Shown here piece after piece: positions 1 to 47,593 of a stretch of DNA of 47,593 nt. Position 1 is the stretch's first letter; each line of letters opens with the position of its first letter. Under the pieces are notes generated by a model that made no database searches, was not told where the DNA came from, and saw nothing but the letters and a program-made list of their open reading frames with translations. A program made the position numbers and the translations under genes. The stretch covers positions 1 to 47,593 of the forward strand of contig JABGPZ010000061.1 of NCBI GenBank assembly GCA_018644725.1, in the 5' to 3' direction. This DNA comes from Phycisphaerales bacterium (lineage in GTDB: Bacteria > Planctomycetota > Phycisphaerae > SM23-33).

Positions 1-54
<54 letters not shown>

Positions 55-88
55 GAGGATATATCTAGACCTCGGTTATACATCCGAC

Positions 89-172
89 GGTAACAATTTC
101 GTTACCCGGTGATGTTGGAGAGCAATCTCCTCGATGGAACCTGTCAGCACTGCCTCGTATCTTCGGATACGA
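89..172 (+). other. Structured 16S trailer: three hairpins
   Basis: Between the 16S end and its terminator lie three hairpins: GGTAAC/GTTACC at 89-106 (with CATC at 81-84 and GATG at 111-114 able to extend it), GGAGA-GCAA-TCTCC with a GNRA tetraloop at 117-130, and TCGTATC-TTCG-GATACGA with a UUCG tetraloop at 155-172. They probably fold the pre-rRNA trailer for RNase processing. No tRNA cloverleaf can be made from this segment. Confidence 0.7.
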
Positions 173-220
173 CAATCACAGCAATGTGAAAAATCGTCGA
201 CAACTCGCTATCAACTTTTG

Positions 221-252
221 ACCTGAACGGTTTATACCGTTCAGGTCTTTTT
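221..252 (+). terminator. Intrinsic terminator of the 16S transcript
   Basis: Perfect 10-bp stem ACCTGAACGG / CCGTTCAGGT with loop TTTATA, followed by CTTTTT. It ends the 16S transcript about 170 nt after the mature 3' end, so 16S is transcribed as a single-gene unit on this side. Confidence 0.93.
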
Positions 253-267
253 AATTGTCGAGTACCC

Positions 268-411
268 TGAGGGGAAGAGGGCATATGGATTCTCGTTGCG
301 GCTGCTCCTGTCGTCGTCGGACTTCATCGACGACCCATAAAGGGTCGCCCTCTTTGTCCTCCTCGTCAGGCTTGTCCTCACTGTCGAATCCAACGCACCC
401 TCTTCCCCTCA
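268..411. repeat. Large foldable inverted repeat
   Basis: TGAGGGGAAGAGGG at 268-281 is exactly complementary to 398-411. After a small internal loop, GGATTC at 287-292 pairs with GAATCC at 386-391. Inside lie further hairpins: GTCGTCG/CGACGAC around 310-333 and CGACCC-ATAAA-GGGTCG at 331-347 (alternative pairings). The whole can fold as a branched element of about 144 nt. It could be a structured RNA or a degenerate miniature mobile element; nothing in the sequence decides between them. Confidence 0.6.
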
Positions 412-741
412 CCGCACTCGTTGGGGCGAGCAGGGGAATAAAAGAAGGATTCTTCACTGACCTTCCTTGCCCCGCTCGTCCTCACTGCGCAACATCGCCA
501 CAATCTTCCCTCAATCCAGTGCGCTGGCGATACTTCGCGCGTCTGATGTCTTGGGAAAATTAGAAGAGGAGAGTTGGGGGAAAAGGGAAATAGAAGAAAG
601 AAGATTGGAGGGGGAGCTGGTAGGGTGGGCGAGGTGCTTCCGCCATGGGTGATCCTATAAAATCTACATAAGGGGTGCCGTGGCCTGTAGAGCCGAGCAG
701 CGCGAGGCGAAGCAACCACGATGATTAACTCGCGAGCGCGG

Positions 742-788
742 CGTTGCCCGCTGTGGCCGTGAGATGGCGAAAGAATCTTGTTTGTTGG
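742..788 (+). repeat. 47-bp direct repeat, copy A
   Basis: Matches 1742-1788 at 43 of 47 positions, exactly 1000 bp away. The conserved part runs from GGCCGTGAGATGG to AAGAATCTTGTTTGTTGG. Together the copies bracket the lipoprotein gene at 993-1724. Confidence 0.9.
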
Positions 789-844
789 TGAACAAAAGAG
801 TAGAGTAGAGTTTGACCATCAAGCCACAAGACAACAGAAGAAAT

Positions 845-867
845 GGCGGGCAACAAAGTAGCCCGCC
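845..867. repeat. G+C-rich palindrome
   Basis: GGCGGGC, 9-nt loop, GCCCGCC. It is followed by CTACAAGGCT, which resembles CTGCAAGGCT at 975-984 after the next palindrome, so the two may be copies of one dispersed element. No T-run follows, so a terminator role is unlikely. Confidence 0.6.
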
Positions 868-950
868 CTACAAGGCTCTTTATCGTGGTCGTCGGGCGGT
901 GTAGAGTGGAGCGCATCGGGAGACGAACACGGAGACCATAAACAACGAAA

Positions 951-980
951 TTGCAGGGTAACAAGTTACCCGCCCTGCAA
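951..980. repeat. Overlapping palindromes before the lipoprotein gene
   Basis: GGGTAAC-aa-GTTACCC (956-971) is nested with the alternative pair TTGCAGGG (951-958) and CCCTGCAA (973-980). The two folds are mutually exclusive and end 12 nt before the ATG at 993. It resembles the palindrome at 845-867. Confidence 0.65.
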
Positions 981-992
981 GGCTGAATAAAT

Positions 993-1724
993 ATGAACAA
1001 AAAAAATAGCATACATATCGTGATCCTTTTCGCGCTGCTTCTTTTGGGCGGGTGTGATCCAAGAGTACACATCGAAAATGACACCCAGAGCAAATCTGTT
1101 GGGATTGAGGATGAGGGGCTTCGGTCCCTGGTCTCTAAGTTTGAACGTTCAATTGAAACAGATGACTATCCATTGTTCCGGTCTCTTTATTATCCGGTCC
1201 CAGAGGGGCACAAAGAGAATTATGACGATGTGATATTTCAATACTATTCGGGGTACAGAACCCTGAAAGCATTATTGTGTGAAATTGAAAAGGAAAAAGG
1301 CCGGACAGAATTTCTACAGTTTATTCGCTTCATACGAAAGGAAGGGAAGGCCGGGCTGGAGTTTCCGCTTGAATCGGAATGGGCAAAAACGATGAAGTGT
1401 AAAAAGTTTGTTGGGGAAACGTGGGAGGTATCTCGTGCTGAAAGTGCCTTGTTCCCTGAAGATAGGCCAGAATTCGAGGGGGACAATACTTCCCTACTTG
1501 TCCAAAAACATAAATCAGGAAAATGGTACATTTCAAGTTGCTATGAAAGTCAACCATGGTGTCATTCTTCAGCAAGGCAGAGTACATTTTACCACAATAT
1601 ATTTATCTCTGAATTAAATTCCTGTTGGAATGCGTCGTGGAGAAATTCCCCCTCAGGGATATGTTACGATGAGGTGCGAGAAATATGCCGGAGACATATA
1701 AAGCGATATGGTGTTCCAGAGTAG
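993..1724 (+). CDS. Putative lipoprotein of unknown function, A/T-rich
   Basis: 243 residues. The N-terminus is a lipoprotein signal: basic MNKK, a hydrophobic stretch and lipobox LGGC, with Cys21 as the lipidated residue. The rest is a soluble domain rich in aromatic and charged residues with several cysteines (for example near the C-terminus), which I cannot assign to a family. Base composition is clearly more A/T-rich than the neighbouring genes, and the gene sits alone between two 47-bp direct repeats; both suggest recent acquisition. The ribosome site is weak (AAGG at 979-982) and the start was chosen because it gives the complete signal peptide. No neighbour suggests a function. Confidence 0.75.
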   Translation: MNKKNSIHIVILFALLLLGGCDPRVHIENDTQSKSVGIEDEGLRSLVSKFERSIETDDYPLFRSLYYPVPEGHKENYDDVIFQYYSGYRTLKALLCEIEKEKGRTEFLQFIRFIRKEGKAGLEFPLESEWAKTMKCKKFVGETWEVSRAESALFPEDRPEFEGDNTSLLVQKHKSGKWYISSCYESQPWCHSSARQSTFYHNIFISELNSCWNASWRNSPSGICYDEVREICRRHIKRYGVPE

Positions 1725-1741
1725 CAAGTAGGGCGGTTACT

Positions 1742-1788
1742 CGTTGCCCGCCTCGGCCGTGAGATGGGGAAAGAATCTTGTTTGTTGG
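1742..1788 (+). repeat. 47-bp direct repeat, copy B
   Basis: Second copy of the element at 742-788, starting 18 bp after the lipoprotein stop codon. It overlaps a palindrome formed by GGGCGG (1731-1736) and CCCGCC (1747-1752), again resembling the palindromes upstream of the gene. Confidence 0.9.
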
Positions 1789-1855
1789 CATCTGTCAGGA
1801 AAGAGGTTATGATTCTTTTTGAATGGGAAAAGTGGTGGAAATGAAGAGGAAACAT

Positions 1856-1883
1856 TTGTTTTCCATATAGGATTTGGTATACT
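1856..1883 (+). promoter_or_regulatory. Putative promoter of the PH-domain gene
   Basis: TTGTTT (1856-1861), 16-bp spacer, TATACT (1878-1883). The ATG at 1919 follows a ribosome site AGAAAGG about 7 nt before it. Confidence 0.5.
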
Positions 1884-1918
1884 TTTTTTGTACCTGAAAG
1901 GGAAGAAAGGATTCTGGA

Positions 1919-2503
1919 ATGGATGATGTAAGCAAGCGGGAAGAGATTCTTTCGGCGTTTCCCAAAGCGTCGGCCGAGGCCTTGACGGCCGAGTTGCAGG
2001 ACGAGGAGCGCTTGATTTGGGTGGCGCAGCCATCGGCCAAGTCGCTGGTTCGATATGCGTCGAGCTATTTCATCTTTGGCATTCCGGTGTTGGCGCTTTT
2101 CATGGTGCTGTTTGTCGCGGCGCTGGTCAAGGACATGATGTTACTGTCGGTGTTGCCCGTTCCGATGGTTTTCGTCGGTATCAGCATTTCTCTCGCGCCA
2201 TTGCGCCTCGCCCAGCAGGGCAAGAAGGTGATCTACGCGCTGACCAGTGACCGGCTGATTTTGTATCTCGGAAACCGTGGCGGCGGCGTGAAGACCATCG
2301 GCCTGCACCAGATCGTTTCGATTCGGCGGACCCAAGCCGACGCTCCGGTCGCGGATTTGCTGATTCAGACGGAGTACGAATCGAAAGAGTCCAGCACGCA
2401 TTTGCCCTTCCCGGTCCGCTTCCCCGACAGCGCGCTCATCGGCATCGAGAATCCCCAAGACGTCCACTTGATGATCGAAAAACAAATTCACACATCGCGC
2501 TAG
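1919..2503 (+). CDS. PH-domain (bPH2-type) membrane protein
   Basis: 194 residues. A cytoplasmic N-terminal ~45 residues lead into two adjacent transmembrane segments (about 48-72 and 75-95). A C-terminal domain follows, starting with the phrase YALTSDRLIL, which is typical of bacterial pleckstrin-homology-like domains (DUF304/bPH2). Such proteins are small membrane-associated scaffolds without a settled function. A ribosome site (AGAAAGG) precedes the ATG and a strong terminator follows 18 nt after the stop, so it appears to be a single-gene unit. Family assignment is good; the role is unknown. Confidence 0.8.
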   Translation: MDDVSKREEILSAFPKASAEALTAELQDEERLIWVAQPSAKSLVRYASSYFIFGIPVLALFMVLFVAALVKDMMLLSVLPVPMVFVGISISLAPLRLAQQGKKVIYALTSDRLILYLGNRGGGVKTIGLHQIVSIRRTQADAPVADLLIQTEYESKESSTHLPFPVRFPDSALIGIENPQDVHLMIEKQIHTSR

Positions 2504-2521
2504 CGAAATCAGAAATTAAAC

Positions 2522-2559
2522 ACGCCTGGCAACTCAATGAGAGTGTCGGGCGTTTTTTT
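2522..2559 (+). terminator. Terminator after the PH-domain gene
   Basis: Stem starting ACGCCTGGCA and closing TGTCGGGCGT with loop AATGA and one bulge, then seven T. It lies between this gene and the convergent pabB. Confidence 0.88.
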
Positions 2560-2569
2560 GTGGCAGGGT

Positions 2570-3553
2570 CTATTCCATGGGCAGGTAAATTTTTTCGAGC
2601 AGCTCGCGGTATTCTTTTTCGCAGTCGCTGGCGTGGGTAATGCCGCCGCCGCTGCGATAATAGAGATCCCCGCCGGCGCGCTGTTCGATAAACCGGATCA
2701 GCACGCCCGCGTCGAACCGTTCGCCGTCGAAGAGCCCAAACACGCCGGTATAGAATCCGCGGTCATCGTCTTCGATGTCGAGAATTGCCTCGACGGTTTT
2801 TTCTTTCGGTGCGCCGCTGACCGATCCCGCGGGCAGGAGGCCGAACAAAATTTCGCCGAGTCGCCCGCGCCAATCGCCGCCGAGGTCGCCGGTGATTTCA
2901 CTGCTGACTTGCAGCAATTCGCCGCGAAGGGTGTGGACCGATTGGAGATAGCGGAAGCGCTCGACGTGTACGTTGGTGGCGACGGTGGAGAGGTCGTTGC
3001 GGATCAGGTCGACGATGGTGTTGTGTTCGTGGCGCTCTTTGTCATCGGCCAAAATCACGGCCGCCGCGTTGGGCGTCGTCGCGTCGATGGTCCCCTTCAT
3101 GGGGTGGCTTCGGATCGTGCCGCCGGGGTCGATCTCCACGAAAATCTCCGGGCTGAAGCACACCCATTCCCCCTCGACAACAAGCCGATAGCGCGCGTGG
3201 CTGCGGAGGAAAATATCGCGAAGTGACAGGGTGCAGTCAATGGCGGTGGGGTATGTGAGGTTCAGCAGATAGCTGTTGCCGTAGCGCAATTCGGCGAGGG
3301 CGGCATCGAATCCGGCGCGATACTCGTCCATGCTGCGCGGGTGGGGGGTCAACTCGGCCGGCGTGGTTCCGGGTTCGGCGGCGGGCAAATGGCTCGCCAG
3401 CGGAGTGTCAAAATAGATCCCCTCGGGTACGGCGTCGAGCTCGAAAAGTGTCGCGCGCGTCCCCGCGAAATTGATGACACAGCCAAACGGTGTCCCGGCC
3501 TCGGCGAGGTCGGACATTGTTTGAGTCGCGGAATGTGCATCAAGTGTTTGCAT
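2570..3553 (-). CDS. pabB: Aminodeoxychorismate synthase component I
   Basis: 327 residues, a compact member of the chorismate-binding family (PabB/TrpE). With glutamine-derived ammonia it turns chorismate into aminodeoxychorismate, the p-aminobenzoate/folate precursor. Motifs: SPEIFVEI, HPMKGTIDA (the lysine of the xKGT motif is the PabB hallmark; TrpE has alanine there), HNTIVDLIRNDLS, GSVSGAPKEKTVEAI, GFYTGVFG and YRSGGGIT. The TrpE-type N-terminal regulatory domain is absent. The start is uncertain: ATG 3553 lies inside a tandemly duplicated segment, and ATG 3517 (12 codons later) would begin just at the conserved part. Neither has a ribosome site. The partner pabA is divergent at 3641, which supports PabB over TrpE. 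Confidence 0.9.
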   Translation of the reverse strand: MQTLDAHSATQTMSDLAEAGTPFGCVINFAGTRATLFELDAVPEGIYFDTPLASHLPAAEPGTTPAELTPHPRSMDEYRAGFDAALAELRYGNSYLLNLTYPTAIDCTLSLRDIFLRSHARYRLVVEGEWVCFSPEIFVEIDPGGTIRSHPMKGTIDATTPNAAAVILADDKERHEHNTIVDLIRNDLSTVATNVHVERFRYLQSVHTLRGELLQVSSEITGDLGGDWRGRLGEILFGLLPAGSVSGAPKEKTVEAILDIEDDDRGFYTGVFGLFDGERFDAGVLIRFIEQRAGGDLYYRSGGGITHASDCEKEYRELLEKIYLPME

Positions 3554-3612
3554 GATTGAGGAGGCCGAGGGACGTTTTTTGAGTCACGGAATGTGCATCG
3601 AGTGTTTGCATG
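3521..3612. repeat. 58-bp-period tandem duplication at the pabB start
   Basis: 3521-3554 and 3579-3612 are 34-bp copies matching at 32 positions. Each contains the pabB start codon and about 11 codons in the minus direction. The upstream copy produces a 23-codon reading frame (minus strand, 3612 to 3541) whose stop overlaps the annotated pabB start. In the plus direction the second copy supplies the TTGCAT that looks like the -35 of pabA. Confidence 0.9.
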
Positions 3613-3636
3613 GCGGGGAGGTTCTGTGCATACTAT
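3606..3636 (+). promoter_or_regulatory. Putative leaderless promoter of pabA
   Basis: TTGCAT (3606-3611), 19-bp spacer, TACTAT (3631-3636), then only 4 nt to the ATG at 3641. There is no ribosome site, so the transcript probably starts at or next to the start codon. The spacer is longer than ideal. Confidence 0.5.
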
Positions 3637-3640
3637 AGCA

Positions 3641-4216
3641 ATGCAGATCGCGCTTGTCGACAATCATGATTCATTTACCTGGAATCTCGTGGAACGGTTT
3701 CGCCGCATCGACGGCGTGGCGCTGGAGGTTCTTTCGTCGTCGGAGGTCGATGTCGAGGCGCTTGGCGGGTTCGACGGGATTGTGTTTTCGCCTGGCCCGG
3801 GCATCCCGGCCGAGCAGCCTGCGATGTTTGATATTCTGGATCGCTGGGCGGCCGAGAAGGCGATCCTCGGTGTGTGCCTCGGCCATCAGGCCATCGCGCG
3901 ATGGTTGGGGGCAGGGCTGGTGAACCTTGCCCGGCCCGTTCACGGCGAATCCGTCGAGCTGGAGATTTTGCAGGAGGATGCGCTGTTTGACGGGCTTGCC
4001 CGGCCGATCTGCGCGGGGTTGTACCATTCGTGGGCGGTTGACGCAACGACGCTCCCGCCGGAGGTGATTGTCACCGCGCAAAGCCCCACCGGGCGACTGA
4101 TGGCAATGCGGCACGCGAGATTTAATGTCCGTGGCGTGCAGTTTCACCCCGAATCGATCCTCACCCCCGCCGGCGAGGCGATGCTGCGCAGTTGGATCGC
4201 GATCTTGCAAAAATAG
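3641..4216 (+). CDS. pabA: Aminodeoxychorismate synthase component II (glutamine amidotransferase)
   Basis: 191 residues, class I glutamine amidotransferase of the PabA/TrpG family. It hydrolyses glutamine and channels ammonia to PabB. Visible motifs: start [16 protein letters not shown], oxyanion region FSPGPGIP (49-56), nucleophile Cys79 in GVCLGHQ, and His169-Pro-Glu171 completing the triad. An in-frame ATG at 3593 is rejected because family alignment begins at MQIALVDN. No ribosome site precedes this ATG; a -10 hexamer lies 4 nt upstream, suggesting a leaderless message. Pairing with a PabB-type (not TrpE) component I, and the absence of trp genes, favour the folate role, although some family members serve both pathways. 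Confidence 0.92.
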
Positions 4217-4232
4217 CGGAAATCGCTATAAT
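4205..4232 (+). promoter_or_regulatory. Promoter of icd
   Basis: TTGCAA (4205-4210), 16-bp spacer, TATAAT (4227-4232). It overlaps the last codons of pabA. A leader of about 33 nt with AAGGAGAT (4257-4264) follows. Confidence 0.7.
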
Positions 4233-4271
4233 ACCACCCTCAAACCCCACTTTTGCAAGGAGATCTCTCAT

Positions 4272-5390
4272 ATGAGCGACAACTACAGCGTAACTTTGAT
4301 TACCGGCGATGGCGTCGGCCCCGAACTTGCCCAGGCCGCCAAGCGCTGCGTGGACACCGCCTTGGCGACCACCGAAGGTGCCAAAGGCATCGACTGGACC
4401 GAATGCGTTGCCGGCGTGGATATCATGGAATCCCACGGCACACCGATGCCCGACGAGACGATCGCCGCTGTTCGCAGTGCTGATGCGACGCTCAAGGCCC
4501 CGATCACCACGCCCATCGGCACGGGCTTCCGCAGCGTCAATGTGATGTTGCGCCAGACGCTGGACATGTACTGCTGCCTGCGCCCTTGCAAGAGCTACCC
4601 CGGTGTGCGAAGCAAGTATGACAACGTCGACATTGTGCTGGTCCGCGAAAACTGCGAAGACCTCTACGCCGGCGTCGAGTTCGAAAAAGGCACCGCCGCC
4701 AATGCCGAAATTATCGAGACCGTCAATCGCCTCGCGACGGGCAAGAAGATCACCACGCCCGCCGAAACCACCGGCGTGTCGATCAAGCCCATCAGCGTGC
4801 AGAACACCGAGCGCATCGTGCGGTTCGCGTTTGAATACGCGCGTAAGCACGGCCGCAAATCGGTCACCTATGTCCACAAAGCGAACATCATGAAGCACAC
4901 TGACGGCCTGTTCAAGCAGGTCGCCGAGGAGGTCGCCAAGGACTATCCCGATATCGAATCGTGGGAATGCCTCATCGACGCGATGTGCATGCAGCTGGTC
5001 CAGCGCCCTGAGCAGTTCGACGTGGTCGTCACGGAAAATCTCTACGGCGATATTCTGTCCGACCTCTGCGCGGGCCTCGTCGGCGGGTTGGGCATGGCGC
5101 CCGGCGCGAACATCGGCGATGGTGGTGCGACCTTCGAAGCGACCCACGGCTCGGCTCCGAAATACAAAGGCCTCAACAAGGTCAATCCCTCGGCGCTGAT
5201 TCTCTCGGCGACACTGATGCTCGACTACCTCGGCGAGCCCATCGCCGCCAGCCGTCTCGAAGCGGCTGTCGCGAAAGTGATTGTCGACGGCGAAACCGTC
5301 ACCTATGACATGAAGGAAGACCGCGACGACCCCACGGCCGTCGGCACGCAGGAAATGGCCGACGCGATTTGCGCCGTCCTCAAAGCGTAG
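4272..5390 (+). CDS. icd: Isocitrate dehydrogenase, probably NADP-dependent
   Basis: 372 residues, beta-decarboxylating dehydrogenase family; converts isocitrate to 2-oxoglutarate and CO2 in the TCA cycle. Nucleotide loop TGDGVGPEL (11-19); substrate site [15 protein letters not shown] with Ser88 at the place of the E. coli phosphorylation serine; [28 protein letters not shown]; and [11 protein letters not shown] (290-300). By alignment to E. coli Icd, Lys297, Tyr298, Val304 and Tyr345 fit the NADP-binding set (344, 345, 351, 391), while the fifth position (395) is Glu349 instead of Arg. The length is shorter than E. coli Icd and closer to NAD-type enzymes. The start follows AAGGAGAT by 7 nt; longer in-frame starts run into pabA. 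Own promoter and terminator make it a single-gene unit. Confidence 0.9.
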
Positions 5391-5420
5391 ATCCGCGAAC
5401 CGATCTGAATTGCTTTTCCA

Positions 5421-5451
5421 AGGGGCACCCTGCATGGGTGCTCCTTTTTTT
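5421..5451 (+). terminator. Terminator of icd
   Basis: Stem AGGGGCACCC / GGGTGCTCCT with loop TGCAT, running into a T-run ending at 5451. Confidence 0.93.
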
Positions 5452-5532
5452 GTTCATGAAAAAGTGAAAATGGAGAACCAATCCGAGGAAGAACCGCCTA
5501 AAATAAAAGCTTCACCCCTCAAGGAGATTGCC

Positions 5533-6834
5533 ATGCGCAAGATGACATTTGCCGTACTCGCTGGATTGATACTAGGTGCCGCGCTACCCTTCGCGGCGCA
5601 GGCGAAAGATCGTTTGCCATCGCGTGGCCCGATGGTGCGTCCCATGCCGGGCGGACGCGCGCCCAAACCGGCCAAACCCTCGCCAACCGCGTCGATGTTC
5701 CGTGCGTTCAACGCTGCCAAGACGATTCTCGTCGCCGACATCCAGAGCGTCAAATGGGGGCCGGTGATGGAATCGTATCCGATGCAGTACACCCTCAAGA
5801 TTACCGTCAAGCCCGGCGAAGCGCTCCGCGGCAAATTGCCTGCGGGGAAAACGCTCGTGCTGGACCATGTCATCGTCGGCATGTCCAAACCCGCCGAGCC
5901 CACCGGCAAGGTGGTGATCGCTCTGGACAAGCGCGGCAAGCGCATCGCCGCGATGTATCCCCACAGCGACACGACGGTCGCGCTGGCACGGCTGGCCAAG
6001 GGTGCGCGGGACGATTTGTTCAGCGCGTTCAACCAGGCCGAGATGCTGGTCGTGGTCAAGGCGCTTGACGTGAACTGGAGCCAAATGGTCGGGATGTCGA
6101 ACCCGCCGATGCGGAACGCAAAGGTCGGCGGCAAAGTGAGCGAAGTCTTGCGCGGCAAGGCGACCAAGGGCAAGACGATCTCTGGGTCCTACACCGAACG
6201 GACGCATCAGAAGACGAAATTCCCGGCTGGGGCGTATGTCCTCGCGCTGGCGGAATCGCGTGGCCGCGTTTCGGTCAAGAAGATCGCCAAGGCCGATGAG
6301 ATGACGCTGGCACTGGCGCGTGCGGCGGCGAGTGTCCCGGTGGGCTGGTCGCCCAACGACGGCGCGGTGTTGCTGTGTGGTAAGGGCATCACGATGGCCG
6401 TCGAGAAAGTGCCGCCTGCCAAAGCGATCAAATGGACCAACCCGGACGGCGACGGCGAATACAAAATCACCGTTACCAACACGAACAAGCAGCCCGTTAA
6501 GGTTCCTGCGCTGCTGAACGACGGCACGAAGATCCTTTGGCCCGAGAGCCTCAAAGTGGTTTGCCAGGACAAGCCGCAAAAAGCGCCCGGCGCGAAGGCC
6601 CTCCCCGCCAAGACGCAGCCGACGACGCTCAAGGCCGGCGAGAGTGTTTCGTTTGTCGTCAATGCGCTCGGCCTGAAAGATGTCACGTGGCCTCGCGGTG
6701 GATACCGCATTGAATTCCGGTTCTGCCTTGGCGAAAATTCGGCGACGAAATCGTTCTACTACATGTCGCGCCACCATGACGCTCTTCGCGCAACCGCTGT
6801 GAAACAATTCGGCGGGAAAAAATCAAAAAAGTAG
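5533..6834 (+). CDS. Secreted protein with two internal repeats, unknown function
   Basis: 433 residues. A Sec signal peptide ends near AAQA (about residue 23). After a Pro-rich linker come two related modules of roughly 110 residues. Each begins Phe-Asn-x-Ala (MFRAFNAAKTILVADI and LFSAFNQAEMLVVVKA), contains a conserved Trp about 15 residues on, and then a core ending LRGK (GEALRGKLPAGKT and SEVLRGKATKGKT). The last ~110 residues look like an Ig-type beta-sandwich (GEYKITVTNTNKQPV ... GESVSFVVNALG). I do not recognise the family. The start was chosen at the ATG 7 nt after AAGGAG (5521-5526); the upstream in-frame ATGs overlap the icd terminator and would spoil the signal peptide. Likely exported to the periplasm or cell surface. 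Confidence 0.82.
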   Translation: MRKMTFAVLAGLILGAALPFAAQAKDRLPSRGPMVRPMPGGRAPKPAKPSPTASMFRAFNAAKTILVADIQSVKWGPVMESYPMQYTLKITVKPGEALRGKLPAGKTLVLDHVIVGMSKPAEPTGKVVIALDKRGKRIAAMYPHSDTTVALARLAKGARDDLFSAFNQAEMLVVVKALDVNWSQMVGMSNPPMRNAKVGGKVSEVLRGKATKGKTISGSYTERTHQKTKFPAGAYVLALAESRGRVSVKKIAKADEMTLALARAAASVPVGWSPNDGAVLLCGKGITMAVEKVPPAKAIKWTNPDGDGEYKITVTNTNKQPVKVPALLNDGTKILWPESLKVVCQDKPQKAPGAKALPAKTQPTTLKAGESVSFVVNALGLKDVTWPRGGYRIEFRFCLGENSATKSFYYMSRHHDALRATAVKQFGGKKSKK

Positions 6835-6846
6835 AAATCCAAACCA

Positions 6847-6881
6847 TGAAAAAAGGCGTGCCCTCGGGTGCGTCTTTTTTT
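6847..6881. terminator. Bidirectional terminator
   Basis: A-run, stem GGCGTGCC / GGTGCGTC with G-U pairs and loop CTCG, T-run. It serves the secreted-protein gene (+) and the convergent antiporter gene (-). Confidence 0.88.
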
Positions 6882-6883
6882 GA

Positions 6884-7870
6884 TTAGCTCGCGACTCGCA
6901 CGGCAATGGAGATCAGATAGCCCGTGTAGCCGAGATAGATCGCAAACAGGAGTGCGCCTTCGATGCGGTTGATCCGCCCTCGGCCGCGGACGCCATAGCC
7001 CAGGACGAACAGCAACACCGTCAGCGCGGACATGACCACAATGTCGCGGCTGAGCAGGGCGGTCTTGCTGACGTCGGTGGGGTGAATCGTGCCAGCGATG
7101 CCCACCACCATCAGCGTGTTGAACAGGTTCGAACCGATCACATTGCCGATGGCGAGGTCGTGTTCCCCTTTGCGGACCGCGATGATCGATGAGGCCAGCT
7201 CCGGCAGGGAGGTGCCGATGGCGACGACGGTCAGGCCGATGATCAAGTCGGGGACGTTAAATGCCTCGGCCACTTTTACTGCGCCCCACACCAGGCCATA
7301 CGAGCTGCCCACCAGCAACACCAGTCCGGCGAACAGCCAGAAGACCGCGGCTTTGATGGGCATGGAGCATTCTTCAAGTTCCTGCTCGACGTCGTTACTG
7401 AGGACATCTTCTTTGTGTTTCAGCCCGCTACGGATCGTCCAGGTCATAATCCCCGCGAACACGATCAATAGCACGATGCCATCGAGGCGAGAGATTCTCC
7501 CGTCCCACGCTTGCCAGGCCGCGAGGCCGGTGGCGGCTGCGAGGATCGGCAATTCCTTGCGGAGGATGCGCGACTGGACGAGAACCGGGCACAGCATCGC
7601 CGTGATCCCGAGGATCAGCGCGATGTTGGTGATGTTCGAGCCGTACGCATTCCCGAGTGCGAGGTTCGGATTGCCCTGGCTCGCGGACAGCGCCGAGACC
7701 GCCATTTCTGGCGCGGATGTGCCAAAGCCGATGATGACCATGCCAATCAACAGCGTGGGCATGCCGAAATAGCGCGCCGTGGAGGCCGCCCCGTCGACGA
7801 GACGGTTCGCGCTCCAAATCAGAAGCGCCAGGCTGAAGACGATGACAAGGATGGGCAGGGTCAGGGACAT
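6884..7870 (-). CDS. yrbG: CaCA-family calcium/sodium antiporter (YrbG-like)
   Basis: 328 residues, about ten membrane segments. The two inverted alpha-repeats of the family are clear: GFGTSAPEMAVSA with LGNAYGSNITNIAL in the first half, and AIGTSLPELASSI with IGNVIGSNLFNTL in the second. The Glu of each PE motif binds the cation. A charged cytoplasmic loop (KHKEDVLSNDVEQELEE) separates the halves. It probably exchanges Ca2+ (or K+) for Na+ at the inner membrane. No ribosome site precedes the ATG; a -35/-10 pair ends 6 nt before it, so the mRNA is probably leaderless. It stands alone, with a shared terminator downstream. Confidence 0.92.
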   Translation of the reverse strand: MSLTLPILVIVFSLALLIWSANRLVDGAASTARYFGMPTLLIGMVIIGFGTSAPEMAVSALSASQGNPNLALGNAYGSNITNIALILGITAMLCPVLVQSRILRKELPILAAATGLAAWQAWDGRISRLDGIVLLIVFAGIMTWTIRSGLKHKEDVLSNDVEQELEECSMPIKAAVFWLFAGLVLLVGSSYGLVWGAVKVAEAFNVPDLIIGLTVVAIGTSLPELASSIIAVRKGEHDLAIGNVIGSNLFNTLMVVGIAGTIHPTDVSKTALLSRDIVVMSALTVLLFVLGYGVRGRGRINRIEGALLFAIYLGYTGYLISIAVRVAS

Positions 7871-7876
7871 GGACGA

Positions 7877-7905
7877 ATTTTATGGTTTTTCGCGGTGGGG
7901 TGCAA
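7877..7905 (-). promoter_or_regulatory. Putative leaderless promoter of the antiporter gene
   Basis: On the minus strand TTGCAC (7905-7900), 17-bp spacer, TAAAAT (7882-7877), 6 nt, ATG at 7870. Confidence 0.65.
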
Positions 7906-7929
7906 GTCTGGTCGGAAAAAGTCCGTGTC

Positions 7930-8535
7930 CTACAGCGTTTTAATGTACTCGCGCAGGCCGTTGAGAATGGATTGGATCGCGACGAGAATCAGCAGCATCC
8001 CCATCAGACGTTCGCATGCGCGCAACCCTTTGGGGCGAAGGATCCGTTGGAAAAATCCGAACGCCATGAGGATGACCGCAAGGAGGGCCCAGGCGATTAC
8101 GACCGCTCCCAGCGCCCAGAGCTGTTGCGTGGTGGTTTCCGAGCGTGTCGCCATCAGAATGACGATGGTCATCGCCGAGGGGCCCGCGATCAGTGGCACG
8201 GCGATGGGGACGATGAACGGTTCGCTGTCGTCGCTGCTGTAAAACGAGTGGTTGGGCGAGGGGAAAATTAAATGGATGGAGACGAACAGCAGAATCACCC
8301 CGCCGGCGATATCGAGCGTCGAGGCCTCGACACCAAGAAGGTCGAGCAGCATCCCGCCGAGGAAGAAAAACGAGATGAGAATTCCCAGCGAGAGGATCAG
8401 TTCTCGCAGGAGCACTTTTCGTCGTTGGGTAGGCGGAACCTTCTCCATGATCGATGCGACGATGGGAAGATTGCCGAAGGGGTCCATGACAAACAGCAGG
8501 ACAGTGATAGAGCTAAAGAATGTGGCCAGTGACAT
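7930..8535 (-). CDS. MarC-family integral membrane protein (UPF0056)
   Basis: 201 residues with six predicted membrane segments. Family phrases: FVMDPFGNLPIVASIM near the N-terminus and PLIAGPSAMTIVILMA in the middle. MarC proteins are inner-membrane proteins without an agreed function; the original link to multiple antibiotic resistance was withdrawn. The start is the ATG preceded by AAGGAG on the minus strand; an upstream in-frame ATG at 8670 is rejected because it would reach into the divergent promoter region. A TATACT -10 lies about 30 nt upstream. It is convergent with nothing and is followed 60 nt later by the antiporter promoter. Confidence 0.9.
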   Translation of the reverse strand: MSLATFFSSITVLLFVMDPFGNLPIVASIMEKVPPTQRRKVLLRELILSLGILISFFFLGGMLLDLLGVEASTLDIAGGVILLFVSIHLIFPSPNHSFYSSDDSEPFIVPIAVPLIAGPSAMTIVILMATRSETTTQQLWALGAVVIAWALLAVILMAFGFFQRILRPKGLRACERLMGMLLILVAIQSILNGLREYIKTL

Positions 8536-8623
8536 GGGCTTCTCCTTGGGGTCGGGGTTCAATGAGTATAGCATCAAACACGGCTTGAAAGAAATAAGCT
8601 CGCGAAAAATCCGGGCCGAAGAA

Positions 8624-8652
8624 TTGTATTCAGTGTCGAGATTGAGTAGGGT
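8624..8652 (+). promoter_or_regulatory. Putative leaderless promoter of the exopolysaccharide operon
   Basis: TTGTAT (8624-8629), 17-bp spacer, TAGGGT (8647-8652), 7 nt, ATG at 8660. No ribosome site is present. Confidence 0.5.
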
Positions 8653-8659
8653 AGTTGGT

Positions 8660-9697
8660 ATGGAGAACACGATTCAGATTGTTTCGCTGACAGAGCCATT
8701 GCGCGGCGCGTGGGAGGCGTACTTGTTGCGCTGCCCGCAGGCGACGGTGTTCCATCGTCTCGCGTGGTGTGATGCGGTGGAGGCAGCCTACGGGCATCGC
8801 CCGTTGCACCGGCTGGCGCTACGCGGCGAGCAGGTCGTGGGGGTCTTGCCGATGATGCTCGTGCGCAGTCGGTTGGTGGGTCGCGTGATCGTATCCGTGC
8901 CGTATGCGACTTATGGCGGCATTGTTTCTGACGACGAAGCGGCGGCCGATGCGCTACTCGCCGAGGCGCAGCGGCTGTGTGCGGAGCACGATGTGGAATA
9001 TCTCGAATTGCGCCAGAAGGACGAGACCCATTTCGATTTGCCGACGAATGATCGCTATGACACGTTCCGCTGTGAATTGCCGGACGACCCGGCCGCGCTC
9101 TTGCCGGCGATTCCCAAGAAGGGTCGCGCCGCCTGCCGCAAAGGCCTCAAGCAGTGTGACGTCGTGTTTGGCCGCGACCACCTCGATACGATTTACGACC
9201 TCTATGCCTTTACGATGCGCCGGCTGGGGAGCCCGAATTTTTCCAAGCGGCTATTCGTCGAACTCGCAGACCGCTTCGGCGAGGATTGCGTTTGTGAGGT
9301 GGTTTCGCTTGATGGGAAACCGGTTGCGGGCGTGATGAGCTTTGTCTTTCGGGGCGAGCTGGTGGCCTATTTTTCCGGCTCGCTTCCTCCGGCGGGGCCT
9401 GCGTGCGCGAGTAACGCGATGTACCTTACCCTCCAGCAACACTGCGTCGAGCGTGGATTGGGCGTGTTCGATTTCAATCGCACCCGCCGCGACAATCCCG
9501 GGCCGTACGCATTTAAACGACATATGGGCTTTACACCCGAGCCGTTACATTATAAACTGATGTTGCACAATCGAAAAGAGATGCCCAACCTCTCGCCGAG
9601 TAATCGCAAGTTTGCGATGGCGGTCCGGCTCTGGAAGCGCTTGCCGCTCTGGATGACCCGGCGCGCGGGCAGTCTCGTAACCCGCTGGATTCCATGA
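8660..9697 (+). CDS. FemAB-like protein of the PEP-CTERM/exosortase type
   Basis: 345 residues, GNAT-fold FemAB superfamily. It resembles the FemAB-like proteins encoded in exosortase (XrtA)/PEP-CTERM exopolysaccharide loci: RCPQATVFHRLAWCDAVE near the N-terminus, PYATYGGIVSD (about 80-90), LRQKDE, and the C-terminal GVFDFNRTRRDNPGPYAFK. These proteins probably attach an aminoacyl or other acyl group to an envelope polymer; the substrate is unknown. The long upstream extension of the frame is antisense to marC and is rejected. The stop codon overlaps the next start (ATGA), indicating translational coupling with the two glycosyltransferases. No exosortase gene is present nearby. Confidence 0.85.
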   Translation: MENTIQIVSLTEPLRGAWEAYLLRCPQATVFHRLAWCDAVEAAYGHRPLHRLALRGEQVVGVLPMMLVRSRLVGRVIVSVPYATYGGIVSDDEAAADALLAEAQRLCAEHDVEYLELRQKDETHFDLPTNDRYDTFRCELPDDPAALLPAIPKKGRAACRKGLKQCDVVFGRDHLDTIYDLYAFTMRRLGSPNFSKRLFVELADRFGEDCVCEVVSLDGKPVAGVMSFVFRGELVAYFSGSLPPAGPACASNAMYLTLQQHCVERGLGVFDFNRTRRDNPGPYAFKRHMGFTPEPLHYKLMLHNRKEMPNLSPSNRKFAMAVRLWKRLPLWMTRRAGSLVTRWIP

Positions 9698-10929
9698 TGA
9701 AAAAACCTCATGTGTTATACATGCCGCACCGGCTGCCGTTTCCGCCTGATAAGGGCGAGCGGATTCGTGCGTTTCATCAGATTGTGGAACTCTCCAAGCA
9801 TTTTGATATTACTCTGGCGTGTCCGTTGATGAACCGCCTCGAAGCCGATTTTGCCACAGGGCTGGATTCGTATCTCTATGGCATGGTGGGTTCGCTGGCA
9901 GGGGGATGGCCGTATGCGCTCGGACATCTGCTCGAAGGCGAAGCGATGACGCAGGGGTTTTTCTATTCCCGCAAACTCTACAGCCAGCTTTACCGCTATC
10001 TCCAAGATCACCCCATCGATCTGGTCATCGGCTACAGCTCGGTGATGTTCCCCTATCTCGGCCACGTCGTGATGCACCAGCGCGCGCGTCAGCGACGCAT
10101 CGCGGCCGTGATTGATATGGTCGATGTGGACAGTGCGAAATATCGTCAATATGCCAACAGTGCCGGCTGGTTCAAGCGGCGCATCTATCGCCACGAGGCC
10201 AAGTGCCTTCAGCGAATGGAGTGTGAGGCGATTGAATTTTGCGATGCATCGTTTGTGATCACCGAGCAAGAACGACGTTTGATTCCCTCGGCGCTTCGCT
10301 CGCAGGTTTCTGTCGCCGGGAACGGGGTGGATTCCGAATTTTACGACTCACAGGCCGAGTACAAGGACATGGGCCTGCCAGAGGATTCGCTGGTGTTTGT
10401 CGGGCAGATGGATTATCACCCGAATGTCGAGGGGGTCATCTGGTTTGTGAACTATGTCTTCCCCGCCTTGCGGCGTCGATATCCCGACCTCCTGTTCTTT
10501 ATCGTCGGGCGCAACCCGTCGCCGAAGGTGCAAGAGCTGGACAAGATCGAAGGCGTGATTGTCACGGGCGAAGTGGCCGACACGCGGGGCTTCCTCCAGG
10601 GGGCCAAGCTGGCGATCTGTCCGTTGCAGATGGCCCGCGGGGTGCAAAACAAGGTTCTCGAAGCGCTCTCGATGGGCCGGCCGTGCGTGGTTTCGCCGTC
10701 CAGCCGCGAAGGCATCGATGCCGAAGTGGGCAGGCACCTTCTCCAGGCCGACACGCCGCATGAATGGATCGAAACGATTTCGGCATTGTTTGAAGATGCG
10801 CCCCAACGCGCCGCACTTGGCCGCGCCGGGCGAGAACTGATCGACGAAAAATATTCATGGGCCGCCCAGCAAAAACTCTTTGTGGAATGCTGCCAGTACC
10901 TCGCAGAGCGCGGGGGGAAGATCGTATGA
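9694..10929 (+). CDS. Glycosyltransferase, PEP-CTERM/EpsH1-associated sugar transferase type
   Basis: 411 residues, GT-B fold of the GT4 kind. The N-terminal motif HRLPFPPDKGERIRAFH is the signature of the sugar transferase family tied to PEP-CTERM/EpsH1 loci (TIGR03087, Stp1). C-terminal donor-site features: FVGQMDYHPNVEG, FIVGRNPSPKV, CPLQMARGVQNKVLEALSMG and PCVVSPSSREGI. It probably adds one sugar to a lipid-linked exopolysaccharide precursor at the cytoplasmic face. It overlaps femAB by 4 nt and the next glycosyltransferase by 4 nt. A second ATG follows directly (ATGATG), so the start could be 3 nt later. Confidence 0.9.
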   Translation: MMKKPHVLYMPHRLPFPPDKGERIRAFHQIVELSKHFDITLACPLMNRLEADFATGLDSYLYGMVGSLAGGWPYALGHLLEGEAMTQGFFYSRKLYSQLYRYLQDHPIDLVIGYSSVMFPYLGHVVMHQRARQRRIAAVIDMVDVDSAKYRQYANSAGWFKRRIYRHEAKCLQRMECEAIEFCDASFVITEQERRLIPSALRSQVSVAGNGVDSEFYDSQAEYKDMGLPEDSLVFVGQMDYHPNVEGVIWFVNYVFPALRRRYPDLLFFIVGRNPSPKVQELDKIEGVIVTGEVADTRGFLQGAKLAICPLQMARGVQNKVLEALSMGRPCVVSPSSREGIDAEVGRHLLQADTPHEWIETISALFEDAPQRAALGRAGRELIDEKYSWAAQQKLFVECCQYLAERGGKIV

Positions 10930-12053
10930 TCGAAGGCAAAACCATTGTTTGTTTTGCCAGTGGATACGATGCGCCGCCGACCAGTAAGCATCATGTGATG
11001 CACCGTCTCGCCGAACGCAATGTGGTGCTGTGGGTGAACTACCACGCGTCGCGCGCACCGTCGGCGAGTGCATCGGATTTTCTGTGGATCTGCAAAAAAC
11101 TCGGCAAGGTGTTCCGCGGGACGAAAACCGTGCGAAAGAATCTCCACGTCCTCACGCCGCTGGTGGTTCCGCTGCCGGGGCGGAGCTGGGCGCGAAAGCT
11201 CAACCGGTGGCTGTTGCGTCGCGCGCTTCGGCGGGCGATAAAGCGGTTTGGCAGTGGCGAGGTGGACGTGTGGTCGTTTGCGCCGGATGTGGAGTATGCG
11301 CTGGATGCGCTGTCGCCCTCGCGGGTGGTGTACTATTGCGTGGACGACTTCGCCCACTTTTCCGGCTACGACACCCAGCAGATTCTTCGCGACGAAGAGG
11401 CCCTTGCCCGCCGTGCCGATTTGGTGATTACGACGTCGAAGCCGCTTCTGGACACCAAGGCATCGTGGAACCCCAACACAATTTTGATTCCCCACGGCGT
11501 GGAATATGATCATTTTGCCTCGGCGAACCAGGCCACCCCACCCGAAGCGCTGACGGCGATTGCTCAGCCTCGGTTTGGGTTCTTCGGGCTGATTCGTGAC
11601 TGGATTGATCTGGAGCTGTTGGTGGAGGTTGCTCGCCGCCAGCCCGCATGGCAGTTTGTGTTGCTGGGGGATTCCACGGAAGATTTGTCCGCTGCGAAAT
11701 CGCTTTCGAATGTGCACTGTGTGGGGCCTGTGCCCTATGCGGATCTGCCGGCGTGGTGCGCGGGATTCGACGTGGGGCTGATTCCCTTTAAGCGCAATGA
11801 ACTGACCGAGGCGGTGAATCCGATCAAACTGCGGGAATATCTCGCGGCCGGTCTGCCCGTGATTTCCAGCCGCTTGCCCGAGGTCGTGGAGTATGACCAG
11901 TGGGTCGAGTTTGCCGACACGCCGGATGAATTTATTGCCGCCGCAGAACGCGCTCTCGCGCGGACACCTGCTCAACACGCTGCCGCACAAGAGGCTATGC
12001 GAAGTGAAACGTGGGAGGCCAAACTCGCCGAAATTGAATCGCATTTGAGTTGA
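10926..12053 (+). CDS. Glycosyltransferase (TuaH-like)
   Basis: 375 residues. The N-terminal half contains CFASGYDAPPTSKHHVMHRLAE and the phrase VVYYCVDDFAHFSGY, as in TuaH-type transferases of polysaccharide clusters. The C-terminal half has FFGLIRDWIDLELL and the donor-site run NPIKLREYLAAGLPVISS. It is probably the third enzyme of the short exopolysaccharide operon. The start ATG overlaps the previous stop (ATGA); the longer upstream frame is only read-through of the preceding gene. It is followed after 70 nt by a separately promoted lipoprotein gene. Confidence 0.87.
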   Translation: MIEGKTIVCFASGYDAPPTSKHHVMHRLAERNVVLWVNYHASRAPSASASDFLWICKKLGKVFRGTKTVRKNLHVLTPLVVPLPGRSWARKLNRWLLRRALRRAIKRFGSGEVDVWSFAPDVEYALDALSPSRVVYYCVDDFAHFSGYDTQQILRDEEALARRADLVITTSKPLLDTKASWNPNTILIPHGVEYDHFASANQATPPEALTAIAQPRFGFFGLIRDWIDLELLVEVARRQPAWQFVLLGDSTEDLSAAKSLSNVHCVGPVPYADLPAWCAGFDVGLIPFKRNELTEAVNPIKLREYLAAGLPVISSRLPEVVEYDQWVEFADTPDEFIAAAERALARTPAQHAAAQEAMRSETWEAKLAEIESHLS

Positions 12054-12079
12054 ACAGGTGATCAGCCTGGCCCTATACT
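12050..12079 (+). promoter_or_regulatory. Promoter of the SYLF lipoprotein gene
   Basis: TTGAAC (12050-12055, overlapping the preceding stop codon), 18-bp spacer, TATACT (12074-12079). AAAGGAG at 12115-12121 precedes the ATG. Confidence 0.7.
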
Positions 12080-12126
12080 TACACAAGGACTTGAAATTTG
12101 ACACCTTCTCTTGAAAGGAGATCTCC

Positions 12127-12696
12127 ATGTACAGGAAAATGATGCTTGGCGGAATGATGGTTGCAATGGTATTGTGCGTCGGATGCGGTGGCGCTGAGGG
12201 AATGACGGTCGAGGAGAAGCGCATGAACACGCTCTCGATGGAGGAGGAAACCCTTGCGCGATTTGTCGCTCAGGAGCCGCTGGTGAGGGGCAAGGTTGCC
12301 AAGGCGGCGGGCTATGGCGTGTTTAGCAACTCCAACGTGAATGTGATTCTGATTTCTGCTGGCGGAGGCCACGGTGTCGTGACCGACAATGCGACGGGTC
12401 AAAAGACCTACATGAGAATGGGTCTGGCGGGCGTGGGCCTTGGCCTGGGCGCGAAGGACTATCGCGTGTTGCTGATTTTCCGCAAGAAGGAAACGCTGGA
12501 CAAATTTATCGACAGTGGCTGGGAGTTCGGCGGCCATGCCGACGCGGCGGCCACGTCGGGCGAAAAAGGCGGCGAAGCCTCCAGCCAGGGCGCCATCGGT
12601 GACATCGAAGCCTACTCCATGACCGAAGCGGGCCTCGCGCTTCAGGCGACGGTGGCGGGCACGAAATATTGGAAAGACGACGACCTCAACGAGTAG
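12127..12696 (+). CDS. SYLF/YSC84-domain lipoprotein
   Basis: 189 residues. Lipoprotein signal with VGC, Cys20 as the likely lipidated residue. The mature part matches the SYLF (YSC84, DUF500) fold: AAGYGVFSNSNVNVILISAGGG, MGLAGVGLGLGAKDYRVLLIF, then FIDSGWEFGGHADAAA and a final IEAYSMTEAGLALQATVAG. SYLF domains bind phosphoinositides in eukaryotes; bacterial members are periplasmic or outer-membrane lipoproteins of unclear role. A strong ribosome site, its own promoter and a bidirectional terminator define a single-gene unit. Confidence 0.88.
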   Translation: MYRKMMLGGMMVAMVLCVGCGGAEGMTVEEKRMNTLSMEEETLARFVAQEPLVRGKVAKAAGYGVFSNSNVNVILISAGGGHGVVTDNATGQKTYMRMGLAGVGLGLGAKDYRVLLIFRKKETLDKFIDSGWEFGGHADAAATSGEKGGEASSQGAIGDIEAYSMTEAGLALQATVAGTKYWKDDDLNE

Positions 12697-12713
12697 TCGC
12701 TCTGAAATGATAT

Positions 12714-12755
12714 AAAAAACGCCTGCGGGAGAATGATCTCCTGCGGGCGTTTTTG
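12714..12755. terminator. Bidirectional terminator
   Basis: A-run, 14-bp stem ACGCCTGCGGGAGA paired with 12737-12750, loop ATGA, T-run. It separates the SYLF lipoprotein gene (+) from the TRAP operon (-). Confidence 0.95.
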
Positions 12756-12772
12756 TGTGTGGTGAAGTGAGT

Positions 12773-14281
12773 CTATTTCAGCTGTCCGGTGAGTTGGGGA
12801 AGCCACGTCGAAAGGGCGGGGATGAACGTGATCGCCATCAGCGCGAGAATCATCGCGATGAAGAACGGGATCATCGGCCGGGTCGTCTTGGCGATGGTGG
12901 TCTTTCCGATCCCGCATCCAATGAACAGGCAAGTCCCCACGGGTGGAGTGCACAGGCCGATGCAGAGGTTGGCAATGAGCATGATCCCGAAGTGGACTTC
13001 CGTCAGACCGATGGCCGGGGAGGTGACCACGGGCAGGAAGATCGGCGTGAAAATCAGAATCGCGGGTGTCATGTCCATGAACGTGCCGACCAAGAGCAGA
13101 ATCGCATTGATAATCAGCAGGATAACGATGGGATTGCTGGAGACGTTCATCAGGCTTGTCGCGATGGATTGAGGAATGTTCTGACGGGTGAGGATCCAGC
13201 CCATCGCCTGCGACGCGCCAATCAGGAGCATGACGACCGCGGTGGTCGCGCCTGCGTCCAGCAGGAGTTTGGCGATTTGCTTCCACTTGATTTCGCGATA
13301 GGCGCACACCGCCAGCAGGAACGAGTAGAGCACCGCGACGGCCGAGGCCTCGGTGGCGCTGAACTTGCCGGTCAGAATCCCGCCGATGACAATCACAATC
13401 AGCATCAAGCTCGGAAGGGCCTGAAGGAAGCAGATCGTTTGGATCGGCTTGAGGCGGAACGATCCGCGCATCATCAAAATGAAGTAGGCGATCGTGAGGA
13501 ACAGGCGGTTGGTGACGTGGCCAGTTGTCGTGAGGCCCAGCGGCCCGGTTGGGCGGAACCAGAGCATCCACAGCCCCATCATGCCGATGAGAATCATGGC
13601 CAGTGAGACGATGATTTCCTTGGGCGCCTTGGGGACCGAGGGGATATGGCGGCCGTTGGCTTCTTTGCGGCCATAGCCGTGGCGGATCGAGAGGAACGCG
13701 CAGGCAGCCATGATGCACAGGCCAGTGAGGATGCCCGGGAGTACGCCCGCCATGAACATCGCACCGACGGAGACGCCCGTGACGGTCGCATAGATAATCA
13801 TGACGTTGGACGGCGGAATCAGCAAGCCCGTCGTTGCAGCCGTCGCGGTGACGGCCACAGAAAACTCACGCGGATAGCCTTTCTTTTCCATCTCGGGGAT
13901 CATGAATCCGCCGATGGAACTGACCGCTGCTGCGGCCGATCCGGAAATCGATCCGAACATCATGCACGTCAGCGTATTGACATAGCTCAGCCCGCCGGGC
14001 ATGCGACCCATGATCGCATCGGAGAAATTGATCAGCCGTCGCGCCATGCCGCCGCGACCCATCAACAGGCCCGACAATACGAAAAACGGAATCGCCAAGA
14101 GAGCATTCTGATTGATTCCCGTCGCAATTTTATTGGCGACCATGGTCGTCGCCGACACGTTGGCCTCGCCCAGCGAGAGCATCGTCAGAAGCGTCGAGAG
14201 GGCGATGGCCACAGCAACGGGCATGTTCAGCAGCAGCATGGTGACGAAGGAAACCAGAAGGATGAGTGCTTGATTATCCAC
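12773..14281 (-). CDS. dctM: TRAP transporter large permease (DctM)
   Basis: 502 residues, longer than the usual ~425. Family features: LLNMPVAVAIALS near the start, AIPFFVLSGLLMGRGGMARRL, MFGSISGSAAAAVSSIG, ATAATTGLLIPPSN, GGILTGKFSATEASAVA and CIGLCTPPVGTCLFIG. It forms the Na+-driven channel for a carboxylate-type substrate together with DctQ and DctP. The extra length is mostly an insertion at about residues 218-283 with one or two added membrane segments. The start is GTG behind GGAGGTGA, and the gene overlaps dctQ by 8 nt. A terminator is shared with the convergent lipoprotein gene. Confidence 0.95.
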   Translation of the reverse strand: MDNQALILLVSFVTMLLLNMPVAVAIALSTLLTMLSLGEANVSATTMVANKIATGINQNALLAIPFFVLSGLLMGRGGMARRLINFSDAIMGRMPGGLSYVNTLTCMMFGSISGSAAAAVSSIGGFMIPEMEKKGYPREFSVAVTATAATTGLLIPPSNVMIIYATVTGVSVGAMFMAGVLPGILTGLCIMAACAFLSIRHGYGRKEANGRHIPSVPKAPKEIIVSLAMILIGMMGLWMLWFRPTGPLGLTTTGHVTNRLFLTIAYFILMMRGSFRLKPIQTICFLQALPSLMLIVIVIGGILTGKFSATEASAVAVLYSFLLAVCAYREIKWKQIAKLLLDAGATTAVVMLLIGASQAMGWILTRQNIPQSIATSLMNVSSNPIVILLIINAILLLVGTFMDMTPAILIFTPIFLPVVTSPAIGLTEVHFGIMLIANLCIGLCTPPVGTCLFIGCGIGKTTIAKTTRPMIPFFIAMILALMAITFIPALSTWLPQLTGQLK

Positions 14282-14912
14282 AGGTCACCTCCTCGGTGTC
14301 AATGTCAGCGGAGGCCGCCGGCGGGGCCAAGAGGGTTTCGAGGAAATTCTCGATCGCCAGCAACGTAAAGGCGAGCCCCGCGATGGGGACGGCGAGATAG
14401 ATCGCGATGGCCTCGGGCATGTCCGCGCCGCTGGGATAGCGCAGTGCGGTCATGATCTTGGGTTCAAACATTTCGATGAGTTCGGCCGAAGCGCCCGGAG
14501 GGGGATAGAGCGAGCCGCAGAACACCTTCCATCCACCATAGAGCAAAACCACGATGGCAAACGTGGCGACCAATGCGTGAACGATCAACTGGCAGAGTTT
14601 GCGGTTGAGCGGTGCGATTCGGCTGGTGAGTACATCCACGCCGAGGTGGGATTTGCGCTCGTACGCGACGCAGCTGCCGAGGAGCCCCACCCACACTAAC
14701 AGGCTCGTGGCCAGTTCATCCGTCCAGGCGTAGCCGACGTGGGCATCCAGCCAAAGGCAAATGCCAACTTCCGCGTCGACGCCGCTGGGCAGGAAATAGC
14801 GTGCCATAACACCCCAGAGGATGTCGAGCGTCATCACCGCCATGGCGAGGATGACCAGCCATTCCAGTGGGAGAGATACCGATTTTCGAATTCGCTTTAG
14901 CCATTTGAGCAT
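14274..14912 (-). CDS. dctQ: TRAP transporter small permease (DctQ)
   Basis: 212 residues with four membrane segments. The N-terminal SVSLPLEWLVILAMAVMTLDILWGVMARY and the central TDELATSLLVWVGLLGSCVAYERKSHLGVD are typical of the DctQ subunit (the latter is the family signature region). It partners DctM in the inner membrane. AAGGAG precedes the ATG. The ~40-residue stretch between helices 3 and 4 (KVFCGSLYPPPG to LRYPSGADMP) is longer than in most DctQ proteins. It lies 12 nt after dctP and overlaps dctM by 8 nt. Confidence 0.93.
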   Translation of the reverse strand: MLKWLKRIRKSVSLPLEWLVILAMAVMTLDILWGVMARYFLPSGVDAEVGICLWLDAHVGYAWTDELATSLLVWVGLLGSCVAYERKSHLGVDVLTSRIAPLNRKLCQLIVHALVATFAIVVLLYGGWKVFCGSLYPPPGASAELIEMFEPKIMTALRYPSGADMPEAIAIYLAVPIAGLAFTLLAIENFLETLLAPPAASADIDTEEVTCG

Positions 14913-14924
14913 CGTCGAATCTCC

Positions 14925-16064
14925 TTAGTTCGAGGCCGGGATGGCGGAGTGGATGTCCTTGAGGATGGCATCAATTTTTTTGTTGTCTTTGCGGGCGGTC
15001 TCGACGAGTGGGCGAACTTTGGCGGCGAAGGCTTCGAGCTGCTCGGGCGTATAGGTGATGATCTTGACGCCGGCCTTGGCTACGGTGTCCAGCGCGGCTT
15101 TGGATTCCTTTGCCCAGAGCTTGCGCTGGAATTGGCTCGATGCGTTTGCCGCTTGGGTCAGCCATTTCTGTTGCTGGGTCGTGAGCTTCTTCCATGCGAT
15201 TTCACTGACCATCAGCATGTCGGGGATGCGCAGATGCGCGTTGAGACAGAAATAGCTTGATGCCTCGAAATGCTTGGCCGAGAGGAAACTCGGCGGGTTG
15301 TTTTCCGCCCCGTCGACTACGCCATTTTGCAGGTCGGTGTACAGCTCGCCCCACGGCCGCGGTACGCCTGTCCCGCCAAACGCGGAGATCATGTTCATCA
15401 TGTTCTTGGAACCCATCACGCGAATCTTCAGGCCCTTGAGGTCTTCGGGCTTCTCGATGGCGCGGTTGGTCTTCTTGTTGATATAGAGGTTGCGCGAGCC
15501 CGCGTCGTAATAGCATAGCCCGCGGAGATTGTGGGGAATGGCGCAGAGCAGGAGCTTTTTGGCGGCGGGGGAATCGAGGAAGGCCCAGTAGTGGGGTCGA
15601 TTTTTGAAGATGTAGGGCAACGTGAACACGCCCATGGTTTTGTTGTAGTTTTCAAGATTGGCGGCGGACACTTTCGTCATCGCCAGGCCGCCGGTTTTGA
15701 CATTGTCCAAGACCATGCTTTCGCCGCCGAATTGTCCAGAGTGATAAATCTCCAGCTTCATCGTCCCGCCTGAAAGATCGTCGAGGGCCTTGTTCATTTC
15801 CAGCATGCCGATGTGGACCGGATGGTCGGGCTTGAGCCCGTGGGCGAGCTTGAGCATCGTGACCCGTCGGGGCGTGAGCGCCACAGCGTTCGGATCCCCC
15901 TTGGCAGCGATGGCGGCTTTCTCGGCCTCGAGCTGCTCGGCAATGCGAGTGGCCTCGGCCTCGTTGGCCTGGTGGCGCAGGACAAACGTATAGCCGACCG
16001 TTGCCAGTAACACGCCAATGCAAATTCCAACAACAATTGTGGTCTTTGGATTCGATTCGTTCAT
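14925..16064 (-). CDS. dctP: TRAP transporter substrate-binding protein (DctP), membrane-tethered
   Basis: 379 residues. DctP/YiaO-type binding protein: LKLAHGLKPDHPVHIG at the mature start, HSGQFGGESMVLDNV, LKGLKIRVMGSKNMMN with the arginine that clamps a carboxylate, and TDLQNGVVDGAENNPPS. The N-terminus has one hydrophobic helix (about 9-30) with no clear cleavage site, followed by a charged coiled-coil-like stretch, so the protein may stay anchored in the inner membrane. The ligand is probably a C4-dicarboxylate, uronate or similar acid. Three ATGs occur in a row; the third is chosen for its spacing from GGAAAGGA, and the first would start at 16070. Confidence 0.92.
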   Translation of the reverse strand: MNESNPKTTIVVGICIGVLLATVGYTFVLRHQANEAEATRIAEQLEAEKAAIAAKGDPNAVALTPRRVTMLKLAHGLKPDHPVHIGMLEMNKALDDLSGGTMKLEIYHSGQFGGESMVLDNVKTGGLAMTKVSAANLENYNKTMGVFTLPYIFKNRPHYWAFLDSPAAKKLLLCAIPHNLRGLCYYDAGSRNLYINKKTNRAIEKPEDLKGLKIRVMGSKNMMNMISAFGGTGVPRPWGELYTDLQNGVVDGAENNPPSFLSAKHFEASSYFCLNAHLRIPDMLMVSEIAWKKLTTQQQKWLTQAANASSQFQRKLWAKESKAALDTVAKAGVKIITYTPEQLEAFAAKVRPLVETARKDNKKIDAILKDIHSAIPASN

Positions 16065-16108
16065 CATCATTCCTTTCCGCGAGGAGAAGGGGGAAAATTC
16101 GATTGTTG

Positions 16109-16138
16109 ATTGTAATCCCGCGACGGGGGAGGGTGCAA
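16109..16138 (-). promoter_or_regulatory. Promoter of the dctPQM operon
   Basis: Minus strand: TTGCAC (16138-16133), 18-bp spacer, TACAAT (16114-16109), leader of about 40 nt with GGAAAGGA before dctP. Confidence 0.65.
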
Positions 16139-16199
16139 TTCATTTCCGAGTTTTTGCGAGAGGTTCCGTCGAAAAACCCCGCACGGAACGCGCTGGGAT

Positions 16200-16240
16200 A
16201 AAAAAACAGCTCGCAAGAATTCAATTCCTGCGAGCTGTGG
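16200..16240 (-). terminator. Terminator of the double-domain esterase gene
   Basis: Minus strand: ACAGCTCGCA / TGCGAGCTGT arms (16238-16229 and 16215-16206), A/T-rich loop, then a T-run of seven (A-run 16200-16206 on plus). It separates the esterase gene from dctPQM. Confidence 0.93.
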
Positions 16241-16258
16241 AAAAGCAAGAGTGAGGCT

Positions 16259-17764
16259 TTACTTCGCGGTGTGCTTCGTGATGAAATCAACGATGCGCTT
16301 GGGGTTTTCCAGCGCGTGGGGGTGGTGGCCGGAGGGCTTGGTGATGATCGTCACGCTGCCGCCGAGTTTCTTGTAGCGCTCGGCGAGAAGGCTGCCGTTT
16401 TCCTTGTTCGGGACGACCTTGTCAGCCGTGCCCAAAATCAGCAGCACCGGAACCTTCGCCTTGGCGAGCGGTTCGAGGCCGTCGATGGGATTGCCTTTGA
16501 AATCCTTCGCGGTTTCATCGGTGATCTTGAAGAGTTTCTTGCAGACCTTCCAGCCCGAGGGGTAGGGTTTGCCGGTCTGCCCGCCGGGCCACGAGCGGAT
16601 GTCGCACACCGGGTTGTCGCCGTAGATGCAGGAGACCTTCTCGGGGTTGGCCTTGGCCCAGTTGAAGATGATCAGCCCGCCGCGGGACATGCCCTCGAGC
16701 GCGACTTGTTTGTTCATGCCGTAGGTCTTGGTCATCAGCGTGTAGAATTTGTTCCAGCGTTCGACAGCGACCGGGTCGCCATAGCGGTTCGCCACGTCGC
16801 AGTACGCGATGTGGTAGCCGAGCTTGAGCAGTTCAATGTCGGCGCCGGCTTGATGGCCCCAGAAGCGAGCGCGGATGACCCAGGGATTGCCCTTGGCCGC
16901 CGTCTTGGGCTTGGCGATCGTGCAGATCATACCGTCCATTTTGAAATTTTTGTGGCAGTCGAATCCGCCGAACTTGGTCACTTTGCCGGGGAAGGTGCCA
17001 GCCGGCGGGGCGGCGGCCGGTTGGGGCGCGGCCGGTTCGATGCCGAGTTCCTTGACGAGGATCTTCGCCATTTCCGTCGCGCCACCCAGGTTGGGGTGGA
17101 CCTTGTCGGGGAAGAACTGCTTCTTGTCTTCCATCGGCGTGTGGAGGTCGATCGTGGCGCACTTGGTTTCTTTGGCGACTTGCTTGAGGATCGGGATGAT
17201 CTCGCCCTTGATGACCTTGTCGGTGATGCCCCAGCTTCCGGGGAAGGCGGGGACGGGGAGGATCAGATAGATTTTCGGATTGGAAGGCAGGGCGCGGAAC
17301 TCGGCGACCATCGCTTTGACATCCGCGGCGAACTCGGCCTTGTGCTTCCAGTTGTGGGGCTTGGAGTCGTTCGTGCCGAGCATGATGGTGACGACGTCGG
17401 GCTTGAAGGCGAGCGCGTTTGTATAGGCTTTTTCTTTCCAGATCGGGTGGTCACCCTTCTTGAGCATCGTCCGGGCGGAGACGCCAAAGTTGCCCACGAC
17501 GACGGCGCGGCCAAGCGTGCTTTGAATCTGGCCGGGGTAGCATTTTGCTTTCCGATTTTTCTTGACGCCCACGCCAACGGTGATCGAGTCGCCCACGCAC
17601 GCAATGCGAATGGGCGCTTTGGGCGCGGCAGCCTTGGGTGCGGTGGCCTTGGGTGCGGCGGTTTTGATCGCGACCGCTTTGGGTGCGCAACTGCCACAGT
17701 GGCCAAGGGCCAGCGAACTGGCAAAAAGAATAGCGCTCAGGGAAAGAAAGATGCGTCGATTCAT
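16259..17764 (-). CDS. Secreted two-domain esterase: SGNH hydrolase + alpha/beta hydrolase
   Basis: 501 residues. Sec signal peptide, an Ala/Lys/Pro linker (about 28-50), then an SGNH/GDSL domain (about 51-255): VGDSITVG with Ser60, MLGTNDS, and the C-terminal DxxH as DKVHPN. A Pro/Ala linker leads to a second hydrolase domain (about 275-501) of the alpha/beta fold, with nucleophile Ser360 in GMSRGG, an acid in GTADKVVP and the histidine in GHHPHA. Both active sites look intact. It probably removes acetyl or other ester groups from polysaccharides in the periplasm; exact substrates are unknown. AAGGAG precedes the ATG; the upstream in-frame start at 17812 is rejected. It is separated from dctP by a terminator but shares orientation, so a metabolic link is only suggestive. 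Confidence 0.85.
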   Translation of the reverse strand: MNRRIFLSLSAILFASSLALGHCGSCAPKAVAIKTAAPKATAPKAAAPKAPIRIACVGDSITVGVGVKKNRKAKCYPGQIQSTLGRAVVVGNFGVSARTMLKKGDHPIWKEKAYTNALAFKPDVVTIMLGTNDSKPHNWKHKAEFAADVKAMVAEFRALPSNPKIYLILPVPAFPGSWGITDKVIKGEIIPILKQVAKETKCATIDLHTPMEDKKQFFPDKVHPNLGGATEMAKILVKELGIEPAAPQPAAAPPAGTFPGKVTKFGGFDCHKNFKMDGMICTIAKPKTAAKGNPWVIRARFWGHQAGADIELLKLGYHIAYCDVANRYGDPVAVERWNKFYTLMTKTYGMNKQVALEGMSRGGLIIFNWAKANPEKVSCIYGDNPVCDIRSWPGGQTGKPYPSGWKVCKKLFKITDETAKDFKGNPIDGLEPLAKAKVPVLLILGTADKVVPNKENGSLLAERYKKLGGSVTIITKPSGHHPHALENPKRIVDFITKHTAK

Positions 17765-17794
17765 GATGACTCCTTGAAAAGGTAGTGTTGAAAG

Positions 17795-17950
17795 GCCTAC
17801 TCGTCCAACCACGGAATTTTTAGTGAGCGGATGGAAGTCTATGATTGTGGGCCTACTCGTCCAGCCACGGGATTTTTAGTGCGCGGATGGAAGTCTATGA
17901 TTGTGGGCCTACTCGTCCAACCACGGGATTTCGGCGCGCGGGTTGAAGTC
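17795..17950. repeat. 56-bp tandem repeat derived from the dnaJ-like 3' end
   Basis: Two full copies, 17795-17850 and 17851-17906, match at 53 of 56 positions. A third, partial copy from 17907 is the true 3' end of the dnaJ-like gene (last ~13 codons and stop). The extra copies lie downstream of the stop codon and keep the sense of the terminal WLDE-stop segment only in a shifted frame, so they are non-coding. Confidence 0.93.
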
Positions 17951-18889
17951 GTTGGCGGCCTGGAATTGGTCCAGTGCGGCGGCGGCTTCGTCGGAGAGTT
18001 CCGTCGGAGGCACGATTTGGAGGATGACGTACTGGTCGCCGCGGGCATCACCAGATTTTGGCGCGCCTTTTCCGCGGATGCGCAGTTTGCGCCCCGAGGG
18101 GGTTCCCGGCGGGATGCTCATCGTGATCGTGCCGTCGATGGTGGGGACATCGATCTTGGCACCGAGGGTGGCCTCGGTGACGGTTAACGGGATCTCCACG
18201 GAAATATTGTCGCCTTCGCGGCGGAAATAGAGGTGCGGTTTGACGTGGCAGAGGATGATCAAGTCGCCGTGGCCGCCCGGGCCGGGCTCGCCCTTGTGGC
18301 GGATGCGGATTTTCTGCCCATCCTTGACGCCCGCAGGGATTTTAACCTCGAGGGTCTGGGTGTTGGTCATGCCCGTGCTGGGGTCGACCGATTGGAGCTT
18401 GAGGGTGGTTTTGGAGCCTTGGATGGCCTGGAGAAAGTCGAGCATTACGGCGTGTTCGATGTTCGCCCCGCGCGGAGCGGGTTGGCGCCGAGAGCGCCGT
18501 CTGCCGCCGCCGAGTGCAGACAAAATATCGTCGAGGCCCATGCCACCGAATCCGCCACCGCCGCCACCGAATCCGCCGCCCATGTTGCCAAAGTCGACGT
18601 TGAATCCGCCCGGTCCGCCGCCCGTGCCAGGGCGGAATCCGCCTGGGCCTGGCCCGCCGGACTTGTCGAACGCAGCCGGTCCAAACTGGTCATAGGTCGT
18701 GCGCTTGGTCGAATCGGAAAGGACCTCGTAGGCATCTGTCGCCTCGCGGAATTTCGCGGGCGCAGAGTCGTCCTTGTTCACGTCGGGGTGATACTTCCGC
18801 GCGAGTTTGCGGTAGGCACGCTTGATCTCGTCGTCGGAAGCGGATTTGCTCACGCCGAGTACATCGTAAAAATCTCGTTTCACTGCCAT
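17909..18889 (-). CDS. DnaJ-family co-chaperone, CbpA-like (no zinc finger)
   Basis: 326 residues. J-domain at 1-70 with His34-Pro35-Asp36, a long Gly/Phe-rich segment (about 78-125) and two C-terminal beta-sandwich substrate domains ([20 protein letters not shown] and [19 protein letters not shown]). The four-cysteine zinc-binding repeats of DnaJ are absent, as in CbpA/type II proteins. It stimulates DnaK ATPase and delivers unfolded clients. It follows lptB by 21 nt on the same strand and is probably cotranscribed. The 3' end is reiterated twice just downstream. Confidence 0.92.
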
Positions 18890-18910
18890 AGGGAGTACGG
18901 GTCCTGGGGG

Positions 18911-19708
18911 TTACGATTGATTGGGTTTGGCGCTGCCGAGGCCCATGCGACTTTCGTGATCGTCCTCGAGGTGGACGTCGAACTCGTCGCCGCGGAAGGT
19001 GCGCCCGAGATACGTTTTGCGAACCAGGTCGTCGTTGACCAGATCGCGGGGCTGGCCTTCGCGAAGAACCTTGCCTGCGTCCATGATGTAGCTGCGGTCG
19101 GTGACGGTCAGCGTTTCGCGGACGTTGTGGTCGGTCAGGAGAATGCTGATGCCCGACTCGCGCAGCTTGAGGATTTCCTGCTGGAGGTCTTCCACGGCGA
19201 TGGGGTCGACCCCGCTGAAGGGTTCGTCGAGCATCACCAGCGTCGGATTGGTCACCAGCGCACGGGCGATTTCAAGTTTGCGCCGCTCGCCGCCAGAGAG
19301 GGTCCGCGCGGGTTGCTTCTGCTGGACTTCCAGCCCGAACTGCGCGAGCAGCTCGTCGCATTTGTCATTGCGCTGGGCTTTGGTCTGCGGGAGGGTTTCG
19401 AGGATCGCCATGAGATTGTCGCGCACCGAAAGGCGCTGGAAAATACTCGGCTCCTGCGAGAGATAGCCCATGCCCTGGCGGGCACGCTTGAACATGGGCA
19501 TGTCGGTCACGTCGTGGCCATCGAAGACGATTTCGCCATTTTCAGGCGCGATCATCCCGACGATCTGACGGAAGGTGGTGGTTTTGCCAGCGCCGTTGCG
19601 ACCGAGCAGGCCGACGATCTCGCCCTGGTGGACGGTAATCGAGACGTGATCGACCACGGTGCGGCCGGAGTAGCGCTTGACCAGATTTTTTGCTTCCAGA
19701 AGAATCAT
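18911..19708 (-). CDS. lptB: LPS export ABC transporter ATP-binding protein
   Basis: 265 residues. ABC ATPase with Walker A GRNGAGKT (36-43), Q-loop in GYLSQEPSIFQRLSV, signature LSGGERRKLEIARAL and Walker B LVMLDEPFSGVDP; the YLSQEPSIF and SGVDP phrases are typical of LptB. It powers lipopolysaccharide extraction from the inner membrane with LptF/G/C, none of which is in this window. The C-terminus is ~25 residues longer than E. coli LptB and acidic. The start ATG (19708) begins right at the family N-terminus; the 19771 start would only add a non-conserved tail. Located between lepB and the dnaJ-like gene, same strand. Confidence 0.93.
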   Translation of the reverse strand: MILLEAKNLVKRYSGRTVVDHVSITVHQGEIVGLLGRNGAGKTTTFRQIVGMIAPENGEIVFDGHDVTDMPMFKRARQGMGYLSQEPSIFQRLSVRDNLMAILETLPQTKAQRNDKCDELLAQFGLEVQQKQPARTLSGGERRKLEIARALVTNPTLVMLDEPFSGVDPIAVEDLQQEILKLRESGISILLTDHNVRETLTVTDRSYIMDAGKVLREGQPRDLVNDDLVRKTYLGRTFRGDEFDVHLEDDHESRMGLGSAKPNQS

Positions 19709-19781
19709 GGGAGTCCTCGCAGTACAAGGGGTAGAAGCCGCCATTGTCGGCGGAATGTCGTTGTGTGTCAAGAGGCGATCG

Positions 19782-21629
19782 TTATCGAATCAGGCGGATG
19801 CGTCCGGCATTGGGGACGATCGGCCATTGGAGAACCGGCAGGCGATGTCCCGCGGCCCAATAGACCAGCGCAGCGCGCCCGACGAAGTTCCGCCGGGGGA
19901 CCGTGCCGAGTTGGTAGGCGGGGCGGCCGTCTTTGTCGAATAGGTTCAGCGTCGGCGCAGCGGCCGACCAGCTTCGTCCGTCGTGGCTTTCGGCACTGTT
20001 GTCGCCCATGCAGAAATACTCGTCCCGGTCGGGCTCGTCCGCAAAGGCGCGAAGCGCAATGGGATTGCCGAAGGTGCCCCAAGCGCGGAAATGGCTCGAT
20101 GGCACGGCATCAAGCGAAACCGGTGTCCAGCGATTCGGGCAGGCGGGGTTGGTGTAGTCCCGCAACAACTGCCGTGCGTAGGCATATTGTTCGCCGACGC
20201 TATTCCAGTTGGGCGGAATATGCGGGGAGGTGTAGAACACGTCCCGGCTGAGTTTGACGTGCCACAGTTCGTTATCCGCGCCGAGGCGGATCTGGACCGA
20301 CGGCAAGAGCAATTCCCGTTTGGCATGGATCTCTTGCAGCGAGGCCTCGAGGCGTTGGATTTGGTCGTTGATGTCGGGCGTGGGGCTTCGGAGTACCAGG
20401 TCGCCGAGTTGCATGTCGATGTCATCTTCTTGTGCGTCGAGGCGCATGGGGCGCGTGGCCCAGTCTCTGGCAATGGCGAAGTCGCATGGGTAGTTCGAGT
20501 CGGTGGTCGAAAGCGTCGTGCCCGTGGGTTCGTCGCGAACGCGGAATTGCCAGTCGACGTGCTCGATGACCAACGATGTAGTTTCGCTGTGGCCGCGCTC
20601 GAAGGAGGCCTGGCCGAGGGTGATCCACTTGGCGTTGGCCTCGGTCCGGCTGGCGCGTTCGAGGGTGAGGGTCGATTGTTCGTAGCGAACGCGGAACTGA
20701 TGGCCGCGGATGCCGAACGTCGCGTTCGCCTTGATGGCCCCGCGTTCGAACGCTTTGAGGGTGAGCTTGAGTTGGAGGTCGGAGCAGTGGTCGTGCTTGG
20801 AGAGGTTGTTGCCGCGAAGGTTGTAGCCGTTGTGGGGCAGCCAGCCGGTTCGGTCGGGGTGGATCTTGCCGGGGCGGAAGTCCAGCGTCGCTGGTGTGCG
20901 GACGGCGGTCAGTACGCGCCCCTCCATCGTTCGCTCGACGTGGCCTTGGGTGCAGGCCCACTCTGGCGCCTCGGTGCTGCTTTCGCGGAGCAATTGCGGA
21001 TCGGGGCAGTGGTCGTTGTCATAGAAAATATGCCAGAGAACGTCTTGGGCGTGGCGCGGCTTGCGGCGAATCTGAAATTCATTGTCGGGGGCGGTCTTGA
21101 CGAAAATGTCGCCGTGGACAATTTGGATCGTTTCGCCCGGCAGGCCGATGAGGCGCTTAATGTAGTTCTGGCGATTGGTCTGTGGATTTTTGAACACCAC
21201 CACGTCCCAGGGCTTCGGCGGGCGAATGTCGTAGAGATATTTCATGACCAGCACGCGGTCGCCGCCGGAGATTTTCCGGCCTAGAGGCTTGGGCAGAACG
21301 CCGAAATTGGCGCTGTAGTCATAGTTGCAGTTCGGGCAGAGTGCTCCGGAGGGAACGTCGCCCTTGGGGTTGAAGGCCGTACCCGCAGCAGGGCTGCCAG
21401 GGTTCACGCCGCCGCTGCGATGCTGCAGGCCATGCGCCCACTGGTGCCCGCAACACGCGCAGGTGAGTTCGTAGTGCTCGCCATAGAGCCCCGTCGCCAT
21501 CGAGCCGGTGGGGATCACGAACGCTTCGATTAAAAACGCCCGCAATACGAACGCGAGAATGATCGCGATGCCGATGCCCTCGATGTTGTTGCGCGTATGC
21601 TGCCAGGATTTGACTTCCGATGTAGACAT
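19782..21629 (-). CDS. lepB: Signal peptidase I, oversized with zinc-ribbon insert
   Basis: 615 residues, about twice the E. coli protein. It removes signal peptides at the outer face of the inner membrane. One N-terminal membrane helix (about 17-38), catalytic Ser43 in IPTGSM, catalytic Lys130 in GDRVLVMK, then YIKRLIGLPGE and, only at 542, the box GDNSAESHDGRSW. Between Ser and Lys lies a four-cysteine zinc ribbon (Cys57, Cys60, Cys98, Cys101); between the Lys domain and the last box lie about 330 residues of beta-rich inserted sequence. Long forms of this kind occur in Planctomycetes. No ribosome site; a promoter ends 8 nt before the ATG. The extension to 21725 is rejected because it lies in that promoter. 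Confidence 0.93.
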   Translation of the reverse strand: MSTSEVKSWQHTRNNIEGIGIAIILAFVLRAFLIEAFVIPTGSMATGLYGEHYELTCACCGHQWAHGLQHRSGGVNPGSPAAGTAFNPKGDVPSGALCPNCNYDYSANFGVLPKPLGRKISGGDRVLVMKYLYDIRPPKPWDVVVFKNPQTNRQNYIKRLIGLPGETIQIVHGDIFVKTAPDNEFQIRRKPRHAQDVLWHIFYDNDHCPDPQLLRESSTEAPEWACTQGHVERTMEGRVLTAVRTPATLDFRPGKIHPDRTGWLPHNGYNLRGNNLSKHDHCSDLQLKLTLKAFERGAIKANATFGIRGHQFRVRYEQSTLTLERASRTEANAKWITLGQASFERGHSETTSLVIEHVDWQFRVRDEPTGTTLSTTDSNYPCDFAIARDWATRPMRLDAQEDDIDMQLGDLVLRSPTPDINDQIQRLEASLQEIHAKRELLLPSVQIRLGADNELWHVKLSRDVFYTSPHIPPNWNSVGEQYAYARQLLRDYTNPACPNRWTPVSLDAVPSSHFRAWGTFGNPIALRAFADEPDRDEYFCMGDNSAESHDGRSWSAAAPTLNLFDKDGRPAYQLGTVPRRNFVGRAALVYWAAGHRLPVLQWPIVPNAGRIRLIR

Positions 21630-21637
21630 AGGGCCAT

Positions 21638-21667
21638 AGTTTAGGCGAAAGACACTAATAAACGCAA
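21638..21667 (-). promoter_or_regulatory. Putative leaderless promoter of lepB
   Basis: Minus strand: TTGCGT (21667-21662), 18-bp spacer, TAAACT (21643-21638), 8 nt to the ATG at 21629. Confidence 0.5.
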
Positions 21668-21797
21668 GGTGTAACCTGCATTTTCGAGTTTGTTGTCTCG
21701 TGCGGCGGTTTTGCGTCAATTCCATTTCCGATCTTCGCTCGCAAGCTCGCTTCGGTCGATCTGACAGAGGAAGAAGAAATGCACATCCCTTTTTCCC

Positions 21798-21825
21798 TTG
21801 CTTTGGCTCGCCAATCTGGTAGAAT
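21798..21825 (+). promoter_or_regulatory. Promoter of efp
   Basis: TTGCTT (21798-21803), 16-bp spacer, TAGAAT (21820-21825); leader of ~35 nt with AAGGAG (21854-21859). Confidence 0.6.
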
Positions 21826-21868
21826 TCCGCCGCACACGATTTTAAACCACTCCAAGGAGACTAGATTC

Positions 21869-22429
21869 ATGGCACAGAAAGTAAGCGACTTCAAGCGCGG
21901 CATGGGCGCATGGTGGAAAGACGACATGTACATCTTCGGCGAAATGCACCACGTCAAGCCTGGCAAAGGCCCCGCGTACCTGCAATGCAAGATGAAAAAA
22001 GTCAGCGACGGCTCGGTGGTCTCCACCCGCTTCCGCAACGACGATACCCTCGAACCGATCCACTTTGACCGCAAGCCGATGGAATATCTCTATTCCGATG
22101 GCAAAAGCCACGTCATGATGGACACCGAGACCTATGATCAGACCGAAGTGCCCCATTCGGCCCTCGGCGATCGCGCGGCCTATCTCACTGAAAACTGCTC
22201 CCTGATGGTCTGCTTCGTCGAAGAGAAAGTCATCAGCGTCGAGCTGCCCAACACCGTCGAGCTCGTCGTCGAAGACGTGCCCCCGAACGTCAAGGGCGCG
22301 ACCGCGACCAACCAGCTCAAAGACGCCGTCTGCGAAGGTGGCGCGAAGGTGAAAGTACCCCCGTTTGTCGAAAACGGCCAGCGTATCGAAGTGGACACCC
22401 GCACCGGAGACTATGTCGGTCGCGTGTAA
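21869..22429 (+). CDS. efp: Translation elongation factor P
   Basis: 186 residues, full family length: KOW-like N-domain, two OB domains (C-terminal part VEDVPPNVKGATATNQLK ... VPPFVENGQRIEVDTRTGDYVGRV). EF-P binds ribosomes stalled at poly-proline and restores peptide-bond formation. The modified-loop motif is VKPGKGPAY, with Lys33 at the tip, so the lysine-modifying route or an unmodified form is expected, not the EarP arginine route. No epmA/epmB genes are in the window. The start follows AAGGAG by 9 nt; the longer frame from 21779 crosses the promoter and is rejected. Confidence 0.96.
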   Translation: MAQKVSDFKRGMGAWWKDDMYIFGEMHHVKPGKGPAYLQCKMKKVSDGSVVSTRFRNDDTLEPIHFDRKPMEYLYSDGKSHVMMDTETYDQTEVPHSALGDRAAYLTENCSLMVCFVEEKVISVELPNTVELVVEDVPPNVKGATATNQLKDAVCEGGAKVKVPPFVENGQRIEVDTRTGDYVGRV

Positions 22430-22450
22430 CCCGCTTAATATAAACGAATT

Positions 22451-22485
22451 AACGCTCACAGTGAACGCTGTGGGCGTTTTTTTTT
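22451..22485 (+). terminator. Terminator of efp
   Basis: AACGCTCACAG / CTGTGGGCGTT stem with a 6-nt loop, then nine T. Confidence 0.92.
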
Positions 22486-22547
22486 GTGGCGGGGCTACAA
22501 TAGGATGCGCAACCCCTCGTTAAACAGGGTCGAGATTCTAATTTGAC

Positions 22548-22575
22548 TTGAATCTCAAAACGATTTTGCTATACT
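22548..22575 (+). promoter_or_regulatory. Promoter of the HzsA-like gene
   Basis: TTGAAT (22548-22553), 16-bp spacer, TATACT (22570-22575). It leaves a leader of about 90 nt ending in AAGGAG. Confidence 0.6.
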
Positions 22576-22673
22576 GAAAACACATAGAAATTCCACGTTG
22601 TGCGCGCAGGTTGTCTGGGCGCGCTGGTGGTGTTTCACTTGATTGATCGATTACACTCATAAGGAGATTGAGA

Positions 22674-25600
22674 ATGCGAAAGATTACAATGCTACTGTTG
22701 GCACTGTGCATGGTTGCGACGGCGCAAGCTGCTTCCAAGAAGGCCGCCCGGAAGGCTGCCGCAAAGGCTGCCGCAAAGTCTGCCCCTAAAGTTGCTACGC
22801 CGGTCAAACACGGCTCTAGCGCTGTGTTGGCCGACCCCAAAAACATCAAAAACGCGATTGACGCGCTCGCCAAGAAGTTCGGCAGCGAGTATAAGAGCGC
22901 GAAATATCTCGCCGCACTCAAAGCCGCGGGCAACGACCAAGTTGCGCTCAAGAAAGTGCAAAAAGACGCTCTCGTTCTCGGCAATCCGTTGTTTGATTTC
23001 GACGAAATTCTCTATCTCAAACAGGCGGGCAAGAGCGGATTCCTCTTCCCCAACTGGCTGGGCTGTTTTTCCATGCCCCGCGCTGGGCACAACAGCACGG
23101 TGTGCCGAGTGAATCTCCGTACGGGCAAAGAGAGTGCGGTCGTCAAGGCCTTGCCTGACCGTGCGATTAGCGATGTCGATCTCGACTTCGATGCCAAGCA
23201 GATTGTCTATGGCAGCCAGGACAAAACGGGTCGCTGGCAAATTTGGAAGCACGACATCGCCAAAGACAAAACCCAAATGATCAATACGGGCGACCACTCC
23301 GATATCGACAACTATGACCCGGTGATCCTCCCCAATGGCAAGATCATCTTTATGTCGACGCGGACCTATGTGGGTGTGCCTTGTATTGGCGGGAGAGAGC
23401 CTGCTGGCGCGATGTACATTACGGATCCCGATGGAAAGAACATCCGTCAGATCAGTTTCGACCAGGAGTCGAGCTGGTATCCCACGGTGATGGAAAATGG
23501 CAAGATCATGTATACCCGCTGGGAATACACGGACAACAGCCACTACTATACGCGCATTCTGATGACGATGAACCCCGATGGCAGCGCCCAGATGAATTAC
23601 TATGGGTCCAATGGATATTTCCCCAACGCCATGTTCTATACCCGTCCGATTCCCGGCAGCGCGTCGAAGTTTGTTACGATTGCCTCGGGCCACCATGGCA
23701 CGAAGCGCTCGGGGCGCATGCTGGTGTTTGATACGAAGAATGGCCGCAAAGAGGCCGAAGGGCTTGTCGGCGAAATCGGCAAGTACGGTCAAAAGATCGA
23801 AACGCCCGTGATCGACCGTCTGGTGGACGGTGTGCCGACCCACTATCTCAATCCCATGCCGTTGGATGACAATTTCTTCCTCGCCTCGCGCCGCCACAAC
23901 AAAGCTCGCGGAAGCCGCTGGGAAATCTGCATGGTCGACATGTTCGATAACGTTGTGCCGCTGGTTTCACTGGACAGAGCGCATGCGGTGGAACCGATTC
24001 CGTTCCGCGTCACCAAGCGTCCGCCGGTCATCCCCAGCATCATCAACACCAAAAAAACCACCGGCACGGTCCACCTCGTGGATATCTACAAAGGCCCGGG
24101 CCTTAAGGACGTGCCCGTCGGTACGGTCAAAAAGCTCCGCGTGTTCGCATGGCACTACACCTACATGAAGATGGGTGGCCACCAGAACATCTCCATCGAA
24201 GGCGGCTGGGAACCCAAGATCATGCTCGGGACCGTCCCGGTCGAAAAGGACGGCTCGGCATTTATGGAACTGCCCGCGATTACGCCCATGGCGGTTCAGC
24301 CGCTGGACGCAAACGGTCAGGCGCTCCAGATCATGCGCTCGTGGTTCGTGATTCAGCCGGGCGAAAACATGGCGTGCGTCGGGTGTCACGAAGACCCGAA
24401 CATCGCGCCGCCGGCCAAGCGCACCATCGCGCTGATGCGCAAGCCCAGCAAGCTGGAACCCTGGAAGGGCCCCCAGCGCACGATCAGTTTCAAACGCGAC
24501 ATTCAGGTCGTGCTCGACAAGAATTGCGTGGGTTGCCACAACGGGACGAACAAGAAGATCCCTAACCTTCTCGCCAGCCAGAAAGACGTAGCTGTCAAAT
24601 CGAAGTGGGGCAATAACTACACCCCGTCCTACCTCCAACTGCACCCCTACACGCGTCGTCCTGGTCCCGAAAGCGACATGGCGATGCTCTATCCGTTGGA
24701 ATATCACGCGTCCACGAGCGAACTCGTGCAGATGCTCCGCAAGGGCCACCACGGCGTGACCCTTGATACGGACAGCTGGGACCGCCTCGTGACGTGGATC
24801 GACCTCAATGTTCCCGACCACGGGACCTGGGGCGAAACCACAACGCAAGCGAAAGAGTGGTCGGAGAAGCGCAACAAGATGGCCAAATTGTACGCGCCAA
24901 TTACCAAGCAACTCTACGCGGAGAAAATTATCACCAAGCCCCAGAAGGTGGAATTCATCACGCCCGCGCGTGAAGAGGCTGCCCCCGCGCCGCTGAAGCT
25001 GGCGGGTTGGCCGCTGACGGCCGCCCAGGCCAAAGCCAAGGCCAGCACGGACACCATGAGCCTCGACCTCGGTGACGGTGTTAAGGTGACTCTTGTAAAA
25101 ATCCCCGCTGGCAAATTCGTCATGGGCGATGTCAAGGGCTTCCAGGACGAATGGCCGCAGGCCGCGGTGAGCATCGACAAGGCCTATTGGATGGGCAAGT
25201 TCGAAATCACCAACGCGCAGTACCGCAAGTTCAATCCCAAGCACCACAGCCGCTACATCGACCAGCAGTGGAAAGACCACACCCGTCCGGGCTATGTGGC
25301 CAACAATCCCAATCAGCCGGTGATCCGTATCAGCTGGACCCAGGCGATGGAATTCTGCACGTGGCTCTCCAAGAAAACAGGCAAGAACGTCACCCTGCCG
25401 ACCGAAGCGCAGTGGGAATATGCCGCTCGCGCAGGCACGGCCACCTCGGCATGGTATGGCACGAAGGACAGCGATTTTGGCAAGTGCGAAAATCTCGCCG
25501 ATGCCAGCATCCAGAGACACGCCGTGATGGGCGTCAACCCCAAGCCGGTCAAGAATCCCAGCCCGCTGATCGACTTCATCCCCCGCGAAATGCGCTTCAA

Positions 25601-25883
25601 CGATGGCCAGTTCATCGGCTGTGATGTCGGCAAGTATCGGGCGAACCCCTGGGGCCTGCACGACATGATCGGCAACGTCGCCGAATGGACGCGGTCGAGC
25701 TACAAAGCCTATCCCTACAAGGCCGACGATGGCCGCAACGACCTGAACCCCGCCGACCACAAGGTCATGCGTGGGGGCAGCTGGCGCGACCGTCCCAAGT
25801 GGGGCCGCAGCGGTGTCCGTCGCGACTACCGCAGCTACCAGCCCGTCTACAACGGCGGCTTCCGCATCATCGTCGAGGAATAA
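22674..25883 (+). CDS. HzsA-like di-heme protein fused to an FGE-type domain
   Basis: 1069 residues. Sec signal peptide and Ala/Lys-rich linker (to about 45); a beta-propeller region with PD40/TolB-like repeats (about 100-430: DSDIDNYDPVILPNGKIIF, SSWYPTVMENGKIMY and others); a region like the hydrazine synthase alpha subunit; two c-type haem sites CVGCH at Cys568 and Cys618; and a C-terminal formylglycine-generating-enzyme/SUMF1 fold (about 800-1069: IPAGKFVMGD, LPTEAQWEYAARAG, GLHDMIGNVAEWTRS, GGSWRDRP). The catalytic cysteine pair that FGE enzymes carry just after the GGSW motif (here 1034-1037) is missing, so formylglycine generation is unlikely. A secreted redox or carbohydrate-binding role is possible. 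No HzsB or HzsC is encoded nearby. The ATG 22674 fits AAGGAG (22661-22666); the TTG at 22668 is rejected. Confidence 0.85.
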   Translation: MRKITMLLLALCMVATAQAASKKAARKAAAKAAAKSAPKVATPVKHGSSAVLADPKNIKNAIDALAKKFGSEYKSAKYLAALKAAGNDQVALKKVQKDALVLGNPLFDFDEILYLKQAGKSGFLFPNWLGCFSMPRAGHNSTVCRVNLRTGKESAVVKALPDRAISDVDLDFDAKQIVYGSQDKTGRWQIWKHDIAKDKTQMINTGDHSDIDNYDPVILPNGKIIFMSTRTYVGVPCIGGREPAGAMYITDPDGKNIRQISFDQESSWYPTVMENGKIMYTRWEYTDNSHYYTRILMTMNPDGSAQMNYYGSNGYFPNAMFYTRPIPGSASKFVTIASGHHGTKRSGRMLVFDTKNGRKEAEGLVGEIGKYGQKIETPVIDRLVDGVPTHYLNPMPLDDNFFLASRRHNKARGSRWEICMVDMFDNVVPLVSLDRAHAVEPIPFRVTKRPPVIPSIINTKKTTGTVHLVDIYKGPGLKDVPVGTVKKLRVFAWHYTYMKMGGHQNISIEGGWEPKIMLGTVPVEKDGSAFMELPAITPMAVQPLDANGQALQIMRSWFVIQPGENMACVGCHEDPNIAPPAKRTIALMRKPSKLEPWKGPQRTISFKRDIQVVLDKNCVGCHNGTNKKIPNLLASQKDVAVKSKWGNNYTPSYLQLHPYTRRPGPESDMAMLYPLEYHASTSELVQMLRKGHHGVTLDTDSWDRLVTWIDLNVPDHGTWGETTTQAKEWSEKRNKMAKLYAPITKQLYAEKIITKPQKVEFITPAREEAAPAPLKLAGWPLTAAQAKAKASTDTMSLDLGDGVKVTLVKIPAGKFVMGDVKGFQDEWPQAAVSIDKAYWMGKFEITNAQYRKFNPKHHSRYIDQQWKDHTRPGYVANNPNQPVIRISWTQAMEFCTWLSKKTGKNVTLPTEAQWEYAARAGTATSAWYGTKDSDFGKCENLADASIQRHAVMGVNPKPVKNPSPLIDFIPREMRFNDGQFIGCDVGKYRANPWGLHDMIGNVAEWTRSSYKAYPYKADDGRNDLNPADHKVMRGGSWRDRPKWGRSGVRRDYRSYQPVYNGGFRIIVEE

Positions 25884-25906
25884 TCGTTTCGACAAGCAAA
25901 CACGAC

Positions 25907-25940
25907 GCCCGGTGGGATTCACTTCCCGCCGGGCTTTTTT
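25907..25940 (+). terminator. Terminator of the HzsA-like gene
   Basis: GCCCGGTGGG / CCCGCCGGGC stem with an 8-nt loop, then TTTTTT. Confidence 0.94.
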
Positions 25941-25953
25941 GTGCGCAGAGAGT

Positions 25954-25983
25954 GTTTGACAGGCGGCCGGGGCGGGGGGTATA
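25954..25983 (+). promoter_or_regulatory. Strong promoter of the LRR gene
   Basis: Consensus TTGACA (25954-25959), 18-bp spacer, TATAGT (25978-25983), leader of ~35 nt. Confidence 0.8.
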
Positions 25984-26023
25984 GTGAGGGCGCACCGTGG
26001 AGACTTTTTACTGGGAGACAACG

Positions 26024-27910
26024 ATGAACCACACACGATTTTGGATGGCGGGATTGGTTGGATGTTGTATGGCGGCGTGGGTCTTGGCCGATGGAGTGAC
26101 ATCGATCCCCAACACGAAGAGTCCCCTTTCGATTGCCAAGCAGGCCCCGCGCTTCAAGGCCGCGACGTATACCATCCCTTTCGACTGCAGCGTGAGTTAT
26201 TGCGCCAAGCCCGGCGGCGACTGGAAGGACCTCGCCAGCCTCGGCCAAGCCGGCGGTGTGGTGAAAGTCCCCGCATGTCACGAGTGGCAGCTGTACATCA
26301 GCGACCAGGATCCGCGCACCTGGGGAGATATCGGCAAAGGCCTTACAAGCCTCAATCGCCCATCGCTGCACGTTCACCCCGACTCGGAAGACTTGCTGCA
26401 ATTCCTGCCGCATCTCAACAAGGTCAACAATGTAATTTTCTGTAGCCCAGAATTGACCGACGCGGACCTCCAGGCTTTGACGTTGTGCACGGGGCTCTGG
26501 GGCCTGGATTGCAGCGGCGACGAGTTGACCAATGATGGTCTCAAGTACCTCAAGCAGCTTACAGCCATCAAAAGCCTCGACATCAGGGGCGACAATCTCA
26601 GCGATGAAAGCCTCAAGCACATCGCCGCGCTGACGACGCTCGAAGAGTTGCATCTCTACGGAGAAAATTACACAGATGCCGGAGTTGCCGCACTTGCATC
26701 GCTTACGAATCTTGAATATCTCAACATCAATTGCGCCAACGTCACCGACAAGGGTCTGGCGATTCTTCGCTCGTTTCCCAAACTCCGCCGGGTTACACTG
26801 CAGGGGAAGTTCACCACCAAGGCGTTGGCGAATCTTCAGGGCATGAATCTCCAGTGGCTCGAATTGACGAGCGAGACCCTCGGTGATGATGTCATGAAGT
26901 ACACTCGGGATATGGCGTCGTTGGAGATTCTGGACCTGTCTGGCGTGAATCTGTCTGCTACGGGCGTTGCGATGCTCAAGGACCACAGGGCGCTTCGGAA
27001 ACTTACGCTGTCCAAGTCTGTCCCCCTTGACTCTCTCAGCCATCTCGCTGGGTTGACCCAACTCGAACAATTGGAGTTCAGTGGAAGTTTCAGTGCCAGA
27101 TTCATGCGCTCAGAGGGGGAAGATTCCACCGACACGCGCCTTAAATATTACAAGCCGCTGGTGAATATTAAACGCATGGACCTGTGCTATACGGGGGTGT
27201 CTGACGCGGGGCTGGCGCATCTCAAGGGGCTTGTCGCGATGGAAGAATTGGACCTGTCGGATACGGAAATCACCTCCGAGGGACTGCTGCACCTCAAGGC
27301 GATGACGGCGATGCTCAACTTGGATAGTAGTGATACGAAGATTACCGATGAGGGACTCGTCGCGCTTTCGGAGATGACCAAGATGACGGATCTAAACCTG
27401 TCCGACACGGCGATTGGCGATTTCGGCCTGTTCCATCTGCGCACATGCACGGCTTTGGAAAATCTCAATCTGGCCAAGACGAAGATTACCGATGAAGGGC
27501 TTGCCTGCCTGAGCGATATGACCATGTTGCAGACGTTGGATTTGGACGGCACGACCATTACGGGGGCGGGATTTGCGCACCTCGGCGCACTGAAAAAATT
27601 GAAGACGATCAGTTTCAGAGAAGCGGGTGTTACAGACGCGGGCCTCGTAGGTCTCGCGGGCCTTACGGGGTTGGTCGAGCTGGATTTGTTGGGAGCCAAT
27701 GTTTCCGATGAGGGACTCAAACATCTCCATCCACTTACGAATCTTATTCAAATCAATCTGTCTGGTACGAACGTCACTCCCGCTGGGGTGGCTGCGTTGA
27801 AGAAAGCTCTCCCCAAGGCGAGCATTTCTGTAGAGAAAAGTGACGGTGACGAGCACACCATTAACCTCGATGATTTTGACATGGGAGACCTGATTATCAA
27901 CGTGAAATAG
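26024..27910 (+). CDS. Secreted leucine-rich-repeat protein
   Basis: 628 residues. Signal peptide ending near VLADG, a ~100-residue N-terminal region with two cysteines, then about 20 LRRs of ~24 residues with the pattern LxxLxLxxTxIxDxGLxxL (TDAGVAALASLTN, TDKGLAILRSFPK, TDEGLVALSEMTK, SDAGLAHLKGLVA). The repeat register resembles the cysteine-containing/RNI-like LRR class. Such solenoids bind proteins or glycans; the ligand is unknown. The C-terminus is acidic. GGGAGA precedes the ATG. The gene has a near-consensus promoter and ends only 5 nt from the convergent membrane-protein gene, with no terminator visible between. Confidence 0.88.
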   Translation: MNHTRFWMAGLVGCCMAAWVLADGVTSIPNTKSPLSIAKQAPRFKAATYTIPFDCSVSYCAKPGGDWKDLASLGQAGGVVKVPACHEWQLYISDQDPRTWGDIGKGLTSLNRPSLHVHPDSEDLLQFLPHLNKVNNVIFCSPELTDADLQALTLCTGLWGLDCSGDELTNDGLKYLKQLTAIKSLDIRGDNLSDESLKHIAALTTLEELHLYGENYTDAGVAALASLTNLEYLNINCANVTDKGLAILRSFPKLRRVTLQGKFTTKALANLQGMNLQWLELTSETLGDDVMKYTRDMASLEILDLSGVNLSATGVAMLKDHRALRKLTLSKSVPLDSLSHLAGLTQLEQLEFSGSFSARFMRSEGEDSTDTRLKYYKPLVNIKRMDLCYTGVSDAGLAHLKGLVAMEELDLSDTEITSEGLLHLKAMTAMLNLDSSDTKITDEGLVALSEMTKMTDLNLSDTAIGDFGLFHLRTCTALENLNLAKTKITDEGLACLSDMTMLQTLDLDGTTITGAGFAHLGALKKLKTISFREAGVTDAGLVGLAGLTGLVELDLLGANVSDEGLKHLHPLTNLIQINLSGTNVTPAGVAALKKALPKASISVEKSDGDEHTINLDDFDMGDLIINVK

Positions 27911-27915
27911 CGCGA

Positions 27916-30276
27916 CTATTCGGCCAGTGACTTTCGCAATTGTTCGAGGGATTGGAGTGTGCTGGCGAGGTCGGCGCGGAAGCGCTTTGCCTCGGGGAAG
28001 TCGGGCTTGAGTTTCAGCGCCATGTTGACGTGTTCCATGGCCTTGCGGTGTTCGCGAAGGCCCTTTTCCATCAGCTCGTTGAACAATTGTTCGAGTTGGG
28101 CGCGGTCCTTGGCGGGCAGGGCTGGATTATCGAGGCGGTCCAGCAGCGAGAGGGCGCGATAGTTTTTTCCGTGGAGCAGTTCCAGCAACCGTGTGTTGGA
28201 CAATTCGAGCAGGTCGCCCTGGATGCGGCCTAGCTCTTTCTGGAAGGTGTAGTGATCGACCAGTTTGAGTTTCTGCAAAGGCGAAAAACTGGGCGGGGGA
28301 GTTTCGGCCTTGCCGCCCGTGTCGAGAGCTTTGATGCCGGCGCTTTGGAACGCTTCTTTGCCGAGGTGGGTTTGGCTGATCGCGAGGGTGAAATAGATGT
28401 GCGGCGCGAGCGGGTCGTCGTTTTCGATGAGTTCCAGCGCGCGACCGGCCATGCGGCAGGCTTGGGAGAACAGCCCCAGACGCAACAGCGATACCGAGGC
28501 GGTGTGGAGCGCGTGTGCGGGTTTGGGGTCGGTTTTAGGCGCAGCCTCCGCCAGAGCGTCGCACAGGTCGAACGGGTCGATCTTGTTCGATTCGATGAGT
28601 GTTTTGACCAGCTCGCGATTTGCGCCATTGACCCGCGCGAACACGGCGTGGCGCGGCGCGATGGTGAGGAGCTGCCAGTGGGGCGAGGTGGCGAGGTCGC
28701 GGGCGATGGTTTCGGAAAAATTGTCGGTGCGGATGGCGATCCAGTCCGGCCGATAGCGTTGTTCGACAAGTTTCAGCCCACCAGGCGCGAACGATTCTTC
28801 GTGCGAATTGCTCAGTACTTCATGCGGCCAGGCCCAACTGTTGGTGACGATGGGCATGTCGGGGTGGGGCGAGAGGAAGAACCAGAACGACGACGAATCG
28901 TTGTAGTCGCACCACAGCCGTCCGCGGAGCTCGAGCGATTCGACGTGCTTGAACAGGTCGACCGGCTGGAGCAATGTATTGGGGCCGACGCCGAAGCGCG
29001 TGCCCCAGCGATGGCTGTAGTAGTAGGATTGATCGACGGTTTTCCATGCCAGCACCGTTGATCCCCCAACGGTGATACCCCCCACGACAAGCAGGGCGGC
29101 GGTGGCGAATTTGATCCGGCGTAGTGCCTCGCGCGTCTGGGCCAGCGCGACCGCCGACAGGGGCAACAGCATCAGCCCGCCGATGGCGATGTTCCGGCGC
29201 ATCGACAGCGTGATGTAGGCGAACAGTGCGATGCTCGCCGCCAGTGCCAGTCGCCCGCGGAACAGCGCGACGAGCATCCCCGCCGCCGCCAGCGCCAGCA
29301 CGGCCGCGAGGGCATAGGTCGCGGGCGATTCCAGGAAAACCCCCTCGGTGAAGGGGTGGTACAGCTCGCCGATGAACGACATCGGATTGACTGCGTCGCC
29401 GGGTTGGGCGTTGGACACCAGCGGGTTTGCGCGGAGATACAAAATCATCTCAAACGGCATGATCAGCGTGCGCCACGTCCACGGATTGATCAGGCTCACT
29501 GCGAGTTGTCCGCCGAGAAGCCCGCCCAGCGCGATGCTGCGGCGCTTGGGCTCGGTGGTGTCGTCTTGTTGGCTGACGGCGGCGAACCATCGCAGCGCAC
29601 TGCCGCCGAGAAGGCACCCCGTGAGCGCCCACCCCAGCAGGAAAAAGCTGTGACTGTTGACCAGCAGGACTTGCAACGCGAGGATGCCGAAAATGGTTTT
29701 TCGTGTAAGACGTGCGCGAGGGTTGAGAAAGTGCTTTGCCAAAAGATTCAGCATCGCCGCGAGAAGCAGGAACGTCAGCAGCTCTGGCCGCAGCTCGAAG
29801 CGCGACGTGCTGGTGATTGCCCCGAGCAGAAGCACTGCCGCCGCGAACATGGGGTGTAGGCCGCATCGAAGCAGCAGCAGAATCACCAACACAGCCGTTG
29901 CCGTTACCAAAACCGCCGCCAAAATCGATAGCCCTTCCCAGCCGCCAAGGCACCACACGCCGTAGAACAGGCCCTGGCTGAGCCAGTTGACATTCACGAA
30001 GCGGAACGTTCCGTCGGCGTCGCGCCACTCGCCTGGGGCGAGTTCCATCGAGTCGTCGATGGTGTAAATGTAGTCGCTCGTGTCCATCGGCCAAGCGGTC
30101 TGGACGAGTTGTTCGCCGAACCCGAGGTGATAGCCGATGTCCGGCGAGTCGACCGTACGGACGGCCAGGAGGAATGTGGCGCACAGTGCGGCGAAAATCG
30201 CAAGGATCGACAGCGCGGGCATCGTGCGCGCGGCGAGGGTGGGTTGTGGCGTTTGGTCCATGATCGGAAGGCGCAT
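27916..30276 (-). CDS. Polytopic membrane protein with C-terminal helical-repeat domain
   Basis: 786 residues. About ten membrane helices fill residues ~20-430. An early loop carries DSPDIGYHLGFGEQLVQTAWPMDTSDYIYT, which recalls the first loop of membrane glycosyltransferases of the GT-C type (Asp near the membrane, followed by a D-x-Y segment). A large non-membrane part follows: CDYNDSSSFWFFLSPHPDMP, then helical repeats resembling TPR (ASVSLLRLGLFSQACRMAGRALELI; EHVNMALKLKPDFPEAKRFRADL). I infer an envelope glycosyltransferase or related polymer enzyme but cannot prove it. The start is uncertain (30276 or 30261); neither has a ribosome site. A minus promoter TGGACA-N18-TATAAT overlaps that of the divergent radical SAM gene. 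Confidence 0.72.
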   Translation of the reverse strand: MRLPIMDQTPQPTLAARTMPALSILAIFAALCATFLLAVRTVDSPDIGYHLGFGEQLVQTAWPMDTSDYIYTIDDSMELAPGEWRDADGTFRFVNVNWLSQGLFYGVWCLGGWEGLSILAAVLVTATAVLVILLLLRCGLHPMFAAAVLLLGAITSTSRFELRPELLTFLLLAAMLNLLAKHFLNPRARLTRKTIFGILALQVLLVNSHSFFLLGWALTGCLLGGSALRWFAAVSQQDDTTEPKRRSIALGGLLGGQLAVSLINPWTWRTLIMPFEMILYLRANPLVSNAQPGDAVNPMSFIGELYHPFTEGVFLESPATYALAAVLALAAAGMLVALFRGRLALAASIALFAYITLSMRRNIAIGGLMLLPLSAVALAQTREALRRIKFATAALLVVGGITVGGSTVLAWKTVDQSYYYSHRWGTRFGVGPNTLLQPVDLFKHVESLELRGRLWCDYNDSSSFWFFLSPHPDMPIVTNSWAWPHEVLSNSHEESFAPGGLKLVEQRYRPDWIAIRTDNFSETIARDLATSPHWQLLTIAPRHAVFARVNGANRELVKTLIESNKIDPFDLCDALAEAAPKTDPKPAHALHTASVSLLRLGLFSQACRMAGRALELIENDDPLAPHIYFTLAISQTHLGKEAFQSAGIKALDTGGKAETPPPSFSPLQKLKLVDHYTFQKELGRIQGDLLELSNTRLLELLHGKNYRALSLLDRLDNPALPAKDRAQLEQLFNELMEKGLREHRKAMEHVNMALKLKPDFPEAKRFRADLASTLQSLEQLRKSLAE

Positions 30277-30319
30277 CGCAGTGGGGCGTTCCCTTTGTGA
30301 GCGGCTTGGTCCTTTCGTC

Positions 30320-30348
30320 TTGTTGTTCGAAGCGGCTCGTATTATACT
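30320..30348 (+). promoter_or_regulatory. Overlapping divergent promoters
   Basis: Plus: TTGTTG (30320-30325), 17-bp spacer, TATACT (30343-30348) for the radical SAM gene. Minus: TGGACA (30370-30365), 18-bp spacer, TATAAT (30346-30341) for the membrane-protein gene. The two -10 boxes overlap, so only one polymerase can bind at a time. Confidence 0.6.
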
Positions 30349-30416
30349 GGCGGGATGCAAACCATGTCCAGCACAACTCTGCAAACTTGTCGCGCCGCCG
30401 GGCGGGAGCGTGTCCG

Positions 30417-31802
30417 ATGAGGATCGCTCTGGTCCATCCGCCCCTCGTGCACAAACAGGGGAATATCTGGCGTGGCGTGGCGGGGGTCATGCCGCCGCTG
30501 GGGCTGGCGTGGATCGCGGCAGTGCTCGAAGAAGACGGCCACGATGTGCAAATTTTCGACGCCCCCCCCGAGGGACTTGACGAGCAGGGCTGTGTAGATG
30601 CGCTCCGCAGCCGGAGTGAGGCAGGATGGGATATTGTCGGAATTTCGGCGACGACGCGCCAGTTTTCGTCGGCATTGCGAATCGCCCAGATGTGCCGCGA
30701 GGCCTTTAGCGGAGTGGAAATCGTTCTCGGCGGAGTCCATGCTTCGGCCCGGCCTGACGAGGCGCTCGCCTGCGACGCAATCGATCTGGTCGTTCGCGGC
30801 GAGGGGGAAATGACGTTCCGCGAGATCGCGGCGGGCCATGCGCGCGAAGAGATCGACGGTGTGAGCTATCGCGACGGCGGCGAAACCATTCACACTGCCG
30901 ACCGCGAATTGATTTCGGACCTGGACACCATTCCGCGCCCGGCGTATCATCTGCTGCCGATGAGTGGATACCGCTCGGCCGTGGGTGCCGCAAAGCAAAG
31001 CCCCTCGATGTCGATGCTCGCTACGCGCGGGTGTGTGGGCAGCTGCAATTTTTGCTATCGTATTTTTGGGCGCACAATGCGCTATCGCCACGGCGTGGCC
31101 ATCGCCGAGGAAGTGCGCTATCTCCACGAGACCTACGGCATCCGCGAGATCAGCTTTTACGACGATACCTTCACGACGATCCGCAACGAAGTCCTCGCGT
31201 TTTGCGCCAAGCTGCGCGAGTGGGACCTGCCGGTGACGTGGAGTTGCTTCGGGCGGATTGACAGCGTCAACGAAGAACTGCTCACCGCCATGGCCGAAGC
31301 GGGCTGCCATCAGATTTTGTACGGCGTCGAGTCCGGCAGCGACCAACAGCTCGCCGCGATGGGAAAAACCACACCACGTCAGCGCGTCAAAGAGGTCGTG
31401 CGTCTCAGCCAGCGCCTTGGGCTGACGGTGCGCGGGGCGTTCATGCTCGGCAATCCCGGCGAGACGCGCGAGACGATGCAGCAGACCCTCGACTGGGCGC
31501 TGGAGCTGGATTGCGATCTGGTGACATTCAACATTACCACGCCCTATCCGGGCACGGGGCTGTATGACTGGGCCGAGCGCGAGGGGCTGTTGCGCTCGCA
31601 GGACTGGGACGAGTATGACCTGTCGCACATGGTCATGGAGCTGCCGACCGTGATGGCCGAGGAGGTCGAAGCGTTCTACCGCAAGGCGTACCGAACATAC
31701 TATTTCCGCCCACGCATGATTCTCCGGCGACTGTGGAAACTCCGCTCGCCGCGTGAATTGTTCCAGGCCGTCCGCGGCGCGTTGGCAATTTTGGGACTGT
31801 GA
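30417..31802 (+). CDS. B12-binding-domain radical SAM protein
   Basis: 461 residues. N-terminal cobalamin-binding-like Rossmann domain (1-140: PPLGLAWIAAVLEEDGHDV, VLGGVHASARPDE, VVRGEGE) and a radical SAM domain with Cys206-x3-Cys210-x2-Cys213 in TRGCVGSCNFCY. The C-terminal part has FMLGNPGETRETM, TPYPGTGLYDWAE and a final helical region. Class B radical SAM enzymes of this build perform methylations or ring rearrangements, often on lipids, hopanoids or natural products; the substrate here is not deducible. The start is the ATG before RIALVHPP; upstream frame is rejected. Its stop overlaps a possible GTG start of the apbE-like gene, implying coupling. Confidence 0.9.
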   Translation: MRIALVHPPLVHKQGNIWRGVAGVMPPLGLAWIAAVLEEDGHDVQIFDAPPEGLDEQGCVDALRSRSEAGWDIVGISATTRQFSSALRIAQMCREAFSGVEIVLGGVHASARPDEALACDAIDLVVRGEGEMTFREIAAGHAREEIDGVSYRDGGETIHTADRELISDLDTIPRPAYHLLPMSGYRSAVGAAKQSPSMSMLATRGCVGSCNFCYRIFGRTMRYRHGVAIAEEVRYLHETYGIREISFYDDTFTTIRNEVLAFCAKLREWDLPVTWSCFGRIDSVNEELLTAMAEAGCHQILYGVESGSDQQLAAMGKTTPRQRVKEVVRLSQRLGLTVRGAFMLGNPGETRETMQQTLDWALELDCDLVTFNITTPYPGTGLYDWAEREGLLRSQDWDEYDLSHMVMELPTVMAEEVEAFYRKAYRTYYFRPRMILRRLWKLRSPRELFQAVRGALAILGL

Positions 31803-31804
31803 CC

Positions 31805-33181
31805 ATGAGCAATGACGAGAAACCCATACAAGAATTTACCGATTCCAAACGATCCACATGGATCGCCATCGGGCTACTGAGTGTCCTGATTGGCGTGGCA
31901 GTTTGGCGGATGTTGACACCGGTGCACACCCTGTTTAAGTATGCGCGCGGGGGGATTATGTCCACGCCGCAGTACAACATTCTCGTGACGCTGCCGACCT
32001 CGAGTTCCAAGAAAAAGTGTGCCGAGATCTGCGTCCAGGCCGACCAGGCCGCGCGGTGGGTCGAGCGCGAGATGAACATCTACAATCCCAACAGCCCACT
32101 GTCGAAATTCAATGCTGGCCCGGCAGGGGACTATCCCGTCGATCCGAAATTGTTGCGGGTGCTGCGGGTGAGCCGCGAAGTGCACCTTGCCAGCGGTGGC
32201 GCGTTCGACGTTACGGCCCGGCCTTTGATTCTGTTGTGGAAACAATCTCTGAAGAACATCGACCATCCCGCGCCGGCGTTTTTACTGAAGCTGTTCTATT
32301 CGGGCTATCGTCAGCGCCCGTCGGAGATCAGCGTGTTTGACCGGGTGTGGGGCAATGTCGCGCCACTGGGCGGGCCTCTTGCGCGAGCGGTGGGGGTGCG
32401 CCTTGTGCCGCCGCTGGGTGAGTTTGGCCGCGCGATGCGTATTATAGGCCAGTCGCAGGAAGACCTGTTCCGGCTGATCGATTGGCGTGTTCACCAAGTC
32501 CAGACCGCAGCGTGGCAAACATTGGCGCTGCCGGGGATGGCCGAGCGCAAGCGTGCGCGCGCCCAGAGCCAATGGGACGATTTTGTCTTGCCGGCGGAGG
32601 GGACCGTTGTCCAGAAAAAGCGTGCCAGTGGATGCGTGGACCTCGGCGGCGTGGCCAAGGGCTATGCCATTGATCTTGCGATCGAGTCCCTGATGGCCCA
32701 GGACATGATTGGGGGCATGGTGGACATTGGCGGCGACATCCGCTGCTTTGGCAAACGTCCCGGCGGCAGTGTATGGCGGATGGCCATTGGCGATCCGTAC
32801 AATCCGATGGCTCGATATCTGCAGATCGGCGGCGAAATGGTCGTGATTGGTCTGCGCAACGAGGCGATGTGCACCAGCGGTGATTATGAACGCGGGCGGC
32901 AAGTGTATGGCCGGCGATTTTCGCACATTGTCAACCCCGCGACGCTCGACGCGCACACCAAAGCGCCTTCGGTGACGGTGGTCGCCAAGACGGCGGTGTT
33001 GGCGGATGCGTGGGCGACGGCGCTGAGCGTCCTCGGCCCAGCCGGCCTGGACAAACTCAAGGGCACCGATATTGAAGCGCTGATGCTCATGGGCGACGAT
33101 GAAGAATCGACCGTCTATTATGCGACGGAAAATTTCGAGAAGCGATTCCTCACGGAGATGAAATATCCCAAAGGGAAGTAA
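31805..33181 (+). CDS. apbE: ApbE-like FAD:protein FMN transferase with insertion
   Basis: 458 residues, over 100 more than usual. One N-terminal membrane helix (about 20-40), then the ApbE fold: EMNIYNPNSPLSKFN, GGAFDVTARPLILLW, DLGGVAKGYAIDLAIE (FAD/metal site), GGMVDIGGDIRCFG, SHIVNPATL and a final ADAWATALSVLGP. ApbE attaches FMN to a threonine of target proteins such as Rnf/Nqr subunits. The extra sequence is an insertion of about 110 residues after the LLWKQ motif. ATG 31805 is chosen; GTG 31799, overlapping the upstream stop, is equally possible. Coupled to the radical SAM gene, but no Rnf/Nqr target is in the window. Confidence 0.87.
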   Translation: MSNDEKPIQEFTDSKRSTWIAIGLLSVLIGVAVWRMLTPVHTLFKYARGGIMSTPQYNILVTLPTSSSKKKCAEICVQADQAARWVEREMNIYNPNSPLSKFNAGPAGDYPVDPKLLRVLRVSREVHLASGGAFDVTARPLILLWKQSLKNIDHPAPAFLLKLFYSGYRQRPSEISVFDRVWGNVAPLGGPLARAVGVRLVPPLGEFGRAMRIIGQSQEDLFRLIDWRVHQVQTAAWQTLALPGMAERKRARAQSQWDDFVLPAEGTVVQKKRASGCVDLGGVAKGYAIDLAIESLMAQDMIGGMVDIGGDIRCFGKRPGGSVWRMAIGDPYNPMARYLQIGGEMVVIGLRNEAMCTSGDYERGRQVYGRRFSHIVNPATLDAHTKAPSVTVVAKTAVLADAWATALSVLGPAGLDKLKGTDIEALMLMGDDEESTVYYATENFEKRFLTEMKYPKGK

Positions 33182-33212
33182 AAGAAGTTTCAGCCAACGG
33201 ATAGAATTGTGA

Positions 33213-33977
33213 CTATTCGATGACGATCTCACCCACGGCGACATCTCGGCTGAGGACGTGGAGCGGCAGATCGTCGCCGACAATCTCGCGGGATGTTTTT
33301 CGAGCGAGGTCGGGAGTATTGTTTTGCCCGGAGAGGTGCCCGAGTGCTGCCCACTGCAATTTTCGGCCATGGTCGCGGAGCAGCTCGCCGCATTCGGCGT
33401 TGGAAATGTGGCCGGCGGGGCTCGTGATGCGCTGCTTGAGATAGTACGGATAGGGCCCGCGCGAGAGCATGCCCGGGTCGTAGTTGCTTTCGAGGACGAC
33501 CGCGTCGAGGGTGGCGATGGCGTCGCCTAGGCCGTCGAAACAGGTCCCCAGGTCGGTGAGAATTCCCAGGCGCTTGCCGTGGGAGGCGATGATGAACCCG
33601 CAGCCGTCGGCGGCGTCGTGGGGCGTGGCGATGGGTTCGATTTCGAACTCGCCAATGCGGAAGCTGCGCGTGGTGCGGAATGCGTGGTGCGTTTCGACCT
33701 TGCCGATGCGCGGGGCGATGGTCTCGAAGGTCGCGGGGGACGCCCAGATGTCCATGCCGAATTTGCGCTGGACAATTCCTGCGCTGCGGCTGTGGTCGGC
33801 GTGGTCGTGGGTGAGGATCACGCCCGAGGCGTCGCGGATATCGCGGCCAAACTCTCCCAGGCGAAGCTGGGCCTGTTTGCCGGAAATTCCCGCGTCGATC
33901 AGAATCGACGTTTCGCGCCCCTCGAGGTAGAGGCAATTGCCGTTCGAGCCGGATTGGAGAGAAATCAGTCGCATCAT
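33213..33977 (-). CDS. Metallo-beta-lactamase-fold hydrolase (YycJ/WalJ-like)
   Basis: 254 residues. MBL fold with metal motif THDHADHS (HxHxDH), SLQSGSNGNCLYLE at the N-terminus, PHDAADGCGFII, GILTDLGTCFDGL, LESNYDPGML and ALGHLSGQNNTP; these are diagnostic of the YycJ/WalJ group (exonuclease-like MBL proteins). It probably acts on nucleic acid in the cytoplasm. Two consecutive ATGs (33977 and 33974) follow a TATAGT -10 by 4 and 7 nt with no ribosome site, so a leaderless mRNA is likely and the second ATG is the better start. Convergent with apbE across 31 nt with no terminator. Confidence 0.9.
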   Translation of the reverse strand: MMRLISLQSGSNGNCLYLEGRETSILIDAGISGKQAQLRLGEFGRDIRDASGVILTHDHADHSRSAGIVQRKFGMDIWASPATFETIAPRIGKVETHHAFRTTRSFRIGEFEIEPIATPHDAADGCGFIIASHGKRLGILTDLGTCFDGLGDAIATLDAVVLESNYDPGMLSRGPYPYYLKQRITSPAGHISNAECGELLRDHGRKLQWAALGHLSGQNNTPDLARKTSREIVGDDLPLHVLSRDVAVGEIVIE

Positions 33978-33981
33978 GCCC

Positions 33982-34010
33982 ACTATAGGCATTTCGGGCG
34001 AGGGATGCAA
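33982..34010 (-). promoter_or_regulatory. Leaderless promoter of the metallo-hydrolase gene
   Basis: Minus strand: TTGCAT (34010-34005), 17-bp spacer, TATAGT (33987-33982), then GGGC and the tandem ATGs. Confidence 0.72.
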
Positions 34011-34067
34011 ATCGGCGTATGAGCCCATATGGAACACGGAATGAATTGTTCATTGGACGATTTGTTC

Positions 34068-34096
34068 TTGCGATGGGGCGATGGATTGGGTACGAT
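34068..34096 (+). promoter_or_regulatory. Promoter of the sodium:solute symporter gene
   Basis: TTGCGA (34068-34073), 17-bp spacer, TACGAT (34091-34096); leader of ~65 nt with CAAGGAGA. Confidence 0.55.
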
Positions 34097-34167
34097 CTTC
34101 CAAATAGGAATTTTCCCTGATTCCAAACTGAAATTCACACCAACTTTCTATCTCAAGGAGACAGCAC

Positions 34168-36135
34168 ATGGTGAACCTTTTAGCATCGGCAGCTGAAGCT
34201 GCGAAACCCACCGTAGATGCGGTATCTAAAGCTGTAACGACGGGTTCGATTCTCGATCCCATCGACTGGGTCGTCATCGGGATCTTTTTTACGATTGTGC
34301 TTGGGATTGGCATTGTTGCCAGCCGCACAGCCGGGAAAAACACATCCGAATTCTTCCTCGGTGGCCGCGGCATGCCGTGGTGGCTGTTGGGCGTGTCGAT
34401 GGTGGCATGTACCTTCAGCTGTGACACCCCGAACCTCGTGACCGACTTGGTCCGTAAAGAGGGTGTGGCGGGCAACTGGAAGTGGTGGGCGTTCCTGATT
34501 ACCGGGATGGTCACCGTGTTCATCTATGCCCAGCTGTGGCGACGCAGTAAGGTGATGACCGACCTGGAATTCTACGAATTGCGCTACAGCGGCAAACCCG
34601 CCGCGTTCCTGCGCGGGTTCCGCAGTCTGTATCTCGGCGTGCTGTTCAACTGCCTGATCATGGGGTCTGTGACCCTCGCAGCGATCAAGATCGGTGGTGT
34701 GATGCTCGGGATTCCCCCGTTTGAAACGGTGCTGTACGCCTCGATTTTCGTTGTGATTTACGCGACGCTTGGCGGGATCAAGGGCGTGATCTGGGCGGAT
34801 TTCTTCCAATACTCCATCGCGATGGGTGGCGCGGTCTACGCGGCGTATGTCGCTTGTAGCCAGCCCGAAGTCGGTGGCCTCAGTGGGTTGTTCTCAAATC
34901 CTGCAGTGGCGGACAAGTTGGCGATTTTTCCAGACTTCCAAGACCCCAACAGCTGGATTCCGCTCTTGCTGATTCCCGTTGCGGTCCAGTGGTGGGCAGC
35001 GTGGTATCCCGGTGCCGAGCCCGGTGGCGGTGGCTATGTCGCTCAGCGCATGCTTGCGGCGAAGGACGAAAAGAACGCCATCGGCGCGACGTTGTTCTTC
35101 AACTTCATGCACTACGCCATGCGCCCCTGGCCGTGGATCATCGTGGCACTCGCCTCCTTGGTGGTGTACCCCGATATCGCGTCAATGAAAGAAGCATTCC
35201 CCGGCGTGGACCCCACATATGTCCAAGATGACATTGCCTATCCGGCCATGCTCTCCAAGCTCAGTCCGGGCTTTTTGGGGCTGGTGGTTGCCTCGCTGAT
35301 CGCCGCGTACATGTCGACGATCGGTACACACCTCAACTGGGGTAGCAGCTACGCCGTGAACGACTTCTACAAGCGTTTTGTCAAGCCCAAAGCGAGCGAG
35401 AAAGAGCTCGTTCGCGTTGGCCGAATCTGCACGGTGTTGTTGATGCTGATCTCGGGCACCTTGGCGTTGACCATCCTGCAAAATGCGAAACAGGCCTTTG
35501 ACATGCTGATCTTGGCCGGGGCAGGGAGTGGGGCAATCTACCTGCTGCGCTGGTTCTGGTGGCGCATTAATGCCTGGAGTGAAATCATCGCCATGTTCGT
35601 GACCACCATCGCTGCGGTGATGTTCAGCTTTGTGATTGAAGACAAAGCTCTCGATTGGAAAGTGAGCGAGACCTTCACTCTGGTTGGCGGAAGCATGAAG
35701 TTCCTTTTGACCGTTGGCATTACGACGGTAACTTGGATTGTCACGACACTCGTGACCAAGCCGGAAAGCACGGAAACCCTCCGCCGGTTCTACAAGTTCT
35801 GCCACCCCGGCGGACCTGGCTGGCGCAAGGTTGTTAAAGACGCCCGCGCCGAAGGCATCGAAATCGATGTCAAGGACTACGCTGGCAGCGCCTGGAAAAT
35901 GCCGATTCAAATGCTCTGCATCTTCTTTGGTGCGGTGGCGATCTACTGCTCGCTGTTCAGCGTTGGTTGCTTCGTCTACAGCTCCCGCAAGCTTGTGTTG
36001 GCTGGCGGGCTGGGCTATTCGGGCTGGGGTTACATCCTCGGCGGAATTGCCTTGGTGAGCGTATTTATCCTCTTCAAGTGCTTCGGCAAACTCGGTGCCG
36101 AATCCAACAAGGAAGAAGACGCCGCCCGCGAATAG
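34168..36135 (+). CDS. Sodium:solute symporter family protein
   Basis: 655 residues with about 14 membrane helices. SSS-family features: FFLGGRGMPWWLLGVSMVAC, DLEFYELRYSGKPAAFLRGF, YATLGGIKGVIWADFFQY (family signature region), GLVVASLIAAYMSTIGTHLNWGSSY (helix 8 with Ser/Thr Na+-site residues). A large cytoplasmic domain and two extra helices at the C-terminus resemble the long members found in Lentisphaerae and Planctomycetes. It imports a sugar, sugar acid or similar solute with Na+. CAAGGAGA precedes the ATG and a UUCG-capped terminator follows, so it is a single-gene unit. Confidence 0.93.
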   Translation: MVNLLASAAEAAKPTVDAVSKAVTTGSILDPIDWVVIGIFFTIVLGIGIVASRTAGKNTSEFFLGGRGMPWWLLGVSMVACTFSCDTPNLVTDLVRKEGVAGNWKWWAFLITGMVTVFIYAQLWRRSKVMTDLEFYELRYSGKPAAFLRGFRSLYLGVLFNCLIMGSVTLAAIKIGGVMLGIPPFETVLYASIFVVIYATLGGIKGVIWADFFQYSIAMGGAVYAAYVACSQPEVGGLSGLFSNPAVADKLAIFPDFQDPNSWIPLLLIPVAVQWWAAWYPGAEPGGGGYVAQRMLAAKDEKNAIGATLFFNFMHYAMRPWPWIIVALASLVVYPDIASMKEAFPGVDPTYVQDDIAYPAMLSKLSPGFLGLVVASLIAAYMSTIGTHLNWGSSYAVNDFYKRFVKPKASEKELVRVGRICTVLLMLISGTLALTILQNAKQAFDMLILAGAGSGAIYLLRWFWWRINAWSEIIAMFVTTIAAVMFSFVIEDKALDWKVSETFTLVGGSMKFLLTVGITTVTWIVTTLVTKPESTETLRRFYKFCHPGGPGWRKVVKDARAEGIEIDVKDYAGSAWKMPIQMLCIFFGAVAIYCSLFSVGCFVYSSRKLVLAGGLGYSGWGYILGGIALVSVFILFKCFGKLGAESNKEEDAARE

Positions 36136-36159
36136 TCGTAGGCTCAAATGCCAATTCAA

Positions 36160-36189
36160 AACACCTCGCTTCGGCGGGGTGTTTTTTTT
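36160..36189 (+). terminator. Terminator of the symporter gene
   Basis: AACACCTCGC / GCGGGGTGTT stem around a TTCG-type loop, then eight T. Confidence 0.94.
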
Positions 36190-36275
36190 ATTTTCGACGA
36201 AACGGAGAACGCGGTTTGGGGGTTCTATAATGAATTGAAACTAAAAGAACCCTCTTTTCTCCCAAGGAGACACTC

Positions 36276-37331
36276 ATGAAACGATTCCTTACACTTCTCG
36301 CCCTGTTGTTGACGTCGAGCTCGCTGATGGCGGCCGGCGAGATTCCAGGATTCCACACCGATCTCGAGTCGGCGCTGAAAGAAGCGCGCAAGCTCAATAA
36401 GCCCCTCTACATTCACTTTACGACGGACTGGTGTGGCTGGTGCCGCCGGATTGAGGACGACATCTACAAGAAAGCTGAAGGCAAGGCGACGCTCAAGCCG
36501 TTCGTTGCAGTGAGCTTGAACTGCACCACCGGCAAGCCCAATGCGGCGGCCTATGACGCGATGCGGAAAAACTTGGGCCTGAACGGGTATCCCGCGTTGG
36601 CGATGATCCTGCCCGAAGGCGGCCTTCTGCATAAATTTGGCGGCTACCTGAAAATGACCCCCTTCAAGGCGGAACTCGCCAAGGCGCTGGCAAACAAGCC
36701 GGCTGTCCTCGCATCGGATGCCTACAAGGCCAAGCTTGCCGTGCGCAAAAAGGCCGATGCCGAATTTGCCGCCTATGCCGCCAAGGCCGACAAGACCTCC
36801 GGGGCCTACCTCAACAAAGCGATGCATTACTATCTCGGCATGCAATATCCCACCGATGCGACCCGAGCGGCCAAGACCCTCGCCAAGGTCGACCCCAAGT
36901 GCAAAGTGGGGACGCCGAAGGATGTTGCTCTGCGGGCGAACCTGATTTATCAGGCCGCAAAAATTCCCGAAGAAAAAACAGCGGCGTTTGCCCTTCTCAA
37001 AAAGGCCGATAAAGATGGCGCCTTTGGTTATCTTGCTCCCGCATGGATGGCCAAGGCCGACGCAATGTTGCACGCGGGATATGACAAGAAAACCAACGCC
37101 GTTGCCCCAGACAAAGCCAAGGCCGCGTTGGTGGAAATCAACGGGATCCTGAAACTCAAGACGGTTCCCAACGCGTATATGATGCAAAGCATGAAGCATT
37201 ACGCAGCGACTCAGGCCAAGGATGTCCCCGCGCAGATCGAAGCACTCAAGGCCATCAAGGTCCTGCATCCGCCCGCGGCGGAGAAGATCGATCAGATGCT
37301 CAAGGAACTCCAGCCCAAGCCCGCCAAATAG
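36276..37331 (+). CDS. Secreted thioredoxin-fold protein
   Basis: 351 residues. Signal peptide ending near LMAAG, thioredoxin-like domain (about 25-140) with active site Cys53-Gly-Trp-Cys56 in TDWCGWCRRIE, and cis-proline region GYPALAMI. The remaining ~210 residues are helical and rich in Ala/Lys (AYLNKAMHYYLGMQ, LPAWMAKADAMLHAG-like repeats), resembling a TPR-like array. It is probably a periplasmic thiol-disulfide oxidoreductase. CAAGGAGA stands 7 nt before the ATG and a TATAAT -10 box lies at 36226-36231. A terminator follows directly. No cytochrome c maturation genes lie nearby, so its partner is unknown. Confidence 0.9.
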   Translation: MKRFLTLLALLLTSSSLMAAGEIPGFHTDLESALKEARKLNKPLYIHFTTDWCGWCRRIEDDIYKKAEGKATLKPFVAVSLNCTTGKPNAAAYDAMRKNLGLNGYPALAMILPEGGLLHKFGGYLKMTPFKAELAKALANKPAVLASDAYKAKLAVRKKADAEFAAYAAKADKTSGAYLNKAMHYYLGMQYPTDATRAAKTLAKVDPKCKVGTPKDVALRANLIYQAAKIPEEKTAAFALLKKADKDGAFGYLAPAWMAKADAMLHAGYDKKTNAVAPDKAKAALVEINGILKLKTVPNAYMMQSMKHYAATQAKDVPAQIEALKAIKVLHPPAAEKIDQMLKELQPKPAK

Positions 37332-37353
37332 CCGACCCACAACTCATCCATTG

Positions 37354-37381
37354 CACCCACGTTCTGCGTGGGTGTTTTTTT
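37354..37381 (+). terminator. Terminator of the thioredoxin-like gene
   Basis: CACCCACG / CGTGGGTG perfect stem, loop TTCTG, seven T. Confidence 0.95.
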
Positions 37382-37490
37382 ATGGTGTCAGCAATTCTCT
37401 GATCGTTCAAAAAATAGTCTGGCAAAACCGTGTGCAAAAAGAGACAATATCTATTCAAAGTAGCGTCAAGCTCGCAGAAGGAGAATCTCG

Positions 37491-37571
37491 ATGCGCAGGA
37501 TCTGGAACCCCATTTTGCTCGGTCTGACATGGTCGCCGGGGAAATCCTTGACCATTCACTGTGGAGCGTAG
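37491..37571 (+). CDS. Possible 26-residue leader peptide before the PilM-like gene
   Basis: The best ribosome site of this locus, AGAAGGAG, is followed after ~7 nt by ATG 37491, which opens a 26-codon frame (MRRIWNPILLGL...) ending in TAG at 37569-37571. The GTG start of the PilM-like gene follows 2 nt later in another frame. The short frame may therefore be translated and couple ribosomes into the next gene. Alternatively it is the true start of the gene broken by a frameshift or sequencing error, but its residues do not resemble a PilM N-terminus strongly. Confidence 0.45.
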   Translation: MRRIWNPILLGLTWSPGKSLTIHCGA

Positions 37572-37573
37572 CC

Positions 37574-39085
37574 GTGTTGAAACGAAAGCATAAGCCAACG
37601 TCGCCGCCCGGGCGATTTGTGACGCTCCTGAATTTTTCTGGTGGCGGCGTTCTTGCCGAAGCAACCGCCAGCCGGTCGGGCGTGCAGTGTGCTCTGCACG
37701 AACTTGGCGAGGGCGGAAGCTCGGACGCTCCGCTGGCGGAACTGGCCTCGACGGTGGTTTCGGCATTGCGGTCCCATCGGGTTCGCAGCCGCGAATTTCT
37801 GTTGGCGATCCCGCGCAGCCAGGCCGTGATCAAGCCGTTGCAGTTGCCGCCCAATACGGCCGAGGACGAAATCGCCGCCATGGTCCAGTTCCAGCTTCAG
37901 GGCGAAATTCCGTTCCCGCCGGAAGAAACCGTGCTGGACTTTGCCGTTCTGCGGCGCGACAGTGAAGGCGTGGGAGTGTTGGCGGCGGCGGTGCAAACCT
38001 CGACCATCGAACAGCACGTCGCCCTCGCCCAGCAGGCGGGCTTGGTGTGCAATCGTCTGACGTTGTTCCCATCGGCCATCCAGCATGGCCTGTGTTCGCG
38101 GGAAACCTGCGAGGACAAAACGATCGCCATGGTCACGCGCTTGCCGGGGGAAATGGAGATTGACGTGATCTCCCGCGGCGCGATTCAATTTAGCCGCTCG
38201 GTCACCGCGACCGACTCGCCCGAGGCGCTGTCGAAGGAATTGCTGCGCAGTTTGCGCGGGTATGCCGCCCAGAATCCGAATGATGAACTGAGCGAAATTG
38301 TGCTCGTGGGCGAAGGCGTTGCCGCGATGGCCGAGGCCGCCGGCGAGGCGTTTTCCTGTCCGGTTCGCGTCGAGGGCGAAACTCTCGATGATGCGATGGA
38401 GCTGTTGTGCTGCGGGCTGTCGGCCGAAGCTGGCGCCAAGCCGATGGAGGCGTTCAATTTCCTGCATCCCAAAAAACCGGTCATCAAACGCGACCCCAAA
38501 AAAATCCAGGCCACGCAACTTGTCGCAGCGGTGGTCTTGTTCCTCTTCGGCGGCATCTGGACTTCCGAACAATATCTCAACGGCCTCGAACAGAAGCGCG
38601 ATGATTTGTTGGCGGACTATAGCACCGTGCGAAAAGACGAAAAACTTGCACTCCGCCTGAAAAAGCAGGTCACGGCGGTAAAGAATTGGAAGTCCGAGGA
38701 GGTCGATTTTCTCGGCCATTGGGCCAACCTCAGCGCGTTGTTGCCGCCTGCTGCCGATGCGTACATCTCCAGCTCTCTGCCGGGCAAGAGGACGAGCAAG
38801 GGGATGTCGTTCACCATCATGCTCCGCAAAAAAGTGGACGATGCCAAGGAGATCGTCGATGCCCTTCAGGCGGGCGGCTATCAGCCGATGGTCGACAAAG
38901 GCTCCTACGATCCGCGCAATCAATTTGGATATCCCCAGAAGAAGGAAATTCTTTTGGACCTGAAACGTGGTCCCGTCAAACAGGTCATCACCAAGGGCAA
39001 TTTGGCCCGCCCGGTGGACGATGACCCGACGCGCTCGATGCTCAAACGTTCGTCTTCCCGCTATTCCCGGGGAGGTGGCCGATGA
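37574..39085 (+). CDS. PilM-PilN-like fusion (GspL-like) assembly protein
   Basis: 503 residues. The N-terminal ~330 residues have the actin-like PilM/GspL fold: VTLLNFSGGGVLAEATA, LLAIPRSQAVIKPLQLPP, EIAAMVQFQLQGEIPFPPEE (highly typical), then SRSVTATDSPEALSKELLRSL. One membrane helix (about 363-382) follows and a coiled coil plus periplasmic ferredoxin-like domain of the PilN type. This joins PilM and PilN in one chain, as in GspL. It would form the inner-membrane alignment platform of a type IV pilus or type II secretion machine. The start is uncertain: GTG 37574 follows a GGAG; ATG 37529 is in frame but has no ribosome site. Overlaps the next gene (ATGA). Confidence 0.82.
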   Translation: MLKRKHKPTSPPGRFVTLLNFSGGGVLAEATASRSGVQCALHELGEGGSSDAPLAELASTVVSALRSHRVRSREFLLAIPRSQAVIKPLQLPPNTAEDEIAAMVQFQLQGEIPFPPEETVLDFAVLRRDSEGVGVLAAAVQTSTIEQHVALAQQAGLVCNRLTLFPSAIQHGLCSRETCEDKTIAMVTRLPGEMEIDVISRGAIQFSRSVTATDSPEALSKELLRSLRGYAAQNPNDELSEIVLVGEGVAAMAEAAGEAFSCPVRVEGETLDDAMELLCCGLSAEAGAKPMEAFNFLHPKKPVIKRDPKKIQATQLVAAVVLFLFGGIWTSEQYLNGLEQKRDDLLADYSTVRKDEKLALRLKKQVTAVKNWKSEEVDFLGHWANLSALLPPAADAYISSSLPGKRTSKGMSFTIMLRKKVDDAKEIVDALQAGGYQPMVDKGSYDPRNQFGYPQKKEILLDLKRGPVKQVITKGNLARPVDDDPTRSMLKRSSSRYSRGGGR

Positions 39086-40086
39086 AGCTCAAAACCAACA
39101 ATCACGTCGTGATCGCACTGTCCACGTTGGCATTTTTGGCCGTGATCTATTTCTTCGTGGACGTGACCGTTCTGGCACCTGCCCGCGAGATTCAGGAAGA
39201 GTGTGACGCCAAGGAAAAAGCCATCCACAACGCAAACTATGAAGCCAGCCGACTGGATTCGTACAAGAAGATGCTCAAGGACTATGCCACGGTTTCCTTT
39301 GGCCGCGATGCCTCGCAGCGAGCGAATATGATTTCCGAGCGGATCGCGGACATGATCGAAGCCAGCGGGATGCGCAAAACGGCCGACAAGCGCGAAAATG
39401 ATGCCAAGGTGAAAGATGTGGGTGTGGAAGTCTGCCGGAGTTATTCGCTGGTGGGCAAGATGCAGCAGTGCGCGGACATGTTGCTACTGCTCCGTCAGGA
39501 TCCCTATCTTCATAAAGTGGACGGTATCAGTGTCTCGCGTTCGGATGATGGACTCTCGGTCAAGCTAGAGTTCCGCTATCGCACGCTGGTGCTCAAAGAC
39601 CCCACGGGCTTCAAACTCGGGATCAAGGATGTCGCCGAGTTGCGGCCAATCGCGACGCTGAAAAAGAACCCGTTGCGGGTCCAATACGAGGGCATCGCCA
39701 AGCGGAATCTGTTCCGCCCATACCTCAAAACTCTGCCCAAACCCATCCCTCCGAAATCCACAAAGCCCGAAAAGCCGAAAGTCGTGGACATCCCCAAGCC
39801 GACCTTTGATTATGCGCGTTACCGCATCAGTGAGCTATCAAAATTTGGCACGGTCCAGGTGATCGTTCTTGAAGACCTCATCGAAGGTGGCCGCGCTGAA
39901 CATGAGCTTGGCACCACCGTTGGCAAGGCGACCCTGGTCAAGGTTGAGTACGCCGAACGCGCCGATTCGGAGAACCCGAAATTCAAAATCTACTCGCGGC
40001 TGGTGTTACGATTTGGCAAGGAATTGTGGTCGGTGGACCTTGGCAAGACCCTCGATAAGCGGGTGCACTGGGCAAAGGACAAGTGA
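39082..40086 (+). CDS. PilO-PilP-like assembly protein
   Basis: 334 residues. N-terminal membrane helix (about 8-30), coiled coil (35-75), a PilO/GspM-like ferredoxin-fold segment (about 100-175), then a linker and a C-terminal part. That part contains GIAKRNLFRPYL, the PilP/GspC-like hydrophobic-then-beta motif, a Pro/Lys linker, and a small beta domain (about 245-330). It is translationally coupled to the PilM-PilN-like gene by ATGA overlap. Together they would give the M-N-O-P alignment subcomplex as two chains. Homology of the C-terminal part to PilP is tentative. Confidence 0.72.
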   Translation: MKLKTNNHVVIALSTLAFLAVIYFFVDVTVLAPAREIQEECDAKEKAIHNANYEASRLDSYKKMLKDYATVSFGRDASQRANMISERIADMIEASGMRKTADKRENDAKVKDVGVEVCRSYSLVGKMQQCADMLLLLRQDPYLHKVDGISVSRSDDGLSVKLEFRYRTLVLKDPTGFKLGIKDVAELRPIATLKKNPLRVQYEGIAKRNLFRPYLKTLPKPIPPKSTKPEKPKVVDIPKPTFDYARYRISELSKFGTVQVIVLEDLIEGGRAEHELGTTVGKATLVKVEYAERADSENPKFKIYSRLVLRFGKELWSVDLGKTLDKRVHWAKDK

Positions 40087-40092
40087 TCACTC

Positions 40093-40121
40093 TTGACATC
40101 GCCGTCTCCGGCGGCGACAAT
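40093..40121 (+). promoter_or_regulatory. Leaderless promoter of phoH
   Basis: Consensus TTGACA (40093-40098), 17-bp spacer, GACAAT (40116-40121), 5 nt, ATG at 40127. No ribosome site. Confidence 0.75.
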
Positions 40122-40126
40122 AGGGC

Positions 40127-41053
40127 ATGGAATTAACGATCCCACTTGAAGAACCGCAAAAGGCCGCCGCCCTGTTTGGGCCCGGCGACAAGCACCTGCG
40201 CACCCTCCGCGATGCGTTTGGCGTGCAATTGTTTGCTCGTGGCAGCCAGATTAAAATCACCGGCTCGCCCAAGAGCGTCACCCGCGTGGCGGAAGTCCTC
40301 AACCAGCTTCAGCGCGATGTCCGTCGTGGCAAGTCGATCACCTCCACCCATGTTGCCGATGCGGTGGGCATGATCTCGGCCAAGGAAGAATCCCAAGGCC
40401 GTGGCGCGCTGGACGTCTATGTCGGCGGGCAGTTGATCCAGGCCAAGACCTCTGGCCAGAAGACCTACATCGAATCGATGATGCGCGATGACATCGTGTT
40501 CTGCACCGGCCCAGCTGGCACGGGCAAAACCTATCTCGCCGTCGCGGTCGCCGTGCATATGCTCAAGCACCGCAAGGCCAAGCGCCTCGTGCTGGTGCGT
40601 CCCGCCGTCGAAGCGGGGGAGAAGCTCGGCTTTTTGCCGGGGGACATGCAGGCCAAGGTCAATCCGTACCTGCGCCCTCTGTTCGACGCGCTGCATGACA
40701 TGATGGACTATGACCAGATTCGGCGGTTTATGACCAACGACCTGATCGAGGTGATTCCGCTGGCGTTTATGCGCGGGCGGACGCTCAACGACAGCGTGAT
40801 TATTCTCGACGAGGCGCAGAATACCACTCCCGCGCAGATGCTGATGTTCCTCACCCGCATGGGCAACGGTTCGAAGGTGATCGTCACGGGCGATGGCAGC
40901 CAGACTGACCTCGAAAAAGGCCAGCGTTCGGGATTGACTGACGCGCTTGGGCGCCTCGGCGGATTGCGGGGCTTGTCGGCCGTCGAGCTGGAAACCCAGG
41001 ATATCGTCCGCCACCCGCTTGTCCAAAATATCGTCACCGCCTATGGCGAGTGA
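40127..41053 (+). CDS. phoH: PhoH-family ATPase
   Basis: 308 residues, YbeZ/PhoH type. N-terminal ~85 residues with an RNA-binding (KH-like) look, then a P-loop domain: Walker A GPAGTGKT (128-135), RPAVEAGEKLGFLPGD, Walker B VIILDEAQNTTPAQMLMFLTRMG, and GDGSQTDL. PhoH proteins are linked to RNA metabolism and ribosome maturation with YbeY; ybeY is not adjacent here. The gene has its own consensus promoter placed directly at the ATG, suggesting a leaderless transcript, and its own terminator. Confidence 0.95.
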   Translation: MELTIPLEEPQKAAALFGPGDKHLRTLRDAFGVQLFARGSQIKITGSPKSVTRVAEVLNQLQRDVRRGKSITSTHVADAVGMISAKEESQGRGALDVYVGGQLIQAKTSGQKTYIESMMRDDIVFCTGPAGTGKTYLAVAVAVHMLKHRKAKRLVLVRPAVEAGEKLGFLPGDMQAKVNPYLRPLFDALHDMMDYDQIRRFMTNDLIEVIPLAFMRGRTLNDSVIILDEAQNTTPAQMLMFLTRMGNGSKVIVTGDGSQTDLEKGQRSGLTDALGRLGGLRGLSAVELETQDIVRHPLVQNIVTAYGE

Positions 41054-41075
41054 CACGTTGCGATAGAACACAAAC

Positions 41076-41109
41076 ACACGCCCAAGCGAATGCTTGAGCG
41101 TGTATTTTT
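41076..41109 (+). terminator. Terminator of phoH
   Basis: ACACGCCCAAGC / GCTTGAGCGTGT stem with loop GAAT, then ATTTTTA. Confidence 0.9.
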
Positions 41110-41135
41110 ATAGTCTCACGGTGATAGGCGGAAGC

Positions 41136-42650
41136 CTATTCGGTCTTTTTATTCTTACGGTCTTTTTTGGATTTTTTGTCTTTCAGCTTTTTGTCTTTCG
41201 GTGTTTTGTCTTTGGCCGCTTTGGTTTTTTTGTCCCACGGCTGGGGTGCGAGTTTTTTGTAGATCGGCCCGTGGTCAACGGTGGGCATCGTGCCGACGCC
41301 TTGTTGGAACTTCGCGATGGCGGCGACGATGGCAGCGTCTTTCGAGTTGATCAGATTGTTTTTCTCGAACGGATCGTTCTTCAGGTCGTACAGCCGCGTG
41401 ATTTTGCGGTTTTCCGCCCAGCCTTTGTAGCGTTTGTCGCGCAGGACGCGGAGGGTCCATTGTTTCTGCGGCATGACCCGTTTGGTTTCGGCGTCGACGC
41501 GTGCGGGGCCGTGGCCCATTGCGCAGATCCATTCGCGCGGTGCATCTTTCGCTTCGCCGGTAATCACCTTGGCAATGCTCCGGCCGTCGAATTTGTATTG
41601 GGTGGGCAGTTCCGCGCCGCCGATTTCCGCGAACGTCGGCAGCAGGTCCGTTAGGTCCACCAGCGTGTCGCGCACGCCGACGGGGACCGTTCCCGGGCAG
41701 CTGATAAACAGCGGCGAGTTGATCCCGATTTCGCTGTCCTTGCCTTTTCCGCCCTTGATTTTCGTACCATCGAGGCTCGCAACCACGCTGGCCGACGACC
41801 CGTTATCGGTCATGAACACTACAATCGTGTTCTTGGTCTGGCCGGTGTCGGCAAGGGCCTTGGTGATCTTGCCGATCAGTAGGTCGGTGTACTCGACCAT
41901 CTCGCGGAAAATCGCGGTTTTGTCGGGCTTCTTGTCCTTGTTGCGCGGGGTCTTGGTGTTCGGGCCGTGCGTGAGGATCATCGGATAGTAGATAAAGAAC
42001 GGTTTCTTGCCGTCCTTCTGGTTGCGGATGAAATCCAGCAGGAAGGTGTTGCAAACGTCCGGGCCAAATTCGCCTTTGTGGGTCTTGCTCTTGCCGCCGT
42101 TGGTGTTGATGTAGGGGTCGAAGTAGCGCTCATTCGAGGCTCTCACGCCGGTTTCGTAGCCGGTCCACATGCACGACTGCTCGAAGCCGGCCGTCTGCAT
42201 TGCGTCGGGCTTGACGCGGAAGTCGTCGATCTGCCACTTGCCCGCGCACGCCGTCACATAGCCGGCCGACTGCATGACCTTGCCGACCGACGGGTTCTTG
42301 TCGGTGTCGAAGTGCGTCCCGCAGCCCCAGCGCGGCACGTCCCAGTGGTTGATCCAGCCGTGGGTGTAGGGGTATTGCCCGGTGAGGAACGTCGTGCGCG
42401 TGGGCGTGCACTGCGGCATGGAATAGGCGTTGGGCAAGCGCAGGCCGGTGTCGGCAATGGCGTTGATGTGCGGCGTTTTTGCACCATCGCCGCCGGAGCG
42501 TTCGATGAAGTGTTTGCCGAGGTCATCGATAAGAATGTAAATGATGTTCTTGCGAGCGGGGGCCGTCTTGGCCGAGGCGATACGCGGCAAGGCCAGTGCG
42601 GCGGCACTCAGGGACGCATTGCGAAGAAAGGTGCGACGGGTCGAAGTCAT
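41136..42650 (-). CDS. Secreted type I sulfatase with Lys-rich tail
   Basis: 504 residues. Tat-like signal TRRTFLRNASLSAAALALPRI. Alkaline-phosphatase-superfamily sulfatase: metal ligands in ILIDDLG, the formylglycine site Cys81-Thr-Pro-Thr-Arg in QCTPTRTTFLTGQ, GKWQIDDF, THGPN and FMTDNGSS. Cys81 must be oxidised to formylglycine by a separate FGE or anSME; none with intact cysteines is in the window. The last ~35 residues are almost only Lys/Asp/Pro/Ala and look like a polyelectrolyte tail. It cleaves sulfate esters, probably from algal or host glycans. AAGGA precedes the ATG. A possible promoter TTGCGA-N17-CACAAT lies ~45 nt upstream. Confidence 0.93.
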   Translation of the reverse strand: MTSTRRTFLRNASLSAAALALPRIASAKTAPARKNIIYILIDDLGKHFIERSGGDGAKTPHINAIADTGLRLPNAYSMPQCTPTRTTFLTGQYPYTHGWINHWDVPRWGCGTHFDTDKNPSVGKVMQSAGYVTACAGKWQIDDFRVKPDAMQTAGFEQSCMWTGYETGVRASNERYFDPYINTNGGKSKTHKGEFGPDVCNTFLLDFIRNQKDGKKPFFIYYPMILTHGPNTKTPRNKDKKPDKTAIFREMVEYTDLLIGKITKALADTGQTKNTIVVFMTDNGSSASVVASLDGTKIKGGKGKDSEIGINSPLFISCPGTVPVGVRDTLVDLTDLLPTFAEIGGAELPTQYKFDGRSIAKVITGEAKDAPREWICAMGHGPARVDAETKRVMPQKQWTLRVLRDKRYKGWAENRKITRLYDLKNDPFEKNNLINSKDAAIVAAIAKFQQGVGTMPTVDHGPIYKKLAPQPWDKKTKAAKDKTPKDKKLKDKKSKKDRKNKKTE

Positions 42651-42783
42651 AGTTGAAATCCTTGTGTAGGGAAAATGAGTATCGTGTATTGTGTAGCAGG
42701 AGAAACGGGATCGCAAGAGGGAAATTGCCGTTTTGCTGTATGGCTTTCATTTAATGGGATATTCGGATTCCCTCTGTTTCGCC

Positions 42784-42812
42784 TTGAAGGTCGTAGGCGG
42801 GGCGGGTACAAT
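42784..42812 (+). promoter_or_regulatory. Leaderless promoter of rpe
   Basis: TTGAAG (42784-42789), 17-bp spacer, TACAAT (42807-42812), 6 nt, ATG at 42819; no ribosome site. Confidence 0.72.
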
Positions 42813-42818
42813 TTTCAT

Positions 42819-43532
42819 ATGACATCTACGACTCCTCAAGAACGTTGGGCCGCGCTCGCCGCGGGGCCATGGTTGTGTCCGTCACTTCTGGCGGTGGATT
42901 TTTGCCGTGCGGGCGAAGGCATCGATGCCGCGTTGTCGGCCGGGGCGGACGTGTTGCACGTTGACGTCATGGACGGCCACCTCGTGCCGAACCTTTCCAT
43001 TGGCACCCCGATGGTCGAAAGCTTCCGCAAGCACACCGACGCGCTGCTGGACGTGCACCTGATGATTACGGACCCGGGCATGTTTCTTGAACCGTTCGCG
43101 CGGGCGGGGGCGGATGTCCTGAATTTTCACATCGAAGCGTGCGGGCGCTATGGCACTGCCGCCGCCACCGAGGCGCTGGACCTGTGCGAGCAGATTCGCG
43201 ACCTCGGCTGCATCCCGGCCGTAACGCTCAAGCCCGATACCCCCGCGAGCGCGATTGCGCCGTTGGTGGGCGCGGTGGAGATGGTCCTGGTGATGACGGT
43301 CGAGCCGGGCTTCGGCGGGCAGTCGTTCATGGAATCGCAACTCGAAAAAATTACCGAACTCCGTGCGATGTTCGGATCGGATACGCGCTTGCAGGTCGAT
43401 GGCGGGATTTCTGCCTCGACGATTGGAGCCGCCGCTACGGCCGGGGCCGACGCATTTGTCGCCGGTAACAGCGTGTTCGCCCAAGGCGACGTCGCCGGGG
43501 CCATGGCAGCATTGCGTGGAGCATTGGAGTAA
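42819..43532 (+). CDS. rpe: Ribulose-phosphate 3-epimerase
   Basis: 237 residues, TIM barrel. It interconverts ribulose 5-phosphate and xylulose 5-phosphate in the pentose phosphate pathway. Motifs: PSLLAVDF, VDVMDGHLVPNLSIG (catalytic Asp and metal His), LDVHLMI, LVMTVEPGFGGQSF, and QVDGGISASTIGAAATAGADAFVAGNSVF (second catalytic Asp and phosphate loop). All expected active-site residues are visible. The start is taken at the ATG beside the -10 box; the longer frame to 42675 runs antisense into the sulfatase promoter and is rejected. It is 2 nt from the next gene, so they form an operon. Confidence 0.96.
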   Translation: MTSTTPQERWAALAAGPWLCPSLLAVDFCRAGEGIDAALSAGADVLHVDVMDGHLVPNLSIGTPMVESFRKHTDALLDVHLMITDPGMFLEPFARAGADVLNFHIEACGRYGTAAATEALDLCEQIRDLGCIPAVTLKPDTPASAIAPLVGAVEMVLVMTVEPGFGGQSFMESQLEKITELRAMFGSDTRLQVDGGISASTIGAAATAGADAFVAGNSVFAQGDVAGAMAALRGALE

Positions 43533-43534
43533 CT

Positions 43535-44158
43535 ATGCGTTTTACCGCGATTCGCGTTGGCCAAACCGTCTGGGACGAGCAGGGCCGGATTGATCCGCTT
43601 AGCGGCATGGAGATGACCGATACCGGCATCGCCGAGGTCGAGTCACAGATTCTTGTTGCGCACGAAACGTCGTTGACGGTCGTCGTGGCCGGAGCGGGCG
43701 TGGCCGAACAGCAGGCCGCCGCACTGGCCGCCAAGCGAATCGGCATCAAGTCCAAAACCGATGCGCGCCTGGGGGCGCTGGATTATGGCCTGTGGCAGGG
43801 ACTCACGATCGAGGAGGTCCGTCACCGCCAGCCGAGTTTGTGGAAGCAGTGGATCGAGTCGCCGCTGAGCGTCCGCCCGCCCGGCGGAGAAACCGTGGAC
43901 GAAGTCCAGCAGCGCATCGTGGAGTTTCTCGCCGAGGTCCCTAAACGCTATCGCAAGCACGCGCCGCTGTTGGTGCTCAAGCCGATTGGCTTTGCCGTGC
44001 TCGAGTGTATGCTGACTGGTGAGAGCCTGGAACGGATATGGGAGAAAACCCGCACCGAGGCCCGCGTGCTTCATGCCCGCTTCGCCGAGGATACGGGAGA
44101 ATGGCTCCTCACTGCCTTCGAACAACATGGCGAACAGGACGAGGCGCAAGGCGAGTAA
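43535..44158 (+). CDS. Histidine-phosphatase-fold pseudoenzyme
   Basis: 207 residues. The frame aligns along the phosphoglycerate mutase/histidine phosphatase superfamily: IRVGQTVWDEQGRI in place of the RHG-x-T motif, MEMTDTGIAEVE for the LTxxG segment, LGALDYGLWQGLTIEEV for the ExxGxWxG helix, and PPGGETVDEVQQR, which is fully conserved. The catalytic residues are gone: the nucleophile His is Val8, the acid Glu is Ala81, the second His motif (SHGG) reads LKPIG around 149-152, and the arginine of the SDLxRAxQTA segment is missing. It should not hydrolyse phosphate. It sits 2 nt behind rpe, suggesting a regulatory or sugar-phosphate-binding role. GGAG lies 7 nt before the ATG. Confidence 0.8.
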   Translation: MRFTAIRVGQTVWDEQGRIDPLSGMEMTDTGIAEVESQILVAHETSLTVVVAGAGVAEQQAAALAAKRIGIKSKTDARLGALDYGLWQGLTIEEVRHRQPSLWKQWIESPLSVRPPGGETVDEVQQRIVEFLAEVPKRYRKHAPLLVLKPIGFAVLECMLTGESLERIWEKTRTEARVLHARFAEDTGEWLLTAFEQHGEQDEAQGE

Positions 44159-45043
44159 TTATCCCTGCGGTTGAGTGGGTTTTCCGTAGAAGGGGTGTGT
44201 GGGGAGGTTGGTTCCGGTGGCGACGGCTTGTGCGATTTTGTCGAGCTGGTCGTTGGGCAGCATGGCGACGTCGGCCATCGCGGGCGGCCGGGCGATGGTG
44301 TGCAGGTGTACCGCTTCGATTTGCCCTCCCGCCGCAGTAATCGCATTCAGCCGGTCAATGTACGCGGAAATTTCGCCTCGGGTCGGCGGGCGATTGTCGA
44401 TGAGCATCCACAGCGTCTGAATGATGACGGGGTAGTCCCGCGCGACGTGGGTAATGTTGCCGCAAATCGCGTCGAGGGTCATCGGCGGGTGTGGCCGATT
44501 GACGCGCTGGAAATAGTCGTCCGTCCCGGCGTCGAGTTTGGCCCAGATGTGCCCGTTGTTCTCGCGCAGAATCTCCAGCGCCGTCGCAAAGGTCTCGCTC
44601 CCGAGGCGCGTGGCGTTGGTGATGATGACGATTTGGACCTCGTCGAGCCCGAGTTCGGCCTTGACGTGCGCGGCGGCGGCAACGGCCTGTGGGAAATTTT
44701 CGACGGTCGTCGGCTCGCCATCCCCGCTGAAGGCGATGTCATTGATGCGTCGGAATTTCTCCGGCGTCGCACCAAAGCGCTCTTCGTCCCAGATCGTCCC
44801 ATCGGCGGCCGAGGAAAGCACCGCGCGCAGCTCGGCTTCGAGCACGTCGATGTCCACGGCAAAGGCCTCGCGCTTCAGGCGGCGATTGATCTGGCAATAG
44901 CGGCACGCAAAATTGCAGCGCTTGTCGATGTTGAGGTTCACGCCCACACTCAGGCCGCGGCTGCGGCGCGAAATCACGGGATAGACATAGCAACAGTCGA
45001 GCCATTGGCGTCGGTGGTCGGAGAGGAAGTCGGGCTTGGGCAT
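44159..45043 (-). CDS. Radical SAM protein of unknown function
   Basis: 294 residues. Radical SAM core with Cys43-x3-Cys47-x2-Cys50 in DKRCNFACRYCQI, the GEP-type motif FSGDGEPTT (SAM contact), then VIITNATRL and LDAGTDDYFQRVNRP. The phrase VNLNIDKRCNFACRYCQI recalls the TYW1/COG0731-like group of Fe-S oxidoreductases, but no accessory domain is present and the product cannot be named. The start at MPKPDF is chosen because the upstream frame crosses the promoter. No ribosome site is seen in the ~33-nt leader. The last codon directly abuts the stop of the convergent pseudophosphatase gene. Confidence 0.85.
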   Translation of the reverse strand: MPKPDFLSDHRRQWLDCCYVYPVISRRSRGLSVGVNLNIDKRCNFACRYCQINRRLKREAFAVDIDVLEAELRAVLSSAADGTIWDEERFGATPEKFRRINDIAFSGDGEPTTVENFPQAVAAAAHVKAELGLDEVQIVIITNATRLGSETFATALEILRENNGHIWAKLDAGTDDYFQRVNRPHPPMTLDAICGNITHVARDYPVIIQTLWMLIDNRPPTRGEISAYIDRLNAITAAGGQIEAVHLHTIARPPAMADVAMLPNDQLDKIAQAVATGTNLPTHPFYGKPTQPQG

Positions 45044-45083
45044 GGCAGATCCAACAAGGCGCGGGGAAATTCCCGGCTGATGA

Positions 45084-45112
45084 ATTGTAAGTGCTTGGAG
45101 GGCGTGGAGCAA
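45084..45112 (-). promoter_or_regulatory. Promoter of the radical SAM gene
   Basis: Minus strand: TTGCTC (45112-45107), 17-bp spacer, TACAAT (45089-45084). A second, plus-strand -10 (TATAGT, 45164-45169) serves the divergent cysteine desulfidase gene; its -35 is poor. Confidence 0.6.
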
Positions 45113-45197
45113 GAATTTTGCGCTGTGGGAAAATTTTGCGGGAGGAGTGGCGACTAGGCGGGTTATAGTGTCTACAGGCAAACCGAAAGGAATTTCT

Positions 45198-46490
45198 ATG
45201 ACGCTGCTACAATCGATTTTGGACAATGAAGTGTATCCCGCAATGGGCTGTACCGAGCCGATCAGCTGCGGCTATGCGTGTGCGGTTGCGGCCGATGCGC
45301 TGGGCGAGCGGCCCGAGTCGCTGGACTTGGTGGTCGACGCGGGTACGTTCAAAAACGGAGCGGCCGTCCATGTGCCCAACTCCGGCGGCCTGACGGGCAA
45401 CGCGATTGCAGCGTGTATGGGCGTGGCCATTGCGGACCCCGCGAAAAAGCTCGAAGTGCTTTCGGCCATCTCGCCCGACCAGCTCGACGCCGCCAAGGCG
45501 CTCTTGCCATCGTGCACCTACCGTTCGCTTCCTATGGTGCGCGAATTCCACGTCGAGGCCACCGTCAGCGGCAATGGCCACAGCGCAACGTGCGTTCTCG
45601 ATGGCGGCCACACCAACATTGTGCGCGTCGAGCGTGACGGTGAGATTCTCCAAGAGCAGGCCATGCCCGATACCGGGCCGATTGTCCCGGCCTATCGCAA
45701 GGCCATTTCCCAGAGGAAGCTCGAAGATCTGCTTCAGCAAATTATCACGGAGATCGACGACGACGTGCGGGCCTATTTGCGGCGCGGCGTGGAGATGAAT
45801 CTCGCCATTTCCGAACATGGCCGGACACTCAGCGGTACGGCCCGGCAGTTGATCCAGATGCGCGAACGGGGGATTTTGGCGGCCGACGTGTTCACCGAAG
45901 CCAAAGAGACCGTCGCCGCGGGCGTGGACGCGCGGATGTGTGGCGAAGCAATGGCGGTGATGACCTCCGGCGGCAGCGGCAATCAGGGCATCGTCGCGAT
46001 TCTCACTCCGTGGGTTGTCGGCAAGGCCATCGGCACCGACGAAGAAATCATCCTCGAATCGCTCGCGATTGCCCACGCGGTCAATGCGTACATCAAAAGC
46101 TTCACTGGCGAGCTGGCGGTGATCTGCGGCTGTGCGATGGCGGCGGGTGTTGCCGCAGGCGTGGCAATTGTGTATCAAACCCACGGCCTGGAATTGCCCG
46201 CGATGAGCCGCGCGGTCAACAACGTCATTGGCGACCTGAGCGGGCTGATCTGCGACGGCGCCAAAGCCGGCTGCGCGATGAAGACCGTCACCAGCGTCGA
46301 TTCGGCGATCCGCTCGGCCCTGATGGCGATCGATGGATTCGGCCTCGGCGAGAACGAAGGCCTCGTCGGCAAGACCGTCGAGCAGTCGATTCAGAACCTC
46401 AGCCGCGTCAGCCTCGAAGGCATGTTCGGCGTCGATCCGACCGTGCTTGCCATCCTCGAAGAAAAAGCGCTCCCCAACCCCAACGCCTGA
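45198..46490 (+). CDS. cyuA: L-cysteine desulfidase / L-serine dehydratase-like protein (UPF0597)
   Basis: 430 residues, YhaM/CyuA family. These enzymes use a [4Fe-4S] cluster to break L-cysteine into pyruvate, ammonia and sulfide (or act on serine). Cluster ligands: Cys18 in MGCTEPIS, Cys310/Cys312 in VICGCAMAAG and Cys359 in KAGCAMK; the central TSGGSGNQGI is the substrate-site loop. The length is typical. It starts at the ATG after AAAGGA; the upstream extension to 45147 lies in the promoter. The divergent radical SAM gene shares the intergenic region. No CyuP-type transporter is nearby. Confidence 0.92.
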   Translation: MTLLQSILDNEVYPAMGCTEPISCGYACAVAADALGERPESLDLVVDAGTFKNGAAVHVPNSGGLTGNAIAACMGVAIADPAKKLEVLSAISPDQLDAAKALLPSCTYRSLPMVREFHVEATVSGNGHSATCVLDGGHTNIVRVERDGEILQEQAMPDTGPIVPAYRKAISQRKLEDLLQQIITEIDDDVRAYLRRGVEMNLAISEHGRTLSGTARQLIQMRERGILAADVFTEAKETVAAGVDARMCGEAMAVMTSGGSGNQGIVAILTPWVVGKAIGTDEEIILESLAIAHAVNAYIKSFTGELAVICGCAMAAGVAAGVAIVYQTHGLELPAMSRAVNNVIGDLSGLICDGAKAGCAMKTVTSVDSAIRSALMAIDGFGLGENEGLVGKTVEQSIQNLSRVSLEGMFGVDPTVLAILEEKALPNPNA

Positions 46491-46522
46491 TCGCAAATGC
46501 GGCGGGTCCTGTGGAAAATATC

Positions 46523-46552
46523 TTGACCGGAGTAGGGGAGAGTGACTATTCT
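46523..46552 (+). promoter_or_regulatory. Promoter of the PilO-like gene
   Basis: TTGACC (46523-46528), 18-bp spacer, TATTCT (46547-46552); leader of ~45 nt with AGGGAGG (46594-46600). Confidence 0.6.
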
Positions 46553-46605
46553 GGTGTTACGCAATTGGCGCATGATGAATACGATTAATTTCCAGGGAGG
46601 CCCGT

Positions 46606-47593
46606 ATGAAAATGATGCAATGGACCGTCTGCGCTGGACTCCTTATTTTGATTTCAGGTGCATGGGCACAGGATGCTCAAGAGAAGGGGAAACCCCCCGT
46701 TCTGCAGGAACGAAAAGAGCAAGGGGATCGGACGCAAGTAGCCAAGGCGGAACTTGAAGCTCTTCGAGCGGATATTGAGCAGTCGATGAAAAGAGAAGCC
46801 CGTCTGAGGAAGATGATCGCCGCAGCTCGTCAGTTGTCCGACGGTGAACAATATTTCACGCCGCAGGTATTGGAAGATTTGGTGAAGGTGTGTGGCGGGG
46901 GTGTGACGCTCAAATCGTATCAGATGAGAACAAAGTGGGGGTATCCTATCACGAAGCGTAACTCCTCTCTTGGTCCCAAACCCGACACTCAGAGTCCGAT
47001 GGTGCGGCGCGTGACGATTCATTTTTCTGGGACCGTTGGCACTGAAGAGCAGTTGAGGAAATTTGAAAAACGTTTGGAGAAAACAAATCTGTTGTCCTCC
47101 ATAGAACTGGATTATTTTTGGCGGCCGAAGGACCCGAAGAAGCCGAGTTCATTCTATATCCATTGCCGCGTCCGGCCTGATGCGAAACTCTTTGAGCCCT
47201 TGGCCAAGTTTGTCCTTTCCAATTTGCCCCAGCCGAAGCCATTGCCCCCTAAATTGGGGCCCGCGAAGAACTCCACGAACGTATCGAAAGCCAAGCTGGA
47301 TCAATCGATCGCGTTGGCAAAACGGGACAAGGCCGCGGCGGCGGCGAAGGCGGATTCCGCATCGGCACAGATGGATGCCATTCTCAAGGCTGACGCGGGA
47401 GAGACCGATAAGGTCGATCTTCAAGTTGCGATCGGGGAGATTCGTGCTCTCGCGGCCGAGAGCAAACTTGAGTGTGTATTGAAGACCAGGAATGGAGGGC
47501 CGCATCCACTCGTTGGAACCAAAGCGTACAAGGCATATTCTCTAACGATTCAGGCCCAGGGACGCTATGAAGGGTACCGGGCGTTTCTCTCGA
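46606..47593 (+). CDS. Secreted PilO-like protein (cut by the window end)
   Basis: At least 329 codons, open to the last base. It begins MKMMQWTVCAGLLILISGAWAQ, a cleavable signal peptide ending near AWAQ, unlike PilO, which keeps its helix as an anchor. Then come a coiled coil (about 45-75) and a ferredoxin-fold PilO/GspM-like segment (about 85-200, VRRVTIHFSGTVGTEEQLRKFEKRLEKT). A second coiled coil (about 235-285) and the start of a second such domain (SLTIQAQGRYEGYRAFLS) follow at the edge, so the protein probably carries two PilO-like units in tandem. AGGGAGG precedes the ATG. It may belong with the PilM/N/O/P-like genes at 37574-40086, though 6.5 kb away. Confidence 0.75.
   Translation, partial: MKMMQWTVCAGLLILISGAWAQDAQEKGKPPVLQERKEQGDRTQVAKAELEALRADIEQSMKREARLRKMIAAARQLSDGEQYFTPQVLEDLVKVCGGGVTLKSYQMRTKWGYPITKRNSSLGPKPDTQSPMVRRVTIHFSGTVGTEEQLRKFEKRLEKTNLLSSIELDYFWRPKDPKKPSSFYIHCRVRPDAKLFEPLAKFVLSNLPQPKPLPPKLGPAKNSTNVSKAKLDQSIALAKRDKAAAAAKADSASAQMDAILKADAGETDKVDLQVAIGEIRALAAESKLECVLKTRNGGPHPLVGTKAYKAYSLTIQAQGRYEGYRAFLS

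Follow-up and report, generated by a model that had tools for sequence, protein, structure and literature searches.

Within the window, the 47,593-nt stretch of Phycisphaerales DNA analyzed here, a forward-strand gene (22674 to 25883, from the ATG at 22674 to the stop) encodes a secreted protein of 1,069 amino acids that joins a core like that of HzsA, the alpha subunit of hydrazine synthase (HZS), to a C-terminal domain of the formylglycine-generating enzyme (FGE) type; we refer to it as HzsA-FGE. All features of the window described below lie on the forward strand unless stated otherwise. A ribosome-binding site, AAGGAG (22661 to 22666), can be read directly 7 nt 5′ of the ATG, and the N-terminus, MRKITMLLLALCMVATAQA (22674 to 22730), is by eye a predicted Sec-type signal peptide. 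A promoter scan found TTGAAT-16-TATACT with TG before the −10 (22548 to 22575), which is weak evidence: the scanned region held three promoter-like sites versus about two expected by chance. In a terminator scan, the EF-P gene that lies upstream ends in an intrinsic terminator (22451 to 22478), which separates it from HzsA-FGE; another, with an 11-bp stem followed by TTTTTT (25907 to 25934), lies 24 bp 3′ of the HzsA-FGE stop. Based on these terminator and promoter scans, the gene is probably monocistronic, and its neighbors, encoding EF-P and a leucine-rich-repeat protein, offer no hint to its function. The leucine-rich-repeat protein is secreted and encoded just 3′ of the HzsA-FGE terminator (26006 to 27910), with its own −35/−10-like site (11 of 12 matches). 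Also within the window, the reverse strand (19782 to 21725) encodes a 647-amino-acid signal peptidase S26 homologue, whose two matched stretches are separated by a very large insert and whose N-terminal region contains CxxC pairs resembling a zinc ribbon.

Pfam matches, motifs and structural alignment bore out the HzsA-like architecture, a propeller plus two CVGCH sites, that the initial annotation had proposed. An AlphaFold2 model with a mean pLDDT of 82.6, built on 36 natural homologues, aligned over residues 107 to 724 with Kuenenia stuttgartiensis HzsA (PDB 5C2V chain A; Z = 31.7, 559 residues, 2.9 Å); thus, the propeller, too, is real. The full HzsA layout is present: a six-bladed β-propeller (residues ∼107 to 447; 22992 to 24014), delimited by the 5c2v_A and TolB alignments; the HZS_alpha middle domain (residues 483 to 573; 24120 to 24392), which scores 99 bits against a Pfam cutoff of 26.6; and a C-terminal cytochrome domain, with c-haem motifs at the positions of haem alpha-I (haem I, CVGCH, residues 568 to 572; 24375 to 24389) and haem alpha-II (haem II, CVGCH, residues 618 to 622; 24525 to 24539).

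Two propeller sites set the family apart from the anammox HzsA rows of our alignment. Cys237 (23382 to 23384) is invariant in the non-anammox family and Phe in the anammox rows; His340-His341 (23691 to 23696) is invariant in the FGE clade and Tyr-Met in the anammox rows. His341 is present in all eight paralogues of the HzsA-FGE genome and invariant in the aligned non-anammox proteins, but is Met in anammox HzsA. Judging from these alignments, Cys237 and His341 possibly form a family-specific metal or substrate site. His693 aligns with alpha-His772, the distal ligand of haem alpha-II; the neighboring His692 (24747 to 24749), one residue from that column, is invariant, making it the best candidate for the distal ligand of haem II.

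Other residues that characterize HzsA (numbered as in K. stuttgartiensis) have been lost. The column of the haem alpha-I proximal ligand, Tyr591, holds Asn576; Asn occupies it in 61 of 78 family members and Tyr in only 1 of 78. The column of Cys303, which together with His587 is a zinc ligand in HzsA, is a gap, Trp or Tyr in all eight paralogues and Cys in both anammox rows; Cys303 is also absent from Scalinduaceae, according to PMC12758564. Position 588 of the K. stuttgartiensis numbering holds Glu in HzsA-FGE. The whole protein scores 49 bits with the NCBIfam HzsA equivalog NF052339, far below its curated cutoff of 800. Given the loss of Tyr591 and Cys303 and this low score, HzsA-FGE is not, by its sequence, a hydrazine synthase. 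One non-FGE paralogue in the same genome (contig C110, L041:8119-11055) has CVGCHENRY at haem I, and thus a Tyr at the Tyr591 position, unlike its siblings.

The C-terminal domain (residues 806 to 1066; 25089 to 25871) has an FGE/SUMF1-type C-type-lectin-like fold, with a Pfam FGE-sulfatase score of 142 bits against a cutoff of 23.3. This end of the AlphaFold2 model matched PvdO best (Z = 25.9), followed by TvpA (24.4), PorK (22.7) and FGE itself (∼21.5); the GldK NCBIfam score of the fusion protein, 100.6 bits, is far under its cutoff of 350. The GGSW segment reads GGSWRDRPKWGRSG, with Asp1039 and Gly1044 at the two FGE copper cysteine positions. The FGE segment could be read in 77 homologues, and the cysteine pair occurs in 0 of them: Asp fills the first position in 70, and the 17 with Cys at the second position lack it at the first. 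A search for relocated copper cysteines in the family found none, so the earlier claim that the catalytic cysteines after GGSW are missing stands. Another FGE-domain cysteine, C895, is present in 36 of 36 aligned members, and we take it to correspond to a structural Cys of FGE.

Does the FGE-type domain bind something or catalyze a reaction? Its RGGSWxDRPxxxxSxxR...YNVGFR segment (25770 to 25865), defined from the sequence and a 36-member alignment, occupies the place that in DGR lectins is the variable, ligand-binding region and in FGE the active site. Conservation of the GGSW...GFR segment is 0.76, versus 0.62 for the rest of the domain (36 members), as would be expected for a single, unvarying ligand or partner. 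This segment is conserved, not hypervariable, and we rejected the idea that the protein is a DGR target, that is, a TvpA-like variable protein. The FGE-type C-type lectin fold is a general ligand-binding motif (PMC5006420), and PorK serves as a docking hub (PMC12421860). Because PvdO, TvpA and PorK are FGE-fold proteins with other roles, we infer that here, too, the fold is a binding module for a ligand or partner. It could instead be another kind of enzyme, an oxidoreductase akin to PvdO or EgtB that receives its electrons from the dihaem core: PvdO is the best fold match and carries the NCBIfam annotation dihydropyoverdine dehydrogenase, Asp predominates at the first copper cysteine position, and R1049, Y1052 and Q1056 are near-invariant in the domain. 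However, the domain has no conserved Cys pair, the same Asp aligns in PorK, which is non-enzymatic, and the iron ligands of EgtB and OvoA lie mainly in a separate domain; we therefore regard a second enzyme activity as improbable.

The initial annotation had argued that HzsA-FGE cannot activate sulfatases in the classical way, and the genome supports this: besides the missing copper cysteines, it encodes ∼59 sulfatases in 2.5 Mb and one bona fide anaerobic sulfatase maturase, anSME (420.7 bits, above the curated cutoff). We found no canonical FGE in this genome, whose only FGE-fold matches are three HzsA-FGE fusions, and no haem-copper oxidase (COX1), as would suit an organism that is anaerobic or relies on a bd oxidase. 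With a true anSME encoded, and with the FGE cysteines and haem-copper oxidase absent, the FGE fold is neither needed for nor capable of copper/O2-dependent formylglycine formation. A sulfatase maturase role was accordingly rejected. In this genome, 3 of 8 HzsA-like genes have a sulfatase within 5 kb, a proximity that is not statistically significant (P = 0.15). Genomes that have HzsA-like genes showed only a marginal excess in sulfatase density (one-sided P = 0.02, not corrected for kinship), and one genome, G041, has seven HzsA-like genes but only ∼7 sulfatase candidates.

A single-sequence scan of genome contigs yielded no matches; an alignment query yielded at least 551 confirmed HzsA-FGE loci in named genomes, of which the best 78 underlie our family counts. 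Among the matches listed, the loci fall in Planctomycetota, Verrucomicrobiota, Lentisphaerota, Kiritimatiellia, Hydrogenedentota and Sumerlaeota, with others in scattered metagenome-assembled genomes labeled otherwise, some of whose labels may reflect contamination. The spacing of the two CxxCH motifs is 50 or 51 residues in all 78 of these best loci, and all 36 aligned members match both the HZS_alpha and FGE-sulfatase Pfam families, some adding LamG, NPCBM, F5/8-C or CBM6. Conservation across hundreds of loci excludes chance as the origin of the fusion and its features. In a tree of the core domain, all FGE-carrying proteins form one clade (branch support, 90/100), so one event explains the data, and the tree points to a single origin of the fusion; one member (L038) is labeled as lacking FGE only because its contig ends inside that domain. 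Distances in the core and FGE domains covary (Mantel r = 0.65; 0 of 2,000 permutations), which argues that both evolve as one unit.

The HzsA-FGE genome (2.5 Mb, 112 contigs, 95 percent complete) encodes eight HZS_alpha proteins, three of them with FGE: the fusion described here (contig C20), one on C16 and one on C38 continued on C82. The last is one gene split by the assembly between its two contigs (L038:1 and C82:85487-85972). The other paralogues have F5/8-C, NPCBM or no accessory domain. Most relatives in the same family have no match and three have ∼20, as is typical of accessory gene families tied to a niche; another genome, G145, has 31 HzsA-like genes.

The initial annotation stated that no HzsB or HzsC exists. 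This proved incorrect: a family search found two full-length proteins resembling a fused HzsB-HzsC on other contigs of the same genome (C88:6280-8052, 748 bits; C106:12137-13861, 743 bits), both of which keep two CxxCH sites. A weak CCP_MauG match in this genome, at first noise-like, is one of these two proteins. In relatives, the corresponding neighbor protein is 605 to 660 amino acids long and combines a propeller with a dihaem domain; the family matches both 5c2v_B (E = 5e-48) and 5c2v_C (E = 1e-38), identifying it as a fused HzsBC. No Cys occurs at the third haem cysteine of HzsC (gamma-Cys165), either in the HzsBC-like family profile or in the two proteins of this genome. A radical-SAM/SPASM gene directly precedes the HzsBC-like gene on C106 (L133:4864-6036 and 6048-7862), so the HzsBC-like gene may be linked to a peptide or protein modification.

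Two further observations connect the HzsA-like and HzsBC-like proteins. First, an HzsBC-like gene adjoins HzsA-FGE on the same strand, with a gap of at most ∼200 bp, in 7 of the 78 named loci (best 78 of at least 551): L053, L054, L058, L059, L060, L067 and L128. Looser cases are L083, where it is antisense, and L078, where it is two genes away. Second, among 144 non-anammox genomes of our phylum sample, strong HzsA-like and full-length HzsBC-like matches co-occur: 9 of the 11 genomes with the former have the latter, versus 5 of 133 others (Fisher P = 1.8e-9, uncorrected for kinship). We rejected a general conserved operon for the HzsA-FGE clade, since immediate neighbors other than the HzsBC-like gene are mostly unrelated; most HzsA-FGE genes, including the one at 22674 to 25883, stand alone, and a strand shared with their neighbors is barely more frequent than chance predicts (38 of 66 and 40 of 72). 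Read most simply, the HzsA-like and HzsBC-like proteins would form a shared alpha/beta-gamma system in which the alpha subunits have multiplied.

Might HzsA-FGE nonetheless be a divergent hydrazine synthase, acting in hydrazine or other N-oxide chemistry? The HzsA fold and the HzsBC-like proteins encoded in the genome favor such a role. The replacement of Tyr591 by Asn, the lost Cys303 column, the NCBIfam score and the absence of the HzsC third haem cysteine from the partners argue against it, as does the work of Hagglund et al. (2025; PMC12758564), who also found key HZS residues missing from HzsA/HzsBC homologues outside anammox; we consider it highly improbable. The initial annotation had set the possible presence of HzsB/HzsC and anammox genes against its own reading. 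Half of that objection holds, since HzsBC-like genes were indeed found; they do not make the organism anammox, because the HzsC-specific third haem cysteine is missing. A PF13447 search for HAO/HDH-type multihaem cytochromes gave zero matches in this genome and likewise zero in the control genomes. Some genomes of the same-phylum set have an anammox-type HzsA (Tyr at the 591 position) and separate HzsB and HzsC; they acted as a positive control and put this genome in Planctomycetota.

We favor, with a probability of about 0.55, the reading that an HZS-like periplasmic redox system has been repurposed, with HzsA-FGE as its alpha-like subunit, an HzsBC-like partner and an FGE-type binding module. 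The architecture, the loss of HzsA and FGE signature residues, and the presence and co-occurrence of HzsBC-like proteins are established here. HzsA-FGE would be a periplasmic or cell surface dihaem c-type cytochrome that forms a complex with the fused HzsBC-like protein, in which a propeller is joined to a dihaem CCP/MauG-type part and whose gene lies elsewhere in the genome. Haem I, at the position of the HzsA catalytic haem, would be the candidate site of redox catalysis; its altered ligand set leads us to propose that its substrate is neither hydroxylamine nor ammonia. Haem II would be a probable bis-His electron transfer haem, and electrons would be exchanged between HzsA-FGE and the dihaem partner. 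The FGE fold, non-catalytic in the FGE sense, would anchor the enzyme to either its substrate or the beta-gamma partner.

A competing explanation, to which we give a clearly smaller but still appreciable chance, holds that HzsA-FGE is a stand-alone, glycan-targeted periplasmic protein for electron transfer or adhesion, similar to the planctomycete-specific cytochromes (PSCyt proteins), with haems that pass electrons on or bind a ligand, and that the HzsBC-like proteins are unrelated to it. Such a protein would suit a gene that looks monocistronic, a patchy distribution with strong paralogue expansion (0 to ∼20 matches in relatives, 8 in this genome, 31 in G145), HzsA-like copies that far outnumber HzsBC-like ones (8 to 2 here), and accessory domains of carbohydrate-binding type, as also reported for PSCyt proteins (PMC5615132). 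It does not account for the strong co-occurrence of HzsA-like and HzsBC-like proteins or their repeated operon-like adjacency with the FGE-fused clade, nor for retention of the whole HzsA fold, including the middle domain.

For the alpha-like subunit that we favor, a glycan substrate is speculative; the carbohydrate-binding modules carried by the family and the PSCyt precedent (PMC5615132) point weakly to such a link, and the sulfatase proximity and density results given above keep it weak. A broader version, which we consider rather doubtful, is that saccharolytic PVC-type bacteria have turned the alpha/beta-gamma system into a modular haem oxidoreductase directed at glycans, in which many alpha subunits with differing targeting modules (FGE-lectin, NPCBM, F5/8-C and LamG) would share one or two beta-gamma subunits. 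If true, anaerobes would gain a means of oxidative or reductive attack on complex carbohydrates.

To our knowledge, hydrazine synthase was long held to have no relatives. The role of this fold outside anammox could be learned from a large conserved family whose alpha and beta-gamma parts are the same but whose active-site residues differ; the HzsA-like/HzsBC-like family provides a testable system for that function. Our results also carry two warnings: HzsA matches are no ground for calling anammox, and FGE domain matches are no ground for calling sulfatase maturation, because the only FGE-fold proteins found in this genome are fusions, none of which could be a classical FGE.

Compared with HzsA (5C2V chain A), HzsA-FGE shares the propeller, the middle domain, the C-terminal cytochrome domain and two CxxCH sites, but these sites are 50 residues apart, whereas those of HzsA are 102 apart; identity to the anammox HzsA rows is ∼21 to 22 percent, and HzsA-FGE has in addition the invariant Cys237 and His341, an acidic residue 573 and the C-terminal FGE fold. 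HzsA/HzsBC homologues outside anammox were published in 2023 (PMC10732223) and 2025 (PMC12758564), so "undescribed," as the initial annotation put it, does not hold for the family at large; it does hold for the FGE-fused clade as far as the available portions of these two papers go. As reported there, clades I to IV of PMC12758564 and the hzs-like genes of PMC10732223 have two haem sites, have lost alpha-Tyr591 and Cys303, and in some genomes neighbor a fused HzsBC-like gene, all as seen here; by contrast, those portions do not mention an FGE fusion, and the alpha genes described here are greatly multiplied and in most cases not linked to HzsBC. PSCyt/PSD proteins (PMC5615132) resemble HzsA-FGE in being secreted c-type cytochromes of the same phyla with many paralogues and carbohydrate-binding modules, but belong to other domain families, with no HZS_alpha or FGE domain reported in the available portions of that paper. 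Finally, PorK/GldK (the T9SS ring), PvdO and TvpA share the FGE-type C-type-lectin fold with HzsA-FGE, and none is a formylglycine-generating enzyme: PorK uses the fold for docking, without the catalytic cysteines, and TvpA uses it to bind ligands. Unlike HzsA-FGE, none of these proteins is joined to a cytochrome, and while the variable region of TvpA is hypervariable, the corresponding segment of HzsA-FGE is conserved.
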